Source of the DNA: Acidobacteriota bacterium
GTDB taxonomy: Bacteria; Acidobacteriota; Thermoanaerobaculia; Gp7-AA8
Reading direction: 5' to 3'
Length of the DNA: 57,727 bases
Assembly (NCBI GenBank): GCA_003223645.1
Contig: QHVT01000030.1
Coordinates: 1 to 57,727 of the forward strand
Numbering within the stretch: position 1 is the stretch's first letter; every line of letters starts with the position of its first letter. Positions 1-57,727 of this stretch are shown here, piece by piece. Both the position numbers and the translations under genes were made by a program. The notes under the pieces are model-generated. The model made no database searches, had not been told where the DNA came from, and worked only from the letters and a program-made list of their open reading frames with translations.

Positions 1-28
1 GCGCTTTCGGCTCTTGCTTCTCGCTCAT
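1..28 (-). CDS. 5' end of an unidentified gene (partial)
   Basis: An ATG on the minus strand at position 28 opens a frame reading MSEKQEPKA before the window ends. There is no strong ribosome binding site just upstream, and nine codons are too few to identify a family. It is kept only because the position and strand fit a gene continuing to the left. Confidence 0.3.
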
Positions 29-310
29 GAACCGATGGTACGGTCATTGTCACTTTTCCACAGCACGCGCGAATTCTTCACACCCTCTGAGCCGCGAAGA
101 CGGCGAAGGATCTCGAACTACGGTAATCGTGTTTTGAGATCCTTCGCTTAGAGGCTGTGAAAAAATCCCCGTCATCCTGAGTCGGCGAAGCGCGACGAAG
201 GATCTCAAAATACGAAGAGTCTGCAATTTAGAGATCCTTCGCCGTCTACGCGGCTCAGGATGACGGATGATTTTTCACAGCGTCTCAGGATGACGCGCGC
301 GCCGCGCGCG
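29..310. repeat. Intergenic region with dispersed CATCCTGAG-type repeats
   Basis: No gene is seen here. Related segments containing CGAAGGATCTC appear several times in both orientations, around 100-150, 170-212 and 228-262. One inverted pair is ATCCTGAG...GAAGGATCTC near 174-208 against GAGATCCTTCG...CTCAGGATGACG near 231-265. The same CATCCT...CTCAGGATGACG pattern recurs at 45672-45708 and near 57541. It can fold as a large hairpin downstream of the metallopeptidase gene. Confidence 0.6.
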
Positions 311-2371
311 TCACTTCACAACCTGCAGCGCCTTCTCCACCGCGTGCAACAGCGCCGCGGCGCCGACCGGCGCGCCGGTCGCGTTCTTCATCCACATGTC
401 GGGCGGGAGGCTGCCGTACTTCGCCATCCGCTCGAACTCGGCGCCGACGTTGCCGGCTTTCTCCATCTGCTCTTCGATCTGGAACGCGATGAGGTGTCCG
501 ATTGGGTAGTTCGGCAGGTAGAGGAAGTTGTTGACCATGTGTGCGTAGACGCCGAGGAGCACGACGTCTTTCTTCTTGAAGATCGGCGCGTAGTACTGGT
601 TCCAGACGTCCTTCGCGATCTGCACGGTCGCGTTCTTCAACTCCTCGGGGGCCGCGTTCGGATGGTCGTACATCCAGTGCCACATCGCCATCTCGGTCAG
701 CGCGACGCCGGCGATTTCGTAGGTGCCCCAGAAATCGTTGAGCGTTTGCAGCGCGCGTGACTCGGCGCTCGGGCTCGCGAGTCCGAGAAGCTCGAGGTCT
801 TTCGCCTGGAACACGAACGCCAGCGCCTCGGTGAACGCGGTGTTGGGCACGCCCTGCAGCGTGTAGTAGTCGATGGTTTTCAGCGAGAACGTCTGCTCGA
901 CGTTGTGGCCCATCTCGTGGACCGCAATGTTGTAGCCCTTGTAGTCCATCCCGTTCGCGTTGACGCGCGTGCGCAGGTGCGCGTTGTCGCCGCGGCGCTG
1001 CGCGCCGAGCGCGTGGCCGGAGCCGCGCGCGGGATCGACCTCGATGTTCTTCGCGAGATACTCCGCTTTCTCTTTCGTGAAGCCGAGCTTCACGAAGAGG
1101 TTGACCATGTCCGCCTTGTAGGCCTCGGCGGTCGGATATTTTTTGCGGGTGATCGCGTTGAGCTCGTCCTCGGTGTATTTGCTCGACGAACGGAAGCCGT
1201 TGTACCAGATGTCGAACGGCTCGAGCGGACGGCCGAGGCGCTTCTCGATCAGCTTCGCGACGCGAGGCACGAGCGGCGAGGACACGACTTCCTCGAGCAT
1301 CGCCTTCACGCGCGACTCGAGCATCTGCCGCCCTTCTTCGAAGCTGCGCTGAATGTGCGTCGGCGCGGTGGGCGAGTAGGGATCGACGAGCTTCGATGCC
1401 TTGAACGTCTCGAGAATTTTCGCGTAGCGCGTGTCGGGCTCGCGCCTGTTGGTGATGGTTGCAGGCGCGGGACGTCCTTCGCCCGGATCCGCGTCCTTCA
1501 CCGTCGTCGCCTTCACTTCATTCGTCGACGGATTCCAGTCGACGTTCGGATTGTCGACGACGACCTCGGGGATCGACTGATCGACGATCCGCTCCATGAC
1601 CTGCTGAATCGCGCGCTGCTTCGCCAATCCCGTTTTCGTGTCGGTGTAGTCGGCCTTGATCTCGTCGCGCAGGTTCCAGTGCTCGAGCAGGCGCAGCTTC
1701 GGGGCGAAGAGGCGATTGCCTTTCGCGTCGACGAGGTGGTGCATCCAGATGTTGTACGTGGCGACGTATTGCGATGAGTCGGCGGACGCCCTCGCGATCT
1801 CCTGGTTGACGTCGGACGGCACGCGCTTCGAGAAATACAGCGCGAGCGCGGCCTCGGCCCACTGCCGCCGCGACCACTTCTCGCCTTCGGTGAGTCGTTG
1901 TTCGAGCGAAGTAATCGGGAAGTTTAACAGAACGACGAAGGCGAGCTTGTTCGCGAAGAAGTCGTCGTTGATGTGCGCGGACGGATCGTAGCCGGCCATG
2001 ATCTCGTCGAAGGGAAGGACGGGACCGAGGTCGAGGTCGGATTGCCAGCGCATGTCGCGCGCGATCTCGTTCATGTGGCCGCCGATCGACTCGAGGACGA
2101 ACTGCATGCGATTGAAGAGTGCGTCGAGCGCCGCCTGATCGCCGGCGAAATGCGTGCGCACGAGATCCTCGAACGCGGCCTGATCGCCGTCCTCCGCGCG
2201 CCAGAACTGCGCGACCTGTTTGATCCCGCGCTGCGCCCGCGCGCGTTGCGCTTCGCCGTATTTCGTGACGAGTTCGTTCTCGAGTTTCTGCATCGATTCG
2301 GTGGAAGTCTGAGCGAATGCCGGCGCCGTGAGCATGGCCACGAGCGCAGCGGCAGCGAAAATTCGTGACAC
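311..2371 (-). CDS. Secreted zinc metallopeptidase (HEXXH...E gluzincin, M3-like)
   Basis: The product is 686 residues, starting at a GTG that lies 7 bases after AGGAG; the open frame extends further upstream but without support. An N-terminal signal peptide (SRIFAAAALVAMLTAPAFAQ) predicts export. The zinc site is HEMGH at about residues 485-489, with a candidate third ligand, Glu, near 515 in FTEALAF; this spacing is like M2/M3 gluzincins. It therefore probably acts as an extracytoplasmic peptidase, substrate unknown. It follows hrpB on the same strand after only 25 bases, so the two are likely cotranscribed although functionally unrelated. Family assignment rests on the motif and length only. 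Confidence 0.8.
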   Translation of the reverse strand: MSRIFAAAALVAMLTAPAFAQTSTESMQKLENELVTKYGEAQRARAQRGIKQVAQFWRAEDGDQAAFEDLVRTHFAGDQAALDALFNRMQFVLESIGGHMNEIARDMRWQSDLDLGPVLPFDEIMAGYDPSAHINDDFFANKLAFVVLLNFPITSLEQRLTEGEKWSRRQWAEAALALYFSKRVPSDVNQEIARASADSSQYVATYNIWMHHLVDAKGNRLFAPKLRLLEHWNLRDEIKADYTDTKTGLAKQRAIQQVMERIVDQSIPEVVVDNPNVDWNPSTNEVKATTVKDADPGEGRPAPATITNRREPDTRYAKILETFKASKLVDPYSPTAPTHIQRSFEEGRQMLESRVKAMLEEVVSSPLVPRVAKLIEKRLGRPLEPFDIWYNGFRSSSKYTEDELNAITRKKYPTAEAYKADMVNLFVKLGFTKEKAEYLAKNIEVDPARGSGHALGAQRRGDNAHLRTRVNANGMDYKGYNIAVHEMGHNVEQTFSLKTIDYYTLQGVPNTAFTEALAFVFQAKDLELLGLASPSAESRALQTLNDFWGTYEIAGVALTEMAMWHWMYDHPNAAPEELKNATVQIAKDVWNQYYAPIFKKKDVVLLGVYAHMVNNFLYLPNYPIGHLIAFQIEEQMEKAGNVGAEFERMAKYGSLPPDMWMKNATGAPVGAAALLHAVEKALQVVK

Positions 2372-2396
2372 GCTGCGGCTCCTTTCGGCCGGCATT

Positions 2397-4448
2397 CTAC
2401 TTGGGACGCTTCTTCGTCCGATGCGTCGGCTGTGCGGTCCACGGATCGTCCGGCCATGGGTGTCTCGGATAGCGTCCACGTAGTTCTTTGCGTACCTGCT
2501 GGTAGCCGTTGTCCCAGAAGCTGCGCAGGTCGCGGGTGATCTGGACGGGGCGGCCGTTGGGGGCGAGGAGCTCGAACGTGACGGGGGTTTGCGATTTGCC
2601 GATGCGCGGGGTTTCGGCGAGGCCGAAGAGCTCTTGCAGTTTGACGAACGCGAAGATCGATCCGTCTTCGCGATATTCGAGTCTGGCGCTGCGGCCGCTC
2701 GGGAGGTCGAGGCGTTCGGGGCCGCCGATCGCGCGGCGTCGCTGAAGCTCGGGGTCGAGTTCTTTCTTCGGAGTGAGGCGCTCGACTTCAGCAGGGTCGG
2801 GCGGGACGTTGATTTCTTTGAGCAGGAGCGCGTCGTACCAGACGCGTTTCGTCGCACGCACACGGCTGCCGGTCCACTCGTGAATGACGTCTTCGTGCGT
2901 TGGTGTGAGCCATTCGCGCTCGATCGTCGATGCGACGCGAATCAACTCGCCGCTGATGTCGAGCGCGACGAGGAGCTCGCCGGTGTGCATGCCGCTTTCT
3001 TTCGCGAGCATCGCGCCGGTGCCGCTCGCCAGCAGGACTCGCAATGAACCGGGCTCGCGCCGCATGGCGACGCGATCGGGGTAGCCGGCGAGGAGCGCGC
3101 GTCGCACGTCGCCTTTTCCTTTCGCGAAGCGCGACAACTCGCGTACCGCGTGATCGAGTCGCGGCGAATCCGCGAGCGTCAGTGCATCGCCGACGCTGCG
3201 CACATCCTCGGCGAGCAGCGCAGCGACGCGCACTCCCGCTTCGCCCGCATCGTGCAGCACGCGCGCGAGTCGTGGATGCAGCGGGATGCGCTGCAGGTTG
3301 TCGTCGAGTGCGCGCAATCGTCGCAGCAACTCGATCGCGGCTTCGATGCGCTGCTCCGGCGGGCGCTCGAACCACTCGAACGTCAGCGGATCGCCGCCCC
3401 ACGCGAGGATGTCGAGCACGGGCGACGCGAGATCGACACGCCGCACGTCGGGCTCGCGATGGGGGCGCAACATCATGCGTTGATCCCACAGTCGCGTCGC
3501 GCGTCCCGGCCCGGTGCGTCCCGCGCGGCCGGCGCGCTGGTCGGCGGAGTCGAGCGAGATGTGCTCCGTCACGAGATGATCGACTGCGGTCTCGGAGTCG
3601 AAGCGCAGCACTTTGTGCAGGCCGGAGTCGATCACGTCGGTGACGCCTTCGACGGTGAGGGACGTCTCGGCGACGTTCGTGGCCAGGATGATTTTTCGTT
3701 CGCTTGACGGAGCGAGCGCGCGCTCCTGCGCGTCGACGTCGAGAGAGCCATGGAGTGGCAACGCGTTCATGTCCGAGAGCAGCACGCGCGTCGTCTCGAT
3801 CTCGCGTGCGCCGGGCAGAAAACAGAGGATGTGTCCCTTCGCGTCTTTCGCGACCTCGCGCACGGCCTGCGCCATCGTGAGAGTCGGCGCGTAGCGGACG
3901 TCGATCGGATACTTGCGCGACTCGATCTCGAGCACGCGCGCGTTCAAAAATCGCGCGACCGGATCCGCATCCATCGTCGCCGACATCACGACGACCGCGA
4001 GATCGCCGCGCGCATCCGCGGCCTGCTTCACCAGCGCCAGCGCGAGGTCTGCGTGGATGCTGCGCTCGTGAAACTCGTCGAGCACGACGACGGCGAAGTC
4101 GCTGAGCAGCGGATCGGATTGCAATCGCGCGGTGAGAATGCCTTCGGTCGCGACGAGCAACTGCGTGCGTGCGCCGAAGCGGCGCTCGAAGCGAATCTGC
4201 CAGCCGATCTCCTCGCCGATCGTCCAGCCGCGCTCGTCGGCGATGCGTCGCGCGAGCGCGCGCGCTGCGACGCGCCGCGGCTGCAACAGGATCGTGCGGC
4301 CGAGGCGCGTGAGCGCGGGAGGGATGCGCGTGGTCTTGCCGGCGCCGGGAGGCGCAATCACGACGGCGCGTTTTTCGGCGCGCACGAGAGCGACGAGATC
4401 GTCGACGTACGGGTCGACCGGGAGCGGTGTTTGCACTCGAGATCGCAT
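2397..4448 (-). CDS. hrpB: ATP-dependent DEAH-box helicase HrpB
   Basis: A 683-residue superfamily 2 helicase. Visible motifs are Walker A APPGAGKTTR near residues 35-45, DEFH (DEAH-type motif II) in VVVLDEFHERS, SATMD (motif III), and QRAGRAGRTGPG (motif VI). A C-terminal HrpB-type region ends in a basic tail. It is somewhat shorter than the enterobacterial protein, which is around 800 residues. The cellular role of HrpB is poorly known; it is assumed to act on RNA. The start chosen is the ATG at 4448, one base from the divergent ATG at 4450. An ATG at 4466 would add six residues and overlap that neighbour. Neither start has a clear ribosome binding site. Confidence 0.88.
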   Translation of the reverse strand: MRSRVQTPLPVDPYVDDLVALVRAEKRAVVIAPPGAGKTTRIPPALTRLGRTILLQPRRVAARALARRIADERGWTIGEEIGWQIRFERRFGARTQLLVATEGILTARLQSDPLLSDFAVVVLDEFHERSIHADLALALVKQAADARGDLAVVVMSATMDADPVARFLNARVLEIESRKYPIDVRYAPTLTMAQAVREVAKDAKGHILCFLPGAREIETTRVLLSDMNALPLHGSLDVDAQERALAPSSERKIILATNVAETSLTVEGVTDVIDSGLHKVLRFDSETAVDHLVTEHISLDSADQRAGRAGRTGPGRATRLWDQRMMLRPHREPDVRRVDLASPVLDILAWGGDPLTFEWFERPPEQRIEAAIELLRRLRALDDNLQRIPLHPRLARVLHDAGEAGVRVAALLAEDVRSVGDALTLADSPRLDHAVRELSRFAKGKGDVRRALLAGYPDRVAMRREPGSLRVLLASGTGAMLAKESGMHTGELLVALDISGELIRVASTIEREWLTPTHEDVIHEWTGSRVRATKRVWYDALLLKEINVPPDPAEVERLTPKKELDPELQRRRAIGGPERLDLPSGRSARLEYREDGSIFAFVKLQELFGLAETPRIGKSQTPVTFELLAPNGRPVQITRDLRSFWDNGYQQVRKELRGRYPRHPWPDDPWTAQPTHRTKKRPK

Positions 4449-4449
4449 T

Positions 4450-4692
4450 ATGGCAAGCGACGACATCGACTACAGCGCGGAAGGCCGCACGCCTCCTCAC
4501 GAGAAAGACGACCCGACGAACGAGGGATACGACGAAGCCGCCCACGGCGGCGACAGCAAGTACGGCGTTCCCGAGGGGCAAGGCGGCGTGTTCGGCACCA
4601 GCGGAGGCGGCACCTACGACGGCGGGATGCACGTCGAAGAGCGGCCGGTGATTACCACCGAGCGCGGCAAGGACGAGAACCCGGGCTCATAG
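4450..4692 (+). CDS. Small acidic hydrophilic protein, unknown function
   Basis: An 80-residue protein rich in Asp, Glu and Gly with no hydrophobic segment, beginning MASDDIDYSAEGRTPP. It contains a Gly-rich stretch (GQGGVFGTSGGGTYDGG) and looks disordered. Codon usage is like that of the neighbours. The start codon is separated by one base from the hrpB start on the other strand, and no ribosome binding site is visible, so the message may be leaderless. Its TAG stop lies inside the first unit of the repeat array that follows. I do not recognise a family; that it is a real gene is likely but not certain. Confidence 0.6.
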   Translation: MASDDIDYSAEGRTPPHEKDDPTNEGYDEAAHGGDSKYGVPEGQGGVFGTSGGGTYDGGMHVEERPVITTERGKDENPGS

Positions 4693-4860
4693 GCTCACAG
4701 GCGCATGGGCGCATAGGCGCATGGGCTTATAGGCGCATGGGCTCATAGGGAGGCTCATAGGCTATGCGCCCATGAGCCTCTGCGCCCATGAGCCTCTGCG
4801 CCCATGAGCCTCTGCGCCCCATGAGCCTCTGCGCCCATGAGCCTCTGCGCCCATGAGCCT
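4684..4860. repeat. Inverted array of short units (GGCGCATA / GCCCATGAGCCTCT)
   Basis: The left arm is a run of about 7-8 base units such as GGCTCATA, GGCGCATG and GGCTTATA (4684-4750). A short GGAGG spacer follows, then a right arm with about six copies of GCGCCCATGAGCCTCT (4773-4859). The arms are broadly complementary and could pair as a long imperfect hairpin. The array provides the stop codon of the preceding gene, and its last base is the first base of the TTGACA box of the next promoter. Confidence 0.85.
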
Positions 4861-4888
4861 TGACAACCTCGTCCCATGAACCTATTGT
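4860..4888 (+). promoter_or_regulatory. Sigma-70-type promoter of the gntR-slipin operon
   Basis: A perfect -35 box TTGACA (4860-4865), a 17-base spacer and TATTGT (4883-4888) as -10 box. The predicted transcript would start near 4895, leaving a leader of only about 11 bases before the ATG at 4906, so the message would be nearly leaderless. Confidence 0.6.
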
Positions 4889-4906
4889 ACTAGTAGTCTA
4901 GTACAA
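4885..4906. promoter_or_regulatory. Palindromic operator, probable autoregulatory site of the GntR/YtrA regulator
   Basis: A perfect 9-base inverted repeat, TTGTACTAG-TAGT-CTAGTACAA. It overlaps the predicted -10 box and start point and runs into the A of the start codon of the regulator gene. A dimeric GntR-family repressor bound here would block its own promoter. The link to this regulator is inference from position and symmetry. Confidence 0.7.
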
Positions 4907-5301
4907 TGGCTCAACTATTCAGGCTCGACTCTTCCTCCGGCGTCCCCTTCTACCGGCAGATCATCGATCAGGTGCTGCTCGCCGTCGCCGACGGGCGGCT
5001 GAAGGTGGGGGCGCAGCTTCCGACGGTTCGCCAGCTCGCGGTCGACCTTTCCGTGAATCTCAACACGGTCGCAAAGGCCTATCGCGAGATGGAGATCCGG
5101 GGAATCGTGCAGACGCAGCAGGGTACGGGAACGTTCATCGCCGCGCGTGCCAGCGGCGGTCGCGCCCGCGAGAAGCGTAAGGCCGTCAGCGACCTCCTCG
5201 ATCGATTCATCGCCAATGCAGAAGCGCACGGCGTTCCCATCGAGGACCTCGTCGAAGCGCTCGTGGAGCGGGCCGAAAACGCCCGAAGGAGAACAACATG
5301 A
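4906..5301 (+). CDS. GntR-family transcriptional regulator, YtrA subfamily
   Basis: A 131-residue protein with an N-terminal winged helix (about residues 10-80). It carries the classic GntR sequence LPTVRQLAVDLSVNLNTVAKAYREM, split here as LPTVRQLA and NTVAKAYREME, and the wing GTGTFIA. Only a short helical tail of about 45 residues follows, which is typical of the YtrA subfamily and lacks a large ligand domain. Such regulators commonly control adjacent membrane or ABC genes. Here the partner is the SPFH gene, whose ATG overlaps this stop codon (ATGA), so translation is coupled. A perfect palindrome sits over its promoter, suggesting autorepression. Confidence 0.9.
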   Translation: MAQLFRLDSSSGVPFYRQIIDQVLLAVADGRLKVGAQLPTVRQLAVDLSVNLNTVAKAYREMEIRGIVQTQQGTGTFIAARASGGRAREKRKAVSDLLDRFIANAEAHGVPIEDLVEALVERAENARRRTT

Positions 5302-6290
5302 TCATTCCCGTCACCGCCCGGAAGAGACGCCGCGGGCCGAAGAAAGAGGACGAAGAGCAAACGCAGACGTCGCGCTCCAGGAGCGACGCCCTGCATCTGG
5401 AAAACGATCTACGTGGCGGCGCGCGGCGCTACATCAACGGCGTGAGTCTCGCGGCGTTTGTCATCCTGATGCTCGCCGCATCCGGTGCCGGCGCCGCGAA
5501 GTTGCCGTGGGTCGCCGGCGGCTTGCTGCTCCTCGCAATTCTCGCGCTGTTCGGCATCAAGGTCGCCAACCAGTGGGAGAAGGCGGTCGTGCTGCGCTTC
5601 GGAAAATTCAGCTCGCTGCGCGGTCCGGGACTCTTCTTCATCATTCCGGTCGTCGACGAGATCTCGCATCTCATCGATCAGCGCGTGCGCGTGACGGACG
5701 TGACCGCGGAGTCCGCGCTGACGCGCGACACCGTGCCGGTCGACGTCGATGCGATCGTGTTCTGGACGGTGTGGGACGCGCAGAAATCCGTCCTCGAGGT
5801 GTCGGACTACTTCACCGCGATCGCGATGTCCGCACAGACCGCGCTTCGCGAGTCGATCGGCCGCGCGGAGTTGGCGTCGATGATCACCGAGCGCGAGCGC
5901 CTCGGCATCGAGCTGCGCCGCATCCTCGACGAGAAGACCAATCCGTGGGGCATCACCGTGCATTCTGTCGAGATTCGCGACGTGAAGATCCCGCAGGCGC
6001 TCGAAGACGCGATGAGCCGTCAGGCGCAGGCCGAGCGCGAGCGCCAGGCGCGCATCATCTTAGGCACCGCCGAAACCGAGATCGCGTCGCGCTTCGTCAC
6101 CGCGGGAAAGGAGTACGAAAACCGCCCCGTCGCGCTGCATCTCCGCGCGATGAACATGCTGTACGAAGCGATCAAGGAGAAAGGCTCGATGGTGATCGTC
6201 CCGTCGAGCGCGGTCGAGACGATGGGACTCGGCGGAATGGCGGGGCTCACGTCGCTCGGCGGGAGTATGACGAAGGAGACGGCGGGCTGA
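5298..6290 (+). CDS. SPFH/band-7 (slipin/stomatin-like) membrane protein
   Basis: A 330-residue protein with a highly charged N-terminus (about residues 1-45) and two adjacent hydrophobic segments (about 50-95). A band-7/SPFH domain follows, starting NQWEKAVVLRFGKFSSLRGPG and continuing through EISHLIDQRVRVTDV and the Ala/Glu-rich QAQAERERQARI helix typical of slipins. Family members form membrane-associated oligomers linked to protease control or lipid domains; the exact role here is unknown. The ATG follows AAGGAG and overlaps the stop of the GntR gene by four bases, so it is probably the gene that regulator controls. The C-terminus is Gly/Met-rich. Confidence 0.88.
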   Translation: MIIPVTARKRRRGPKKEDEEQTQTSRSRSDALHLENDLRGGARRYINGVSLAAFVILMLAASGAGAAKLPWVAGGLLLLAILALFGIKVANQWEKAVVLRFGKFSSLRGPGLFFIIPVVDEISHLIDQRVRVTDVTAESALTRDTVPVDVDAIVFWTVWDAQKSVLEVSDYFTAIAMSAQTALRESIGRAELASMITERERLGIELRRILDEKTNPWGITVHSVEIRDVKIPQALEDAMSRQAQAERERQARIILGTAETEIASRFVTAGKEYENRPVALHLRAMNMLYEAIKEKGSMVIVPSSAVETMGLGGMAGLTSLGGSMTKETAG

Positions 6291-6306
6291 AGCCCCGCCG
6301 CTCAGG

Positions 6307-6592
6307 CGGTGTAGCGCAGGCTTTCCAGCCTGCGCTCCGGGGGGCAGGTTAGAAAACCTGCCCCACACCAGTCCTCACCCGGTCGAGTCCAGAATCTCCT
6401 CGATCGACGTCCGCCGGCACGTGTACATCGGCGTGTCGCGCACCGTGAACCGGTGTAGCGCAGGCTTTCCAGCCTGCGCCCCGGGGGCAGGTTGGTAACC
6501 TGCCCCACACCAGTCCTCACCCGATCGAGTCCAGAATCTCCTCGATTGACGTCCGCCGGCACGTGTACATCGGCGTGTCGCGCACGGTGAAT
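6307..6592. repeat. Tandem duplication of about 144 bp including the 3' end of the Cld-family gene
   Basis: Two near-identical copies, 6307-6450 and 6451-6592. Each holds the hairpin GCGCAGGCT-TTCC-AGCCTGCGC, a second hairpin GGGCAGGTT...AACCTGCCCC, and then the last coding segment of the Cld-family gene up to CACCGTGAA/CACGGTGAA. Only the right-hand copy is joined to the intact gene; the left copy is an orphan 3' fragment. The hairpins lie between convergent genes and may serve as a two-way terminator. Confidence 0.85.
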
Positions 6593-7254
6593 TTCGATGA
6601 CTCGGTCTCGCGCAGTTCCTGCACGAGATCGAGGAACTCGTCGGCGGTGTCGGACTCGAAGGCGACGACGAAGTCCTGGTCGTCGAGGCCGAATGAATAG
6701 GTCGTGTTGATTTTTACGCGCGGGTATTTGTGGCCGATGGCGATGTGCTCGGCCATGATGCGCTGGCGCTCGGACATCGGGAGCAGGTACCAGTCGCGCG
6801 TTTTCACGAAGGGATAGACGAAGAGGAACGGCTTCTTGCCGGGGACGATGCGCAGGCGGCGTCCTTCCTGTCCTTCGTGCACGTGCTCGTCGACGTACTG
6901 CGAGTGTTTCGTCATCGCGAGGAGCGACTGCGGGATCTCGAGGTAGCGGCCGAGGATGGACCTGTTGATGTCGGCGATCATCTTCTGGAACGGATCGATG
7001 TCGAAGCCGATGCGCCAGAGCATGAAGTCGATGCCGGCCTTTAATCCGAGCGTCGAATACGGCAGCACGATCATCGGTCCTTGATAGCGCCGGACGATCT
7101 CCGCGAGCTCGCGTTTCGCGTTCGCTTTCTCGTCCGCGGGCAGTGAGCGGAACGCGCGATCGACACTGAAGAACATGAAATTCACGAACTGGCGTTGCAA
7201 AGGAGTTTGGGGCTTCGATTCCGAGCGTGTTTCCGGAGCGGTGGCGGTCGTCAT
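6517..7254 (-). CDS. Chlorite dismutase-family heme protein (HemQ/coproheme decarboxylase-like)
   Basis: A 245-residue protein of the Cld family. Recognisable parts are the central FLFVYPFVKTRDWYLLP segment, containing a Tyr equivalent to the reactive Tyr of coproheme decarboxylase. Next comes MAEHIAIGHKYPRV, with candidate proximal heme-ligand His residues, and a C-terminal SFGLDDQDFVVAFE strand. In HemQ proteins this fold converts coproheme to heme b; true chlorite dismutases need a distal Arg, which I cannot place with certainty. The N-terminal 20 residues are polar and variable. The 3' end was copied into a tandem duplication downstream. It is divergent from mgtE, with a repeat array in the shared upstream region. 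Confidence 0.85.
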   Translation of the reverse strand: MTTATAPETRSESKPQTPLQRQFVNFMFFSVDRAFRSLPADEKANAKRELAEIVRRYQGPMIVLPYSTLGLKAGIDFMLWRIGFDIDPFQKMIADINRSILGRYLEIPQSLLAMTKHSQYVDEHVHEGQEGRRLRIVPGKKPFLFVYPFVKTRDWYLLPMSERQRIMAEHIAIGHKYPRVKINTTYSFGLDDQDFVVAFESDTADEFLDLVQELRETESSKFTVRDTPMYTCRRTSIEEILDSIG

Positions 7255-7271
7255 GGTGGTTCGCGATTCTA

Positions 7272-7350
7272 ACAGTTGCGCGGTTGCGCAGTTACGCGGT
7301 CGCGCCGTTGCCCATGCTGCGAAACTGAGCGACCGCGCAACTGCGTAACC
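7272..7350. repeat. Inverted array of GTTGCGCG-type octamers
   Basis: Left arm GTTGCGCG GTTGCGCA GTTACGCG GTCGCGCC (7275-7306) and right arm GCGACCGCGCAACTGCGTAAC (7330-7349), separated by about 24 bases. It sits between the divergent Cld-family and mgtE genes and so occupies their promoter region. Confidence 0.8.
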
Positions 7351-7358
7351 AATGTACG

Positions 7359-8756
7359 ATGCCGGCCGTGGCGCCGCGCCCTCCGGTCACGCAACATTCC
7401 GCGCAACCCGCGACGCGGAATTACCAGCAGTTGCTGACGAAGCTGCTGCGGCACGGCGCGTTTCCGCAGCTGCGCAAGATCGTCGAGAAGACGCTCCCGG
7501 CCGACGTCGCGCCGGTGCTGCCGCTGCTGCTCGAAGAGGACCGCAATCGCATCCTCTCGCTCCTCATCGAAGCGGGAAAAGCGGCGCGCGCGCTGCTCAG
7601 CCTCGATGAAAACGATTTGAACGAACTGCTCGACGCGATCGACGACTCGACGCTCGCATCGGTCTGCAGTTCGTCCGCGCCCGACGATGCCGCCGACCTG
7701 CTGGACGTGCTCGACGAAGAGCGACGCTCGCGCGTGCTCGAGATTCTCGGCGCCGCGCAAGGCGCGAAGCTCGAGTCGCTGCTCGAAGGCGAAGAAGAGA
7801 CCGCGGGCTCGCTGATGAACACGGAGTTCCTCGCGCTGGACGAGGACCTCACCGTCGCCGAAGCGATCGAGGCGATCCGGCAGTACCCGCGGAAAGAATC
7901 GTTCTTCTACGTCTACTGCGTCGACAGCGAGCAGCATCTCGTCGGCGTGCTGTCGCTGCGTAGTCTGATCCTCGCGGAGCTGGGATCGAAGCTGCGCGAC
8001 ATCATGGTGCAGGGTGTCGTGCGGACGCAGATCGACTCGAGGCCCGAGGAAGTCGCGCAGCTCGTCTCGAAATACGACTTGCTGTCGATTCCGGTCGTCG
8101 ATCATCAGAACGTGCTCGTCGGCGTCGTCACCGTCGACGACGTGCTCGACGTGATTCAGGAGCAGGCGGAAGAAGATCTCTTGCACCTGGCCGGCGTCGA
8201 TATCTCCGAGCGCGTGACGACGCCCGCGCGCGAGTCGTGGCGCACGCGGTTTCCGTGGCTCGCGGTCAATCTCGTGACGGCGTTTCTCGCGGCGTCGGTC
8301 GTGCGGCTGTTCGAAGGGACGATTCAGAAGTGGACCGCGCTCGCGGCGTTCATGCCGATCGTTGCGGGGATGGGCGGGAATGCCGGAACGCAGACGCTGA
8401 CGGTATTCGTGCGCGCGCTCGCCCTCCGCGAGATCGACTGGGCGACAGGCATGAAAGCGATCGGGAAGGAAATGCTCGTCGGGTTCATGAACGGCGCGGC
8501 CAACGGATTCCTGACGTTCCTCATCGTCGGCTTCTGGACGGGCGATTGGATCCTGGCGACGATCCTTTTCACCGCGATGTGCGTGAATCTCGTCATCGCC
8601 GGCGTCGCTGGCGGACTCGTCCCTCTCATCCTCGAGCGTCGCGGCTTCGATCCTGCGGTCGCGTCGTCGATTTTCGTGACGACCTGTACCGATGTGGGCG
8701 GCTTTTTCTCGTTCCTCGGCCTCGCCACGCTGGCAATTCGCTGGGTCGGGCGCTGA
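7359..8756 (+). CDS. mgtE: Magnesium transporter MgtE
   Basis: A 465-residue protein with the full MgtE layout. It begins with a helical N-domain (about 25-140) with repeated acidic helices. Two CBS domains follow (about 150-275), including the SIPVVDHQNVLVGVVTVDD segment. Five membrane helices (about 300-465) carry the channel signature PIVAGMGGNAGTQTLT and an acidic residue-rich last helix region. It moves Mg2+ across the inner membrane, with cytoplasmic CBS domains gating in response to Mg2+. I see no M-box-like leader; the short upstream region is taken up by a repeat array. The start at 7359 is preferred to the TACGATG-shifted alternatives by frame. Confidence 0.93.
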   Translation: MPAVAPRPPVTQHSAQPATRNYQQLLTKLLRHGAFPQLRKIVEKTLPADVAPVLPLLLEEDRNRILSLLIEAGKAARALLSLDENDLNELLDAIDDSTLASVCSSSAPDDAADLLDVLDEERRSRVLEILGAAQGAKLESLLEGEEETAGSLMNTEFLALDEDLTVAEAIEAIRQYPRKESFFYVYCVDSEQHLVGVLSLRSLILAELGSKLRDIMVQGVVRTQIDSRPEEVAQLVSKYDLLSIPVVDHQNVLVGVVTVDDVLDVIQEQAEEDLLHLAGVDISERVTTPARESWRTRFPWLAVNLVTAFLAASVVRLFEGTIQKWTALAAFMPIVAGMGGNAGTQTLTVFVRALALREIDWATGMKAIGKEMLVGFMNGAANGFLTFLIVGFWTGDWILATILFTAMCVNLVIAGVAGGLVPLILERRGFDPAVASSIFVTTCTDVGGFFSFLGLATLAIRWVGR

Positions 8757-8901
8757 AGCGGCGTGACCAATCGGAGAACACGGACTGCAACGGATGAGGT
8801 GCAGTTCGCGTAAGTTTCAGCCGATCAGCGAGTTAGCTCAGTCGCACATTCTCGTGTGCAAAGCGGGGAAACCGGCCATTTTTTGCGGTCTGGCGCGGAT
8901 T

Positions 8902-9531
8902 TCAGGGCGTTTTCCGCAGCGATTTCCACACAAACTGTGTAAACGAATGATCACGTTCCCGCACAAAGCGGGGCTCGGCGGCGGTAAGGTCCAGAATTGC
9001 TGAAGGTTCGCCGTCGCGGCTGCCTCCGTCGACGATCGCGTCGAGCCGGTCCTGCAAATTTCGTGGCAGCGAATCCGGCACGGTCGCTGCCGGCTCGCCG
9101 CTGCGATTTGCGCTCGTCGAGACGAGCGGACCGCTGCGCTCGGCGAGGTCGCGCAGCCACTCGAGTGCGGGGATGCGCACAGCGAGCGTCGACTCGCCGC
9201 GACTGGCCGGAATGGGCGCCGACAGCGGAAGGATGGCAGTGAGGGGAGCGGGCCAGATGGAGTCGAGCGACGCGAGCAATTCCGGCGAAGCGGAGATGCC
9301 CAGCTCGCGGAGCTGGTCGATCGACGACGCGAGGACGATGAACGGCTTCGTCTCGTCGCGTCCCTTGAGGTCGGCGATGCGCTCGACCGCGTCCGCATTC
9401 GTGGCGACGGCATGCAGGCCGTAGATCGTGTCGGTCGGCATCAGCACGACGCTTCCTTCGCGCAGGAGTTTCGCGATCTCGCTCAGCTGCAGCGCCGTCG
9501 GCGCGTCGTCGATGTGCCAGAGTCGTGTCAT
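8902..9531 (-). CDS. L-threonylcarbamoyladenylate synthase (Sua5/YciO/YrdC family)
   Basis: A 209-residue single-domain protein with the family signatures MPTDTIYGLHA (about 31-41), KGRDETKPF (about 57-65) and LVSTSANRSGEPA (about 139-151). The enzyme makes threonylcarbamoyl-AMP from threonine, bicarbonate and ATP for the t6A37 modification of ANN-decoding tRNAs; it acts in the cytosol. The length fits TsaC/YrdC rather than the longer Sua5 type. It lies downstream of recN on the same strand, separated by a repeat array. Confidence 0.9.
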   Translation of the reverse strand: MTRLWHIDDAPTALQLSEIAKLLREGSVVLMPTDTIYGLHAVATNADAVERIADLKGRDETKPFIVLASSIDQLRELGISASPELLASLDSIWPAPLTAILPLSAPIPASRGESTLAVRIPALEWLRDLAERSGPLVSTSANRSGEPAATVPDSLPRNLQDRLDAIVDGGSRDGEPSAILDLTAAEPRFVRERDHSFTQFVWKSLRKTP

Positions 9532-9536
9532 GACCC

Positions 9537-9604
9537 GGTTGCGCGGTTACGCAGTCTCGCGGTCGTGCGGCAGTTCAAACCGCGTGACCGCGCAACTGCG
9601 CAAC
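9537..9604. repeat. Inverted array of GTTGCGCG-type octamers overlapping the recN 3' end
   Basis: Left arm GTTGCGCG GTTACGCA GTCTCGCG GTCGTGCG (9538-9570), right arm CGCGTGACCGCGCAACTGCGCAAC (9580-9604). The last nine codons of recN (VAQLRGHAV) are made of array sequence. Confidence 0.8.
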
Positions 9605-11269
9605 CTTCGCTCCTTCCAGCAGCTCTCGCGCGTGCGCGAACGCCGACTCCGATACTTTCTCGCCGCCCAGCATGCGCGCGATCTCCGCCACGCGCTCCTC
9701 GGCATCATCGAGCCGGCGGATGCGCGCTCGCGTGTGGCCGGCGTGATCTTCTTTCCAAACATAAAAGTGCGTGGTGCCGAAGCTCGCGATCTGCGGGAGG
9801 TGCGTGACGCAGATGACTTGATTGCGCGCGGCGAGCTCCTGCAGTTTGCGTCCGACGATTTCCGCGACGCGGCCGCCGATGCCGGCGTCGATCTCGTCGA
9901 ACACGAGCGTCGCGGCGGCGGAATGCGTCGATGCTTTGAACAGCGCCGCGGCGATCGCGAGCTGGATGCGCGACAGCTCGCCGCCCGACGCGATGCGCTG
10001 CATCGCCTTCGGCTCTTCGCCGCGATTCGGCGCGATGAGGACGTCGATGCGATCGATGCCGTCTGCGCCTCCGCGCTCGACGTTCTCGACGACGACGCGC
10101 ACGGTCGTCCGCTCCATCGCCAGATCGTTCAACTGTTTCTGAATCGCCTGCTCGAATGCGCGCGCGGCTTTCTTGCGCGCGGCCGAGAGTTTCTCCGCGG
10201 CTTTGCGATAGACGCCGAGGCGCGCGGCTTCGGCCTGCTGGAGTTTCTCGACGTTCGCTTCGTAGTCGGCCAGGCGCTCGTATTCGTCCTGAGCGCGGCC
10301 GAGGTGATCGAGGACGGCGGTGATCGTGCCGCCGTACTTTTTGTTCAGGCGTTCGATCGTCACGAGACGGTCTTCGACCTGTTCGAGCCGCGCGGGATCG
10401 TGGCGGACGGTCTCGCTCAGACGGCCCAACGTGCGCGCGACTTCCTGCAGACGATAGAGCGCGTCCTGCAGATCGTCGCCGATCTGACGCAGGTCCGCGA
10501 TGTGCTTCGACAGCGGCTGCAGCATGTGAATGGCGCGCCCGAGCTGCGCGATCGACGAGTTCTCATCGTCGTCGACGAGCTGAAACGCGCCCGACGTCGC
10601 CTCGATCATCTCGCGCGCGTGACTGAGCACCGCTTTCTCTTCGAGCAGCGCGTCTTCTTCCGCGGGATCGAGTTTCGCCGCCGAGATTTCGTCGAGCTGG
10701 TACCTGAGGAGATCCAGCTGCAAGGCGCGGTCGCGCTGTGCCCCGGTCATCTCCCGCAACTGATCCGCGGCCTGCTTCCAGTCGCGATACGCCTCACGCG
10801 TCGTCACCAGCAACTCGTCGTGATTGCCGTACTCGTCGACGAGCTCGCGATACGTTTGTCCCGCGACGCGCTGATGCGATTCCTGCTGTCCGTGAATCTC
10901 GAGCAGCGCATCCATCGCTGCGCCGAGCTCGCGGACGGAGAGCGGCGAGCCGTTGATCAAAACGCGCGAGCGTCCGCCGATCTCGCGCCGCACGATCAGC
11001 TCACCCTGCGCGTCGAAATCGATGCCGATCTCCTCCAGTTGACGCGCGGTTTTTTTCGGCACATGGAAAACGGCCTCGGCCGTCATCTTGTCCGTGCCGC
11101 CGCGGATCATGTCGCTCGATCCGCGTGCGCCGCGCAGAAACTCCAGCGAATCGATGAGCAGCGACTTGCCCGCGCCGGTCTCCCCGGTGAGCACGTTCAG
11201 TCCGCTTCCGGGCTCGATGGCGAGCTCTTCGACGATCGCCAGATTGCGAACTTTCAGGTACGTAATCAC
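9575..11269 (-). CDS. recN: DNA repair protein RecN
   Basis: A 564-residue SMC-like ATPase of double-strand-break repair. The N-terminus VITYLKVRNLAIVEELAIE is typical. Walker A is GETGAGKSLLI (about 33-43), coiled-coil arms follow in the middle, and the C-terminal ABC signature LSRIQLAIAAAL and Walker B LVFDEIDAGIGG are intact. The start is the GTG at 11269; the frame stays open upstream only through low-complexity repeat DNA. The extreme C-terminus reads into a repeat array, so the final nine residues differ from a normal RecN tail and are probably array-derived. Confidence 0.93.
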   Translation of the reverse strand: MITYLKVRNLAIVEELAIEPGSGLNVLTGETGAGKSLLIDSLEFLRGARGSSDMIRGGTDKMTAEAVFHVPKKTARQLEEIGIDFDAQGELIVRREIGGRSRVLINGSPLSVRELGAAMDALLEIHGQQESHQRVAGQTYRELVDEYGNHDELLVTTREAYRDWKQAADQLREMTGAQRDRALQLDLLRYQLDEISAAKLDPAEEDALLEEKAVLSHAREMIEATSGAFQLVDDDENSSIAQLGRAIHMLQPLSKHIADLRQIGDDLQDALYRLQEVARTLGRLSETVRHDPARLEQVEDRLVTIERLNKKYGGTITAVLDHLGRAQDEYERLADYEANVEKLQQAEAARLGVYRKAAEKLSAARKKAARAFEQAIQKQLNDLAMERTTVRVVVENVERGGADGIDRIDVLIAPNRGEEPKAMQRIASGGELSRIQLAIAAALFKASTHSAAATLVFDEIDAGIGGRVAEIVGRKLQELAARNQVICVTHLPQIASFGTTHFYVWKEDHAGHTRARIRRLDDAEERVAEIARMLGGEKVSESAFAHARELLEGAKVAQLRGHAV

Positions 11270-11326
11270 CGCGCGAAGTATAGGGCGCTTCGCGCGATGG
11301 CGGCTTCGCGCTGGCGGCTTCGCGCC

Positions 11327-11437
11327 GATGGCGGATGGCGGATGGCAGATGGCGGATGGCAGATGGCGGATGGCAGATGGCCCCACCGCCCGGCTCGGTT
11401 CTGCCATCCGCCATCCGCCATCCGCCATCCGCCATCC
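11327..11437. repeat. Inverted array of GATGGCG heptamers
   Basis: Left arm of eight exact-period heptamers, GATGGCG or GATGGCA (11327-11382), a 20-base loop, and a right arm of five GCCATCC heptamers (11403-11437). It fills the divergent region between recN and the L,D-transpeptidase gene. The same heptamer is used at 14722-14842 and 15771-15866. Confidence 0.9.
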
Positions 11438-11476
11438 GGTATCGCCATCGGCCCAGCCATTGCTTTATCCGACCTC

Positions 11477-12754
11477 ATGAAAACGCGGACGACAATTCTC
11501 GCGATGGTGGTGCTGTGCGCCGTCGCGTGCACGAAACAGGAAGCCAGACAGGCGCAGCAGGACGCGAAGGCGAAGGCGCGGCAGGTCGCGGACAAGGTCA
11601 GCGCCATCGTCGACGTTGCGGTCCCCTTCAACGGAACAGAGGAAGACAAGCAGGCGCGCGAGAAGCAGCGCTTCGATGAAGGGTGGCGCAGGCTCGACGT
11701 GTTTCGCAACGTGCGGCCGGCCGTCGCGGGACCTGCACAACCTGCAAAACCGAAGGTGCAGATCACGTTCGTCGCGAACGGGAAGGAGTCGTTGAAGAAG
11801 ATGACTCCGGAGATGATCAACAGTGCGCCGGTCGCGATCCCGATCAAAGGCGACGTGAACGGGCCGTCGGTGTTGAAGACGCAGGTGTATCTCGACCGGC
11901 TCGACTTCGCCGTCGGCGCGATCGACGGACGATGGGGACGCAACTCGGCGATCGCGCTCTGGTGGTATCAGCGCGCGCATGGCATCAACGCTGCGGAGCC
12001 GGGTGCGGTCGACGAGCAGACGTTCCGAGCGCTCGCGGAGGCAGCGGGCGGCGTAGCGCCGCTGGTGTCGTACACGCTGACGGACGACGACGTGAAGGGA
12101 CCGTTCGTGAGCGTGCCGCAGGACATGTACGAGAAGGCGAACCTCGATTGCCTCTGCTACGAGTCGAAGCTGGAGAAGCTCTCCGAGCGGTTCCACGCGA
12201 CGCAGGACTTTCTCGAGCTTCTCAATCCCGACGTCGAGTTCTCATCGCTCAACGCCGGCGACAAGATCTGGGCGCCGAACGTGCGCGAGCCGGTGACGCA
12301 GGACCGTCCGGACATCGCGCGCGTCGTCGTATCGATTCGCGGCAACACGTTCAACGCGTTCGACGCGCAGGGCAATCTGATCTTCCATGCGCCGACGACC
12401 GTCGGCTCGAAGTACGACCCGTCGCCGAACGAGACGGTGTACGTGAAGGACATCATCCACGATCCGTATTTTCACTATCAGCCGACGCTGTTCAGCGAAG
12501 TGCCGGACGAAGAGCCGGAGGCGCATCTGAAGCCGGGACCGAACTCGCCGGTCGGCGTCGTCTGGATCGCGTTGAGCAAAGCGCACTTCGGAATCCACGG
12601 CACGTCGGATCCCGACTCGATCGGCTACGCCTCCTCGCACGGCTGCGTGCGACTCGCGAACTGGGACGCGCAGGAAGTGTCGCACCGCATCGCGAAGAAC
12701 GTGCAGGTGGAGTTCCTCGACACGCAGAGGACGACGCAGACCGCGTCGCAATAA
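11477..12754 (+). CDS. L,D-transpeptidase (YkuD) lipoprotein with peptidoglycan-binding domain
   Basis: A 425-residue protein. The signal peptide ends in a lipobox at AVAC (Cys near 18), so it is a lipoprotein. A PG_binding_1-like region lies around 135-195 (YLDRLDFAVGAIDGRWGRNS), then a LysM-like segment (LLNPDVEFSSLNAGDKIWAP). The catalytic domain has FGIHGTSDP and ASSHGCVRLANWD, containing the His and the nucleophile Cys of the YkuD family. It probably forms 3-3 cross-links in peptidoglycan or anchors proteins to it, in the periplasm. The frame is open far upstream as antisense to recN; the ATG at 11477 followed by the signal peptide is the real start. Confidence 0.9.
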   Translation: MKTRTTILAMVVLCAVACTKQEARQAQQDAKAKARQVADKVSAIVDVAVPFNGTEEDKQAREKQRFDEGWRRLDVFRNVRPAVAGPAQPAKPKVQITFVANGKESLKKMTPEMINSAPVAIPIKGDVNGPSVLKTQVYLDRLDFAVGAIDGRWGRNSAIALWWYQRAHGINAAEPGAVDEQTFRALAEAAGGVAPLVSYTLTDDDVKGPFVSVPQDMYEKANLDCLCYESKLEKLSERFHATQDFLELLNPDVEFSSLNAGDKIWAPNVREPVTQDRPDIARVVVSIRGNTFNAFDAQGNLIFHAPTTVGSKYDPSPNETVYVKDIIHDPYFHYQPTLFSEVPDEEPEAHLKPGPNSPVGVVWIALSKAHFGIHGTSDPDSIGYASSHGCVRLANWDAQEVSHRIAKNVQVEFLDTQRTTQTASQ

Positions 12755-12756
12755 AC

Positions 12757-12842
12757 CCGGTTGCGCGGTTGCCCGGTCACGCAGTGCGGCGGGCTGGTGC
12801 CCGCCGCTCTGTTTTTGCCGCGTAACCGAGCAACCGCGCAAC
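12757..12842. repeat. Inverted array of GTTGCGCG-type octamers between convergent genes
   Basis: Left arm GGTTGCGCGGTTGCCCGG (12758-12775) and right arm CGCGTAACCGAGCAACCGCG (12818-12837). A separate GC-rich hairpin is nested in the loop. Confidence 0.75.
12786..12817 (+). terminator. Rho-independent terminator after the L,D-transpeptidase gene
   Basis: A perfect 9-bp stem GCGGCGGGC-TGGT-GCCCGCCGC (12786-12807), followed by TCTGTTTTT. It is placed 32 bases after the stop codon. Confidence 0.8.
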
Positions 12843-12847
12843 TACTG

Positions 12848-14134
12848 TCAAGCAACCGCTTCGCTCAACATCGCGGGCGTCACTCCCGGGTCCTTCACGT
12901 TGCCGAGGAGCGTGAGCGAGAGCGACGACGGGTCAACGATCGTGTGCGCCACCTGCTGGATGTCGTCGAGGGTCACGTTGTCGATGTGCTGGATGATCTC
13001 GTCGGGTGTGTACTGGCGGCCGAAGTAATACTCCTGGCGCGCGATGCCGGACATGCGGCTGATCGTCGACTCGAGCGACAGCAGGATCGATCCCTTGAGA
13101 TGAAGCTTCGCGGACGCGAGCTCGTCGGCCGTCGCGCCGGTCTGTTTGATCTTGCTCATCTCCGCGAGCGTGAGGTCGAGGACGCGCCGCAGATTCTTCG
13201 GTGCGCACGCGGCGTAGACGGCTTCGTATCCGCCGTGCAGATATCCGTTGTGATACGACGCGATGCTGTAGACGAGTCCTTCCTGTTCGCGGATGCGCTG
13301 GAAGAGGCGCGACGACATGCTGCCGCCGAGGATCGCGTTGAAGAGGGCGGCGGCGTAGCGCTCGTGGCCCTGTTGCGGATAGCCGCGCGATCCGAGGCAG
13401 AGGTGGACCTGCTCGAGCTCGCGCTTCTCGCGGAGGATGACGTGCTGCTTGGGAGTCGGCGCGTTCCATTCGCGGCGAAAGGGAGGGCGGGCGGCGGGCG
13501 CGAACTGGCGCTCGAGGAACGGCAGCACGTCCTCGGGCCGCACGTTTCCCGATGCCGCGAAGATCACGTTCGACGGCTGAAACGTTTCTTCGTAATGCTC
13601 GATGATCTTCGCGCGCTCGATGCGCGTGATCGTCTCCTCGGTGCCGAGGATCGGACGGCCGAGCGGATGATCGGGCCAGAACGCCGTGACGAAAATCTCG
13701 TGCACGAGATCGTCCGGCGTGTCCTCGACCATCTTGATCTCTTCGAGGATGACGCCGCGCTCCATCTCGACGTCGTCCACGTTGAAGCGCGGCTCGCGCA
13801 AGATCTCGGTCAGCAGGTCGAGTGCGGTCGGCACCTGCTCGTCGAGCACGTGCGCGTAGAACGACGTGTACTCCTTGCCGGTGAACGCGTCGACGTCACC
13901 GCCGAGGATGTCGATCACCTGCGCGATCTCGGCGGTGCTGCGCTTCTGCGTCCCTTTGAAGACGAGATGCTCGAGGAAATGCGACGCGCCGCCGTGCTCC
14001 TCCGACTCGACGGCCGATCCGCTGCGCAGGTAATAGCCGAGCGCGACGGAGCGGACGTACGGAAGCGTCTCGATCAGGACGGTGAGTCCCGAGGGGAGCG
14101 TGGTCTTGAAGAGAGGATCGGTTTTTCGCGTCAC
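12848..14134 (-). CDS. M16-family zinc peptidase (processing-peptidase-like)
   Basis: About 428 residues with the inverted zinc motif HFLEHLVFKGT (HXXEH) near 50-60 and the distal Glu region in FTGKEYTSFYAHV. A typical second half (LCLGSRGYPQQGHERYAA; AILGGSMSSRLFQ) is the R/Y-pair region of subunit-type M16 proteins. These peptidases degrade or process peptides; the substrate here is unknown. Two GTG starts are possible, at 14134 and 14158. The latter would overlap the preceding pseudopilin, and 14134 gives the usual M16 N-terminus (TRKTDPLFKTTLPSGLTV). Its position as the last gene of the pilus operon is notable. Confidence 0.87.
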   Translation of the reverse strand: MTRKTDPLFKTTLPSGLTVLIETLPYVRSVALGYYLRSGSAVESEEHGGASHFLEHLVFKGTQKRSTAEIAQVIDILGGDVDAFTGKEYTSFYAHVLDEQVPTALDLLTEILREPRFNVDDVEMERGVILEEIKMVEDTPDDLVHEIFVTAFWPDHPLGRPILGTEETITRIERAKIIEHYEETFQPSNVIFAASGNVRPEDVLPFLERQFAPAARPPFRREWNAPTPKQHVILREKRELEQVHLCLGSRGYPQQGHERYAAALFNAILGGSMSSRLFQRIREQEGLVYSIASYHNGYLHGGYEAVYAACAPKNLRRVLDLTLAEMSKIKQTGATADELASAKLHLKGSILLSLESTISRMSGIARQEYYFGRQYTPDEIIQHIDNVTLDDIQQVAHTIVDPSSLSLTLLGNVKDPGVTPAMLSEAVA

Positions 14135-14147
14135 GTGGGGCGCGATT

Positions 14148-14840
14148 CTACTTCGCACTCGCCGCCGCGACCCTTGCCTGGATCTCCATGTCCAGATCCA
14201 TCACGGTGTAGACCCACTCGCTGTAGTCGCTCGCGCCGTTGAATTCGATGTAGCTTTTTCCTTCGGCAGCGGGGCGCACACCGATGAACGGGCCGACGTA
14301 ATCGCGCGGGGAGGCTTCCTTGACCAACTTGCGCGGCCCGGGGGTCGCGGTGCTCGCGCCGGTATTCGCGTAGTTGGCGATGTTCGGAGGGACGTTCGCT
14401 CCCCCTCCCTGCACCGCGCTCGGAGGCACGAGAATCCAGTCGTCTTGTTTTCCGGTGATCGGGCAGACCGGCTTGTCGATGCCGCGTATGAACCGCGGAC
14501 GGCGCGCCTCGAGGATCTGATCGAGGCTCGTCGGCGTGCCGCCGTTCTTCTTGCCCCACGCTTCGATCGCGCGCGCGAACTGCTTCATCAGGAAGATCGT
14601 CTGCCGGTCGCGCTCGCGCCCCATGACGAGCGACCACTGGTCGGGCACGGTGTAGGCGATCACCAGCGCGATGATCGTGAGGATCACGAGCAGCGCGGCG
14701 AGGGTGAAGCCCTCTTGATTGGATGGCAGATGGCGGATGGCGGATGGCGGATGGCGGATGGCGGACGGCGGATGGCGGATGGCGGATGGCAGAGACTTAC
14801 CGCGGGCGGGCGGGGCCATCTGCTGTCCGCCATCTGCCAT
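14148..14840 (-). CDS. GspG-like pseudopilin with a repeat-array-encoded leader
   Basis: A 230-residue prepilin-like protein. The prepilin motif EG^FTLAALLVIL is at about 50-62, followed by the hydrophobic N-terminal helix. The usual Glu at mature position 5 is Ala. The globular part contains CPITGKQDDW, a motif shared with its two neighbours. The only start codon in frame is the ATG at 14840, giving a 51-residue leader; 14722-14842 is a GATGGCG array, so the leader reads as SAIRHPP repeats. It starts 4 bases after the stop of the previous pseudopilin. The product is expected to be cleaved by PilD and to form part of a pseudopilus. Confidence 0.8.
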   Translation of the reverse strand: MADGGQQMAPPARGKSLPSAIRHPPSAIRHPPSAIRHLPSNQEGFTLAALLVILTIIALVIAYTVPDQWSLVMGRERDRQTIFLMKQFARAIEAWGKKNGGTPTSLDQILEARRPRFIRGIDKPVCPITGKQDDWILVPPSAVQGGGANVPPNIANYANTGASTATPGPRKLVKEASPRDYVGPFIGVRPAAEGKSYIEFNGASDYSEWVYTVMDLDMEIQARVAAASAK

Positions 14841-14842
14841 CT
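14722..14842. repeat. Inverted array of GATGGCG heptamers inside the pseudopilin leader codons
   Basis: Ten heptamers GATGGCR, one of them GACGGCG (14722-14791), a 23-base loop and four complementary heptamers such as GCCATCT (14815-14842). The array contains the pseudopilin start codon (14838-14840) and encodes most of its leader peptide. Because the unit is 7 bases, loss or gain of one unit would shift the reading frame. Confidence 0.9.
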
Positions 14843-14844
14843 GC

Positions 14845-15279
14845 TTAAAGATCCGCGTACGGAACATGATCGAGTGTCTCGCCCGGCGCTTTGCTCTTCA
14901 CGTCGATGACGCCGGGCTCCAGGCTGGCGTTGGGATCGGTCTCTGCCGGAACGGCCTCGGTGCCGCCCGCTTCGCTGTTCTCGAGCGGGTTGTCCATGAC
15001 CAGCTCCCAGTCGGCCTGCTTCGTGATCGGGTCGGGCGGGATCTTGCGCACGTAGTTCGGCACGAGGTCTTGGAGGCTCGCCGGATAGTGCTGTTTGTCG
15101 GCGTAGTAGTTGTCGATGCATTTGCGCAGCTGGAAGAGGTTGTCTTTCAGCGCGGCCTCGGCGGCTTTGCGCTGCGCAAACTTGACGTTGACGATCGCCA
15201 CGGCGGCAAGGATGCCGATGATCGTGACGACGACGATCAGCTCGATCAACGAGAAGCCTTTTTGTGAACGCTGTTTCAT
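14845..15279 (-). CDS. GspG-like pseudopilin
   Basis: A 144-residue type II secretion/type IV pilus-like pseudopilin. The leader is MKQRSQKG, then FSLIELIVVVTIIGILAAVA with the conserved Glu5. The globular region includes LRKCIDNYYADKQHYP, LQDLVPNYVRKIPPDPITK and DWELV, the normal GspG-like pattern of alpha helix then a DP(I/F)T loop. The ATG at 15279 gives a leader of normal length. An ATG at 15291 overlaps the stop of the preceding gene and would add MVTP. It is the least unusual of the three pseudopilins here and probably the functional core. Confidence 0.88.
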   Translation of the reverse strand: MKQRSQKGFSLIELIVVVTIIGILAAVAIVNVKFAQRKAAEAALKDNLFQLRKCIDNYYADKQHYPASLQDLVPNYVRKIPPDPITKQADWELVMDNPLENSEAGGTEAVPAETDPNASLEPGVIDVKSKAPGETLDHVPYADL

Positions 15280-15284
15280 CGGGG

Positions 15285-15872
15285 TCACCATTCGTTGTAA
15301 TGCGTCTTGCCGTCGAGGGCGAGCGCGGTCGATTTGGAATGCACTTCGAACACGTTGTCGCCGTTGCTCATCGACGTGTCTGGGTCGTCGGTCGTGGAGA
15401 GCGTGTTCCATTCTTTACGGCCGGTCATCGGATCGATGAGATCGCGCTCGCGGATGAGACGGATCGTTTTTCCGTCCGACATCTTGATGCCTTCGAGCAA
15501 CTCGTCGAGGTCTTTCGGATACCCCTCCGAGCCGAGGGCCTGCATCTGCGCGGGCCTCAACGTCGCGTTCGGCAGATTGGCCATGCCCATCAGATCGTGC
15601 CAGCGATCGATCGCGTCGGTGATCTTGCGCAGGCGGTCGTGCAGCTCGATCTCCTTCTGACGCCGCAGGCTGAAGCGCGCAACCGGCAGAGCGACCGCGG
15701 CGAGAATCGCGATGATCGCGCACACGGTCACCAGTTCGGCGAGCGTGAAGCCCTTTTCGGCGCCTCCGCGGCGGATGGCGGATCGCGGACGGCGGATGGC
15801 CGAGCACACGACTGGCGTGCCTTCCAATCGGCGTTTCGCCATCTGCCATCTGCCCTCTGCCATCTGTTTCAT
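15285..15872 (-). CDS. GspG-like pseudopilin with an extended, array-containing leader
   Basis: A 195-residue prepilin. The cleavage motif AEKG^FTLAELVTVCAII lies at about 38-52, with Glu5 present. The globular part has DRLRKITDAIDRWHDL and DPMTGRKEW. The ATG at 15872 overlaps the pilQ stop (ATGA) and gives MKQMAEGRWQMAKRR..., a 41-residue leader; residues 4-35 are encoded by the inverted repeat array at 15771-15866. Without the array the leader would be about MKQ plus RRGGAEKG, a normal length, so the array looks like an in-frame insertion. Confidence 0.83.
   Translation of the reverse strand: MKQMAEGRWQMAKRRLEGTPVVCSAIRRPRSAIRRGGAEKGFTLAELVTVCAIIAILAAVALPVARFSLRRQKEIELHDRLRKITDAIDRWHDLMGMANLPNATLRPAQMQALGSEGYPKDLDELLEGIKMSDGKTIRLIRERDLIDPMTGRKEWNTLSTTDDPDTSMSNGDNVFEVHSKSTALALDGKTHYNEW
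15771..15866. repeat. Inverted array of GATGGCG-type heptamers inside pseudopilin leader codons
   Basis: Left arm with degenerate GCGGATG units (15771-15799), a loop of about 39 bases and right arm GCCATCT GCCATCT GCCCTCT GCCATCT (15839-15866). It is wholly inside the 5' coding end of the pseudopilin gene that starts at 15872. Confidence 0.85.
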
Positions 15873-18346
15873 TGAACGTGCGCTTTGCCGCCCGCGACCG
15901 CGGCGACGACCTGCTCTCCGCCGCGGTTGCGGATATCGGGATTGTCGATGATCAGGAACGTCTCGCCGATCACTCCGCCGTGCACGCGAATCGAGAGAAC
16001 GACTCCGCCGCTGACGAACTGCAGCGGCTTGCCGTTCGTCGGCTTCACTTTGATCGTTCCCGCTTCGCGGTCGATCGCGATCGCCGGCGCGGCCGTCGCA
16101 TCGACGACGAGCGCCGGTCCGAACACGATGTCGGTGACGTCCATCGCGCGCGGATTGAAGTGGAACGTCAGCTCCGGAACGGTCAGATCGTCGAGGTCCA
16201 TTCCGATGATGTTCCACAGCTTCGTCTCGCCGGGAGAGAGCGAGATGGATGACGGCTGCGGCGCGAGACGCGGAGCGAGGCGCAGCGCGGCGGTGTCAGG
16301 TTCGGAGATGCTCGTCTCGCTGAGACTCGTCGCGGCGAAGTTGTTGCTCTTCGTCGTGTCGAGCTTCACTTCCGGCTCGGGCGGCGGCTGATTCGGATTC
16401 GGTTTCGGCGCGGCCTGCGGTTGCGGCTGGCGGTCCTGAGTCGCGGGCGGCTTGTCCGGAATGATGTAGTTGCCCGGCTCGTCTCCTACGGGCTGATAAC
16501 CCGCAACCGCGGCATTGAACTGTTGATCGTTGCGGTTCGCGAACGGATCACCGACCGAGCCCTGCGACTCGATGCGCGGCGAGATCCCGCGGAACGTGAG
16601 GTTCGTTCCCGTGCCGACCCACATCGGCGCCAGATCTTCCTCGGTGATGTCGGGGATGCGGATGATGTGCGGCGTCATCGTCAGCACGAGGTCGGTGCGC
16701 GTTTCTTCTTTGCGCGTCTTCGTGAACAGACGTCCGATCACGGGGATGTCGCCGAGGCCGGGCGTCTTGTCGTTGCCCTCCGTTTTGGTCGACTGAATGA
16801 GGCCGGCAAGGAAATTCGTCTCGCCGTCTTTCAGACGGATCGTCGACTCGATCGTGCGCGTCGCGAACGTCGGCTGGTCCTGTCCCGCGAACGTGACCAC
16901 CGGTCCCTGGTTCGAGACTTCGACCGTGAGCTTCAGCGTGACTTCGCGGTTGTGATGCACGCGCGGCTCGATGCCGACCTTGATGCCGACGTCCTGATAC
17001 TGGAACGACGTGTACGGCGCGGTGAGCGACGGGTTGGTGCTGCCGGTGCCGCCGGGGTTGTAGCCCTGGATCGTGGTGACGGGAACGGGGATGCGCTGTC
17101 CGATGTGCAGCGTCGCTTTCTCGCCTTCGGAGATGCGCAGCTCGGGATTGGCGAGCAGCTCGCTCGAGCCGATCGATTTGAGCAGCGAATAGGTGGCGGT
17201 CGGAATCGAGAACGTGACGTTGTTCTTGATGTCGTTCAAGCTGCCGACGACGCGCGCGATGTCGGAGAGCGTGCCGCCGTTGAAGTTCGCGGCCTTTCCG
17301 TCGGCGCCGACGGTGAAGGGCTGCGGTGAGCTCTTCTGAATGCCGATGGCGAGCCCCATGTCGCGCACTTTGTTGAGATCGAGCTGCACGAGCTCGACGT
17401 CGACGACGACTTCGGCTTTGGCCTTGTCGTTCGCTTCGATGATCTTTTCCGCGATGCGCACCTTGTCCGCGGTGTCGCGGATGGTGATCGCGTTGAGCGC
17501 CTTGAGCGGGAAGACGTTGCGCGCCTCGATCATCGTGCGCACGACGTTGGTGACCTGCTCGGCGTCGCCGTTCGAGAGATAGAACGTGCGGATGACGAGG
17601 TCTTCGTAGTCGCGCCGCGCCTGCGGGTTGTCGGGGACGACGATGATCGTCTTCTCGTCGAGGACTTTGTAGAAGTGATTCGCGGCCTGCATGACGCGCT
17701 CGAGCGCGGTCTGCGCGGTGACCTCGTGCAGGTCGATGGTGATGCGGTCGTCCTTCACCGCCTGATCGAACAGGATGTTGATGCCGAACGCGTTGCCGAG
17801 GGCGCGGTAGATGTCCTTGACCGGAGTGTCGTGCGAGAACGTGAGCGTGATCGGCTCGTTCGACGCGGGATTCAGCTGCGGCGGCTGGGCTTTGGAGATC
17901 GCCGACTGCGCGCGCTTCTTGATCTCGTCGATGGAGACCAGCTGGGCTGCGGCCTGCTGGATCTGCTGAATCAAGTCGAGTGCGTGCGAGAGCTCGACGA
18001 CCGCGTACTGATTGGTCGGATCGAGACGAACGGTGAGCTCTAGTTCCGTCGATGCGAGCTGCGCGAGCCGGAACTGCTCGGGTCCGCGCGCCTGGCGCGC
18101 CGCGTCGCGCAGCGTCTTCCCTTTTTCGAAGTGCACGCGCGAGGCCTCGAGGCGCGCGCGCTGCACTTCCATCTGGTAGCGGCGGTTGTCGGGCGAGATC
18201 TCGAGCGCGCGCTCGTACTGCACCACCGCCTCATCCCAGTTCTTTTCCTTCTCCGCCTTCTGGCCGTTGTTGAACGCGTTGTAGCTGACGCAGGAGGAGA
18301 GCAGGAACGCGATGCTGAGAGCTGCCGTGGTTTTCTTTAGGTTCAT
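15869..18346 (-). CDS. pilQ: PilQ/GspD-type secretin, TPR and cohesin-like fusion lipoprotein
   Basis: An 825-residue outer-membrane secretin. It begins with a lipoprotein signal (AFLLSSC, Cys near 19) and two TPR-like helical pairs (about 25-130). A secretin N-domain region follows (TLTFSHDTPVKDIYRALGNAFG; LVIRTFYLSNGDAEQVTNVVRTM), then the secretin core with GSSELLANPELRISEGE and LKDGETNFLAGLIQ. A Pro-rich linker leads to a C-terminal cohesin-like domain (LSPGETKLWNIIGMDLDDLTV). It forms the gated outer-membrane pore for the pilus/pseudopilus. It is the seventh gene of the pil operon; its stop overlaps the next pseudopilin start. The lipobox and cohesin-like tail are unlike classical PilQ but resemble secretins of Acidobacteriota. 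Confidence 0.9.
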   Translation of the reverse strand: MNLKKTTAALSIAFLLSSCVSYNAFNNGQKAEKEKNWDEAVVQYERALEISPDNRRYQMEVQRARLEASRVHFEKGKTLRDAARQARGPEQFRLAQLASTELELTVRLDPTNQYAVVELSHALDLIQQIQQAAAQLVSIDEIKKRAQSAISKAQPPQLNPASNEPITLTFSHDTPVKDIYRALGNAFGINILFDQAVKDDRITIDLHEVTAQTALERVMQAANHFYKVLDEKTIIVVPDNPQARRDYEDLVIRTFYLSNGDAEQVTNVVRTMIEARNVFPLKALNAITIRDTADKVRIAEKIIEANDKAKAEVVVDVELVQLDLNKVRDMGLAIGIQKSSPQPFTVGADGKAANFNGGTLSDIARVVGSLNDIKNNVTFSIPTATYSLLKSIGSSELLANPELRISEGEKATLHIGQRIPVPVTTIQGYNPGGTGSTNPSLTAPYTSFQYQDVGIKVGIEPRVHHNREVTLKLTVEVSNQGPVVTFAGQDQPTFATRTIESTIRLKDGETNFLAGLIQSTKTEGNDKTPGLGDIPVIGRLFTKTRKEETRTDLVLTMTPHIIRIPDITEEDLAPMWVGTGTNLTFRGISPRIESQGSVGDPFANRNDQQFNAAVAGYQPVGDEPGNYIIPDKPPATQDRQPQPQAAPKPNPNQPPPEPEVKLDTTKSNNFAATSLSETSISEPDTAALRLAPRLAPQPSSISLSPGETKLWNIIGMDLDDLTVPELTFHFNPRAMDVTDIVFGPALVVDATAAPAIAIDREAGTIKVKPTNGKPLQFVSGGVVLSIRVHGGVIGETFLIIDNPDIRNRGGEQVVAAVAGGKAHVQ

Positions 18347-18349
18347 TTC

Positions 18350-18435
18350 AGTTCCTGGTTCCTGGTGCTGGGTGCCGCGTGCCGGGTGCTGAGTCATTCG
18401 TCTCTTCTCAGCACCCTGCACTCTTCACTCAGCAC
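18350..18435. repeat. Inverted array of GTGCTGG-type heptamers between pilP and pilQ
   Basis: Left arm CCTGGTGCTGGGTGCCGCG and CGGGTGCTGAGT (18354-18394), a 12-base loop and right arm CTCAGCACCCTGCACTC...CACTCAGCAC (18407-18435). It occupies the 130-base gap between pilP and pilQ. Confidence 0.85.
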
Positions 18436-18474
18436 ATTTTCTTCGTTTCTTCTGACGATCGGCGTGAGCGTTAG

Positions 18475-19119
18475 TCACTGTCCGAGCGGAATGCGCTGGC
18501 GGACATCGGGGGGAAATCCGACGAAGCCGATCTCGGCCGATTCGATCCCGATACCGCGGAGAATGAACTTGCCTTCGATGATGTCGCCGACGCGCGCGTT
18601 CACGATCTCGCCTTCGCGCGCGAAAGTCGCGATCGGATTTTTCGGCTGGCCGAACATGCCGATGAATTTGTAGTTGAACGTCGGCGGAACGGGTGGCGGC
18701 GGCGGTGGCGGAACCTCCGGCTCCGTTTCGCACGCGGTGCCGATGCCGTCGCGGTCGACGTCCTGCTGATCAGGGTTCGCCATCGCCACGCAGTTGTCGC
18801 GAAAGTCCGGAACGCCGTCTTTGTCCTGGTCGGGCGGCGGCGCGGGGGGAGGCGGCGGGGGAGGAGGCGGCGGGGGAGGCGGCTCGTAAAACGCGAAGAG
18901 ATTCCGCCGGCTCTTGTAGCTGCCGCTGTCCGCATCGAGAAGATCGAGATGCACCGGCTCGACTCCGGGCGTGCTGACCTCGCGCGCCGCCGGATGCGGC
19001 GCCGGAGCCGGCGTCAGCGCGTCGTGATGCGCCTCCGGCGCAGCGAACGTGTAGATCACGAACACGGCGATGATCACGAGAGCCGCGGCTGTCCAGGTCT
19101 TCCAGTTCATCGAATCCAT
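18475..19119 (-). CDS. pilP: PilP-like pilotin/linker protein with a thrombospondin type-3 calcium motif
   Basis: A 214-residue inner-membrane protein with one TM helix (about 10-25). A poly-Pro stretch lies near 80-95, then an insert matching a thrombospondin type-3 repeat (DKDGVPDFRDNC, NPDQQDVDRDGIGTACE), then a second poly-Pro stretch. The C-terminal GspC/PilP homology domain runs NYKFIGMFG...IATFAREGEIVNARVGD to the end. PilP normally links the PilMNO platform to the PilQ secretin across the periplasm. The Asp-rich insert predicts bound Ca2+ and may stiffen the linker. Its ATG overlaps the pilO stop (TGATG). The GTG/ATG just upstream and the ATG at 19107 are alternatives. Confidence 0.85.
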   Translation of the reverse strand: MDSMNWKTWTAAALVIIAVFVIYTFAAPEAHHDALTPAPAPHPAAREVSTPGVEPVHLDLLDADSGSYKSRRNLFAFYEPPPPPPPPPPPPPAPPPDQDKDGVPDFRDNCVAMANPDQQDVDRDGIGTACETEPEVPPPPPPPVPPTFNYKFIGMFGQPKNPIATFAREGEIVNARVGDIIEGKFILRGIGIESAEIGFVGFPPDVRQRIPLGQ

Positions 19120-19724
19120 CACAGCTGGGTGCCCACGAGAGGTTTCCCTTCGCGGAAGAGAGTCTTCAAACGGAGGTTCAACGTCAACACTTGTCCTTCG
19201 CGCGTCTGCAGCGCGACCTGATCGATGATCACGAACTGCCGCGAGAGCTCGAGGAGGTTGATGAGGCGGCGCACCTGCTCATACGTGCCTTCGACGCTGA
19301 ACGTGATGCCGACTTCATTCGCGCCGATCTTCACGCGCTTGCGGCGCGCACCGCCGTCGGCGGCATCGGCATCGGCCGCCGCGACTTTCACGAATCCGTA
19401 CGCCGCCGGCGTCATGCTGCTCGCCAGCGCGAGACGCTTCACTTCGGCGACGAGCTGCGTGAAACGCTCTTCCTGCGTCGCCCAGTTCTGGTCATAGACC
19501 TGCTGCACGTCTTTCTCGATCTGCTTGTACGCCTGGAACGTGCGCTCGGCGCTCAGGCGCGACGCGTTCGCCTGCGCGAACTCCGCTTCCTTCTGCGCGA
19601 GATCCTGCTCGCGCTCCTGAAGCCGCGTCTCGTAGCGCAGGCGATAGGTGAAGAAGTAGAACGTGTTCGCGGCGAGCAGAACGCCGAGGATGATGAGGAG
19701 GACGCGCCTTTCCCGCCAGATCAT
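19119..19724 (-). CDS. pilO: PilO, type IV pilus inner-membrane platform protein
   Basis: A 201-residue protein with an N-terminal TM helix (RVLLIILGVLLAANTFYFFTY) and a coiled coil (about 30-85). A C-terminal ferredoxin-like PilO domain follows, with GITFSVEGTYEQVRRLINLLELS and VIIDQVALQTREGQ. It pairs with PilN to hold PilP and align the assembly machine. Its ATG overlaps the pilN stop (ATGA), and its own stop overlaps the pilP start. Confidence 0.88.
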   Translation of the reverse strand: MIWRERRVLLIILGVLLAANTFYFFTYRLRYETRLQEREQDLAQKEAEFAQANASRLSAERTFQAYKQIEKDVQQVYDQNWATQEERFTQLVAEVKRLALASSMTPAAYGFVKVAAADADAADGGARRKRVKIGANEVGITFSVEGTYEQVRRLINLLELSRQFVIIDQVALQTREGQVLTLNLRLKTLFREGKPLVGTQL

Positions 19725-20302
19725 TTCGCTGCCCTCAATGCCGCGGGCGGCGTGTACGTCGCGTGCAGGTTGAAAACGTACGTGCCGCTCTGCTGGAGCT
19801 GTTCGTTGTCGGGGAAGGCGTTGCTGAACTGCGGATCGGCGTTCATCCGGTTGATCGTGGTGATCATTCCGGTCGGCCCCTTCGCTTCGAAGTTGAGCAC
19901 GAGCGCGATCGTGCCGTCGGGAGAGAACGACGGCGCGACGCTGACGAGGCGCACGTCCTGCGGCATCACCGACTCCAGCTCATCGAGCAGCGTGCTCCAC
20001 GAGAACGCGCGCTCGGCGAGCTTCGCGTTGACGAAGTGCGACTGCGCGTCGAGCGTGGCGAGATCGAGCGCGCGCAACTTGCGCTGCGCGATCTCCTGCA
20101 GCTCGCGCTCGCGGCGGATCTTCGCTTCGACGGTGTCGATCTTTCCGGAGGTCGAGCTGGTGTCGTTCTTATAGCGGTACCAGGTCTCGATGTTGTTGAG
20201 CATCAGGAACGCCGTCAGCAGCGACATCGTCACGACGACGGCGTAGACCGGCCGATAGTCCCGATAGGGACGCGCCGCGAGATTGAGATGGAGCGGTTTC
20301 AC
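19721..20302 (-). CDS. pilN: PilN, type IV pilus inner-membrane platform protein
   Basis: A 193-residue protein starting at a GTG that overlaps the pilM stop (GTGA). The N-terminal KPLHLNLAARPYRDYR is the conserved cytoplasmic peptide that binds PilM. A TM helix follows (AVVVTMSLLTAFLML), then a periplasmic coiled coil and a PilN-fold domain. The start inside the pilM stop and the conserved NLAxRP motif fix the N-terminus. Confidence 0.9.
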   Translation of the reverse strand: MKPLHLNLAARPYRDYRPVYAVVVTMSLLTAFLMLNNIETWYRYKNDTSSTSGKIDTVEAKIRRERELQEIAQRKLRALDLATLDAQSHFVNAKLAERAFSWSTLLDELESVMPQDVRLVSVAPSFSPDGTIALVLNFEAKGPTGMITTINRMNADPQFSNAFPDNEQLQQSGTYVFNLHATYTPPAALRAAK

Positions 20303-21198
20303 CCGGTGAATACTCCTGTGCAGGCGGCGAGCTCGGCGTCCCGCCCCTGGAGATCGGCGGGAGACTCTTCGACGTAATCGCGCAGTTGGAGGGTGCGCAC
20401 CTGCGTGTTGAACTCGGCCGCCAGCGCCGCGGCCACGTCGGCACCGGCGTGCACTCCCGCCACGTAGCAGTTCGCGAATCCCTCGGTGCCGAGCGACTCG
20501 CGCAGGTAGCTCGCCGACAAACGCAGCTCCTGCTCGAGCGTGCGGTCGCCGGAGAGATTGCGCGAGCGGATGAATAAAGGTTGCGCGCCGCGGAACACCG
20601 CGGTCGTGAAGTCTTCTTCGCGGACGTAGACGAACAAGCGGTCGGCGGTCGTGTCGGCTTCGCGCACGGTGATCGCGTTCCAGATGTTCAGTCCGAGCGG
20701 CTCGATCAGGATCACGTCGAATCCCACGGCCGCGAAGATGCGCTCGATTGCCGAGAGCGTGGCGTCGATCGCGCTGAGCGCGAGGATCTTCGCCGCCTGT
20801 CCGGTGCGCGAGAGCACGCTGTACGAGACGCGCAGCTGGTCCGGCGGAATCGGAAGCGTGCGCTTCAAACTGAACCGCACCATCTCCAGCGCCTCGCCGT
20901 TGCCGTTCTTCGGCAGCGACGACAGATCCATGATGTTCATGCGGAACCAGGAGTCGGGCAGCAGCAGCGAGACGTTTTCCCACTTGCCGGTCTCGGCGCG
21001 CAGACGGCGCAACGCTTCCGCGAGTCCCGCTTCATTCGCCAGCTGCGGCGTCACCATCGACGGCGTGAACGTGCCGTCCGCGAGTCGATACGCCTTCGCC
21101 TGCACGATGCGCGGACCCTTTTTTCCGCGCGCGAGCCGCGCGTGAAGAAGTCCGTCGGTGTCGAGGACGATGACGTCTGGGGGGAAGGACTTGCTCAT
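20299..21198 (-). CDS. pilM: PilM, actin-like type IV pilus assembly ATPase
   Basis: A 299-residue cytoplasmic actin-fold protein, shorter than the classical PilM of about 350. Recognisable parts are VSLLLPDSWFRMNIMDL, LKRTLPIPPDQLRVSY, FDVILIEPLGLNIWNAI and the phosphate-type loop DRLFVYVREEDFTTAVF. It binds the N-terminal peptide of PilN and links the motor to the platform. The start follows a clear signal-free N-terminus, MSKSFPPDVIVLDTDG. Between it and pilB lies a GCAGAAG array. Confidence 0.88.
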   Translation of the reverse strand: MSKSFPPDVIVLDTDGLLHARLARGKKGPRIVQAKAYRLADGTFTPSMVTPQLANEAGLAEALRRLRAETGKWENVSLLLPDSWFRMNIMDLSSLPKNGNGEALEMVRFSLKRTLPIPPDQLRVSYSVLSRTGQAAKILALSAIDATLSAIERIFAAVGFDVILIEPLGLNIWNAITVREADTTADRLFVYVREEDFTTAVFRGAQPLFIRSRNLSGDRTLEQELRLSASYLRESLGTEGFANCYVAGVHAGADVAAALAAEFNTQVRTLQLRDYVEESPADLQGRDAELAACTGVFTG

Positions 21199-21200
21199 AA

Positions 21201-21312
21201 AAAGCAGAAAGCAGAAGGCAGAAGGCAGAAGGCAGAAGGCAGAACGAGATCACGACGCACGCGCGGCGCGCCGTTTCTCACTTCTGCCTTCTGCCTTCTG
21301 CCTTCTGCCTTC
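21201..21312. repeat. Inverted array of GCAGAAG heptamers between pilB and pilM
   Basis: Left arm of six GCAGAAR units (21203-21244), a loop of about 32 bases, and right arm CTTCTGC repeated five times (21281-21312). It fills the whole pilB-pilM spacer. A close relative with GCAGAAA units is at 43851-43956. Confidence 0.9.
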
Positions 21313-21318
21313 ATATGT

Positions 21319-22944
21319 TTACTCGACAAACGTCACCTTATTGATCTCTCTCAGCGTCGTCTGCCCCTCCATCACCTTGAGAAGGGCCGACTCGCGAAGG
21401 AATGTCATTCCTTCTTCCTTCGCTGCCTTCTTGATCTCCGATGCGGGCCTGCGGTCGAGAATCATGCCTCGAATACGATCGGAGAGATCGAGAAGTTCCG
21501 AGATCGCGGAGCGTCCGTGGAAGCCGGTGCCGTTGCACTCCAGGCAACCGCCGCCTTCGAAGAACGTGCGGCCCTGGTAGTCGGCCGGATCGAGGCCGGA
21601 TTCAGTGAGGAACGAGTCGGGATAATCAACTTCGCGCCTGCAGTGATCGCAGATGCGGCGCACGAGGCGCTGGGCGAGGACGCAGTTCAGCGCCGACACG
21701 AAGTTGTACAGATCGACCTTCATGTTGAGGAAGCGTCCGAGGACGTCGACGACGTTGTTCGCGTGGACGGTCGTGAACACGAGGTGGCCGGTGAGCGCCG
21801 ACTGCACGGCGATCTGCGCGGTCTCTTCATCGCGGATCTCGCCGACCATGATCTTGTCGGGGTCGTGGCGCAGGATCGAGCGCAGTCCGCGCGCGAACGT
21901 CAGTCCCTTTTTCTCGTTGACCGGGATCTGCGTGATGCCGCGCAGCTGATATTCGACCGGATCTTCGATCGTGATGATCTTGTCTTCCGATGACTGGATC
22001 TCCGACAGCGCGGCGTACAGCGTGGTCGTCTTGCCGGAGCCGGTGGGACCGGTGACGAGCACCATGCCGTACGGCTCTTTGATGAACTTGCGGAAGCGCG
22101 TCAGCATCCCCAGGTCGAAGCCGAGGATGTCGAGGCGAAGGTTCTTGAACTCCTTCGACATCGACTCTTTGTCGAGAATACGGATGACCGAGTCCTCGCC
22201 GTGCGCGGTCGGAACGATCGAGACGCGGAAGTCGATGGTGCGGCCGGTGATGCGGAGCTTGAAGCGTCCGTCCTGCGGGATGCGCTTTTCGGCGATGTCC
22301 AGCTCCGACATGATCTTGATACGGGAGATGATCGTGGAGTGATGGCGCTTGTCGATCGGATCGAGGGCCTCGTAGAGCACGCCGTCGATGCGGTACTTGA
22401 CGACGACTTCATTGTCGCGAGTCTCGATGTGAATGTCCGAGGCGCGGCGCTGGATGGCGTTGAACACGATCGAGTCGACGAGCTTGATGATCGGCGACGT
22501 TTCCTGCTGCGTGATCGAGTCGATCGTGACCGTCTCTTCGCCTTCTTCATCCTCGGCGATGAGCTGCATGCGGAAGCCTTCGGTGGCTTCGTCGAGGACG
22601 CGCTGCGTCGACTCCGAGCGCTGCAGCTTGTCGCGGATCGCCGCGGGCGACGCGACTTTCACTTTCAGCGGCGCGCCGAGGAGCAGCTCCAGCTCATCGA
22701 GCTTCAGCACGTCGGTCGGATCGCCGACGACGATCGCGATGTGCCCGTTCTCGCGATGCTCGGGGATGAACTGATAGCGGATCATCAGGTCCAGCGGGAT
22801 GTCGCGGAACAGCTGATGATCGACCTGGAAATGCTCCAGATCGATGAAGGGAAACCCGTACTGCTCCGCCATGCGGCGGGCGCGGGTTGCCTCACCCGTA
22901 GGGTCGGCATTCTTATAGAGCGTGCGATTCGGATCGGCGACCAT
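21319..22944 (-). CDS. pilB: PilB/GspE-type assembly ATPase
   Basis: A 541-residue hexameric ATPase driving pilin polymerisation. An N-terminal MshEN-like domain (about 20-115) includes RMAEQYGFPFIDLE. Walker A is GPTGSGKTTT at 299-308, the Asp box region is IHIETRDNEVVVKYRIDGV, Walker B is DKIMVGEIRDEETA, and the His box is TGHLVFTTVHANN. A zinc tetracysteine is formed by CDHC and CLEC near 455-490. It acts at the cytoplasmic face with PilC and PilM. Confidence 0.94.
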   Translation of the reverse strand: MVADPNRTLYKNADPTGEATRARRMAEQYGFPFIDLEHFQVDHQLFRDIPLDLMIRYQFIPEHRENGHIAIVVGDPTDVLKLDELELLLGAPLKVKVASPAAIRDKLQRSESTQRVLDEATEGFRMQLIAEDEEGEETVTIDSITQQETSPIIKLVDSIVFNAIQRRASDIHIETRDNEVVVKYRIDGVLYEALDPIDKRHHSTIISRIKIMSELDIAEKRIPQDGRFKLRITGRTIDFRVSIVPTAHGEDSVIRILDKESMSKEFKNLRLDILGFDLGMLTRFRKFIKEPYGMVLVTGPTGSGKTTTLYAALSEIQSSEDKIITIEDPVEYQLRGITQIPVNEKKGLTFARGLRSILRHDPDKIMVGEIRDEETAQIAVQSALTGHLVFTTVHANNVVDVLGRFLNMKVDLYNFVSALNCVLAQRLVRRICDHCRREVDYPDSFLTESGLDPADYQGRTFFEGGGCLECNGTGFHGRSAISELLDLSDRIRGMILDRRPASEIKKAAKEEGMTFLRESALLKVMEGQTTLREINKVTFVE

Positions 22945-22954
22945 AAATTAAAAA

Positions 22955-23042
22955 GTGCTGAGTGCTGCGTGCTGGGTGCTGCGTTGCCTGCTCACCCGGA
23001 TGGGGGTGGAACTCAGCACGCAGCACTCAGAACCCGGCACTC
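22955..23042. repeat. Inverted array of GTGCTGA/GTGCTGG heptamers between pilC and pilB
   Basis: Left arm GTGCTGA GTGCTGC GTGCTGG GTGCTGC (22955-22982), a loop and right arm ACTCAGCACGCAGCACTCAG (23011-23030) plus CCCGGCACTC. It is related to the array at 18350-18435 in the same operon. Confidence 0.85.
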
Positions 23043-23049
23043 TCATCGA

Positions 23050-24258
23050 CTACCCTTGGCCGACCGACGAGAGGCGGAACAGCGGTAGGTAGAACGCATA
23101 CAGCAGCACGGCGATCACGAGCCCCATGAACACGAGGATGATCGGTTCGATGGCAGACACCATTCGCGACAGCCGGGCTTCGATTTCCTCATCGTAGAAC
23201 TCGCTCACGTTGGCGAGCATTTCCGTCAGCGCGCCGGTCGACTCGCCGACTTTGATCATTTCGATGGCGAGGTCGCTGATGACCCCGGTGTTGTCGAGCG
23301 AGCGCCACAGCGGCTCGCCCTCGCGCACGTTCTGCACGATGCCGGCGATCCTCGACGCCACGAGCTGATTCGTGACCGACTGCGACGCGATCTCGATCGC
23401 CGGAACCATCGGCGTTCCGCCGGCCAGCAGCGTGCCGAGCGACTGTGTGAACTGCATGATCGCGAAGCGGTGCAGAACGCCGCCCGCGAAGGGAACGCGC
23501 AGCTTGAGGCGGTCCCACACCAGGCGGCCGGATGTTTTTACCCAGCGATTGAGCAGCACGATGCCGACGATCACGGCGAGGATGGTGACGAGGAAGTTCT
23601 TCCGCAGCAGCGTCGCGAGGTTGATCATCAGCTGCGTGAACCACGGCAGCTCCGCGCCGAACCCTTCGAAGAACTCCGCGAACTTCGGGATGACGAACGT
23701 CATCATCACGAAAATCATCACCGACGAGAGAAAGATGAGGATTACCGGATAGATCAGCGCGCCGACGACTTTGCGGCGCAACGACGAGATCATTTTCTGA
23801 TAGCGCAGGAAGCGCTTCAGAACGCCTTCGAGATCACCCGAGCGCTCACCGGCGCGCAGCGACGTCGAGTAGATCGGCGGAAAGAGATTTCCGTACGCGG
23901 CGAACGCATCGGAGAGCGCGACGCCGGACATGATCTTCTCGCGGATCTCGCTGAGGATCTCGCGGAAGCGCTGGTTCTTCTGCCGCTCGAGCATGATGTC
24001 GAACGACTGCACGATCGGCAGACCCGCGCGCACGAGCGCGAGCAGCTCCTGGTTGAAGAGGAGGAAGTGGTCGGTGGAGATGCCTTTGCCGAAGCGGGGG
24101 ATGAGATCGCGCGCGCGCATCGCGCCGCGCTTCCCTTCGAACACGTGCATGCCGAGGCGCTGCATTTCCGCCTGCGCCGCGCGGAGGCTCTCCGCCCGCA
24201 CATGACGCTCGATGATCTCGCCCTCGGGAGTCCCGACTTTGATGATGAATTCTGGCAT
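23050..24258 (-). CDS. pilC: PilC/GspF-type inner-membrane platform protein
   Basis: A 402-residue polytopic protein with two T2SSF domains. The first has ELLALVRAGLPIVQSFDIMLERQKN, the second QSLGTLLAGGTPMVPAIEIASQS and MIKVGESTGALTEML. TM helices are around 170-195, 220-245 and 372-398. The N-terminus MPEFIIKVGTPEGEIIERHV sets the start at 24258. It is the first gene of the pil operon, and its promoter should lie in 24259-24391. PilC sits in the membrane and is turned by PilB to extrude the pilin helix. Confidence 0.93.
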   Translation of the reverse strand: MPEFIIKVGTPEGEIIERHVRAESLRAAQAEMQRLGMHVFEGKRGAMRARDLIPRFGKGISTDHFLLFNQELLALVRAGLPIVQSFDIMLERQKNQRFREILSEIREKIMSGVALSDAFAAYGNLFPPIYSTSLRAGERSGDLEGVLKRFLRYQKMISSLRRKVVGALIYPVILIFLSSVMIFVMMTFVIPKFAEFFEGFGAELPWFTQLMINLATLLRKNFLVTILAVIVGIVLLNRWVKTSGRLVWDRLKLRVPFAGGVLHRFAIMQFTQSLGTLLAGGTPMVPAIEIASQSVTNQLVASRIAGIVQNVREGEPLWRSLDNTGVISDLAIEMIKVGESTGALTEMLANVSEFYDEEIEARLSRMVSAIEPIILVFMGLVIAVLLYAFYLPLFRLSSVGQG

Positions 24259-24391
24259 TTGGTCGCTGTCTCGATTAGGACGCGCCAACCCCGGAAACGT
24301 TCGGGCCGGATGCAGGCGTTATTTGCGGACGCTCGTACAACTCACGGCGCGGGAAGAGGATTCCTTTTCGACCGCGGCCGCGTTCGCCATC

Positions 24392-26161
24392 TTACTTGCG
24401 CACGGCGCGACGCCGCGCCTGCGGCGCGAATGCGAGCCGGAACGCGAGCGTGAGCTGACCACCGGCAATGAGCGTCACCGGACGTGCGTCGGTGAACGAC
24501 GAGGCGGCTTCGTAGAACGAAGTGGAGTATCGATGCAGCGGATCGGCGGCCGCGAAACGCCAGGCGCCGGCGGGAAGGACGAACCCGAACGCGCCGTCGG
24601 CGCGCGTCGTTGCGGACGCGAGCTCCGTGCCGCCGGCATCGAACGCGAGAATCGTGATTCCGCTCAGCGCCGCGCCGCCGGAGAGATCGTGCACTTCGCC
24701 GCTGACGGCCGCGCCTCGCGCCAGCGCGAAGTTCACGGACGTCGCGTCGGCTCCTGCCGCAAGAATGACGCTTCCGAACGACGACGTCACGTAGCGGAGC
24801 GAAGAATCGAAGGCGATGACGTCGTATGCGCCCGGCGGCGCGACGAATCGATACGAGCCGTCGCTTCGCGTCATCGCGGACGCGATCAGCGTTCCCGCCG
24901 CAAACGCGCCGACCGTCGCGCCCGCGACAGGTGCCGACGTCGTCAAATCGCGCACGACACCGGAAATGCGGCCGCCGGGCGAGAGTCCGAAATCGAGAGG
25001 AGCGACGCGCTGCGACGATGCGACGGAAACGGGAGTCGCACCGGCGTACACGAGCTGTTGCGGATAGAACATCGCAGCGTATGCGAGCGCATCGTCGAAC
25101 GCGCCGAGTCGATAGCTGCCCGGCGGAACGAGCAGCACATAGTGACCCGCGGCGTCGCTGGTCGTTCTCGCGCGCGTCGTGCCGCCGGCATTGAACGCCG
25201 CGACGCTGATCCCGGCCACCGGCACTCCTCGTACGCCGTCGACGATCGTTCCTTCAAAACGTCCGCCGATCGTCATCGTCGCGTCGATGGCGCTTCGGAT
25301 TTCTCCCGATGCCGGCTGCAGCACCGTCGCGGTATCGAAGGACTCGGCATTCGGCCAGTACACGCTTGCGTGTACGCCCGCGGACGCGTCATCGAACGTG
25401 AGACGGTACGAGCCGCCCGGCACCGCCAGCGAATAATGACCGCTCGCGTCGCTGCGTGCCGCGGTCACGGCAATGCCGTCGCCGTCGTACGCCGTCACGC
25501 GTATGTCCGCGAGCGCGGCCTGGGTCGTCGCATCGCGAACACTCCCGACGATTTTCGCCGCGAGCGTGATCGCGAGCGGCACGGTCGTCGTTGCGTCCGC
25601 GCTCACAGGAACGGACGGCGCGGCGGCGAACGTCGCTACTCCGGGATAGAACAGCGTCGCATACGTCTGCGTATCGTCGTACGCCGCGACTTTGTAGTCG
25701 CCCGGAGGAACGACCAGCCGGTACAGACCATTGGCGTCCGTACGCGTGAATCCCCGCCGCGTGCCGGAGAGGTTGTAGGCGGCGACGGTGATGTTCGGCC
25801 GGACGATCGAGCCGGACTTCACCGTCCCCGCGAGCACTCCGCCGCGCACGAGCGTGAGATCGATCGACGTCGTCGAGCCCTGAACGTTGAGCGGCGACGA
25901 AGTCTCGAACGAATCGGCGTCGGGATAGAAGCTCGTCGCGTAAACGCCCGGGGGGTCATAGGCGAGGACGCGATACTGACCGGGATTGACGTTCAACGTG
26001 TAGCGCCCATCGGACGCCGCCATAGCAGAGACCGCGAGCGTTCCATTCGCGTCATACGCGGCGACGGTCATCGACCCCGGATGGACCGTGCCGCTGATCG
26101 TCGCAGCGACGCTCGGGATCGCAATCGCGATCGTGGCCATGGCGGCGAGGAGCGATTTCAT
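24392..26161 (-). CDS. Exported multi-domain protein with carboxypeptidase-regulatory-like repeats
   Basis: A 589-residue protein with a signal peptide (MKSLLAAMATIAIAIPSVAA) and about six tandem beta-sandwich repeats of roughly 95 residues. Each repeat carries GxVxD...VAGxxVxAF, then SDxxGxYxxxVPPGxYxxxAxD, then YxxxFYPxxxxF. These are CarboxypepD_reg-like domains, usually binding or structural modules on secreted proteins. The ATG overlaps the stop of the GH26-like gene (ATGA), so it belongs to the exopolysaccharide-like operon and is its last gene. It could be a polysaccharide-binding surface or matrix protein. No catalytic motif is seen. Confidence 0.8.
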   Translation of the reverse strand: MKSLLAAMATIAIAIPSVAATISGTVHPGSMTVAAYDANGTLAVSAMAASDGRYTLNVNPGQYRVLAYDPPGVYATSFYPDADSFETSSPLNVQGSTTSIDLTLVRGGVLAGTVKSGSIVRPNITVAAYNLSGTRRGFTRTDANGLYRLVVPPGDYKVAAYDDTQTYATLFYPGVATFAAAPSVPVSADATTTVPLAITLAAKIVGSVRDATTQAALADIRVTAYDGDGIAVTAARSDASGHYSLAVPGGSYRLTFDDASAGVHASVYWPNAESFDTATVLQPASGEIRSAIDATMTIGGRFEGTIVDGVRGVPVAGISVAAFNAGGTTRARTTSDAAGHYVLLVPPGSYRLGAFDDALAYAAMFYPQQLVYAGATPVSVASSQRVAPLDFGLSPGGRISGVVRDLTTSAPVAGATVGAFAAGTLIASAMTRSDGSYRFVAPPGAYDVIAFDSSLRYVTSSFGSVILAAGADATSVNFALARGAAVSGEVHDLSGGAALSGITILAFDAGGTELASATTRADGAFGFVLPAGAWRFAAADPLHRYSTSFYEAASSFTDARPVTLIAGGQLTLAFRLAFAPQARRRAVRK

Positions 26162-27345
26162 CGATGGGAGAGACGTTCGCGCACGACGAGCGTGGCGCCG
26201 GGATCCTGCAGCATGCTCCAGTCGAGCGGTTCCTGGGTCAGCAGCGTGCTGTCGTGAGGTTGATTGAAGAAGACGACCGCGCGCACCGCGCGGTACTTGT
26301 CGCCGAGATCGCGAAACGCATCGGCGTACCACTGCCGCGCGTCGCCGCCTTCCGTGAGCGTTCCGAACTCCGTCACCATCACCGGCTTCCCGAGTTTCGC
26401 GAGCGCCGGATAGCCCTTCTCGAGGATCTGGTGAAAGGTCCACCAGCGCGACCACGACGCGACGTTCGCGTAATTGAGAACGCCGGTGCCGGTCCAGTCC
26501 ACCCACTCGTCGCCCGGGTAGTAATACTCGAACCACGGCATCGAGATGTGCGGCGACCACACCCACAGCACGTTCGTGGCGTTCATCTTCTGAAAGATGA
26601 GATGCACGTGCCGCCACGCGGCGATGAAATCGTCCGGACGATTTCCGTTTTGCGGACCCCACGGATAGCGATACGGATCGTTCATCTCGTGCGCGAAGCG
26701 CAAAAACAGCGGCCGCCCGAATTTCGCGGCTTCCGCCGCCCATGCGGTCACGTAGAAGTCGTAGTCGCCGCGCGCGATGGCCGCGAGACTCGCGTATTCG
26801 CGCTCGTTCGCGGGCGGCAGATTCGGCCGCCGCGCCTCGTCGAAGTCCTTGACCCATGGCTCCCACGTCACCATCGGCACGGAGCCAAGGCGATCGATCG
26901 TTTGCGCCAATCGCGACGGAAAGTGCGCCTCGTCGGGACGGTCGCCCCACGCCTGATAAATCGAGACGATCGGAAACGAATAATGGAGACGCGATTCGGT
27001 ATTCGACAGTCCGGCGAACGAGTCAGGGAAGCCGCCGTCGTAGATGCCCCACAACACGCGATCGGGACGCGCCAGCCACGCACGGTTCGCGAGCTTCGGA
27101 TACGCCGCGACCACCAGCGCGCTGCGCGACGAGCGCTGCGTGCGTTGAACGGCATCGCCTTCGGCATCGGAGAGCCGTTGCGCGAACGACGTCAGACGGA
27201 GATCGATGCGGTCGTACACGCGACGCAGGATTGCGCCCGCGCCGCACTGAAAGATGAGGCCGATGAGAATCAGCCAGCCGAGGGCGAGGAAGGCGAGCTG
27301 ATATCGCCGCCGCGGTCCTGCCGATTCCGATCGGAGTCTTTCCAT
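26158..27345 (-). CDS. Membrane-anchored glycoside hydrolase, GH26-like
   Basis: A 395-residue protein with an N-terminal TM anchor (LAFLALGWLILIGLIF) followed by a TIM-barrel-type domain. Key segments are VLWGIYDGGFPDSF, VPMVTWEPWVKDF, PLFLRFAHEMNDPYRYPWG (candidate acid Glu in HEMN), VLWVWSPHISMPWFEYYYPG, and GKPVMVTEFGTLTEGGD (candidate nucleophile Glu in TEFG). This pattern matches GH26 endo-mannanase/glucanase-like enzymes found in polysaccharide synthase operons. It overlaps the GT2 gene by 76 bases. Likely role: trimming or releasing the nascent polymer in the periplasm; the true substrate is unknown. Confidence 0.8.
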   Translation of the reverse strand: MERLRSESAGPRRRYQLAFLALGWLILIGLIFQCGAGAILRRVYDRIDLRLTSFAQRLSDAEGDAVQRTQRSSRSALVVAAYPKLANRAWLARPDRVLWGIYDGGFPDSFAGLSNTESRLHYSFPIVSIYQAWGDRPDEAHFPSRLAQTIDRLGSVPMVTWEPWVKDFDEARRPNLPPANEREYASLAAIARGDYDFYVTAWAAEAAKFGRPLFLRFAHEMNDPYRYPWGPQNGNRPDDFIAAWRHVHLIFQKMNATNVLWVWSPHISMPWFEYYYPGDEWVDWTGTGVLNYANVASWSRWWTFHQILEKGYPALAKLGKPVMVTEFGTLTEGGDARQWYADAFRDLGDKYRAVRAVVFFNQPHDSTLLTQEPLDWSMLQDPGATLVVRERLSHR

Positions 27346-28886
27346 GCCGCGTACAGTCTCCCGCTCATCAACAACGCATTGAAGAGAGCGAAAGCGCTCA
27401 TGGCGACGCTCGCTTCGGTCGTCATGCGAACTTCCGCCTCCGGCATCGAAAACAGTCTGTGGGCAAACGCCCAAAGCACGACAGCCACGGAGAGGACGAC
27501 GACCGACAATGGAACGGCCGCGAGCTGCCGGAAATTGCCGGTGCGCCGCTCCTTGGAGGTCGGGATGTACGGCACCGCGACGTTCCCGATCGCGAACAGC
27601 AGTCCTTTGAGATAGACGCTCCAGCAGCCGATCTTCAGCAGCATTCCGCGCCAGTGCCATCCGCGCTCGCGCACCGGATCGCAGAGCCAGCGCTGCACGA
27701 AGCGGTAAATGAGGACACCGAACAATCCGACCGGAAACGCGCGCAGGAGATAGTCCGCGAGAAACATCGTCGCCGGCTGCAAGCCGGTCAGAAGGTAGAG
27801 CAGCGGGATCAGCAGATAGATCGGCGTCGTCAATCCGACCAGGTAGTACGTTCCGACCATCAGATAGGCGATGCGCTGATGCATCGTCAGGCGGCGGAAC
27901 GCGCGCGGATATTCGCGCAGCAATACTTCGTACACTCCGCGCGCCCACTTCAGCTGCTGCCGCAGATACGAATCGAGGTCTTCGGGAACGAGCCCGCGCG
28001 CCACGACCTCGGGGACATACACGGATTTCCATCCCGCCGCATGCAGTCGAATCGCGGTGACGAGATCCTCCGCGAGGCCGATGCCGTGGCCGCCGATCGA
28101 CTCCAGCGCTGTCCGCCGGAACGTGCAGTTCGCGCCGATCGCCACCGCCGTTCCGGTGCCGTGCATTCCCTGCAGGATCGGTCCGTAAAACGCGAACGTC
28201 TGCTCCGCCGCCGCGCGCGCGACGAACGAACGCGGCGCGTTGTAGTACGCCTGCGCGACCTGCACGAAGCCGACGCCGGCATCATCGAAATATCCGACGA
28301 CGCGATCCAGAAATTCAGGGAAGGGGACGTGATCGGGATCGAGGACGAGAATCAGTTCTTCCGTCGTGAGTCGCAGCGCGGCGTTGATTTTTCCCGCCTT
28401 CGCGCCGGGAATTCCGATCAGCTCGAGATGCACCGCATGCATCTGTGCCGCGAGCGCCGCGATGCGCGGATCGCGCGTGTCGTCGAGGAGGTACGTGGTG
28501 TGCGGATAACGTACCTCGGCCGCCGCGGCGAGAGTGCGCTCGAACATGGCGTACGGCTCGCCGGGCGAGGAGGTGATGAAGATCGCCACGGAATGCCCCG
28601 GCGTCGCGTCGCGCAACGGAGGCTGCTCGATGTGGAATGCGTTGTACCAGCCGATGACGATGCGCGAGATGCCGTACCACGTCGCGATCGAGAGAAGCGC
28701 GAAGAGAACCGGGTTTCCGACGCGCTCGCGGCGAAACCACCAGAGCGCGAAGAGGACGACGCTTTGTGCGCCGAGAAACAGCAGCACGCCGAGGAGCCAA
28801 CGTTCCCATCGCGCGACCGGACGGGCGCGACGGTGACGGAAAACTTCAGAAGCGTCCAGCCAGGCCCGCGCGGATCTCATTCGCAT
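27270..28886 (-). CDS. Processive family 2 glycosyltransferase (polysaccharide synthase)
   Basis: A 538-residue inner-membrane enzyme with two N-terminal TM helices (about 30-75) and a GT-A catalytic domain. Motifs are YLLDDTRDPR, VLDPDHVPFPEF (DxD), GLAEDLVTAIRLH (the TED-type base, here AED), and YLRQQLKWARG (the QxxRW-type motif, here QQLKW). At least five C-terminal TM helices follow. This is the arrangement of cellulose, PNAG and hyaluronan synthases, which polymerise and extrude the chain. No PilZ domain is seen. The 5' end overlaps the TPR/beta-barrel gene by 41 bases. ATG 28886 and 28880 are both possible starts. Confidence 0.87.
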   Translation of the reverse strand: MRMRSARAWLDASEVFRHRRARPVARWERWLLGVLLFLGAQSVVLFALWWFRRERVGNPVLFALLSIATWYGISRIVIGWYNAFHIEQPPLRDATPGHSVAIFITSSPGEPYAMFERTLAAAAEVRYPHTTYLLDDTRDPRIAALAAQMHAVHLELIGIPGAKAGKINAALRLTTEELILVLDPDHVPFPEFLDRVVGYFDDAGVGFVQVAQAYYNAPRSFVARAAAEQTFAFYGPILQGMHGTGTAVAIGANCTFRRTALESIGGHGIGLAEDLVTAIRLHAAGWKSVYVPEVVARGLVPEDLDSYLRQQLKWARGVYEVLLREYPRAFRRLTMHQRIAYLMVGTYYLVGLTTPIYLLIPLLYLLTGLQPATMFLADYLLRAFPVGLFGVLIYRFVQRWLCDPVRERGWHWRGMLLKIGCWSVYLKGLLFAIGNVAVPYIPTSKERRTGNFRQLAAVPLSVVVLSVAVVLWAFAHRLFSMPEAEVRMTTEASVAMSAFALFNALLMSGRLYAAWKDSDRNRQDRGGDISSPSSPSAG

Positions 28887-30006
28887 TGTAGAAAGCGGTG
28901 CTGTCGTGCGCCGCGGTCACCGAGAATGCAACGTCCGGTGCGACGCCCATTGTGAGGCTCAGCGACGCCCGCCACGGAACGAATGTTCCGGCGTTGCGCT
29001 CGCGCGCGATTCCCGCGTCGATATGCGTCGACGCCGAAATGCGGCCGCGCGTGAGCGTGAACGCGCCGACGGCGCGCGCTTCGGCGAGTTGCTGCGGCGT
29101 GTAATACGGATCGTACCGGCCGCTGTCGATGCGAAAGCGCGACTCGCGCGTATCGCGAAACGCGGCGGATGCGCCGAGAAAGAGCGCGCGGCTCACCGGC
29201 GCGAGCACATACGCATCGGCATCCCAGCCGCTGTTTTGATCGAAGTATCGGAGGTGCTCCGCCCCGGCCGCGAACTGCAGGCCGCTGCCGTTCTCGCGTC
29301 CCCACCGCGCCGACAGCACATCGCTCCACGCATGCGTGCGCAACGCGGGCGCGGAGCGCAGCAGCGGCGACCGCTCGATTCTCAGCGTGAGCGATGAAGT
29401 CCGCAGCCGCCGTTCGGCAGTGACGGAAGGAAGCACGCGCGCGTCTCCATCGGGGAAGCGGAACTGCCGCAGGCCCGCGCGAATGCGCGTGCGAATCGCC
29501 GGAAGCGTCGTTTCTCCCGCCAGCGCGACTTCTGCCGTGCTCCGCTCGTCATCGAGCGCACGAAGCCGCGAGCCGCCGCCGCTGATCTCCCACTTCGTCA
29601 ACGGATCGGAAAAGAAAAACACGCGCGCCGCCGCACCGCCGCTGCGATACGGCTGATCGTCATCGATGGCGTCCGCTCCCACGGCAAAGCCTGGCCGCGC
29701 CGCCGCGCGGATCTCGTCCGCCGCCCGCCGCGCCTCAGCATTGGACGGCTGCGTCTTCAGAACGCGCTCGAATTCGCGGAACGCGCGTCGATAATCGCCC
29801 GACCAGTAATACGACTGCGCGAGCCCCAGACGCGCCGACGCATCGCGCGGCTCCTGCCGCAGCACATCCTCGAAGGCCGCGCGAGCCTGCGCATACTTTC
29901 CCGCCCACAGAAGCGTGAACGCCGTCTGTCGCTTCGCCTGCGAGTCCGCGGCGTGGATCTGCACGCTCGCCGCGATCAGCAGCGCGAATAGGGCCTTTCG
30001 GGTCAC
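28846..30006 (-). CDS. TPR plus outer-membrane beta-barrel protein (exopolysaccharide export porin-like)
   Basis: A 386-residue exported protein. The start is a GTG overlapping the stop of the zinc finger gene (GTGA), followed by a signal peptide (TRKALFALLIAASVQIHA). Two TPR units (about 25-105: AFTLLWAGKYAQARAAFEDVL, SYYWSGDYRRAFREFERVL) precede about 270 residues of alternating strands ending in the terminal aromatic LAGRF expected of outer-membrane barrels. It resembles a shortened PgaA/BcsC or YaiO-type protein. The likely role is export of the polymer made by the overlapping GT2 synthase. Confidence 0.78.
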   Translation of the reverse strand: MTRKALFALLIAASVQIHAADSQAKRQTAFTLLWAGKYAQARAAFEDVLRQEPRDASARLGLAQSYYWSGDYRRAFREFERVLKTQPSNAEARRAADEIRAAARPGFAVGADAIDDDQPYRSGGAAARVFFFSDPLTKWEISGGGSRLRALDDERSTAEVALAGETTLPAIRTRIRAGLRQFRFPDGDARVLPSVTAERRLRTSSLTLRIERSPLLRSAPALRTHAWSDVLSARWGRENGSGLQFAAGAEHLRYFDQNSGWDADAYVLAPVSRALFLGASAAFRDTRESRFRIDSGRYDPYYTPQQLAEARAVGAFTLTRGRISASTHIDAGIARERNAGTFVPWRASLSLTMGVAPDVAFSVTAAHDSTAFYNANEIRAGLAGRF

Positions 30007-30263
30007 TCCGCTCCGATCTCGTCGACGTAACACCATTTCCACTCTTCGCCCGGCTGAAACGACTGGATCACCGGGTGTTTCGAGCGATGAAAGTGCTTCG
30101 TCGCGTGCTTGTTCTTCGACGAGTCGCAGCAGCCGATGTGGCCGCAACGAAGACATCGGCGCAAGTGCACCCATTCGTCGCCTGTCTGCAGACATTCTTC
30201 GCATCCATCGGGTGTGCGGGCGGGAGCGTTGTCGGATGTTTCGAGGTGTTCGCAGATTCGCAT
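30003..30263 (-). CDS. UBP-type zinc finger protein
   Basis: An 86-residue single-domain protein with the ZnF-UBP ligand set: CEH at the N-terminus, CEECL, CLRCGHIGCCDSS, then KHATKHFHRSKHPVI. It ends with the aromatic EEWKWCYVDE segment. In eukaryotes the domain binds ubiquitin C-termini. Bacterial stand-alone copies have no firmly assigned partner that I can name. It is the first gene of the polysaccharide operon and is translationally coupled to the porin-like gene, which suggests a regulatory or adaptor role there (inference). Confidence 0.88.
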   Translation of the reverse strand: MRICEHLETSDNAPARTPDGCEECLQTGDEWVHLRRCLRCGHIGCCDSSKNKHATKHFHRSKHPVIQSFQPGEEWKWCYVDEIGAE

Positions 30264-30277
30264 GTCATGATTTTACG

Positions 30278-31861
30278 GTGCGTGTTCCGGCGATTGTCGT
30301 TCTGCTCTTCGCGGCGACCGCCGCGCACGCGCACCTGATCGTCGATTTGAAGGTGAGCGTGCGCGCGCCGGCGTTCGTGGCCGCGGGACAGCCGTTCACC
30401 TACGAAGTCGTCGTCGACGATCTTGCGAACGACGAGGCGATCGATGTCGTCGTGACGAACACGCTGCCGTCGAGTGTCGCGTATTCCGGCACGACCGCGA
30501 ACGGCTGGAACTGCAGCGTGTCGAAGGGGACGATCACCTGTTCGGCGGAAGAGCTCTCGCCCGGCGAGCACGTGATCGCGATCCGCGTGACCGCGCCATC
30601 GCAGCGCGGCAGCATCGCGAACAAAGCGCACGTCGCGAGCATCGGCAGCACCGATCCCGAGTCGAAGAACGACGACGCGACGCTCGAACACATCGTGTAC
30701 GAGCCGGCGCGTTGCACCGCCGCGCCCCCGTCATTGATCGAGCCCGCGGAGGGCGCGATCATCGACACGCAGCTGACGCACTTTTCATGGTCTGCTGTTC
30801 CGAACGCGACCCGTTACGTCGTGCATGCCGCGACCGAAGGAGCGCTCGCCGCGCAGATCGCGACGTCCACGTCGACGAATGCGATCGCAGCGCTCGATCG
30901 CGGTGCGGGAGTGTGGTGGGTCGAAGCCGTTTTCTCCGATTGTCCGGCCGCAGTTTCATCGCAACGAAACATCACGACGATGCGCGCGCCGGCAGTGACG
31001 ATCAAAGACGTCGCGGCCGGATTCACGAAGCCGGGTGGCCTCGCGTTCGGTCCCGGCGGCGAGTTGTACGTCACCGACGAAGGCGACTCGGTCGTGCGAC
31101 TCATCGGCAATGCGCCGCCGGTCACGATCGTCGGCGCGGCGGGAGACCACGGTGCGGCCAACGGACAGTTCGCGCGTCTCAATCATCCGCGCGGCATCAC
31201 CGTCACACCGCTCGATGGATTCGTGTACGTCGCCGATACCGCGAATCACGAGATCCGCATCCTCTACATCGGCGGCCCGTTCGTGCCGGCGTATGCCGTT
31301 GCCGGATCGCCATCCGCCGCTGGATATCTCGACGGCGACAGCTCCAGCGCCAAAGTGAACGCGCCGGCCGGAGTCGCCGCGACGTTCCGCGGCTCGATCT
31401 ATGTCGCGGACACCGGAAACGGCGTGATCCGCCTGCTGACGGCGGTGCCCGGCACGACCGGACTGTTCGGCGTGACCACGGTCGGGCAGGAGCATTTCGA
31501 TTCGCCGGAAGGCATCGCCGTCGACGCGGCCGGCAATGTGTTCGTCGGCGAGCGCGGCGCCGTGCGAAAGATCGCGCCTAACGGCTCGGTGTCGATCGTG
31601 GCGAGCGGCTACACGCGGCCCGCTGCGCTTGCGCTCGACGCGCTCGGCAACTTGTACGTCGGCGATCGCAGCGACGGCACGCTTTGGAAGGTCGCGCCGA
31701 GCGGACTGGCGACGCTGTGGGCACGCGTCGGCGATCCGGCCGGCATCGCCGTCGCCGCAGACGGCAGCGTCTATGTCGCCGATGCTTCCGCGCGTGTCGT
31801 GCGACAACTCGAAGTGGTCCGCACTCCAACGCCTCCGCGTCGTCGCTCGGCACGCCACTGA
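30278..31861 (+). CDS. Secreted NHL-repeat beta-propeller protein with DUF11-like domain
   Basis: About 527 residues. The GTG at 30278 gives a signal peptide (RVPAIVVLLFAATAAHA). A DUF11-like beta-sandwich follows (about 20-135: DEAIDVVVTNTLPSSVAYSG), then a short FN3-like segment, then five or six NHL blades (GLAFGPGGELYVTDEGDS, GITVTPLDGFVYVADTANHE, GVAATFRGSIYVADTGNG, GIAVDAAGNVFVGE). It is probably an extracellular or surface binding protein. It is divergent from the zinc finger gene with only 14 bases between start codons. The start is uncertain because no ribosome binding site is visible. Confidence 0.8.
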   Translation: MRVPAIVVLLFAATAAHAHLIVDLKVSVRAPAFVAAGQPFTYEVVVDDLANDEAIDVVVTNTLPSSVAYSGTTANGWNCSVSKGTITCSAEELSPGEHVIAIRVTAPSQRGSIANKAHVASIGSTDPESKNDDATLEHIVYEPARCTAAPPSLIEPAEGAIIDTQLTHFSWSAVPNATRYVVHAATEGALAAQIATSTSTNAIAALDRGAGVWWVEAVFSDCPAAVSSQRNITTMRAPAVTIKDVAAGFTKPGGLAFGPGGELYVTDEGDSVVRLIGNAPPVTIVGAAGDHGAANGQFARLNHPRGITVTPLDGFVYVADTANHEIRILYIGGPFVPAYAVAGSPSAAGYLDGDSSSAKVNAPAGVAATFRGSIYVADTGNGVIRLLTAVPGTTGLFGVTTVGQEHFDSPEGIAVDAAGNVFVGERGAVRKIAPNGSVSIVASGYTRPAALALDALGNLYVGDRSDGTLWKVAPSGLATLWARVGDPAGIAVAADGSVYVADASARVVRQLEVVRTPTPPRRRSARH

Positions 31862-31871
31862 CGCCGAGTTT

Positions 31872-31980
31872 GTGGTGACCGCTGCCCTCAGCGGTCACAG
31901 CGCCGCCTGATGGCGGCGCCAGCGGCGCTTTCGCGCCGCCACGACCGCTGAGGGCAGCGGTCGCCACAGCGGTCGCCACT
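31872..31980. terminator. Large inverted repeat downstream of the NHL gene
   Basis: GACCGCTGCCCTCAGCGGTC (31877-31896) and its reverse complement GACCGCTGAGGGCAGCGGTC (31943-31962) flank another GC-rich hairpin (GGCGGCGCC...GGCGC). Each arm is itself a hairpin. It could stop transcription from both sides, although no T-run is present, so the terminator role is inferred. It also marks the point where the next gene fragment loses its 3' end. Confidence 0.5.
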
Positions 31981-32000
31981 AGTGACAACCTTGAAAGACG

Positions 32001-32219
32001 TCACGCGCCGACGCGCATCGGTCCCGATGCCTGCAGGTCGTTCAATGACGCCATCGCGTGCACCATCAAATGCCACGACCCGGCATTGAACATCACGTGC
32101 CGGCGATTCGAGGCCGGATTCGCGCTCGTGCCGCCGGCCTGATTCATGAGCAGCGCTGCGGCGTCATCCTGCGCAGCAATCGGGAACGCGAGCGACAGAA
32201 GGAGGAGGAGTCGTTTCAC
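32001..32219 (-). pseudogene. 3'-truncated secreted protein fragment
   Basis: A GTG at 32219 starts a signal peptide (KRLLLLLSLAFPIAAQ), followed by LLMNQAGGTSANPAS and AGSWHLMVHAMASLNDLQASGP. This resembles the N-terminal part of larger exported proteins of this bacterial group, in which GTSxNP and QxSGPRG precede several hundred more residues. Here the frame stops at 32001 just after SGPMRVGA; a shifted frame reads RDVFQG for a few more codons. The large inverted repeat follows at once. I read it as a remnant, but a 72-residue secreted protein cannot be excluded. Confidence 0.5.
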
Positions 32220-32251
32220 AGCGGCAGGATCGAGGATAGCATCCGCTCGCA

Positions 32252-32734
32252 ATGCACAGCGATCAGCAACCGTATCGCAGTCTCAAAGAAGCGATGCAGG
32301 AGTACGAGGGCGCCGATCTCTATGCCGGCGTCGTGCGTCCGTGGATGCGCGGACAGGACGCGGAGCGGCGGTGGATGGAGGATTTCTCGAAGCGCCAAGG
32401 GTCGCCGGTGCCGCGGGCGACGATCGAGGAGATCTGGCGCCTTTATGCGTTCTCGCGCATTGTCGAGATGCTGCAACTCGACTTCGCGCCGGAGGGTCGT
32501 CCGAATCCCAATCAATGGGGAACGTTTTCGATCGGTGCGGCGCAATACGCGGAATTCATGGACTTTTTCGGGTTGCACAAAGTCGATGCGCCGTTCTGTC
32601 CGTTTTTCCATGAGATCGTGACAGTGGAGACGGCGAACGATCGGACCGCTCCCATCACGCAGTCTAGCCGCGCGACTTCACGTACTGTTCGATGTACACG
32701 TGCGCGGGCACGCGGCGGATGGCCTCGCCGATGA
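32252..32734 (+). pseudogene. Truncated gene fragment, unknown protein family
   Basis: The first 130 codons look like a real soluble protein (MHSDQQPYRSLKEAMQEYEG; SRIVEMLQLDFAPEG; FCPFFHEIVTVETAND). From about 32655 the frame runs antisense through the 3' end of the DUF1801 gene and turns into low-quality Arg-rich sequence. The sensible part ends abruptly at NDRTAPIT, so the 3' part of the gene seems to have been replaced. I do not recognise the family. Confidence 0.5.
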
Positions 32735-33137
32735 CGTCGAGCGGAATGTCGTCGAGCGTCTTGAAACGAATACACGCCTTTCCCATGTCGAGCTTCTTCT
32801 TGCCCGACTTCGCCCACGCGTCCTTGAACCATTTGACGAGCGCGGTGTCGCTGACGCCTTCAATGCAGCCGCAATACAATCCCATCAGGTAAATCGAAAT
32901 GTAGTTCTTCTGCGACGCGATTGCAGCGAACGGCAATCCCACTTTGGGATTGGCGTGATATCCCGCCGGGAAGACGCGGTGCGGTACCGAATAGCTGATC
33001 GCGCCGTACTCCATCCCTTCTTCATAATCGGGATCGAGATTGTCGAGAATCACCTTGCGGACCGCCGCCACGGCATTGCGACGATCGGGCGGCAGCGACG
33101 CGAGATATTCGTCCACGGTGGCCGCTTTGCTCTGCAT
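32664..33137 (-). CDS. DUF1801 (YdhG-like) protein
   Basis: A 157-residue single-domain protein. Typical segments are TVDEYLASLPPDRRNAVAAVRKVI, EEGMEYGAISYSVP, GLPFAAIASQKNYISIYLMG and KKKLDMGKACIRFKTLDDIPLDVI. Members of this family adopt an SRPBCC-unrelated alpha/beta fold; one has been linked to iron handling in Bacillus, but the general function is unsettled. It lies convergent with the truncated gene at its left and downstream of a lone pseudopilin. Confidence 0.85.
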   Translation of the reverse strand: MQSKAATVDEYLASLPPDRRNAVAAVRKVILDNLDPDYEEGMEYGAISYSVPHRVFPAGYHANPKVGLPFAAIASQKNYISIYLMGLYCGCIEGVSDTALVKWFKDAWAKSGKKKLDMGKACIRFKTLDDIPLDVIGEAIRRVPAHVYIEQYVKSRG

Positions 33138-33152
33138 CGGGGCAGTATAGGC

Positions 33153-33731
33153 TCAATCGCCCGTCGTCCATTTCTTTCCGTCCCAGCGCAGCACGCTGAT
33201 CCGTGCTGTTTGTCCATCGATGCGGAGGATCGTGGCCCTGTCGCCGTCGGTGAGCACGACCGAGCCATTCGTTGCTTGTCCTTCGCGGGAGAACGAGCAA
33301 AGCTGTGAATTTCCGAATCGCACCGGCAGCCGCAGCGCGAGCGGCTGTCCGTTCATCGGATCGACGACCGTACTCGACGGCACTCCGACGTGCACGGGCG
33401 GATATTGAAAAATCCTCGGCGGCGCAAGCGCGAAGTCGACGCCTTTGTTGATGTCATCATTGAGCACTCCGTCGCCGTCGCCGTCCTCGTACACGGTCCA
33501 GCTCCACAATGCGCCCGCCGGGCGGAAGCGAATCGCGACATTGCGGTCGTGCGTGATCGCGGTGAGCCGCACGCGCTGAAACAGCGCGCGCAGTTCCGCG
33601 GTGCCGGTGGCGAGCGCGATGTCGCGCCGCGCGCTCGTCATTGCCGACGTGCCGATCGCGGCGAACATGCCGAGAATTGAGATTACGGTGATCAATTCCA
33701 CGAGAGTTTGTCCCTTTTCGTTGCGTCCCAT
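33153..33731 (-). CDS. GspH/FimT-like pseudopilin
   Basis: A 192-residue prepilin with a short leader MGRNEKG followed by QTLVELITVISILGMFAAIG. The mature first residue is Gln instead of Phe; Glu5 is present. A GspH-like beta-rich domain follows (LFQRVRLTAITHDRNVAIRF; YEDGDGDGVLNDDINKG). The Asp-rich GDGDGVLNDD loop may bind calcium. A strong ribosome binding site (GGAGGA) lies about 5 bases before the ATG. It stands alone, about 1.5 kb from the minor-pilin cluster and separated from it by a toxin pair. Confidence 0.88.
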   Translation of the reverse strand: MGRNEKGQTLVELITVISILGMFAAIGTSAMTSARRDIALATGTAELRALFQRVRLTAITHDRNVAIRFRPAGALWSWTVYEDGDGDGVLNDDINKGVDFALAPPRIFQYPPVHVGVPSSTVVDPMNGQPLALRLPVRFGNSQLCSFSREGQATNGSVVLTDGDRATILRIDGQTARISVLRWDGKKWTTGD

Positions 33732-33875
33732 TCGTTCCTCCGGCGCGGCGGAAGAGCGAGCGGGGTGACAAACGGCACGCCGGCCGGAAGTCGTTTGAGG
33801 AGAGTGAATTCACTGCATGGAGGGACGCGCGGGAATGTCAAAATATTTGGCCGTCTGCGGTACACTGCCCGAAGG

Positions 33876-34631
33876 ATGGACCGCTTCCCCGCGGAGTTCG
33901 ACGACCTGCTCAACCGGCGCGGACGGCGGCTGGTCGCGAATCCTCCCAAGCTCGACGCGCTGATCGCGAAACGGAGCACGCCGATCCTGCTGCTCACCGG
34001 CGTCATCGACAACGGCGTGGCCCGCGACTGTATCCGCCTCCTCGACGAGGCGCTCTATCCACACCTGCGGCGGATGCACTATCGGATTCCGCGCTCTCTG
34101 GTGACGGAGATGAAGGAGAACTACAACGAGCAATTACCGAAGACAATGCGCGTGCGGACGGCGACGTTCGCGTCACGCAAGTCGAAGGTGCTCGATGCCG
34201 CCAGAGAAATCGGACTCGCCGACATGATGATGTCGCAGAGTTTCCTGGCCTTCGCGCAGGCCGTCACCGACCCGCGGTTAGAACGCAATGGCTGGGGACA
34301 GCAGGTGATCTGCTATGAGAACGGCGATTACAGCGGCCCGCACAATGACCACCATCCGGAAAACGAGAGCGAGTGCAACGGCTTCGTCGACCTGCACGTG
34401 ATGTTTTCCAATGACGCAGTCGCCGGCCAGTTACTCGTCTACGAAGACCGCGGCTTCTTGTCGGTCGCACACGACGTCTCGGCACGCGCCGCGATTGCGA
34501 TTTACCGCCTGCCGTTCTGGCATTACACGACGCCGCTCCTGGCGAAGCCGGGCCGCGAGAACAGCGCGCGCCGCTGGCTGCTCCTCGGCTCGTTCGCTTA
34601 TGACCCGCCGCTGAAGAAGCTCGCGTATTGA
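33876..34631 (+). CDS. Possible 2OG-Fe(II) oxygenase-like protein
   Basis: A 251-residue soluble protein. Features include QQVICYENGDYSGPHNDHHPE, split as GDYSGPHNDHHPE, with a candidate H-x-D iron pair, a cupin-like strand series (FVDLHVMFSNDAVAGQLLVYED), and VAHDVSARAAIAIYRLPFWHYTTP with possible second-half His ligands. This is the layout of prolyl-hydroxylase-like double-stranded beta-helix enzymes, but I cannot place the 2OG-binding Arg with certainty. The ATG at 33876 is chosen because sensible sequence begins there. Function is tentative. Confidence 0.65.
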   Translation: MDRFPAEFDDLLNRRGRRLVANPPKLDALIAKRSTPILLLTGVIDNGVARDCIRLLDEALYPHLRRMHYRIPRSLVTEMKENYNEQLPKTMRVRTATFASRKSKVLDAAREIGLADMMMSQSFLAFAQAVTDPRLERNGWGQQVICYENGDYSGPHNDHHPENESECNGFVDLHVMFSNDAVAGQLLVYEDRGFLSVAHDVSARAAIAIYRLPFWHYTTPLLAKPGRENSARRWLLLGSFAYDPPLKKLAY

Positions 34632-34655
34632 AGCGCGATGTTGGCGTCGCGGGGG

Positions 34656-34889
34656 TCAGCCTGCGTCGGTCTTGGCGGCGCGCGGTGGCTCGCCATGTTC
34701 GCTTAGGAATTGTCTCAGCGCGATGTTCACGGTTTCCGAATCGCGGAACACCTTCGCGATATCAGGATCCAGCAGTACGATGTTTGTGCCTTCCCGATAC
34801 CGCTTATAGTATTTCCCCCGTTCGCCTCCACGAAAATCGTACTCGTCCCTCATCTCATCGGCAGGATCAGTTTCATTCGCCTTCTTCAT
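34656..34889 (-). CDS. Antitoxin of a BrnT-type toxin-antitoxin pair
   Basis: A 77-residue protein. The N-terminal MKKANETDPADEMRDEYDF is acidic, followed by GGERGKYYKRYREGTN and a ribbon-helix-helix-like C-terminus (IVLLDPDIAKVFRDSETVN). The order toxin then antitoxin, with a 17-base overlap, is typical of brnT-brnA systems. It should neutralise the toxin and repress the pair's promoter. It is less similar to classical BrnA than the toxin is to BrnT. Confidence 0.8.
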   Translation of the reverse strand: MKKANETDPADEMRDEYDFRGGERGKYYKRYREGTNIVLLDPDIAKVFRDSETVNIALRQFLSEHGEPPRAAKTDAG

Positions 34890-35151
34890 AAACGTGTCGC
34901 TCGGTCGAGGTGGGTGGTCTTGCGTTGATGATTCTGATCCGATCATCGACATCTTCGGTGTGAGAGACAACGACGAGACGCCCTCGATCGGTCAAACCCA
35001 TCGTTAGATAACGATATTCGGAAATCGAATGGTCCGGATCGGAGATGGTCACTTGCAAAGCATCATCAAAGGCCGTTGATGCTTCCTTGAAACTGATGCC
35101 ATGTTTCTGTTGATTCCATTGATCCTTCTTCGGATTCCACTCGAACTGCAT
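34873..35151 (-). CDS. brnT: BrnT-family ribonuclease toxin
   Basis: A 92-residue protein with the BrnT signatures FEWNPKKDQWNQQKHGISFKEA (FEWDxxKxxxNxxKHGVxFxxA), shown in part as FEWNPKKDQWNQQKHGISF, and YLTMGLTDRGRLVVVSHTE. BrnT is a RelE-like endoribonuclease that inhibits translation. The promoter should lie in 35152-35195, where TAGAAT on the minus strand is a candidate -10. The pair lies between pseudopilin genes, has a lower GC content than its surroundings, and is probably mobile in origin. Confidence 0.9.
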   Translation of the reverse strand: MQFEWNPKKDQWNQQKHGISFKEASTAFDDALQVTISDPDHSISEYRYLTMGLTDRGRLVVVSHTEDVDDRIRIINARPPTSTERHVYEEGE

Positions 35152-35195
35152 CCGATACCTATTCTAACTGCATTGATCTGTCCGGCCCGAGGCGC

Positions 35196-35759
35196 TCACT
35201 CCTTGGTCTGCGCCGTCGTCACGAAGCCTGCCGTGTCCTGCAGGCCGATGTAATACGTGTTGTACCGGACGAGATTCGTATTGGCGTGCAGGCGGATGAC
35301 GGGATTGTTCGTGCTGTGACAGTTGGCATCCAGCCCGCCTTCACGGTCGAAAATGACGTCGACTCCGCTGTTGCTGTCGTAGTCGACGAAGCCGTTTTGG
35401 GTCATGTCCATGTTTTTCAGCGGACGCCACGCATTGGCCAGCGCCGTCGGGCGGTAGCTGCTCCCGACCGGCGTCCAACTGCCCGCGGCATTCATCGGAT
35501 CGCCGGGATTCGTCAGCATGGAAACGAAGTAGCGGTCACCGGTGGTATCGAACGTGACGCGCCATGCTTTGCGCGTGCTCAGCGCGTTCTGCCGTGTCAT
35601 GCGGAGAACGGAGGCGATCTCGCTGGCGGCACTGCGCATGCGGTATTGCGGCGTGAGCTGAAAAATCGCCGGAATGGCCACCAGCGTGATCACGCCCATG
35701 ATCGCAACCACCGTCAACAACTCGGGCAGCGTATAGCCGCGCTGATGTTCTCGTCTCAT
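35196..35759 (-). CDS. FimT/GspH-like minor pilin
   Basis: A 187-residue prepilin with leader MRREHQRG and YTLPELLTVVAIMGVITLVA. Mature position 1 is Tyr and Glu5 is present. A GspH-type domain follows (SEIASVLRMTRQNALSTRKAWRVTF). GGAG lies 8 bases before the ATG, inside the 4-base gap region after pilX. It is the last gene of the minor-pilin operon FimT-PilX-PilW-PilV. Confidence 0.88.
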   Translation of the reverse strand: MRREHQRGYTLPELLTVVAIMGVITLVAIPAIFQLTPQYRMRSAASEIASVLRMTRQNALSTRKAWRVTFDTTGDRYFVSMLTNPGDPMNAAGSWTPVGSSYRPTALANAWRPLKNMDMTQNGFVDYDSNSGVDVIFDREGGLDANCHSTNNPVIRLHANTNLVRYNTYYIGLQDTAGFVTTAQTKE

Positions 35760-35763
35760 CGTC

Positions 35764-37665
35764 TTACTCCGGAACGCTCTTCATCGAGAAGATCTTCGGC
35801 ACCGTCGGCACGCTCCACGGCCAATCCGGCAAGCCGCACAAGCTGCCGTGGTCGCCGTTGTCATTGAAGATCGCAATCGTACTGTCGACCTCATTGTCGA
35901 GATTGATGCGGTTCTCGGCCAGGATGACGCCGAGCATCGCATTCTGCGACTCCGTGGAAAACTGCTCGTGGGTAGCCATGATGCCGGCCGATTCAGGATG
36001 GGTGAGGTTGGTCAGGCAGACGTTGCTCGGCGCGCAGCAGTTGGAATGCGTGTGAATGTCGCGACCCGTGACCCACAGGACGCGATTTTCCAACGCCGGG
36101 TTCCAATAGTGCGTCGACGAGTGCAGGTAGAGCGAGCCCACCGCAATGATCGACATTTTGCCGCCGAACGAGCCATGTTTGAAGAACCGTCCATCGACCA
36201 GGATGGTGGCGCCGTCATAATCGTCGTCGATCTCGAACGTCGTCTTCGCGACGCGGAACTTGTTGAACGGAATGTCGGCATTATCGACTTTCCCGGCGGC
36301 ATCGGTCGCGTCGCCGTCGATGAGGTCGTTCGCCGGTGCGACAATGAACGACGGCGATGCGACGCCGCAGTTCAAGGTCGCACCGCTGGTGCAGCCGGTC
36401 GCGCTCCATTCCTTGTTCACAATGTCCCACTTGTACATGTACGGGGTGTCGCCCGCCGTCCTGGCGGGTTTTGCCGCCGGCGTCGCGCCGGCCGTGTATT
36501 CGAGATTATAGTCCTGACAAAGCGCCAGGCCGCTCAGCCCGCAGACTCGTGGGGACTTGTCGGCGGGGGTGTTGGGATCGCCGTCCGTCCACACCGCATC
36601 CAGCGGGCGCGCGGTCGCCAGAAAATATTTCGACAGACCGGCCGTCGTCACCGGTTTATAGGAAAGATCCCACGGATTGATATAGGGCGAGACGATCGGA
36701 GTCGCGCCGGTCGTGGTGTTGGAGCCCGAGGGGCTGGCCGTGGTTCCGGGAGGCGCGACGGACAGAATGGGAGGAGTTCCGGCGCTGCCGATGACGTTAC
36801 CGATCGATCCGTTTCCATTGGCGAAGATCTGCTCGCAGCCGTCGCCGCAGAGGTTGACGTCGAACGTCACGGGGCCGTTGCCGAACACGGCGGGTTTTCG
36901 GGAATTGTCGCCAATGACGGCCTCCAGGGTCTCGCGCGCGACGACGACGCCGTTCTGGGTCTTGACGGCGGTGACGCGGACGGTGCAGATGCCGTATTGA
37001 TAACCGGCGTCCGACGGGGCTGCATAGAAGGAGATGTCGGTGATCTTCCCGGCATTGGCGTTGTAACCGGCAGTGGACGACCAGCCGAGGAGCGGCGTGT
37101 TGATATTCTTGTCCAGCCAGCACGTCGTCGACGCAATGGGCGTCCCGTTGGGAGTCGCCGGGTTCGTGCAATCGAGTTTCAGATCGTAGACGCCGCCGCC
37201 GGTGGCATAGGTCCCGCCGAACGTCTGGCCCCAGGCATCTTTGAACGGGCCGAGAAAGAATTTGTTGTTGATTCCCGTATAGCGCGACGGCGAGATCGGT
37301 GCCGGCCTGGCGGAGCGCCAGATTCCGATCGCATTGAGCGACGTCTCCGTCGATCCCTCGTCCGTGCCGCAATAGTCGGCCGCCGGCGTCCCGCCGCCGC
37401 AATCGGAGACGTTGCTGCTGTATTTCGGCACGATGTCGCGATTGGTCGGGTCGCGGAACATTTCCTCGACCATATGCACGCCCGCCTCGGCAACCGCGCG
37501 CGCCTGCAATCCGTCGCGATACGACGTCGCCGTGCGCTCCTCGGTGGTCGTGAACGTGACCATGCTCATGCCGAGAATCGACAGCACCATGATCACGATC
37601 ACGGTGATGATGAGCGCGGCGCCGCGTTGCCGCGATTTGGACTGTCTCGAACGTTTCGCGTTCAT
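35764..37665 (-). CDS. PilX-type minor pilin/assembly protein with large passenger domain
   Basis: A 633-residue protein. The N-terminus RQRGAALIITVIVIMVLSILGMSM and the following ERTATSYRDGLQARAVAEAGVHMVEEM are the PilX_N pattern, which lacks the classical FTLIE leader. About 580 residues of beta-rich, Asn/Gly/Thr-rich sequence follow, with several Cys pairs. Family members prime pilus assembly or carry adhesive domains at the tip. The start at 37665 follows GAGGAA; ATGs at 37689 upstream overlap the previous stop. Confidence 0.82.
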   Translation of the reverse strand: MNAKRSRQSKSRQRGAALIITVIVIMVLSILGMSMVTFTTTEERTATSYRDGLQARAVAEAGVHMVEEMFRDPTNRDIVPKYSSNVSDCGGGTPAADYCGTDEGSTETSLNAIGIWRSARPAPISPSRYTGINNKFFLGPFKDAWGQTFGGTYATGGGVYDLKLDCTNPATPNGTPIASTTCWLDKNINTPLLGWSSTAGYNANAGKITDISFYAAPSDAGYQYGICTVRVTAVKTQNGVVVARETLEAVIGDNSRKPAVFGNGPVTFDVNLCGDGCEQIFANGNGSIGNVIGSAGTPPILSVAPPGTTASPSGSNTTTGATPIVSPYINPWDLSYKPVTTAGLSKYFLATARPLDAVWTDGDPNTPADKSPRVCGLSGLALCQDYNLEYTAGATPAAKPARTAGDTPYMYKWDIVNKEWSATGCTSGATLNCGVASPSFIVAPANDLIDGDATDAAGKVDNADIPFNKFRVAKTTFEIDDDYDGATILVDGRFFKHGSFGGKMSIIAVGSLYLHSSTHYWNPALENRVLWVTGRDIHTHSNCCAPSNVCLTNLTHPESAGIMATHEQFSTESQNAMLGVILAENRINLDNEVDSTIAIFNDNGDHGSLCGLPDWPWSVPTVPKIFSMKSVPE

Positions 37666-37685
37666 GGTGATTTCCTCGCTCATCA

Positions 37686-40580
37686 TCAATTACACGCTCC
37701 CGGATTGTTGCTCGTTCCGCCGACCAGGTTGCAGAAGCGCTGGTTCGTGCCGGTAGCCGGACTCGTATACATCAGGCAGATGCTCGTGACCGGCGTGCTG
37801 GTGATCGCGCCGGGGCACTTGTTGTAATCCCACGTCAACGTGATCGTATAAGTCGTCGTGTTGGCGCCGACCACGCCTGCGGTTGCCGGTACGGTCACCA
37901 GGCCGGTGCTGCCGCTGCAGACGCCGCCGGAGGTCGTGCAGCCATTGATCGTGGGACTGACGTTCTTGTTCGTCGGGAAGGTGATGCTTTGCAGCGTCGC
38001 ATCGGCATGCGCGCTGTCCATGGCCCAGTCGACCTTGATCTGCTTGAGCGTCAGGTCTTCCGTCGAGCTCGTATTCGGCACGGTGTAGCTCACGGTCGTG
38101 GTGATGATCTTGTTGCCGCAGCTTCCATTGGGAACGAAACTCGTTGGTCCCGTGGACGTGCTCGTGCCGAGGAGACACGACGGAGTCGGAGGCGCGTCCT
38201 TGATGTAATACACGCCGCTGTAGGTGCAGCCCGTACTGGACGTCGCCTGGACCTCGAGACGGTAAATCGTGAGGTCCTGCTGGTTGAAGTACTGGAAGCG
38301 GAACGGTGCCGTGGTGGTGGTCGTCGGTCCCGTAATGATGTTGCCGGTAACGTCTTCCTTCATCGTGAACGTCACGCTGGAGATCGTCACGCCGGCGGGC
38401 GGCGACACCTGGACGTAGTCCGGATAATCGAGCTCCCACGGATTGATTTGCGAACCGTTGCCGATGGAGGTGCCAGTAGCGGCTACGGTCGGGGTGAACG
38501 TGCAGGTCACGGTGTACCAGTCGGACGAGATCGTGCGAGCGGTGTCGCCGATGTCATTACAGTCGTAGATCGCCTCGACTTTGTAGCGATAGGATGCCGT
38601 CTGGACGCCGAAGCCGGAAGGGTTGATCGGCAGAACGTCCGGCGCAGCAATCTGGTACGTTTCGTAGTAATCACGAGTGCTGATCGAGGTCCATGTGCTG
38701 GGGCTTCCGCTGAGCGCACGCTCGAGGTACAGCCGATAGTGCGCGGTATAGGCCACCGCGCCGGTCGAGTCCTTGAGATCCGGCTGCCATTGCACCGTCA
38801 GAGTGTAATTACCACCGCCGGTCACGACACCAGCGGCGGTCGGTCCCGGTGTCGCCGGCTTTTCGGGAGTCACGCCGGCCCGGGCAAGGTAAGAAGCGGG
38901 CGTGGACCACGCCGCGGAGCCCATTGCACCGATCGAGGCCACCGCGGGCAGCGGCTCGGAGTCGAAGGCGATCGCTCTGTAGAAATAGCGGGCGCAGGGT
39001 GCCGCGGTGTAATCGGTGAGCGCATTGGTGGTCTCGCTCAATGAATTCGTGATCGGCGTGGTATTGGTCATGCTTCCGCCGACCGAGTAATTGTCGACGC
39101 GCGTGCCGCTCGAAGGGTTCGTATCGGACGGATTGAATGCCCCGGTGGCGCCGTTCGTGGCCGTCAGGATCTTGCGATAAACGTGATATTCCCGCAGATC
39201 GGGAGCCTCATGGTTCCACGGAGCCGGCGGGACGCTCGTCGCGCCGCCCGGCATGGTGGTGCAGCTGGCTTGCGTCAGCGTTCCCGTGCTCGTCCGGACG
39301 GGATCCCACGTCAACGCCAGCGTATTGTTGCCCGGAGCGGTGAACTGCAGGTTGCCGATCGCCGACGGAACGCTCTGGCCGGCTTCGTGTGTAGACGTCT
39401 TGGTGACCGACGGCGACGGCAGGCCCGAATAGGCGCCCGATTTTCCGTTCACTGTGAACGTCAGCGGCTGAATGGTCTGATCGGTCAGCGGCTGCTGGTA
39501 GCGGTACGTCGTGGCGCTCAGCGCCATGACCGTGTCATTGACGATCGGCGCCGTGCCCTGGACGTGAATTTCATAATCGGTGACGCCGGCAGTCGGAGAC
39601 GCGCCCCAGGACAAATAGAACGCGCGATCGTGGCCCGAACAGACGGTGAGCGTCGGCGGCGCCTCGATCTCGAGCGGCGGAGCCGCACTGTGGCGTTTTC
39701 CTTTGAGCCCGAGGTTCGATGCAACCACGAACTCGGAGAGCGGGAACTTGCGGTACCGCTTCGTCGCCGCGCCTTCGGCGGGCGTGTAGGTATTCGGATC
39801 GGTGTAGCGGAAATCCGGCTTGTCCGTCATGGTGATGAGATTGACGTCGATTTTGCGAATGAGCGCGCGCTCGGCGCGGTCCGTATCCGCACCGCCATAC
39901 GTCGTCATCGGCGTCCCGTCGGCCTTGGTGTACACGAATGACATGCGGAAGACGTTGTCGGCGACGACTTCATACACAGGGCTGCCGGCGTCACTGAACG
40001 TGACGCGGACCAATTGATACGGCGGGTTCCAGGTCTGGGTGAGGTCCTTCACGCCGGCGCGCACGCTGAGGGATTCTTCGCCGGCCGGCGTCGAGCCGCT
40101 GAGCGTCGCATCGCGTCCACCGGTGGTCGTGGTGTCGAGCCGCATATTGAGGCCGACGGTGTTGACCGTGTCGTCGCCGGGCTTGCGCAGGATGTAGCCG
40201 ACGATCTCGTTGTTGCCGACCGTCACATATGGATGCGCGGTGTTCTGCAGCGCCGTTTCTCTCTGATTGTCGAAATCGCCGCGCACGAACACCGCCGACT
40301 GGTCGGCAAACTCGATCTGCTCGTCGGGGATGTTGCTGGCGCCGACGACGTTGTAGCTGGCGCCGGCGCTGCGCAGCGTGTTCATCATGCGGTCCATTGC
40401 GAATCGCGCGTTCTGCTGCTGGATGGTCGCGGAGTCGGTCGCGATGTACGCGCGGTTCGCCGTGTTGTAGAGCATCAGCGCCGCGAGAAATACGACCGAG
40501 AACACGAGGACGGCGATGAGCGCTTCGGCGAGAGTCATGCCGCGCTCGCGACGGCGACGATTCGTAATGGCGTTCTTCAT
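37686..40580 (-). CDS. PilW-type minor pilin with fibronectin type III-like repeats
   Basis: A 964-residue protein. The leader MKNAITNRRRRERG is followed by MTLAEALIAVLVFSVVFLAA; mature position 1 is Met and Glu5 is present. A PilW-like region comes next (about 30-250: QNARFAMDRMMNTLRSAGA). The rest consists of several FN3-like modules (TVCSGHDRAFYLSWGASPT; AIGNLQFTAPGNNTLALTWD; YTLTVQWQPDLKD) and Thr/Ser-rich C-terminal domains. Most PilW proteins have 200-400 residues, so the passenger is exceptionally large and likely adhesive. AAGGAA precedes the ATG. Confidence 0.85.
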   Translation of the reverse strand: MKNAITNRRRRERGMTLAEALIAVLVFSVVFLAALMLYNTANRAYIATDSATIQQQNARFAMDRMMNTLRSAGASYNVVGASNIPDEQIEFADQSAVFVRGDFDNQRETALQNTAHPYVTVGNNEIVGYILRKPGDDTVNTVGLNMRLDTTTTGGRDATLSGSTPAGEESLSVRAGVKDLTQTWNPPYQLVRVTFSDAGSPVYEVVADNVFRMSFVYTKADGTPMTTYGGADTDRAERALIRKIDVNLITMTDKPDFRYTDPNTYTPAEGAATKRYRKFPLSEFVVASNLGLKGKRHSAAPPLEIEAPPTLTVCSGHDRAFYLSWGASPTAGVTDYEIHVQGTAPIVNDTVMALSATTYRYQQPLTDQTIQPLTFTVNGKSGAYSGLPSPSVTKTSTHEAGQSVPSAIGNLQFTAPGNNTLALTWDPVRTSTGTLTQASCTTMPGGATSVPPAPWNHEAPDLREYHVYRKILTATNGATGAFNPSDTNPSSGTRVDNYSVGGSMTNTTPITNSLSETTNALTDYTAAPCARYFYRAIAFDSEPLPAVASIGAMGSAAWSTPASYLARAGVTPEKPATPGPTAAGVVTGGGNYTLTVQWQPDLKDSTGAVAYTAHYRLYLERALSGSPSTWTSISTRDYYETYQIAAPDVLPINPSGFGVQTASYRYKVEAIYDCNDIGDTARTISSDWYTVTCTFTPTVAATGTSIGNGSQINPWELDYPDYVQVSPPAGVTISSVTFTMKEDVTGNIITGPTTTTTAPFRFQYFNQQDLTIYRLEVQATSSTGCTYSGVYYIKDAPPTPSCLLGTSTSTGPTSFVPNGSCGNKIITTTVSYTVPNTSSTEDLTLKQIKVDWAMDSAHADATLQSITFPTNKNVSPTINGCTTSGGVCSGSTGLVTVPATAGVVGANTTTYTITLTWDYNKCPGAITSTPVTSICLMYTSPATGTNQRFCNLVGGTSNNPGACN

Positions 40581-40594
40581 GATGGTTCCTTGCA

Positions 40595-41155
40595 TTAGAC
40601 GGGAACGGTTTTCAGCTGCATGGTGGAGAGATGGACCTGGCGTGCGCGCGTGCCGAACTCCCACCAGGTGAGATCGACGTCGATGCGCACGATCGTGCAG
40701 TCGGCGAACGTCGGAGTGGCGCCGGTTTTCACCGGCGTCATCGTAACGGTCAGCGTCGCCGGACGCCCCGCGCTACCGGGCAAATCGGAGTTGACCAGGA
40801 GAGTGCGGATTGCGTTGCGCGTTGCCTCGACGGCCGTCGGCGTCGCGCCGCCTTCCGCCGCCGGACTGACGCCCGTATCGGTGTTGTCGGGCTGCGTCTT
40901 CGACCACGTGCGCACGGCCGATGTATCCGTGTCGCCGGCTCCGAAGAGGTCCTGCGGCTTCTGCTGGTTGACGCGATCGAGCGCCGATTGCGCGACCGCC
41001 GCGGCCTGCGTCATCTTCTTGCCGCCGTACGCGCGCCGCACGCCGGCGGTCACGAGTCCGAACACCGCGAGGATGATGACCGCCATCAACGCGACCGCAA
41101 TCAACACCTCGGCGAGACTGAATCCTCGCGAAGAACGAGCTTGACGTCGATTCAT
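40595..41155 (-). CDS. PilV-type minor pilin
   Basis: A 186-residue prepilin with leader MNRRQARSSRG and FSLAEVLIAVALMAVIILAVFG (Glu5 present), then AAVAQSALDRVNQQKP. It is the first gene of the minor-pilin operon. AAGGAG lies 7 bases before the ATG. The promoter must be in 41156-41300. Confidence 0.9.
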   Translation of the reverse strand: MNRRQARSSRGFSLAEVLIAVALMAVIILAVFGLVTAGVRRAYGGKKMTQAAAVAQSALDRVNQQKPQDLFGAGDTDTSAVRTWSKTQPDNTDTGVSPAAEGGATPTAVEATRNAIRTLLVNSDLPGSAGRPATLTVTMTPVKTGATPTFADCTIVRIDVDLTWWEFGTRARQVHLSTMQLKTVPV

Positions 41156-41299
41156 AGGCGCGCTCCTTGTGCGAGCGAAGTGCCACGGCTGATCGCGCTT
41201 CGTTAAGTGGCTGTGGTTAGGTAGGTTAAGTGCGATGAGGCTCGATGGCGCTAAGGAACGGTGCTGATGGTATTGTTACTTTTCGTAACAGGCACGGGG
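41156..41299. other. Upstream region of the minor-pilin operon
   Basis: No gene is seen. It contains a small hairpin GTTAC-TTTTC-GTAAC (41275-41289). A sequence resembling a sigma-54 -24/-12 element (TGGCAC...TCGCA on the minus strand near 41172-41187) is too close to the start codon to be convincing. Confidence 0.4.
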
Positions 41300-41374
41300 T
41301 AGGACAGATAGGACATTTTAGGACATTCTAGGACGTCGTAGGACGTCATACCGATGTCCTATCCTGTCCTATAG
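41300..41374. repeat. Inverted array of TAGGACATT-type decamers
   Basis: Five units, TAGGACAGA, TAGGACATTT, TAGGACATTC, TAGGACGTCG and TAGGACGTCA (41300-41349), then the complementary ATGTCCTATCCTGTCCTATAG arm (41354-41374). The stop codon of the histidine kinase (41359-41361) and its last codons lie in the right arm. Confidence 0.88.
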
Positions 41375-43014
41375 AACTCGATCGTCACCGTCGCGCCCTC
41401 GCCCGGACTGCCGGTCAGCGTCAGCGTTCCCCCGTGATGGAGGATGATTTTTCGTGCGAGCGGGAGGCCGAGGCCGAAGCCGTGCTGCTTGCCGGACTGG
41501 AAGGGGAGGAGGAGCGTGGCCGCGCGCTCCGGTTCGACGCCGACGCCGTTGTCGCGCACGACGATCGTCGGATGTTCGGCCGACGTCACCTGTGCGTCGA
41601 TCTCGCCGCCGCCGTTCGCGTGCTGCTGCCGCGCTGCGTCGACGGCATTGCGCACGATGTTTTCCAGCGCGAGATCGAGCAGCTCGCGGTCTCCGTTGAT
41701 CTCGACCGGCGCGTCGGCGCGAAAGGAAAAGCGAACGTCATTCGCGTCGTTGCGAAAGCGCTCCACGACCTCGCGCACGATGTCGTCGATTCGCACGCGC
41801 TGCGCACGAATGGTGAGGGGCCGCGCGAAATTCAGCAGCGCCTCGACCGCCGCCGCGAGTTTCTTCGCCTCGGCCTCCGCGTTGCGAATGCGCGCCGCGG
41901 TTTCGTCGGATGCATCGCGTTGCGCGAGCCGCAGATAGCCGAGAATCGTGAAGAGCGAGTTGCGGAACTCGTGCGCGATGCCGGCCGACATCTGTCCGAG
42001 TCCGACCAGCGTCTCCAGATCGCGCACGCGTCCTTCCATCGCGCGGAACGAGGTGAGGTCGGTGAACAGCGCGAACATGCCGATGAACGCGTTCTCTTCG
42101 AACAGCGGAACGGTCGTCACGCCGATGAGCGTCTGCGAGCGCTCGAGCAGCACTTCGTGACGCGACAACGCCACGCGTCCTTCGAACGATTCGCGCACGA
42201 GCTTCGCGAACGACGGAGCAAACGACTCGAGTGCGATCGCTTCCGCCGGCGAAGACGAGTCGACGTCGAGCATCTCGCGGCCGGTGTCGTTGATGGCGAC
42301 GACGGAGCCGTGGGAGTCGAGCGCGAGGAATCCCGAGGTGAAGCTGCGATTCAATGCGCGCGCGAGCTCGCGCACGTCGGGCGCGCGCTCCGACGCGGCG
42401 TCGCGCAGATGATCGAGCTCCTGCGCCTGCGTCTGGATGCGCTCGACCGCTTCGCGAAACGAGTGCACGAGATAGCGGGCGTCGTCGTCGCCGCGCGGGC
42501 GCTCGCCGATCAGCGGCGCGTGCGCGAGCATCTCTTCGAGCGGGCGCAGGAACTTCGGCAGGTACAGCGTGAGGATGAGCAGTCCGGCGATCGTGGCCAG
42601 CGTGATGAACGCGCCGAGGATCAGCGCGCTGCGGCGCCCGCCCATCCATCCCGCGGCGTTGAAGTAGAAGATCAGTCTCCCGTCCGGCAGCGCGCGCGTG
42701 ATGATCTCCGCGGACGGCACGCTGTCGCCTGCCGCGGCGATGAGCGCGTTGCCGCGATAGAGCTCGATGCGCGTGATGTCGTTGCTGATGCGCAGCGACT
42801 GCAGCCGCGCGGTGAGATCTTCGTGCGACGACGACGCCGCGAGCGGCGCGACGTTCGTGCGCACGGCATCGGCGATCGCGCCGAGGCGGTCGATGCGCAG
42901 GATCGACATCGCCAGCGCGATCAGCGTCACGATCAGCACGCACAGCAACGCGACCAGCGCTCCCGTGAGCACGCGAACCTCGCGGCGCAGCGGCGTGGCG
43001 GACGTCACGGCCAT
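41359..43014 (-). CDS. Membrane histidine kinase, PilS-like
   Basis: A 551-residue sensor kinase. The first TM helix is about 13-36; a short periplasmic loop follows, with a second TM at about 130-150. A HAMP-like linker and coiled coil lead to a PAS domain (about 215-320: LNRSFTSGFLALDSHGSVVAIND). HisKA is GLGQMSAGIAHEFRNSLFTI (phosphoacceptor His in AHEFRN), and HATPase_c has ENIVRNAVDAA, VVRDNGVGV and HGFGLGLPLARKII. No response regulator is adjacent; it lies between pilD and pilV, so a role in pilus gene control is likely. Its ATG overlaps the pilD stop by 10 bases. Confidence 0.88.
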   Translation of the reverse strand: MAVTSATPLRREVRVLTGALVALLCVLIVTLIALAMSILRIDRLGAIADAVRTNVAPLAASSSHEDLTARLQSLRISNDITRIELYRGNALIAAAGDSVPSAEIITRALPDGRLIFYFNAAGWMGGRRSALILGAFITLATIAGLLILTLYLPKFLRPLEEMLAHAPLIGERPRGDDDARYLVHSFREAVERIQTQAQELDHLRDAASERAPDVRELARALNRSFTSGFLALDSHGSVVAINDTGREMLDVDSSSPAEAIALESFAPSFAKLVRESFEGRVALSRHEVLLERSQTLIGVTTVPLFEENAFIGMFALFTDLTSFRAMEGRVRDLETLVGLGQMSAGIAHEFRNSLFTILGYLRLAQRDASDETAARIRNAEAEAKKLAAAVEALLNFARPLTIRAQRVRIDDIVREVVERFRNDANDVRFSFRADAPVEINGDRELLDLALENIVRNAVDAARQQHANGGGEIDAQVTSAEHPTIVVRDNGVGVEPERAATLLLPFQSGKQHGFGLGLPLARKIILHHGGTLTLTGSPGEGATVTIEFYRTG

Positions 43015-43832
43015 GCAGCGAGTGTAGCGCCGCCCGGCGCGAGCCACGGCAGAACCGCGGACATCATCGCGCGGCCGAAGAACAGCATCACCAGCGCCGC
43101 GATGCCGAGAAAGACGCCGAACGGCAGCGCGGTCTGCATCCCGCCGTTCGAGCGCAGCGCGATCAGCACGCCGACGAGCGCGCCGGCGGTGGAGGCGATG
43201 ATGAGGATGAACATCACCGGCTCCCATCCCATCACCGCGCCGAGCATCGCCATCATCTTCACGTCGCCGAGTCCCATCCCTTCGATCTTGCGCACGAGTT
43301 TGTACGTCATGCCGATCGCGAGCAGGATCCCCGCGCCCGCCGCCGCGCCCGCGACGGACTCCAGAAGCGTCGCCGAGAGCATGAGATCGGGAACGAGCGC
43401 GCCGACGTGCAGCGCGCCCATCGCCAGACCGATCGCGACGCCGGGAAGATCGATGACGTCCGGCAGGATCTGGATGTCGAGGTCGATGTAGATCAGCGCG
43501 ATCGTCATCGACACGATCGCCGCGAGCGGAAGAAACGTGAACGAGAGTCCCGTGCGTTGAAAGATCGCGAGATAAAACAGCGCGTTCGCCAACTCGACGA
43601 GCGGATACCGCGCGGTGATCGGCTCGCGGCACGCGCGACAGCGGCCGAGGAGGATGAGCCAGCTGAGGATGGGGATGTTGTCGTAGGGACGAATGAGCGT
43701 GTTGCAATGCGGGCAGTGGCTCGGCGGCAGGACCACGGATTCGCCGAGCGGATAGCGATGGATGACCACGTTGAGAAAACTCCCGACGATCGCGCCGAGG
43801 GCGAAGGCGGCGAAGGCAAAGAGCCACGGCAT
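43005..43832 (-). CDS. pilD: Prepilin peptidase PilD (A24 family)
   Basis: A 275-residue polytopic membrane enzyme. The N-terminal methylase-type region has GSFLNVVIHRYP and two zinc-binding pairs, CPHC and CRAC. The two catalytic Asp sites are in LIYIDLDIQILPD and GLGDVKMMAMLG. It cleaves the Gly-Phe bond of prepilins and N-methylates the new N-terminus at the inner membrane, and so serves all the pseudopilins in this window. The ATG at 43832 is chosen; the longer frame upstream is array sequence. Confidence 0.94.
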   Translation of the reverse strand: MPWLFAFAAFALGAIVGSFLNVVIHRYPLGESVVLPPSHCPHCNTLIRPYDNIPILSWLILLGRCRACREPITARYPLVELANALFYLAIFQRTGLSFTFLPLAAIVSMTIALIYIDLDIQILPDVIDLPGVAIGLAMGALHVGALVPDLMLSATLLESVAGAAAGAGILLAIGMTYKLVRKIEGMGLGDVKMMAMLGAVMGWEPVMFILIIASTAGALVGVLIALRSNGGMQTALPFGVFLGIAALVMLFFGRAMMSAVLPWLAPGGATLAAWP

Positions 43833-43850
43833 TGGTAGCGGGATTGTAGA

Positions 43851-43956
43851 AGAAAGCAAAAAGCAGAAAGCAGAAAGCAGAAATGTGAGCTTGGAGGCGC
43901 GCGTTATCGCCGGCACTCTCGATTTCTGCTTTTTGCTTTCTGCTTTCTGCTTTTTC
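43851..43956. repeat. Inverted array of GCAGAAA heptamers between pilD and selC
   Basis: Left arm AGCAAAA and GCAGAAA units (43851-43883), a loop of about 38 bases and right arm TTTCTGCTTTTTGCTTTCTGC and onwards (43923-43956). Its right edge is one base from the first base of the selenocysteine tRNA, so it occupies the place where the tRNA promoter is expected. Confidence 0.9.
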
Positions 43957-43957
43957 G

Positions 43958-44055
43958 GGAGGCGAATGGGGTCTGGTGGCCTCCGCGGTCTTCAAAACCG
44001 TTGTTCCGGCGCGGAAGCGTCGGAGGGTTGGTTCGATTCCGACACGCCTCCGCCA
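43958..44055 (+). tRNA. selC: Selenocysteine tRNA, anticodon TCA
   Basis: A 98-base tRNA including an encoded CCA end (44053-44055). The acceptor stem is GGAGGCG/CGCCTCC. The anticodon arm is CGGT-CTTCAAA-ACCG with anticodon TCA. The long variable arm CCGGCGC-GGAA-GCGTCGG and a T-arm GTTGG-TTCGATT-CCGAC are characteristic of tRNA-Sec. The eighth acceptor pair appears to be an A-A mismatch. It delivers selenocysteine at UGA codons with SelB. It implies selA, selB and selD elsewhere in the genome; none is in this window. Confidence 0.93.
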
Positions 44056-44682
44056 AGCGGGTGCGCACTCGCGTGATCACAGCACGTCATCCGAAGATCA
44101 GCCCAACGCGTCAATCGAGTGCCCTCGAGATCTTCGGATCGCGAATCCTGCTGATTCGAGTCCCGTGCGTCTCGCGCGGAGTCGAGCTCTCCTGATCTTT
44201 GAGATGCGCGTCTGATTTCGAGATGCGCGTCTGATCTTTTGAGATGAGCGTCTGATCTTTCGAGATGCGCGTCTGGTCTTTCGAGATGAGCGTCTGATCT
44301 TTCGAGATGAGCGTCTGATCTTTCGAGACCAGCGTCTGATTTCTTGAGACCAGCGTCTGATCTTTCGAGATGTGCGTCTGGTCTCTTGAGACGAACGTCT
44401 GATCTTTCGAGATGCGCATCTGATCTTTCGAGATGCGCGTCTGATCTCTCGAGACCAGCGTTTGATCTCTTGAGACGAACGTCTGATCTTTTGAGACGCG
44501 CGTTTGATCTCTTGAGGCAAGCTCTAGATCTTTTGAAGCGAATGTCGCTTGAAAGGGACAGCTTGCGTGTCGCGCGAAGTCGAGCCTCTGATCTTTTGAA
44601 GCCAATGTCTCTTGAAAAGGACGGCCTTCGTGTCGCGCCGCTACCACGACAGCGGTTGTGGAACGCTCGCGTAACGCGCTAA
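44056..44682. other. Region between selC and exbD without a convincing gene
   Basis: It holds an imperfect palindrome around 44094-44156 (CCGAAGATC against GATCTTCGGATC), a 21-bp minisatellite (separate entry) and two longer degenerate copies near 44524-44640. These share TGATCTTTTGAAG and the tail CGTGTCGCGC. Frames on the minus strand are open through the repeats because 21 is a multiple of three, but no start with a ribosome binding site is visible. Confidence 0.6.
44192..44523. repeat. 21-bp minisatellite with a mini-hairpin in each unit
   Basis: About 16 units of the form TCTGATCTTTCGAGATGCGCG. Two units at the left have 19 bases, the rest 21. Each unit contains TCT-NNNN-AGA with inner bases TTCG, TTTG, CTTG or CTCG; on the plus strand these would be UUCG/CUUG-like tetraloops on a short stem. 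Read on the minus strand the repeat gives the heptapeptide ISKDQTR, but coding is unproven. Confidence 0.85.
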
Positions 44683-45102
44683 CTACTTCGGCGCATCCGT
44701 CAGGAACCCCACCTTTTGCGCGCCTCCGGCGTGTGCCGCGTCCATTGCCGCCACGGCTGCATCGAACTGCAGGTTGTCCTCGGAGTTGATGAACACGACT
44801 CGCTGCGCGGGCGGGCGGGAGAGCATTTGTTTGGCGATGGAATCGCGCAGCGCCTGCGGGCTCGCCATCTTTTGCGTGTTGAGATAGAGCCCGTCTTTTC
44901 GCACCGTGATCACGAGCTGGTTTGGTTCGTTGGACGGGGGTGGGGCGGCGAGCTCCATTTTCGGGGGGACTTCGACGTCGAGTCCCATCTGCAGGATCGG
45001 TGTCGCGACCATGAAGATGATCAGCAGCACCAGCACGACGTCGACGAGCGGGGTGATGTTGATCTCCGACTTGGGTCCGGCGGCGCTGCTGCTCATGGCC
45101 AT
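44683..45102 (-). CDS. exbD: ExbD/TolR-family transport protein (second copy)
   Basis: A 139-residue protein with a short cytoplasmic N-terminus and one TM helix. SEINITPLVDVVLVLLIIFM contains the essential membrane Asp. The periplasmic domain has LYLNTQKMASPQALRDSI and VVFINSEDNLQFDAAVAAMDAA. With ExbB it forms the proton-driven motor that energises TonB. GGAGG lies 8 bases before the ATG. It is the last gene of the operon. Confidence 0.92.
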   Translation of the reverse strand: MAMSSSAAGPKSEINITPLVDVVLVLLIIFMVATPILQMGLDVEVPPKMELAAPPPSNEPNQLVITVRKDGLYLNTQKMASPQALRDSIAKQMLSRPPAQRVVFINSEDNLQFDAAVAAMDAAHAGGAQKVGFLTDAPK

Positions 45103-45117
45103 ATATCAAACCTCCAA

Positions 45118-45198
45118 GGTTGCGCAGTCGCTCGGTTGCTCGGTTGCGCGGCAGATTCAAACCCGCCTAACTGCGAAACCGCGTAACCGCGCAACCGT
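45118..45198. repeat. Inverted array of GTTGCTCG-type octamers between the exbD genes
   Basis: Left arm GTTGCGCA GTCGCTCG GTTGCTCG GTTGCGCG (45119-45151) and right arm CTGCGAAACCGCGTAACCGCGCAAC (45171-45196). Confidence 0.8.
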
Positions 45199-45199
45199 G

Positions 45200-45646
45200 T
45201 TACATCCTCCCCTTCGCCATTTCGGTGCCGGCCTGCTGGTTCTCCGTGAGGATCGACACGCCGGTGAACTGCGCTTCGTTCGCGGCCTTCAGCACCATTC
45301 GCACCTTGCCGAAGTTGATCCGCTTGTCGGCCTTCATCATCACCTTGCGCGCGGGATCCTTCTGATACTCCGCGCGCAGGTACGTCACCAGGTCCTTGTC
45401 CGGGATCCAGTTCTGGCCGACGAACACCGTGCCGTCCTGCTTGATCGAGATGCTGAGGTCTCCCGTCTCGCCCGGTTTCTTCTCGGCGTGCGGACCCGCG
45501 GGCAGCAGCACGTCCACGCCGGCCTGCAGCATCGGCGTGACGACCATGAAGATGATGAGCAGCACGAGGCAGACGTCGACGAGCGGCGTGACGTTGATGT
45601 CGCCTTTGACTTCGTCGGGACTACCGCCACCGGCACCAAATGCCAT
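45200..45646 (-). CDS. exbD: ExbD/TolR-family transport protein (first copy)
   Basis: A 148-residue protein with the TM motif DINVTPLVDVCLVLLIIFMV, shown in part as DINVTPLVDVCLVLL, containing the conserved Asp. A periplasmic domain follows (ISIKQDGTVFVGQNWIP; VMMKADKRINFGKVRMVL). AGGAG is 6 bases before the ATG. Two different ExbD paralogues with one ExbB suggest a heteromeric stator, as in several Acidobacteriota and Myxococcota operons. Confidence 0.92.
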   Translation of the reverse strand: MAFGAGGGSPDEVKGDINVTPLVDVCLVLLIIFMVVTPMLQAGVDVLLPAGPHAEKKPGETGDLSISIKQDGTVFVGQNWIPDKDLVTYLRAEYQKDPARKVMMKADKRINFGKVRMVLKAANEAQFTGVSILTENQQAGTEMAKGRM

Positions 45647-45671
45647 ACCGTTCTCCTATTCGATGTTTCCG

Positions 45672-45712
45672 TCATCCTTCGCCGCGCTTCGCCGACTCAG
45701 GATGACGATTCA
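45672..45712. repeat. Copy of the dispersed CATCCTGAG-type inverted repeat
   Basis: CGTCATCCTTCGCCG followed by CGGCGAAG-like and GACTCAGGATGACG, between exbB and exbD. It is the same family as at 29-310 and forms a hairpin. Confidence 0.65.
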
Positions 45713-45720
45713 TAGCCGCC

Positions 45721-46419
45721 CTACCTTACCCGGGCACGCGCCTCGTTTTTGATGAAGTAGTCGACCAGCTGCGAGGACGAGTTGTTCATCTCGACCTGGA
45801 AGCGCTCGACCTTGTTCAGGAAGTAGTTGTACATCCAGACCGCCGGGACGGCGACGAAGAGGCCGAACGCCGTCGTCGCCAGCGCCTCGGCGATTCCGGA
45901 CGACACCGCGCCGAGGCCGCCCGATCCGGAGATCGCCATTCCGCGGAACGCGTTGATGATTCCGATGACGGTTCCGAACAGTCCGATGAAGGGCGCGGTC
46001 GTGGAGATCGTCGCGAGATTGCCGAGGCCTTTTTTCATCTCCGCGGTCGTCATCAGCGTCTCGCGCTCGATGGCGCGCCGCGCCGATGCGACGAGATCGA
46101 AGTCCGGCGGAAGGTCCTGCGTCGCCTCGTACTGAAATTCCGTCAGCCCCGCGGCGAGGACGCGCGCGAGATGGCTATGGCGGAATCGCTTGTCCTTGGT
46201 AAACGTGATCGCTTCGGCGAGCTTGTGCTGCTTGAGCAGCGGCGTGACGCCGAGGGCGACCTGCAGCGATTCCTTTTTCGCTTTCTGGAAACGCCACAGC
46301 CGCTCGGCCGCGATCGTCAACGACCAGATGGAAAGGATCAGGAGAACGCTGACGACGCTTTTTCCGAGCCACGTCATCGAGTCCCACATGCCGATCAGAC
46401 TGAAACTCGCACCTTCCAT
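45721..46419 (-). CDS. exbB: ExbB/TolQ-family proton channel protein
   Basis: A 232-residue inner-membrane protein with three TM helices (about 15-35, 140-165, 180-205). Conserved segments are SAPFIGLFGTVIGIINAF in variant form (TTAPFIGLFGTVIGII) and GIAEALATTAFGLFVAVPAV. AGGAG precedes the ATG. It pairs with the two downstream ExbD proteins and TonB to drive outer-membrane receptors. Confidence 0.93.
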   Translation of the reverse strand: MEGASFSLIGMWDSMTWLGKSVVSVLLILSIWSLTIAAERLWRFQKAKKESLQVALGVTPLLKQHKLAEAITFTKDKRFRHSHLARVLAAGLTEFQYEATQDLPPDFDLVASARRAIERETLMTTAEMKKGLGNLATISTTAPFIGLFGTVIGIINAFRGMAISGSGGLGAVSSGIAEALATTAFGLFVAVPAVWMYNYFLNKVERFQVEMNNSSSQLVDYFIKNEARARVR

Positions 46420-46440
46420 GTCTACTTCTCCTCTCTTTTA

Positions 46441-46519
46441 CCGCGGTTGCTCGGTTGCGCGGTCGCGCAGGGGGCAACTCACCATCCGCGTAACCGAGTA
46501 ACCGAGCGACTGCGTAACC
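46441..46519. repeat. Inverted array of GTTGCTCG-type octamers between tonB and exbB
   Basis: Left arm GTTGCTCG GTTGCGCG GTCGCGCA (46445-46468) and right arm CCGCGTAACCGAGTAACCGAGCGACTGCG (46488-46516). Confidence 0.8.
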
Positions 46520-46523
46520 CTTC

Positions 46524-47300
46524 TCACTGGAGTTGGAAGTTGATCGTGAGGTTGTAATACACCGGCACCGGTTGGCCGTTGAGCGTGCCGGGTTTGAATC
46601 TCCACTTCTTGATCGCGTCGAGCGCGGACTGTTCGAGGCCGAAGGGCAATCCCTTCAGGACGCGCGCCTCGGTTACGTTGCCGTTGCGATCGATGACTGC
46701 CTCTAGGATCACCATACCTTGAATGCGCGCGCGGCGCGCGACGTCCGTGTACAACGGGTCGACTCTTGTGACGATCACCGGTGGCTTGACGTCACCACCG
46801 ACGCGCACCGGCCTGTCTCCCGTGCCGCCGATCTGCCCGCCGAGCTGTCCCCCGAGCTGTCCGCCGATCACGCCGCCGACGACTCCGCCGACCACACCGC
46901 CCACCACACCGCCCTTCACGCCTCCCACCTGTCCGCCTTCCTGCGCGCCCGATGTATCGGTCTGCGACTCGTCGACCTGCGGCACTTCTTTCGGGATCTC
47001 GGTCGGTTGGCGGAACGTGTCATGCGGCGTCTCCACCGGCTTCTCGATGTGCGGCTTCGGCGTCGACACCGAGGAGCTGGCGGGCGGCGGCGGGGGAGGA
47101 GGTGGCGGGGGTGGAGCGGAGGTGACGATGAAAGCGGCGATCGGCTTCTCGATCACTTCCGGATTTTTCTTGACGTAATACCCGGCGGCGACGATCGCGC
47201 CGATCACGCTGACGTGGATGATCGCCGAAAGAACGGCCGTCACCCATCCACCCTTTTTCTTGTCTTTCCCCGCGGACTCGATGAGGACATCGTCAAACAT
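46524..47300 (-). CDS. tonB: TonB energy transducer
   Basis: A 258-residue protein. The cytoplasmic tail is followed by one TM helix (VTAVLSAIIHVSVIGAIVAAG, about 20-40). A poly-Pro run of 11 residues lies near 67-77, and a periplasmic linker has an unusual GGVVGGVVGGVV...GGQLGGQLGGQIGG stretch (about 125-160). The C-terminal TonB domain runs RVDPLYTDVARRARIQGMVILEAVIDRNG to the end. AGAGGAA precedes the ATG at 47300. It couples the ExbBD motor to outer-membrane receptors and is the first gene of the operon. Confidence 0.92.
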   Translation of the reverse strand: MFDDVLIESAGKDKKKGGWVTAVLSAIIHVSVIGAIVAAGYYVKKNPEVIEKPIAAFIVTSAPPPPPPPPPPPASSSVSTPKPHIEKPVETPHDTFRQPTEIPKEVPQVDESQTDTSGAQEGGQVGGVKGGVVGGVVGGVVGGVIGGQLGGQLGGQIGGTGDRPVRVGGDVKPPVIVTRVDPLYTDVARRARIQGMVILEAVIDRNGNVTEARVLKGLPFGLEQSALDAIKKWRFKPGTLNGQPVPVYYNLTINFQLQ

Positions 47301-47407
47301 CGCCGTTCCTCTCAGGAATGCCAACGAGCTGTGCTGATGGTGTGCCAAGTCTCATGTGACGTTGGACCACCGGGGACGCCGGGAAGAAACCGAATCATCC
47401 TATATCA

Positions 47408-47516
47408 AGTGGAGCGGCGGGCTTCAGCCCGCCGTAACGATTCAGTGGAGCGGCGGCCGCTCTCGGCCGCCGGATTTTCGCGAGGGTCGGCGGCCGAAGC
47501 GGCCGCCGCTCCACTC
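47408..47516. repeat. GC-rich hairpins between tonB and the kinase gene
   Basis: Hairpin GGCGGGCTTCAGCCCGCC (47415-47432), and a long inverted repeat GTGGAGCGGCGGCCGC (47445-47460) against GCGGCCGCCGCTCCAC (47499-47514). The 220 bases between the two genes contain no other recognisable signal. Confidence 0.8.
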
Positions 47517-47521
47517 GCAGG

Positions 47522-50281
47522 CTATGCCAACGTCGTCTTCAACCGAATCGCCGCCTCCATCACGTGCCGTCCCTCGGGCCACGTCTTGAGGAACGCGCGC
47601 CACATTGCTTTGGTGTCGGTCGCGATCGCCTGCTCGAAGTCCTGCGCTTCGTGACGCCACTGCCGCGCTTCTTCGATGCGTGACGACTCGGGATGATCGG
47701 CGAGGTAGCGATCCCATGCGGCGATGGTTCCGGCTTCCCACGCCGAGTTCCAGTCGGCGGGCTCGTTGGCCATCGTTGCGCTTTGTCTGCGCGCGAGCCG
47801 CTTCTTCGCATCGGCAACCCAGCGTCCGTTCGGACGTGCATCGATGTACGCGCGCAGCGATTTCGCGGTCTCGGTTTGCAGCGCTTCGTCCCACGCGCGG
47901 CGATCGCGCGCGGCATCGATCGCGTCGGTGATTTGCGCGCGGCGTTCGGCGTCGCCGATCTGCGCGAGCAGTTTTTCCGCGCGATCGACGTCGTCCGATG
48001 CGACGGCGTCGAGCGCTTCCTGCATCGCCGTCGCCTCGCGCCATTTCGACGAGAGTCGCGTGAGCTCTTCGCGCCGCGGAGACTCGGGGAAGTCGGACAA
48101 AAAAACTGCTGCGGCGTTCGCGTTCTTCGACGCGAGCACTTGTGCGAATGCGGCATCTTCGAGCGCGGTGAGTCGCTCGCGCGCGGTCGCGGCGTGCGCG
48201 CCACCGGGATGCGTCGCGAGATACAGCTGCCACGCCGCCGGCGTTCCCATCGCCTCGGCGTGCGCGAAGTCTTCCGCGTCCGCCGCCTGCCGCAGCAATC
48301 GCTGCGCGTCGCGCGCGAAGACACTGCTCGGATAGCGCCGGATGAATTCCTGCAGCTCCGCGCGTCCGCCGTTCTTTACCTGTTCGAATGCGACTGCCTC
48401 GCGTCGGTTCATCTCCGCGCGTGCGCTGCGCTTGCCGTGCGGATGACTCGCGAGGAACGCTTCCCATGCCGCCGCGGTCTTCGCTTCCGATGCACGCGCG
48501 TACGCTTCTTCTTCCGCCGCGCGCAGCTTCTCGAGTCGCGCGCGCGCCTCGTCGCTCGAATATTTGGCGAGGTACGCTTCCCACTCGTCTTCCGTCCCCG
48601 ACGCGGACGCGGTCTCGAACGCGAGCCGTTCCGCCGCGCGCTGCTTCGCTTCGTCGAGCTTCGGATACGCCGGAAAGCGCGCGATGAAGTCGCGCATCGC
48701 GGTGTACGTGTCCGCGGTGATCGCCTGCGCGAACGCGTCGTCCGCGATGTGCTGTTTCAGCGAGACGAGACGGATCTCCGCTTCGAGGTGATGCCGTCCC
48801 TCGGGCCACACTTTGAGAAACTCGCGCAGTCCCGTCTCCGACTCGTGCGCGCACGCGAGCTCGAACGCCAGCGTCTCGTCGAGCAGCTTGCGCGCGCGGT
48901 CGGCACGCGCCGAGCTCGGATAGTTCGCGAGGAACGATCGCCACTCCTCGGACTGTCCGCTCTCCCACGCCTTTTGAAACGCGTGCTCTTCTTCCTCGTC
49001 GCGCTGCTTCAGTTTCGTCACGCGCGCGAACGCCTCGCGCGCCGCGTCGCCGACTCGCGATCCGCGCGGATGTCCTTCCGCGAATCGCTGCAGCGCCTCG
49101 CGATCGCCTTCCGCCTCGCGCGCTTTCACATCCTCTAATAGTGAGAGCTCGAAAAATCGCGCCTTGGCCTCGGTCGTCTCCTTCGCGTCGGGATGATTGG
49201 TGATGAAGTCGCGATACGCCTCGACCGTGTTGCCGGCCTGCGTCTTCTTCCAATCCTGTTCCGTCGACGACTCGATCTCGAGTCCCGCGAAGGTCGGCAT
49301 CTCGCTCGCGAGCGTCGTCGCCTGCGTCTGATCCGGGCCGCGGCGGAGTCGCAGCACCATGTCGCGCGTCAGATGACCGGCCGGCGCGACGATGAATCGC
49401 TGCACAGCCTCGGAAAACTCGCGCGCGTCGCTGAATCGTTTACGCCGGTCTTTTTCCAGCGCCTTGAAGATGATCTCCTCGACCGCCGGCGACCAGATCG
49501 ATCCCGGCCTTGCCTCGGCGAAGCGCCGCGGCTTCGCGGTGAGGTGTTTCATGATGTATCCCTGCGGCGTCTCGCTCGCGAACGGCGGAACGCCGAGGAG
49601 CATCTCGTAGAGCACGACGCCCAGGCAGTAGAGATCCGCGCGTCCGTCGAGCTGCTCCGCGTCGTCGAGCGATCCGAATTGCTCGGGCGACATGTACTTC
49701 GGATTTCCGATCAGCACGCCGGCCTGCGTTTTGTCGACCGACGCGGAGTTGGCGATGTCTTTCGCGATGCCGAGGTCGATGATCTTCGCGATCAGCCGAT
49801 CGTCGGCGTCGTAGGTCAGCATCACGTTGTCCGGCGAGATGTCGCGATGCAGAAGACCGCGGCGATGAATGTGATCGAGTCCCGCGAGCACCTGCACCGC
49901 GACGTCCGCGGCGACGGCGAGCGGGAACGGGCCGTACGCACCGCCCCACTGGCGCACGGTCGTCCCGTCGATGAACTCCGTGACCATGTAACTGCCGCCG
50001 TCGCCGAGAAAGAAGTCGTGGACGACGGCGATGTTCTGATGATGGATCTGCGTCGCCAGCCGCGCCTCGCGCAGAAAACGATTGCGGATGTTCTCGTCCG
50101 ACAGCAGGTTCTCGCGCATCACCTTGATGCAGCGGAACGTGTTGAGGTGGAGGTGGCGCGCCTTGAAGACTTCGCCCATTCCGCCCACTCCGATCCGGCT
50201 GAGGATCTCGTACTTGCCGTCGAGCACCATCCCCGGCCCGAGGCTGGATGACCCGAACGGACGCGCGCTGTCGCTGGGCAT
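47522..50281 (-). CDS. Ser/Thr protein kinase with a long degenerate helical repeat domain
   Basis: A 919-residue protein without a TM helix. The Hanks-type kinase domain (about 22-290) has the glycine loop GVGGMG (31-36), Lys53, HRDISPDN (145-152), DLG in place of DFG (169-171), and PKYMSPEQ. About 600 residues of helical repeats follow, each roughly 37-47 long, with the pattern W..yl..hP.s..A..A...l (AAWEAFLASHPHGKRSARAE; AAWQLYLATHPGGAHAATA; AAWDRYLADHPESSRIEEA). This TPR-like array may bind peptides or scaffold proteins. A CsaA-like gene lies 41 bases upstream on the same strand. Confidence 0.87.
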   Translation of the reverse strand: MPSDSARPFGSSSLGPGMVLDGKYEILSRIGVGGMGEVFKARHLHLNTFRCIKVMRENLLSDENIRNRFLREARLATQIHHQNIAVVHDFFLGDGGSYMVTEFIDGTTVRQWGGAYGPFPLAVAADVAVQVLAGLDHIHRRGLLHRDISPDNVMLTYDADDRLIAKIIDLGIAKDIANSASVDKTQAGVLIGNPKYMSPEQFGSLDDAEQLDGRADLYCLGVVLYEMLLGVPPFASETPQGYIMKHLTAKPRRFAEARPGSIWSPAVEEIIFKALEKDRRKRFSDAREFSEAVQRFIVAPAGHLTRDMVLRLRRGPDQTQATTLASEMPTFAGLEIESSTEQDWKKTQAGNTVEAYRDFITNHPDAKETTEAKARFFELSLLEDVKAREAEGDREALQRFAEGHPRGSRVGDAAREAFARVTKLKQRDEEEEHAFQKAWESGQSEEWRSFLANYPSSARADRARKLLDETLAFELACAHESETGLREFLKVWPEGRHHLEAEIRLVSLKQHIADDAFAQAITADTYTAMRDFIARFPAYPKLDEAKQRAAERLAFETASASGTEDEWEAYLAKYSSDEARARLEKLRAAEEEAYARASEAKTAAAWEAFLASHPHGKRSARAEMNRREAVAFEQVKNGGRAELQEFIRRYPSSVFARDAQRLLRQAADAEDFAHAEAMGTPAAWQLYLATHPGGAHAATARERLTALEDAAFAQVLASKNANAAAVFLSDFPESPRREELTRLSSKWREATAMQEALDAVASDDVDRAEKLLAQIGDAERRAQITDAIDAARDRRAWDEALQTETAKSLRAYIDARPNGRWVADAKKRLARRQSATMANEPADWNSAWEAGTIAAWDRYLADHPESSRIEEARQWRHEAQDFEQAIATDTKAMWRAFLKTWPEGRHVMEAAIRLKTTLA

Positions 50282-50322
50282 CGGAGAAACAGGATAACGC
50301 GGCTGCGCCTAATGCGGCTGTG

Positions 50323-50673
50323 CTAACCCGCCCGTGTGCCATTCGGCACCGGCGCCTCGGGCACCGCGAGCACGGGCGTCACGCCGTCGGCGTAGCCGAG
50401 ATCGAACAACATCCCTTCCGACATCTCGCCGGCGAGCGGTTTCGGCTCGAGGTTCACGACGAACAGCGCCTGCTTTCCGACGAGCACGGAGAGATCGGGC
50501 CGCTCCTGTTTGAGGCCCGCGAGAATCACGCGCGTGTGATCGCCGAAGTCGACGCGCAGGCGGACGAGCTTGCGCGACTTCGGCACTTCTTCGACGCTGG
50601 CGATCGTCCCGACGCGAACGTCGATCTGTTCGAGAAGCGAATGCGGAATCAGCGGCTTGATCGGAGCAGGCAT
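50323..50673 (-). CDS. CsaA-like tRNA-binding domain protein
   Basis: A 116-residue OB-fold protein with the family segments LLEQIDVRVGTIASVEEVPKSRKL (partly LLEQIDVRVGTIASVEE), LRVDFGDHTRVILAGLK and NLEPKPLAGEMSEGMLF. It matches the stand-alone CsaA/YgjH-type relatives of the C-terminal domain of methionyl-tRNA synthetase. The proposed role is tRNA binding or a secretion-related chaperone; function remains open. It is upstream of the kinase gene. Confidence 0.88.
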   Translation of the reverse strand: MPAPIKPLIPHSLLEQIDVRVGTIASVEEVPKSRKLVRLRVDFGDHTRVILAGLKQERPDLSVLVGKQALFVVNLEPKPLAGEMSEGMLFDLGYADGVTPVLAVPEAPVPNGTRAG

Positions 50674-50829
50674 CCGGCGATTCTAGGAGTTTGCGCGGCA
50701 GAAACGACGATCTCAGGCGCGTTGCGCCGCTCGAAGCCGCATTCGTGACGTGGCGGCAAGCAGGCCGCAAGGCGGAGCAATCTACGCAGCCGCCCGTGGC
50801 GGCTAATGAAGCGGCGTACACTGATCACG

Positions 50830-51027
50830 ATGCGAAGGCTGATGGTCGCGATCGTGTTATTGACCGCGTGCGCGCATCCGCCGCCGCGCTTCGTCCAGCC
50901 GGTGATCGAGATGGCGAGCGCTCCGCACCTCGACGACCTCCTGCCTGTCACTCAGCAGACCGGCAACCTCGGCACGCTGCCGCCGAGCAGCAAAGCGCGC
51001 GTGACGATGTTTTTCATGCGGCGTTGA
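50830..51027 (+). CDS. Small putative lipoprotein
   Basis: A 65-residue frame with a lipoprotein signal (MRRLMVAIVLLTAC, lipobox LTAC at about 11-14) and a short mature part rich in Pro and Ser. No ribosome binding site is evident, and an upstream ATG at 50806 would add eight residues. No family recognised; a real gene is plausible because of the clean lipobox. Confidence 0.45.
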   Translation: MRRLMVAIVLLTACAHPPPRFVQPVIEMASAPHLDDLLPVTQQTGNLGTLPPSSKARVTMFFMRR

Positions 51028-51033
51028 CGGCGG

Positions 51034-51231
51034 TCACTGATTCTCGGGCGGCACTTCGGCGGATGGCTCCAACGGTTCCAACGGTTCCAAAGGCTCCAGT
51101 GGCTCCATCATGTCGTCGTTGTTTGGGCTGCTGTTTTTGCGCGCCGCGCGCTTCGCGGCTTTGAGCTGCTGACGTTCGCGTTTCGCGGTTTCTCGCTGCC
51201 GTTTGGTGAACGATGGACGGGCTGTTGCCAT
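51034..51231 (-). CDS. Small basic protein with a Glu-Pro-Leu tail
   Basis: A 65-residue protein. The N-terminal half is strongly basic (MATARPSFTKRQRETAKRER; KAAKRAARK); the C-terminal half holds EPL repeated four times, encoded by a short tandem repeat. A strong GGAGG lies 7 bases before the ATG. Similar short RPSFxKRxRE proteins occur near cold-shock genes in other bacteria, as here. They may bind nucleic acid (inference from charge). Confidence 0.7.
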   Translation of the reverse strand: MATARPSFTKRQRETAKRERQQLKAAKRAARKNSSPNNDDMMEPLEPLEPLEPLEPSAEVPPENQ

Positions 51232-51251
51232 GGGTTGCCTCCAATAGACAA

Positions 51252-51275
51252 AAGGGCAGGATCGCTCCTGCCCTT
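51252..51275 (-). terminator. Rho-independent terminator after cspA
   Basis: A perfect 10-bp stem AAGGGCAGGA-GCGA-TCCTGCCCTT on the minus strand, followed by TTGTCT. It lies between the cspA stop and the next small gene. Confidence 0.75.
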
Positions 51276-51301
51276 CAAGTTCATTCGGTTCTCGTGCTCA
51301 A

Positions 51302-51505
51302 TCAGCGTGCGAGGACGTTCGCAGCCTGAAGGCCTTTCGGCCCCTGCACGACATCGAACTCGACGGCGGAACCTTCAGGAAGCGAGCGGAACCCGCTGCC
51401 CTGAATCGCGGAAAAGTGGACGAACAGATCGTCCCCGTTCTCGCTGGTGATGAAGCCGAAGCCTTTCGCGTCGTTGAACCACTTGACGGTGCCAGATGTT
51501 CTCAT
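51302..51505 (-). CDS. cspA: Cold-shock protein (CspA family)
   Basis: A 67-residue cold-shock domain protein with RNP1 (KGFGFIT) and RNP2 (LFVHFSAI) motifs, beginning [19 protein letters not shown]. It binds single-stranded RNA and DNA and acts as an RNA chaperone. The ribosome binding site GGAG is 10 bases upstream of the ATG and is locked in a hairpin (separate entry). A rho-independent terminator follows. CDS boundaries are certain. Confidence 0.95.
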
Positions 51506-51508
51506 AGG

Positions 51509-51542
51509 TGAATCTCCTTTCCGTGCTGCCTTCGGAGATTCA
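51509..51542 (-). promoter_or_regulatory. Hairpin sequestering the cspA ribosome binding site
   Basis: On the minus strand TGAATCTCC (51542-51534) and GGAGATTCA (51517-51509) form a perfect 9-bp stem around a 16-base loop. The stem contains the GGAG ribosome binding site of cspA, which would thus be hidden unless the leader refolds. This would allow structure-dependent translation control. Confidence 0.7.
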
Positions 51543-51629
51543 AACACTTGCGCATCGTCTCGATCTGGCAAACCACTGATGGCCCGCGCAACCGTGCTTT
51601 CGGCGGGCGAATTCCCACGGCGGCTCGCG

Positions 51630-52316
51630 TCAGGCCGCGCGCCACAGAGGAACTGTCGTATGCCATTGCAATGGCGAGATCGCTTCGATCGGCGCAAACT
51701 CGATGTGCAGGACCCGCCGATGCTGTACATGGCGCGCCGGTGATGACGAGTGAACGAGCAAAGGCCGCATGAGCAGGATCGCTCCCTGCGGCGCATAAAG
51801 CTCGACCATGTGGTTCCCAGCGACCACATCATCGAGCGCCGAAGCGACGAGCTTTCCCGAGGTGTGACTGCCGGGAATGACTCGCAGCGGTCCGTTCTCC
51901 TCGCCGCATGGATCGAGGTGAACCCGGACAGCCAGCATCTGCGCGAGGACCTCTGCCGGCGGTTCGACGTGTAAAGAACCCGATTTCATGCTCCACGGTC
52001 CATATCCCGGAATATCCATGCGTTCTCTGACGGCGATTGCACGATCCTGGTGCCATTGCACCCGCCAATTGGTCGTCGACGTCTTGTCGAACAGCGTCGC
52101 CTTGACCGCGACTAATTCGCGGCCGATCACGGACCAAAGATAGCGGCCGAATGCCTCATGCATGAGAAGCCGGATGACCGTCGGGTGAATGATGAGATTG
52201 CGTACTCCACCGCGTCCGCCGGAAACGGCCGGCAGCGACCGTACGAGATGCTCGCATTGATGATCTGCCAACACGAGGTCCGCAAGCGCATATCCTGCTC
52301 CGTCGAGGTCGTTCAC
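51630..52316 (-). CDS. Phytanoyl-CoA dioxygenase (PhyH) family protein
   Basis: About 228 residues, of the non-heme Fe(II)/2-oxoglutarate type. The iron motif is [11 protein letters not shown] (H-x-D), with [22 protein letters not shown] typical of PhyH proteins and a distal His near [20 protein letters not shown]. The last of these also contains the Arg for 2-oxoglutarate. The start is taken as the GTG at 52316 ([16 protein letters not shown]); the frame stays open further upstream but loses similarity. The substrate cannot be inferred. Confidence 0.8.
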
Positions 52317-52517
52317 CGCGACATCGTACTCCCGATCCCGGTTAAAGATTGCCGCTGGAGAATTTAGCCGACAGGCGTGACGTTGCAAGTGATGAATGGT
52401 GGCTCCGCGCTGCCACTGCCGCGTCGGGCAGTCTGACCGACCTCTCCGTGAATTTGGGCTAAGCCGGACACGGATTTCGATCGTCTTAGCCAGCCTGAAC
52501 CAACGAACGGAGGCCCC
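52317..52517. other. Intergenic region upstream of a small gene
   Basis: About 200 bases between divergent genes with no gene or repeat array. It should contain promoters for both the PhyH-family gene and the small gene at 52518, but no convincing pair of boxes stands out. Confidence 0.4.
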
Positions 52518-52778
52518 GTGACGGCAATCAAAAAAACCGCGACAAAAGCACCAAAAGCACTCAAAGCACTCAAAAAAACCGCGACCGAGGGAAAACTGCC
52601 GGTGACGGAAGGAAATGTTGCGAAGGCGGCCCTCCGCTTGCTCGCGCAACGCCTCGTGTCGACCGAGGTCGCCTATGTGCAGCGCACCCTCGGCGCAACG
52701 GCCTCACAGTCCGATATCGATGCTCAGGTCCTCGCCGTGCGGAAATTGCCGTGGGCTTCCATTGTGGTCGCGGACTAG
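52518..52778 (+). CDS. Small basic protein, unknown function
   Basis: An 86-residue protein starting at GTG, 5 bases after GGAGG. The N-terminus is Lys/Ala/Thr-rich (TAIKKTATKAPKALKALKK), like a histone-H1-type tail. A helical region follows (AKAALRLLAQRLVSTEVAYVQRTLG; VLAVRKLPWA), in part AKAALRLLAQRLVSTEVAY. No family recognised. The strong ribosome binding site supports a real gene. Confidence 0.65.
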   Translation: MTAIKKTATKAPKALKALKKTATEGKLPVTEGNVAKAALRLLAQRLVSTEVAYVQRTLGATASQSDIDAQVLAVRKLPWASIVVAD

Positions 52779-52782
52779 CGAT

Positions 52783-53016
52783 CTATCCAGGCTCATTCTT
52801 CCGCGCGCCTCGAATATTGACTGCTGCGAGAAACACTTGCAGAAGCAGAAGAGCCCAGGCGCGCATCTGCCATGCCCAAACGATCCATAGGACATTGCTG
52901 AGAAGGAAGATCCAGAAACCCCATTTACGGCGCCACTCGCTTGTCGATCCCGTAAACCAGGCAGCGATGACCGTCACCACCATCGCCGGCCATTGCAGAT
53001 AGGTCAATTCCGTCAC
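52783..53016 (-). CDS. Small membrane protein
   Basis: A 77-residue protein with two or three TM helices (LQWPAMVVTVIAAWFTG; FWIFLLSNVLWIVWAWQM; ALLLLQVFLAAVNIRGARKN). The WGFWIFLLSNVLWIVWAW pattern with a C-terminal NIRGARKNE is seen in many small conserved membrane proteins of unknown role. The GTG start overlaps the stop of the decayed gene upstream (GTGA), so it was once translationally coupled to it. Confidence 0.7.
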   Translation of the reverse strand: MTELTYLQWPAMVVTVIAAWFTGSTSEWRRKWGFWIFLLSNVLWIVWAWQMRAWALLLLQVFLAAVNIRGARKNEPG

Positions 53017-53367
53017 CCCGCGTGCCGGTGCTGCTTCGATGCCGGGGAATCGATGCGGCCGATCTCGTGCGAGATTGGATTGATGTGGATGAACGGTACG
53101 CGCCGGCGAATTGCGTAGTCCACGATATCCGCGGTGCCTCCTTTGCCAGCGAGACTTCCGTTGCGCGGCAAGCGGCAATGACCGTAATGTTTTCTCGCAG
53201 GACGACGAGCGGATTCTGGCCGCTCTTGTTCATTGTGGCCGAATTCGCGAGAGCGCCACTGTGGCAGCAATCGAGAATGAGAAAAATCTGGCGTGCCGGC
53301 GACTGTAATGCCAGATCCATGACTTCCTGCAACTATTGATTCCGACGATGAGCGCTCGTTTAGCCAC
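53013..53367 (-). pseudogene. Decayed caspase-like (C14) gene fused to another gene remnant
   Basis: The GTG at 53367 begins MAKRALIVGIN, the usual start of bacterial caspase-like proteins. The frame then shifts, with a jump of roughly 80-100 residues, to LQEVMDLALQSPARQIFLIL and DCCHSGAL, the catalytic Cys motif, and on to VIAACRATEVSLA. A second frameshift leads into GKGGTADIVDYAIRRRVPF and IHINPISHEIG, ending at 53013. The GGTADIVDYA motif resembles the end of Rossmann-like proteins rather than a caspase. The catalytic His region is missing, so the protein must be inactive. Confidence 0.75.
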
Positions 53368-53461
53368 GTCTCCATTGTATGGCGTGATTCGCCAGACAAC
53401 GGCAGGCGCCGCGGAGCAGTAGGAATTGCGGCGGGCACTTTGGCCCGCCGCGCCGGGGTCG
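53368..53461. other. Intergenic region with a hairpin
   Basis: Contains GCGGCGGGC...GCCCGCCGC (53428-53451) just downstream of the BON-domain gene on the minus strand. There is no T-run, so terminator function is uncertain. Confidence 0.5.
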
Positions 53462-53764
53462 TTAAGGTTGGACGTGCAGTCGATTGATGACGCGCTGGAC
53501 GCCGCTCACGCTCTTCGCAGCGGCGACCATCTTGTCGATGTCCTGCTGCGTTTTCGCGTGACCCTCCAGGGTCACGATCGCATGATTGTCGACGGTCACT
53601 TCGACCGCGAACGTTTTTTCCGGAACCGCTTCGAGGATCTTCCCGCGAACGTCCGCCTCCATCGCTTTCGCATCGACCGATGACGGCAGCACGCGGTTCA
53701 TCGATCCGCACGCGATGCCGAACAACACCAGCAGCACCGCCAAAGAACTTGAGTATCTCTTCAT
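53462..53764 (-). CDS. BON-domain lipoprotein
   Basis: A 100-residue protein with a lipoprotein signal (SLAVLLVLFGIAC, Cys near 19) and one BON domain (VRGKILEAVPEKTFAVEVTV; IVTLEGHAKTQQDIDKMVAAA; VSGVQRVINRLHV). OsmY-like BON domains bind phospholipid and protect membranes. A GGAGG ribosome binding site lies 7 bases before the ATG. Confidence 0.88.
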   Translation of the reverse strand: MKRYSSSLAVLLVLFGIACGSMNRVLPSSVDAKAMEADVRGKILEAVPEKTFAVEVTVDNHAIVTLEGHAKTQQDIDKMVAAAKSVSGVQRVINRLHVQP

Positions 53765-53877
53765 ACAGGTACCTCCCAGTACGGAGGTGAGTTCAGCAAC
53801 ACATATGCCCGCACCCGAACGGGCTCGGGTATGGGGAAATTGTTGTGTGCGTCTCTCTCAACCCCAGGAGATTCCAA

Positions 53878-54885
53878 ATGAGGGAGAGGCTGTCGACGAT
53901 GGATGTGTCCGATTCCACCCCGGCCATTCGTGAGTTCTATCTTGCCCAGGAGTCCGCTGTTGCCGAGCTGCGCAGGCACGTCTCGGCGTTCGTCGCGCTC
54001 GAGACCGCATCGCTTCGCGAGGAACATCGCTACCATCGCGTGCTCGCGCTCGTGCATCAGCTCTGCGCGTCGATCCTCGCGTGTGAGGAAGCAGCCCTGA
54101 CGCGCGATGAGATCATCGCAATCCTCGATCCGGTGCGGCGCATTCACGCGCGCTCGCCGTTCGTCGCGCGGTTGCAGCAGTGGCCGCGCGGCTATCCCGG
54201 CGACTTCGAAACGGTCGAGTACCTTTGCAGCGGCGCGAACCGCGCGGAGGAGGGAACGCTCGAGTATTCGTGCGAGGCGTACGCGCTGAGCCGCTCGATC
54301 GCGCAGCAGCATCGCAACAAGGTGCAGCATCAGGCCGCGCGCATCCTGCGCACGATGCTCGCGAATCCGCGGCAGACGCGAATCGCGTCGCTGGCGTGCG
54401 GAAGCTGTCCCGATCTCCGCAGCATCCTCGATCAGCTGCCGTCGCTCACCGGCGAGCTCTGGCTCAACGACGGCGACCGCGCGGCGATCGAATTTTCCGG
54501 ACACGCGCTGCGCTCGATTCGCGACCGCATCCACTTCCGCGCCGGTGACGTGCTTTCCGTCGCGCGGTCGCTGCCGCGCAACGCGTTCAATCTCGTCCTC
54601 GCCGGCGGCCTCTTCGACTACCTCGATGCGCGCAAGGCGACGCTGCTCCTGAAGATCGCCTACGGTCTGCTCGTCCCCGGGGGAATGTTTTTCTTCACCA
54701 ACATCGGCGAAGGAAATCCGTACCGTCCGCTCATCGAATACTTCGGCGACTGGAGACTGATCGAGCGATCGGAAGAGGACGTGTACGCACTCTGCGACGC
54801 TGCCGGAATCCCGCGCAGCAACGTCTCGATGCGGCGCGAAGAAACAGGATTGGCACTGCTGATCGAGGTGGCGAAGTTGCAGTAA
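53878..54885 (+). CDS. SAM-dependent methyltransferase, PhcB-like
   Basis: A 335-residue protein. An N-terminal helical region (about 1-90) is followed by QQWPRGYPGDFETVEYLCSG and SIAQQHRNKVQHQAARIL. A class I methyltransferase core comes next: motif I IASLACGSCPD, ELWLNDGDRAAIEF, FNLVLAGGLFDYLD, LLVPGGMFFFTNIGEG. The GYPGDFE...HRNKV pattern is that of proteins annotated as 3-hydroxypalmitate methyl ester (extracellular factor) biosynthesis enzymes such as Ralstonia PhcB. If so, it would make a lipid-derived signal; this is tentative. AGGAG precedes the ATG. A cyclic-di-GMP gene follows after 22 bases. Confidence 0.78.
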   Translation: MRERLSTMDVSDSTPAIREFYLAQESAVAELRRHVSAFVALETASLREEHRYHRVLALVHQLCASILACEEAALTRDEIIAILDPVRRIHARSPFVARLQQWPRGYPGDFETVEYLCSGANRAEEGTLEYSCEAYALSRSIAQQHRNKVQHQAARILRTMLANPRQTRIASLACGSCPDLRSILDQLPSLTGELWLNDGDRAAIEFSGHALRSIRDRIHFRAGDVLSVARSLPRNAFNLVLAGGLFDYLDARKATLLLKIAYGLLVPGGMFFFTNIGEGNPYRPLIEYFGDWRLIERSEEDVYALCDAAGIPRSNVSMRREETGLALLIEVAKLQ

Positions 54886-54907
54886 AGCGTACACTACGCC
54901 GAGGTTC

Positions 54908-57067
54908 ATGCCTGTTCCCCGCTACGTCGCGACGATCGTCGCGCTCGCGCTGCTCCTGGCGTCCCTCGGAATCCTCGCGGCAAAGGCGCATCCAGCGCAC
55001 GTCCTGACGCTCATCTATCCGGCCACCGGCGTCGGCTTCGCCATCCTCTGGCGCTTCGGTGTGCGGTGGTGGCCGGCGCTGCTGATCGCGCAGTTCGCGG
55101 TCAGCATGATGACGTCGAACGCGTCGATCACCGTCGCGGGGATCGCGACGATCGTCGAGCTCGGAACGTGTCTCGGCCTCTTGTATCTGATGACGCGGCA
55201 GCGCGTCGGCACCGACCTCGCGCGCATCCGCGATCTCGTGCAGTTCGTCGTCTCCGCGCTCGTCGTCACCGGCGTCGCCGGCGTGGCGATCGCGATCGCG
55301 GAATGGTTCTACGGCGAAGGCTCGATCGCGATCGTCGCGCGCGACGGAGCGTATTGGTGGGCCGGCGACGCGATCAGCATCATCGTGTTCTCGCCGTTCG
55401 TGACGACCGCGCGCAGCTGGCAGTTTCTCAAGCCGTCGCGATTTCGTCTCGTGGCCGCGCTCTCGATTCTGCTGCTCGCCCTCGGCGTCGCGATCGCCCT
55501 CGGCGGCGACGAGTCGAAGTCCGTGCTGTTTCTGCTCCTGCCGATCGTGATCTTCAACGCGCTCCTCGCGGGCGTCGCCGGCGCGGCATCCTCGGGCGCT
55601 CTGCTGACGATGACACTCGTCGGCTTCGCGATGTCGGGCGCGAGCACGTTCGACCTCATCATCCGCTTGATCTTCGTCGCCACCGCGACGATCACCGGCT
55701 ACGTGCTCGCAATCGTCTGGACGGAGCGCGAACAGGCCGGACATCAACTCGAGCATCTGGCGCGTCACGACATGCTCACCGGCATTTTCAATCGCTATGA
55801 ATTCGAGAATCGATTGCGCGACACGATCGCGCGCAAAGGCGTGCACGCGCTGCTCTACCTCGATCTCGATCAGTTCAAGCTCGTCAACGACACGTGCGGC
55901 CACATGGCCGGCGACAACATGCTGAAGGAAGTCGCGCAGCAGCTCGCGCTCGTCCTGCCGCACACCGCAACGCTCGGGCGCCTCGGCGGCGACGAATTCG
56001 GCTGCCTTCTTCCCGACACCGACGAGCCGGCGTCGATGAGCGTTGCCGATGACATCCATCATGCGACCGATCGCTACCGGTTTCATTTCGGAGGAAACAG
56101 TTTCGGCGTCACGGCCTCGATCGGCATCACGATCTTCGGCAACGCCGACGGCGACACCTCGGACTCGGTTCTCAGCCGCGCCGACATCGCCTGCTACCTC
56201 GCGAAGGACGACGGACGCAACACGACGCGCGTATATCGCCCGTCCGACGAGGCGATGCTCAGCTGGCACGCGGCGATTCACGAAGTGTCGCAAGTCGAGC
56301 ACGCGCTCGCGAGCGGAAGGCTGTCGCTGTTCTGCCAGAAGATCGCCGCGATCGGAAAGCGCGAAGATCCGCATCTGTATGAAGTGCTGCTGCGGTTGCA
56401 GGAGGGTGGGCGGTGGCAGTCGGCGTCGGAGTTCCTGCCGCTGGTGCAGCGCTTCGGCCTCATGGAGCGCATCGATCGCTGGGTGCTGGAGAAAACGTGC
56501 GAGTTCCTCGCGACGGCAGGCGATCCCGCGCTGCGGCTCTCGGTCAACATCTCCGGCACGACGCTGAATCAACCGTCGTTCTTCGAGTTCGCGATGTCGA
56601 TGCCGGAGAAACACGGCATCGACGCATCACGCCTCTGCCTCGAAGTCACCGAAGGCGTTGCGATTCAACGGCTGCAGCAAGGCGTCGAGGCGATGCACAA
56701 ACTCCGCGCGCGCGGATTCGATCTCGCGCTCGACGACTTCGGCGCCGGCGTCGCAAGCTTTGGGTACCTGCACGAGCTGCCGGTGTCGATGGTGAAGCTC
56801 GACGGCCGCTTCGTGCGCGACCTGCGCAGCGATCCGGCGGCCGAGGTGATCATCGATTCGCTGGTGAGAATCGCGGAGCTGCGCGGCGTCGCGTGCATCG
56901 CGGAGTGGGTCGAGTCCGAAGAGAGCATCGAGCAACTGCGGCGACTCGGCGTCGCATACGCACAGGGCTATCACATCGGGAAACCGCATCCGCTGAGCGA
57001 GCTGGTGGTGGAGAGAAAACAACATGCGCTACGTCATGAAACAAAAGCTGTTCTCGTGGGGAGATGA
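54908..57067 (+). CDS. MASE1-GGDEF-EAL cyclic-di-GMP protein
   Basis: A 719-residue inner-membrane protein. A MASE1 sensor region of about eight TM helices spans 1-285 (YPATGVGFAILWRFG near 35). The GGDEF domain (about 290-450) has an intact active loop RLGGDEFG. The EAL domain (about 465-705) has EVLLR for the EAL signature, NISG, EVTEG, DDFGAG, MVKLDG and AEWVE, so the metal and catalytic residues appear present. Both synthesis and breakdown of cyclic-di-GMP are possible; the net direction cannot be told. It is likely cotranscribed with the methyltransferase and the overlapping LURP-one gene. Confidence 0.92.
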   Translation: MPVPRYVATIVALALLLASLGILAAKAHPAHVLTLIYPATGVGFAILWRFGVRWWPALLIAQFAVSMMTSNASITVAGIATIVELGTCLGLLYLMTRQRVGTDLARIRDLVQFVVSALVVTGVAGVAIAIAEWFYGEGSIAIVARDGAYWWAGDAISIIVFSPFVTTARSWQFLKPSRFRLVAALSILLLALGVAIALGGDESKSVLFLLLPIVIFNALLAGVAGAASSGALLTMTLVGFAMSGASTFDLIIRLIFVATATITGYVLAIVWTEREQAGHQLEHLARHDMLTGIFNRYEFENRLRDTIARKGVHALLYLDLDQFKLVNDTCGHMAGDNMLKEVAQQLALVLPHTATLGRLGGDEFGCLLPDTDEPASMSVADDIHHATDRYRFHFGGNSFGVTASIGITIFGNADGDTSDSVLSRADIACYLAKDDGRNTTRVYRPSDEAMLSWHAAIHEVSQVEHALASGRLSLFCQKIAAIGKREDPHLYEVLLRLQEGGRWQSASEFLPLVQRFGLMERIDRWVLEKTCEFLATAGDPALRLSVNISGTTLNQPSFFEFAMSMPEKHGIDASRLCLEVTEGVAIQRLQQGVEAMHKLRARGFDLALDDFGAGVASFGYLHELPVSMVKLDGRFVRDLRSDPAAEVIIDSLVRIAELRGVACIAEWVESEESIEQLRRLGVAYAQGYHIGKPHPLSELVVERKQHALRHETKAVLVGR

Positions 57068-57512
57068 CTTCTACATCCGCGACGCCGAAGGACGCGAAGT
57101 CTTCTTCGTCGACGGCAAGGCGCTGTCGTTCGGCGACCAGCTCTCGTTCCAGGACCTGCAGCGCAACGAGCTCGCATTCATCAAACAGAAACTGCTCTCG
57201 TGGGGGCCGACGTACGAGATCTACCGCAACGGCGCGCTCGCCGCGGTCGTGAAGAAAGAGCTCTTCACCTTTTTCAACTGCCGCTTCTCCGTCGACGTCC
57301 CCGGGCCCGACGACCTGCAGGCGTCGGGCAACTTCACCGACCACGAATACACGATCACACGCGGCGGCCGCACGGTGGCGACGGTGTCGAAGCAATGGTT
57401 CTCATGGACCGACACGTACGGCGTCGACATCGCCGAAGGCGAAGACGATGTGTTGATCCTCGCGAGCACGGTGGTGATCGACATGGCGTGCCATTCCGAT
57501 CGGAAGCGGTGA
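57024..57512 (+). CDS. LURP-one-related (tubby C-terminal-like) protein
   Basis: A 162-residue beta-rich protein. Typical segments are MRYVMKQKLFSWGDDFYIRD (first 20 residues), FVDGKALSFGDQLSF, LSWGPTYEIYRNGALAAVVKK and TVATVSKQWFSWTDTYGVDI. The LOR fold resembles phospholipid scramblase/tubby domains; bacterial roles are unknown, although membrane phosphoinositide-like or lipid binding is suspected. It overlaps the cyclic-di-GMP gene by 44 bases, so the two are coupled. Confidence 0.87.
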   Translation: MRYVMKQKLFSWGDDFYIRDAEGREVFFVDGKALSFGDQLSFQDLQRNELAFIKQKLLSWGPTYEIYRNGALAAVVKKELFTFFNCRFSVDVPGPDDLQASGNFTDHEYTITRGGRTVATVSKQWFSWTDTYGVDIAEGEDDVLILASTVVIDMACHSDRKR

Positions 57513-57727
57513 AGCCTGGAGCGCCGCTGTCCACGCCAGTGTCATCCTGAGAGGCTGTGAAGGATTCGCGATCGGCGACAGAAGCGAGTCAGAAGGAGCG
57601 AGATGATGGCGTGCGCGAGACCTCGAGCCGCGAAGAACTCAAGGGGATGGTGCGGGCCGAGACAAGAAGATAGCCGCTGAAGAGCGTCGAGAAAACTGCA
57701 CGGAGGTCGGTGCGGTCGGTTTTCGCG
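57513..57727. other. Terminal non-coding region
   Basis: No gene is recognised. GTCATCCTGAGAGGCTGTGA at 57540-57559 is another fragment of the dispersed repeat seen at the left end of the window (GAGGCTGTGA also occurs near 151-160). Confidence 0.5.

Follow-up and report, generated by a model that had tools for sequence, protein, structure and literature searches.

Tandem-heptad hairpins lengthen the leader codons of two pseudopilin genes in an Acidobacteriota bacterium and are probably tolerated inserts rather than switches

The operon and its pseudopilin genes

The window, i.e., the whole stretch of DNA that was analyzed (57,727 nucleotides), contains a T2SS-like operon on the minus strand, in which the genes follow one another in the order T2SSF, T2SSE with MshEN, two genes without a Pfam match, T2SSM_b, a small gene, a secretin, the pseudopilin genes 2, 3, and 1, and an M16 peptidase. 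The T2SSF gene (gspF, 23050-24258, minus strand) and the T2SSE gene with MshEN (gspE, 21319-22944, minus strand) were recognized by Pfam; by operon position, we take the two unmatched genes to be PilM-like and PilN-like and the T2SSM_b gene to be PilO-like. The secretin gene (15869-18421, minus strand; PF00263, E = 4.1e-41), whose true start may be internal, lies upstream of gene 2 and matched the GspD model TIGR02517 with an E-value of 1.2e-50, yet under the cut-off of that model.

Gene 1 (14148-14867, minus strand) starts with an ATG that overlaps gene 3 and encodes a leader of 53 residues followed by the mature start FTLAALL, and gene 2 (15285-15872, minus strand) starts with an ATG that overlaps the stop codon of the secretin gene (ATGA) and encodes a leader of 41 residues followed by FTLAELV. 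Gene 3 (14845-15279, minus strand), which carries no element, sits between them and has a normal leader of 8 residues, or 12 if counted from an earlier in-frame ATG. The sequence-only reading of this DNA had given leaders of 51 and 41 residues to two neighboring genes and a normal 8-residue leader to a third: the second and third values hold, the first becomes 53 when counted from the ATG at 14867, and the two genes are not direct neighbors. Its label GspG-like is weak for genes 1 and 2 (TIGR01710, E = 0.005 and 0.0049), gene 3 being the better match (E = 7.6e-11), and all three remain under the cut-off of the model. The Pfam N_methyl domain was matched by gene 1 under its cut-off (E = 5.8e-4) and by gene 2 over it (E = 3.8e-5). 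A single clear orthologue was found among 28 loci obtained by contig search, in an uncultured Acidobacteria (L061, 45% identity over 31-195), and none of these loci came from a close strain. The only PF01478 match in the whole genome is also inside the window, in the form of a prepilin peptidase domain (Peptidase_A24, 43167-43520, minus strand, E = 4.2e-17), and this protein is likely, judging from its domain, the enzyme that removes the leaders of genes 1 and 2.

Two hairpins of tandem heptads in the leaders

Tandem repeat detection (TRF) and base pairing resolved the additional leader codons into two hairpins with arms made of 7-nt units (GATGGCR). In gene 1, the cleavage-site-proximal arm has 10 heptads (GGATGGC, 14721-14790) and is separated by a 24-nt loop from an inverted partner of 4.3 heptads (GCCATCT, 14815-14844), while in gene 2 an arm of 4.4 heptads (GGCGGAT, 15770-15800) faces, across a 37-nt loop, an inverted partner of 4.1 heptads (GCCATCT, 15838-15866). 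Single arrays had been proposed at 14722-14791 and 15771-15866; the first corresponds to the long arm of gene 1, and the second is not one array but a pair of inverted arms around the 37-nt loop. The exact sequence GATGGCGGATGGCG occurs nine times in the window, five of them at 14729-14784, which is far above chance (mean of 0 in 100 shuffles). Both arrays read in frame between the upstream ATG and the prepilin cleavage motif, as had been claimed, so that genes 1 and 2 each have a coding heptad array near the 5' end with a unit length that is no multiple of 3. The arms are not perfect repeats of their unit, with TRF matches of 93% and 83%. Folded as RNA, the two leader stems reach -61.5 kcal/mol (z = -5.65) and -57.9 kcal/mol (z = -3.58), and none of 200 shuffles was as stable in either case. 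ATG codons are present within the elements 44 and 37 residues ahead of the cleavage site in gene 1 and 38 and 31 residues ahead of it in gene 2; between the last arm and the cleavage site, no ATG, GTG, or TTG exists in either gene.

Heptad hairpins in this genome and in its relatives

Four further hairpins of the same class were detected in the window by TRF and pairing: a GCAGAAG hairpin between gspE and the next gene of the operon (21204-21312), an AGTGCTG-type hairpin between gspF and gspE (22954-23042), a GATGGC hairpin just upstream of a YkuD-type-looking gene named by eye (11327-11453), and an AGAAAGC hairpin (43851-43953). The pattern (GATGGCN)x3 has 599 overlapping matches in this genome and its reversed pattern has none; in a 458-kb sample of the genome, 62 matches cluster in 15 places. 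Among the 147 genomes of the class, the pattern is present in three, with zero matches in the single genome of the same genus (G001). GCAGAAG x3 is similarly patchy, with 173 matches in this genome, 87 in G007, 77 in G014, 1 to 11 in six others, and none in 138.

Pairs of heptad or octad arrays were overwhelmingly inverted, both in the 458 kb of this genome (53 inverted vs. 4 direct) and in relatives (372 kb, mostly surrounding this operon; 31 vs. 2), and five Markov-1 resamplings yielded one inverted pair in total. Another 400 kb, made up of 20 stretches of which 40 kb are from G001 and the rest from the order and class, held three inverted pairs, two of them in G001, which argues that such hairpins are more frequent within the family than in its surroundings. 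When only heptads were considered, 68 inverted pairs stood against 4 direct ones, and these 68 hairpins fall into 17 unit families; at least 65 of the hairpins are from the family, the CGTGGTC unit being contributed only by G030, a genome outside it. The median arm length is 31 nt (4.4 units), with 62 of the 136 arms measuring 30-32 nt; if one median is taken per unit family, the median of these values is 30.5. GGG runs are absent from GATGGCG and from most of the 17 units.

According to gene calls made with a simple codon-usage script, 33 of the 53 hairpins in the sample of this genome are intergenic, 16 touch the end of a called gene, and 4 are inside one, including one case in which the ORF was judged spurious. 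GATGGC hairpins also encode in-frame C-terminal tails in an ABC-type ATPase (L102:4624-5401) and in a chorismate-mutase-like gene (L104:16086-16452), both named by eye.

Two candidate routes of propagation were examined. A mirror order of the arm variants, which would be a sign of palindromic copying, was not the rule, as the outer register was best in 12, tied in 4, and worse in 50 of 66 hairpins (mean identity of 0.889 against 0.875); a few elements look mirrored, and L106:3562 and L108:17420 share a variant order by eye. A Y1/RAYT transposase as the mover has no clear support in this genome, which has one weak Y1_Tnp match (G000:C4:53122, E = 3e-7) with the nearest detected hairpin about 1.6 kb away; no match was found in G001, and 1 to 15 in each of the other 11 family genomes searched.

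Other repeats were noted alongside the heptads. Octad or 16-mer inverted arrays of the GGTTGCGC and GGCGCATA types, whose arms are similarly long, lie at 12756-12842, 45118-45197, and 4684-4860 of the window (the last pair seen by eye), and with 14 octad pairs in the 458-kb sample they appear as a sister class. Inverted arrays of CCCGCG-type hexads, whose arms measure about 33-40 nt, were seen at L094:5006-5131, L103:18563-18666, and L099:11612-11722; hexads overall gave 28 inverted and 26 direct pairs, the missing bias being due to short chance pairs. A second palindrome family, of the CATCCTGAGC...GCTCAGGATGAC type, sits in the loops of heptad hairpins (L092:14960-15134, L094:14963-15131, L106:6565-6751) and in leaders of G007 and G014. 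The window also holds about 15 copies of the 21-bp tandem repeat CTGATCTTTCGAGATGAGCGT (44192-44510) and a 142-bp sequence present twice in tandem with 94% identity (6307-6591).

Inserts at the pseudopilin junctions of the family

The three junctions that precede the pseudopilin cleavage sites, namely secretin/gene 2 (J2), gene 2/gene 3 (J3), and gene 3/gene 1 (J1), were measured as the gap from the upstream stop codon to the cleavage codon in 17 operons of the family (18 genomes; one genome per species), giving 51 junctions. G004 was left out since it had no gene 2 match at E <= 1e-25, as were the second loci of G005, G010, and G014, in which genes were missing or merged; G018, G030, and G032, which are outside the family, were measured and left uncounted. 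Inserts were found at 21 of the 51 junctions (4 at J2, 9 at J3, 8 at J1), or at 18 of 51 by length alone (>= 60 nt), the difference being three short inserts counted owing to their heptads (G007 J3, 35 nt; G012 J3, 56 nt; G016 J1, 52 nt). The J3 gap of 123 in G015 is extrapolated, and the leader of its gene 3 was read separately. At insert-free junctions, the gap measures 7-59 nt and the leader about 5-25 residues; in G001, of the same genus, the leaders measure 15 and 11 residues and carry no element.

The units of the inserts differ between genomes: GATGGCG in this genome, GTTGCTG-type in G010, GGTCGAG in G003, AGACCGC-type in G009 and G016, GAATCGA-type in G013, GAACGAT in G008, G011, G012, and G015, GCAGAAG in G007, GGCATGA in G016, and GGCCAGT in G017. 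In addition, 8-mers occur in G009 and G014, non-heptad palindromes in G007, G014, and G015, and the J1 junction of G005 has extra DNA without a recognizable repeat. Some inserts are common by descent (G009/G016 at J1, G007/G015 at J2, perhaps GAACGAT at J3). Between species of one genus, lengths differ by 42 nt (14 codons) in two pairs, with the same change at J1 and at J2. In G030, which does not belong to the family, two leaders contain heptad hairpins, in frame, and are 54 and 55 residues long. Neither a target duplication, nor a transposase, nor a clean empty site could be shown for the inserts, the alignment with G001 being ragged.

Gene 3 of G015 (L123) combines an in-frame 60-residue leader, in which another palindrome is nested in the loop of a heptad hairpin, with a mature part that is broken just after FTLIE, where the hydrophobic segment is lost and the frame changes. 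This lesion may reflect a pseudogene or an assembly error.

The same operons provided control junctions without leaders. At three neighboring ones, inserts were present in 2 of 46 cases (0/16, 2/16, and 0/14), at gspE/next gene in 6 of 16, and at gspF/gspE in 3 of 13. The 21 of 51 leader inserts exceed the first three junctions (p = 2e-5), the set enlarged by gspE/next gene (p = 0.001), and the set enlarged by both (p = 0.0015), and the 18 of 51 defined by length give p = 1.3e-4, 0.007, and 0.009, respectively, with the qualification that these p values treat operons of related, and thus not independent, species as samples. J2 alone did not differ significantly from the controls (p = 0.28). 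Control junctions were counted by length only and the hairpin status of their inserts was checked inside the window; the poorly anchored L114 and L120 were left out at PilO/next gene, the small gene/secretin and gene 1/M16 junctions were measured and then excluded as too ragged, and only the window offers the junction before gspF. The proposal that the leader is a tolerant site is thus supported, though it is not the sole one.

Translation through the inserts

At J1, the gap is congruent to 1 modulo 3 in 16 of the 17 operons, which places it in register with an overlapping start codon in the preceding gene, and in the nine orthologues without a J1 insert an in-frame ATG lies 23-29 nt inside gene 3. 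The one exception is G013, whose ATG is inside the element. We sorted the 21 inserts by hand into start classes. Where no start codon exists between the insert and the cleavage site, the native frame was kept and open in 11 of 11 inserts; where a start codon follows the insert, the native frame was found in 3 of 8, which is about chance (p = 0.005 for the comparison); the remaining 2 of 21 have a start inside the insert. Excluding J3 of G015 with its broken gene leaves 10 of 10 (p = 0.0065), and if the two inserts with an inside start are scored as failures the proportion is 11 of 13 (p = 0.056). Element frames are open by chance in about half of the cases (200/408). The inserts common by descent reduce the 11 frame-requiring ones to about 8 independent events. 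That the frame is kept where it is needed implies that the leaders are translated through, and the sequence data support a leader read in frame from an upstream or element-borne ATG.

Interpretation and alternatives

We consider it probable (roughly 0.75) that dispersed heptad hairpins are tolerated in cleaved leaders, which serve as landing sites rather than as on/off switches. Both leaders would owe their length to a dispersed hairpin element with inverted tandems of 7-nt units as its arms, a reading based on the scattering of the unit in this genome and its absence in G001, on the short leaders of insert-free orthologues, on other hairpins at the same three junctions in relatives, and on the frame being kept where an insert must be translated. 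The in-frame C-terminal tails of two other genes and the encoded prepilin peptidase also speak for it, while the inserts at junctions without a leader speak against it. Such an element would spread regardless of genes, and an insert between the start codon and the cleavage site would survive if its length keeps the frame and no stop codon is introduced, because the prepilin peptidase is predicted to cut the added peptide off and leave the mature pseudopilin unchanged. The 7-nt unit itself may help arrays to be tolerated in coding leaders: as 7 is coprime to 3, an array that is stop-free in one frame is stop-free in all three.

The sequence-only reading had favored a contingency locus, in which slippage by one heptad shifts the frame and toggles the pseudopilin between ON and OFF. 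The precedent is neuO of E. coli K1, a coding heptad locus that needs a repeat number divisible by 3 for expression and is OFF in 42 of 64 genomes (PMC13001214). The position of a 7-nt unit in the 5' coding part fits this proposal, as do the 10 units of the arm at 14721-14790 against 4.3 in its partner, which means that the unit number changed at some time, and the insert lengths that differ between species of a genus. We nevertheless regard it as very unlikely, since the frame was kept in every insert that translation must cross and no gene was OFF by frame in the 17 family operons, taken from one genome per species; compared with the neuO counts, this gives p = 5e-4 for the 8 independent events and p = 0.0014 for 11 of 13. 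The broken gene 3 of G015 has its lesion beyond an in-frame leader and is therefore not OFF by insert frame. The same hairpins are moreover mostly outside genes, and their units are imperfect within the arms. As lengths vary between species while the frame is constant, a rare or slow frame switch may operate at these leaders. It could also be argued that the arrays are untranslated and the long leaders an annotation artefact, the genes starting at an unusual codon after the element. Insertion upstream of a start does occur, as five relatives (G010, G009, G014, G016, and G017) have a start codon after the insert, but we find this explanation highly improbable here, given that the window offers no ATG, GTG, or TTG after the last arm in either gene, that the frame was held in all 11 inserts lacking a later start, and that the ATGs inside the elements would still leave an arm translated.

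Alternatively, the stems could be kept for a task in mRNA or DNA, acting as intercistronic hairpins that set gene dose within the operon or stop or stabilize transcripts, as was proposed for REP elements. The stability of the two stems, which no shuffle equaled, the presence of hairpins at four gene junctions of this operon, and arms of about 31 nt whatever the unit, suggestive of a constraint on the stem, all speak for such a role. It is unlikely all the same, because the family does not conserve hairpins at particular junctions (30 of the 51 pseudopilin junctions have no insert), units differ between genera, and the variants in the two arms do not mirror each other (outer register best in 12 of 66).

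Tolerated insertion into cleaved leaders remains the reading that we prefer, and a more far-reaching version of it, which we think rather unlikely, would make the hairpins of the family one self-propagating class whose common feature is geometry rather than sequence, namely two arms of about 31 nt, each a run of direct 7-nt repeats. Every lineage would amplify units of its own (17 seen), and cleaved prepilin leaders would serve as coding landing sites. If true, such copying of a shape instead of a sequence would make these hairpins a new type of repeat element. More generally, a cleaved leader would be a place where spreading DNA can enter a coding gene and hardly burden the product, and the frame rule (kept where the insert is crossed, about chance where the start follows) is a genomic test of this idea. 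The data further describe heptad hairpins, a class that has received little study, in which the arms have a preferred length while the unit changes freely, and they advise caution, as a coding heptad array need not be a phase-variation switch.

Comparison with known systems

Searches of the open-licence literature returned no match for heptanucleotide inverted tandem repeats in Acidobacteri; among the matches listed for STRR/heptanucleotide repeats, none was on leader hairpins by title, and none was by title and beginning of the abstract among those for prepilin leader peptides. In the available parts of the accounts of Xanthomonas, Nostoc, and Rickettsia, we have not seen described an arm of about 31 nt shared by 17 units, insertion into prepilin leaders on repeated occasions, or the frame rule.

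The GGGAATC heptads of Xanthomonas mostly have four units, are mainly intergenic, and are in many cases paired convergently at short distance, which makes them inverted repeats (70 cases for 186 repeats in Xcc and 75 for 183 in Xac; Rehm et al. 2015, PMC4692102). The 7-nt unit, the approximately four units per array, and the close inverted pairs are found here too, whereas theirs is one G-rich unit with G-quadruplex potential and ours are 17 unit families without a G-run rule and with insertion in leader codons. In the P6b stem-loop of the Nostoc trnL intron, the class of heptad motif is swapped between lineages and the structure stays (PMC4476775); a stem built of 7-nt repeats with a changing unit is common to both systems, but P6b belongs to a group I intron and is neither dispersed nor coding.

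REP elements, as defined in PMC12306157, are multi-copy, palindromic, and mostly extragenic, which resembles the multi-copy palindromes near gene ends and mostly outside genes seen here; REPs have one consensus per genome, unlike the tandem-heptad stems with several unit families per genome and no clear Y1 partner in this genome. With neuO, the leaders have in common a coding heptad array near the 5' end in which the unit number sets the frame, and they differ in that neuO has one direct, phase-variable array, while here inverted arms are paired and the frame is kept where needed. Finally, the Rickettsia palindromic elements, summarized in a review (PMC10969869), are sequence families of about 150 bp with a conserved peptide that are tolerated in frame in ORFs. 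They resemble the heptad hairpins as dispersed palindromes in and outside genes that can be in frame in ORFs, a likeness that we claim for behavior only, and the hairpins differ from them by heptad arms with a changing unit that are, in our sample, confined to gene ends and leaders.
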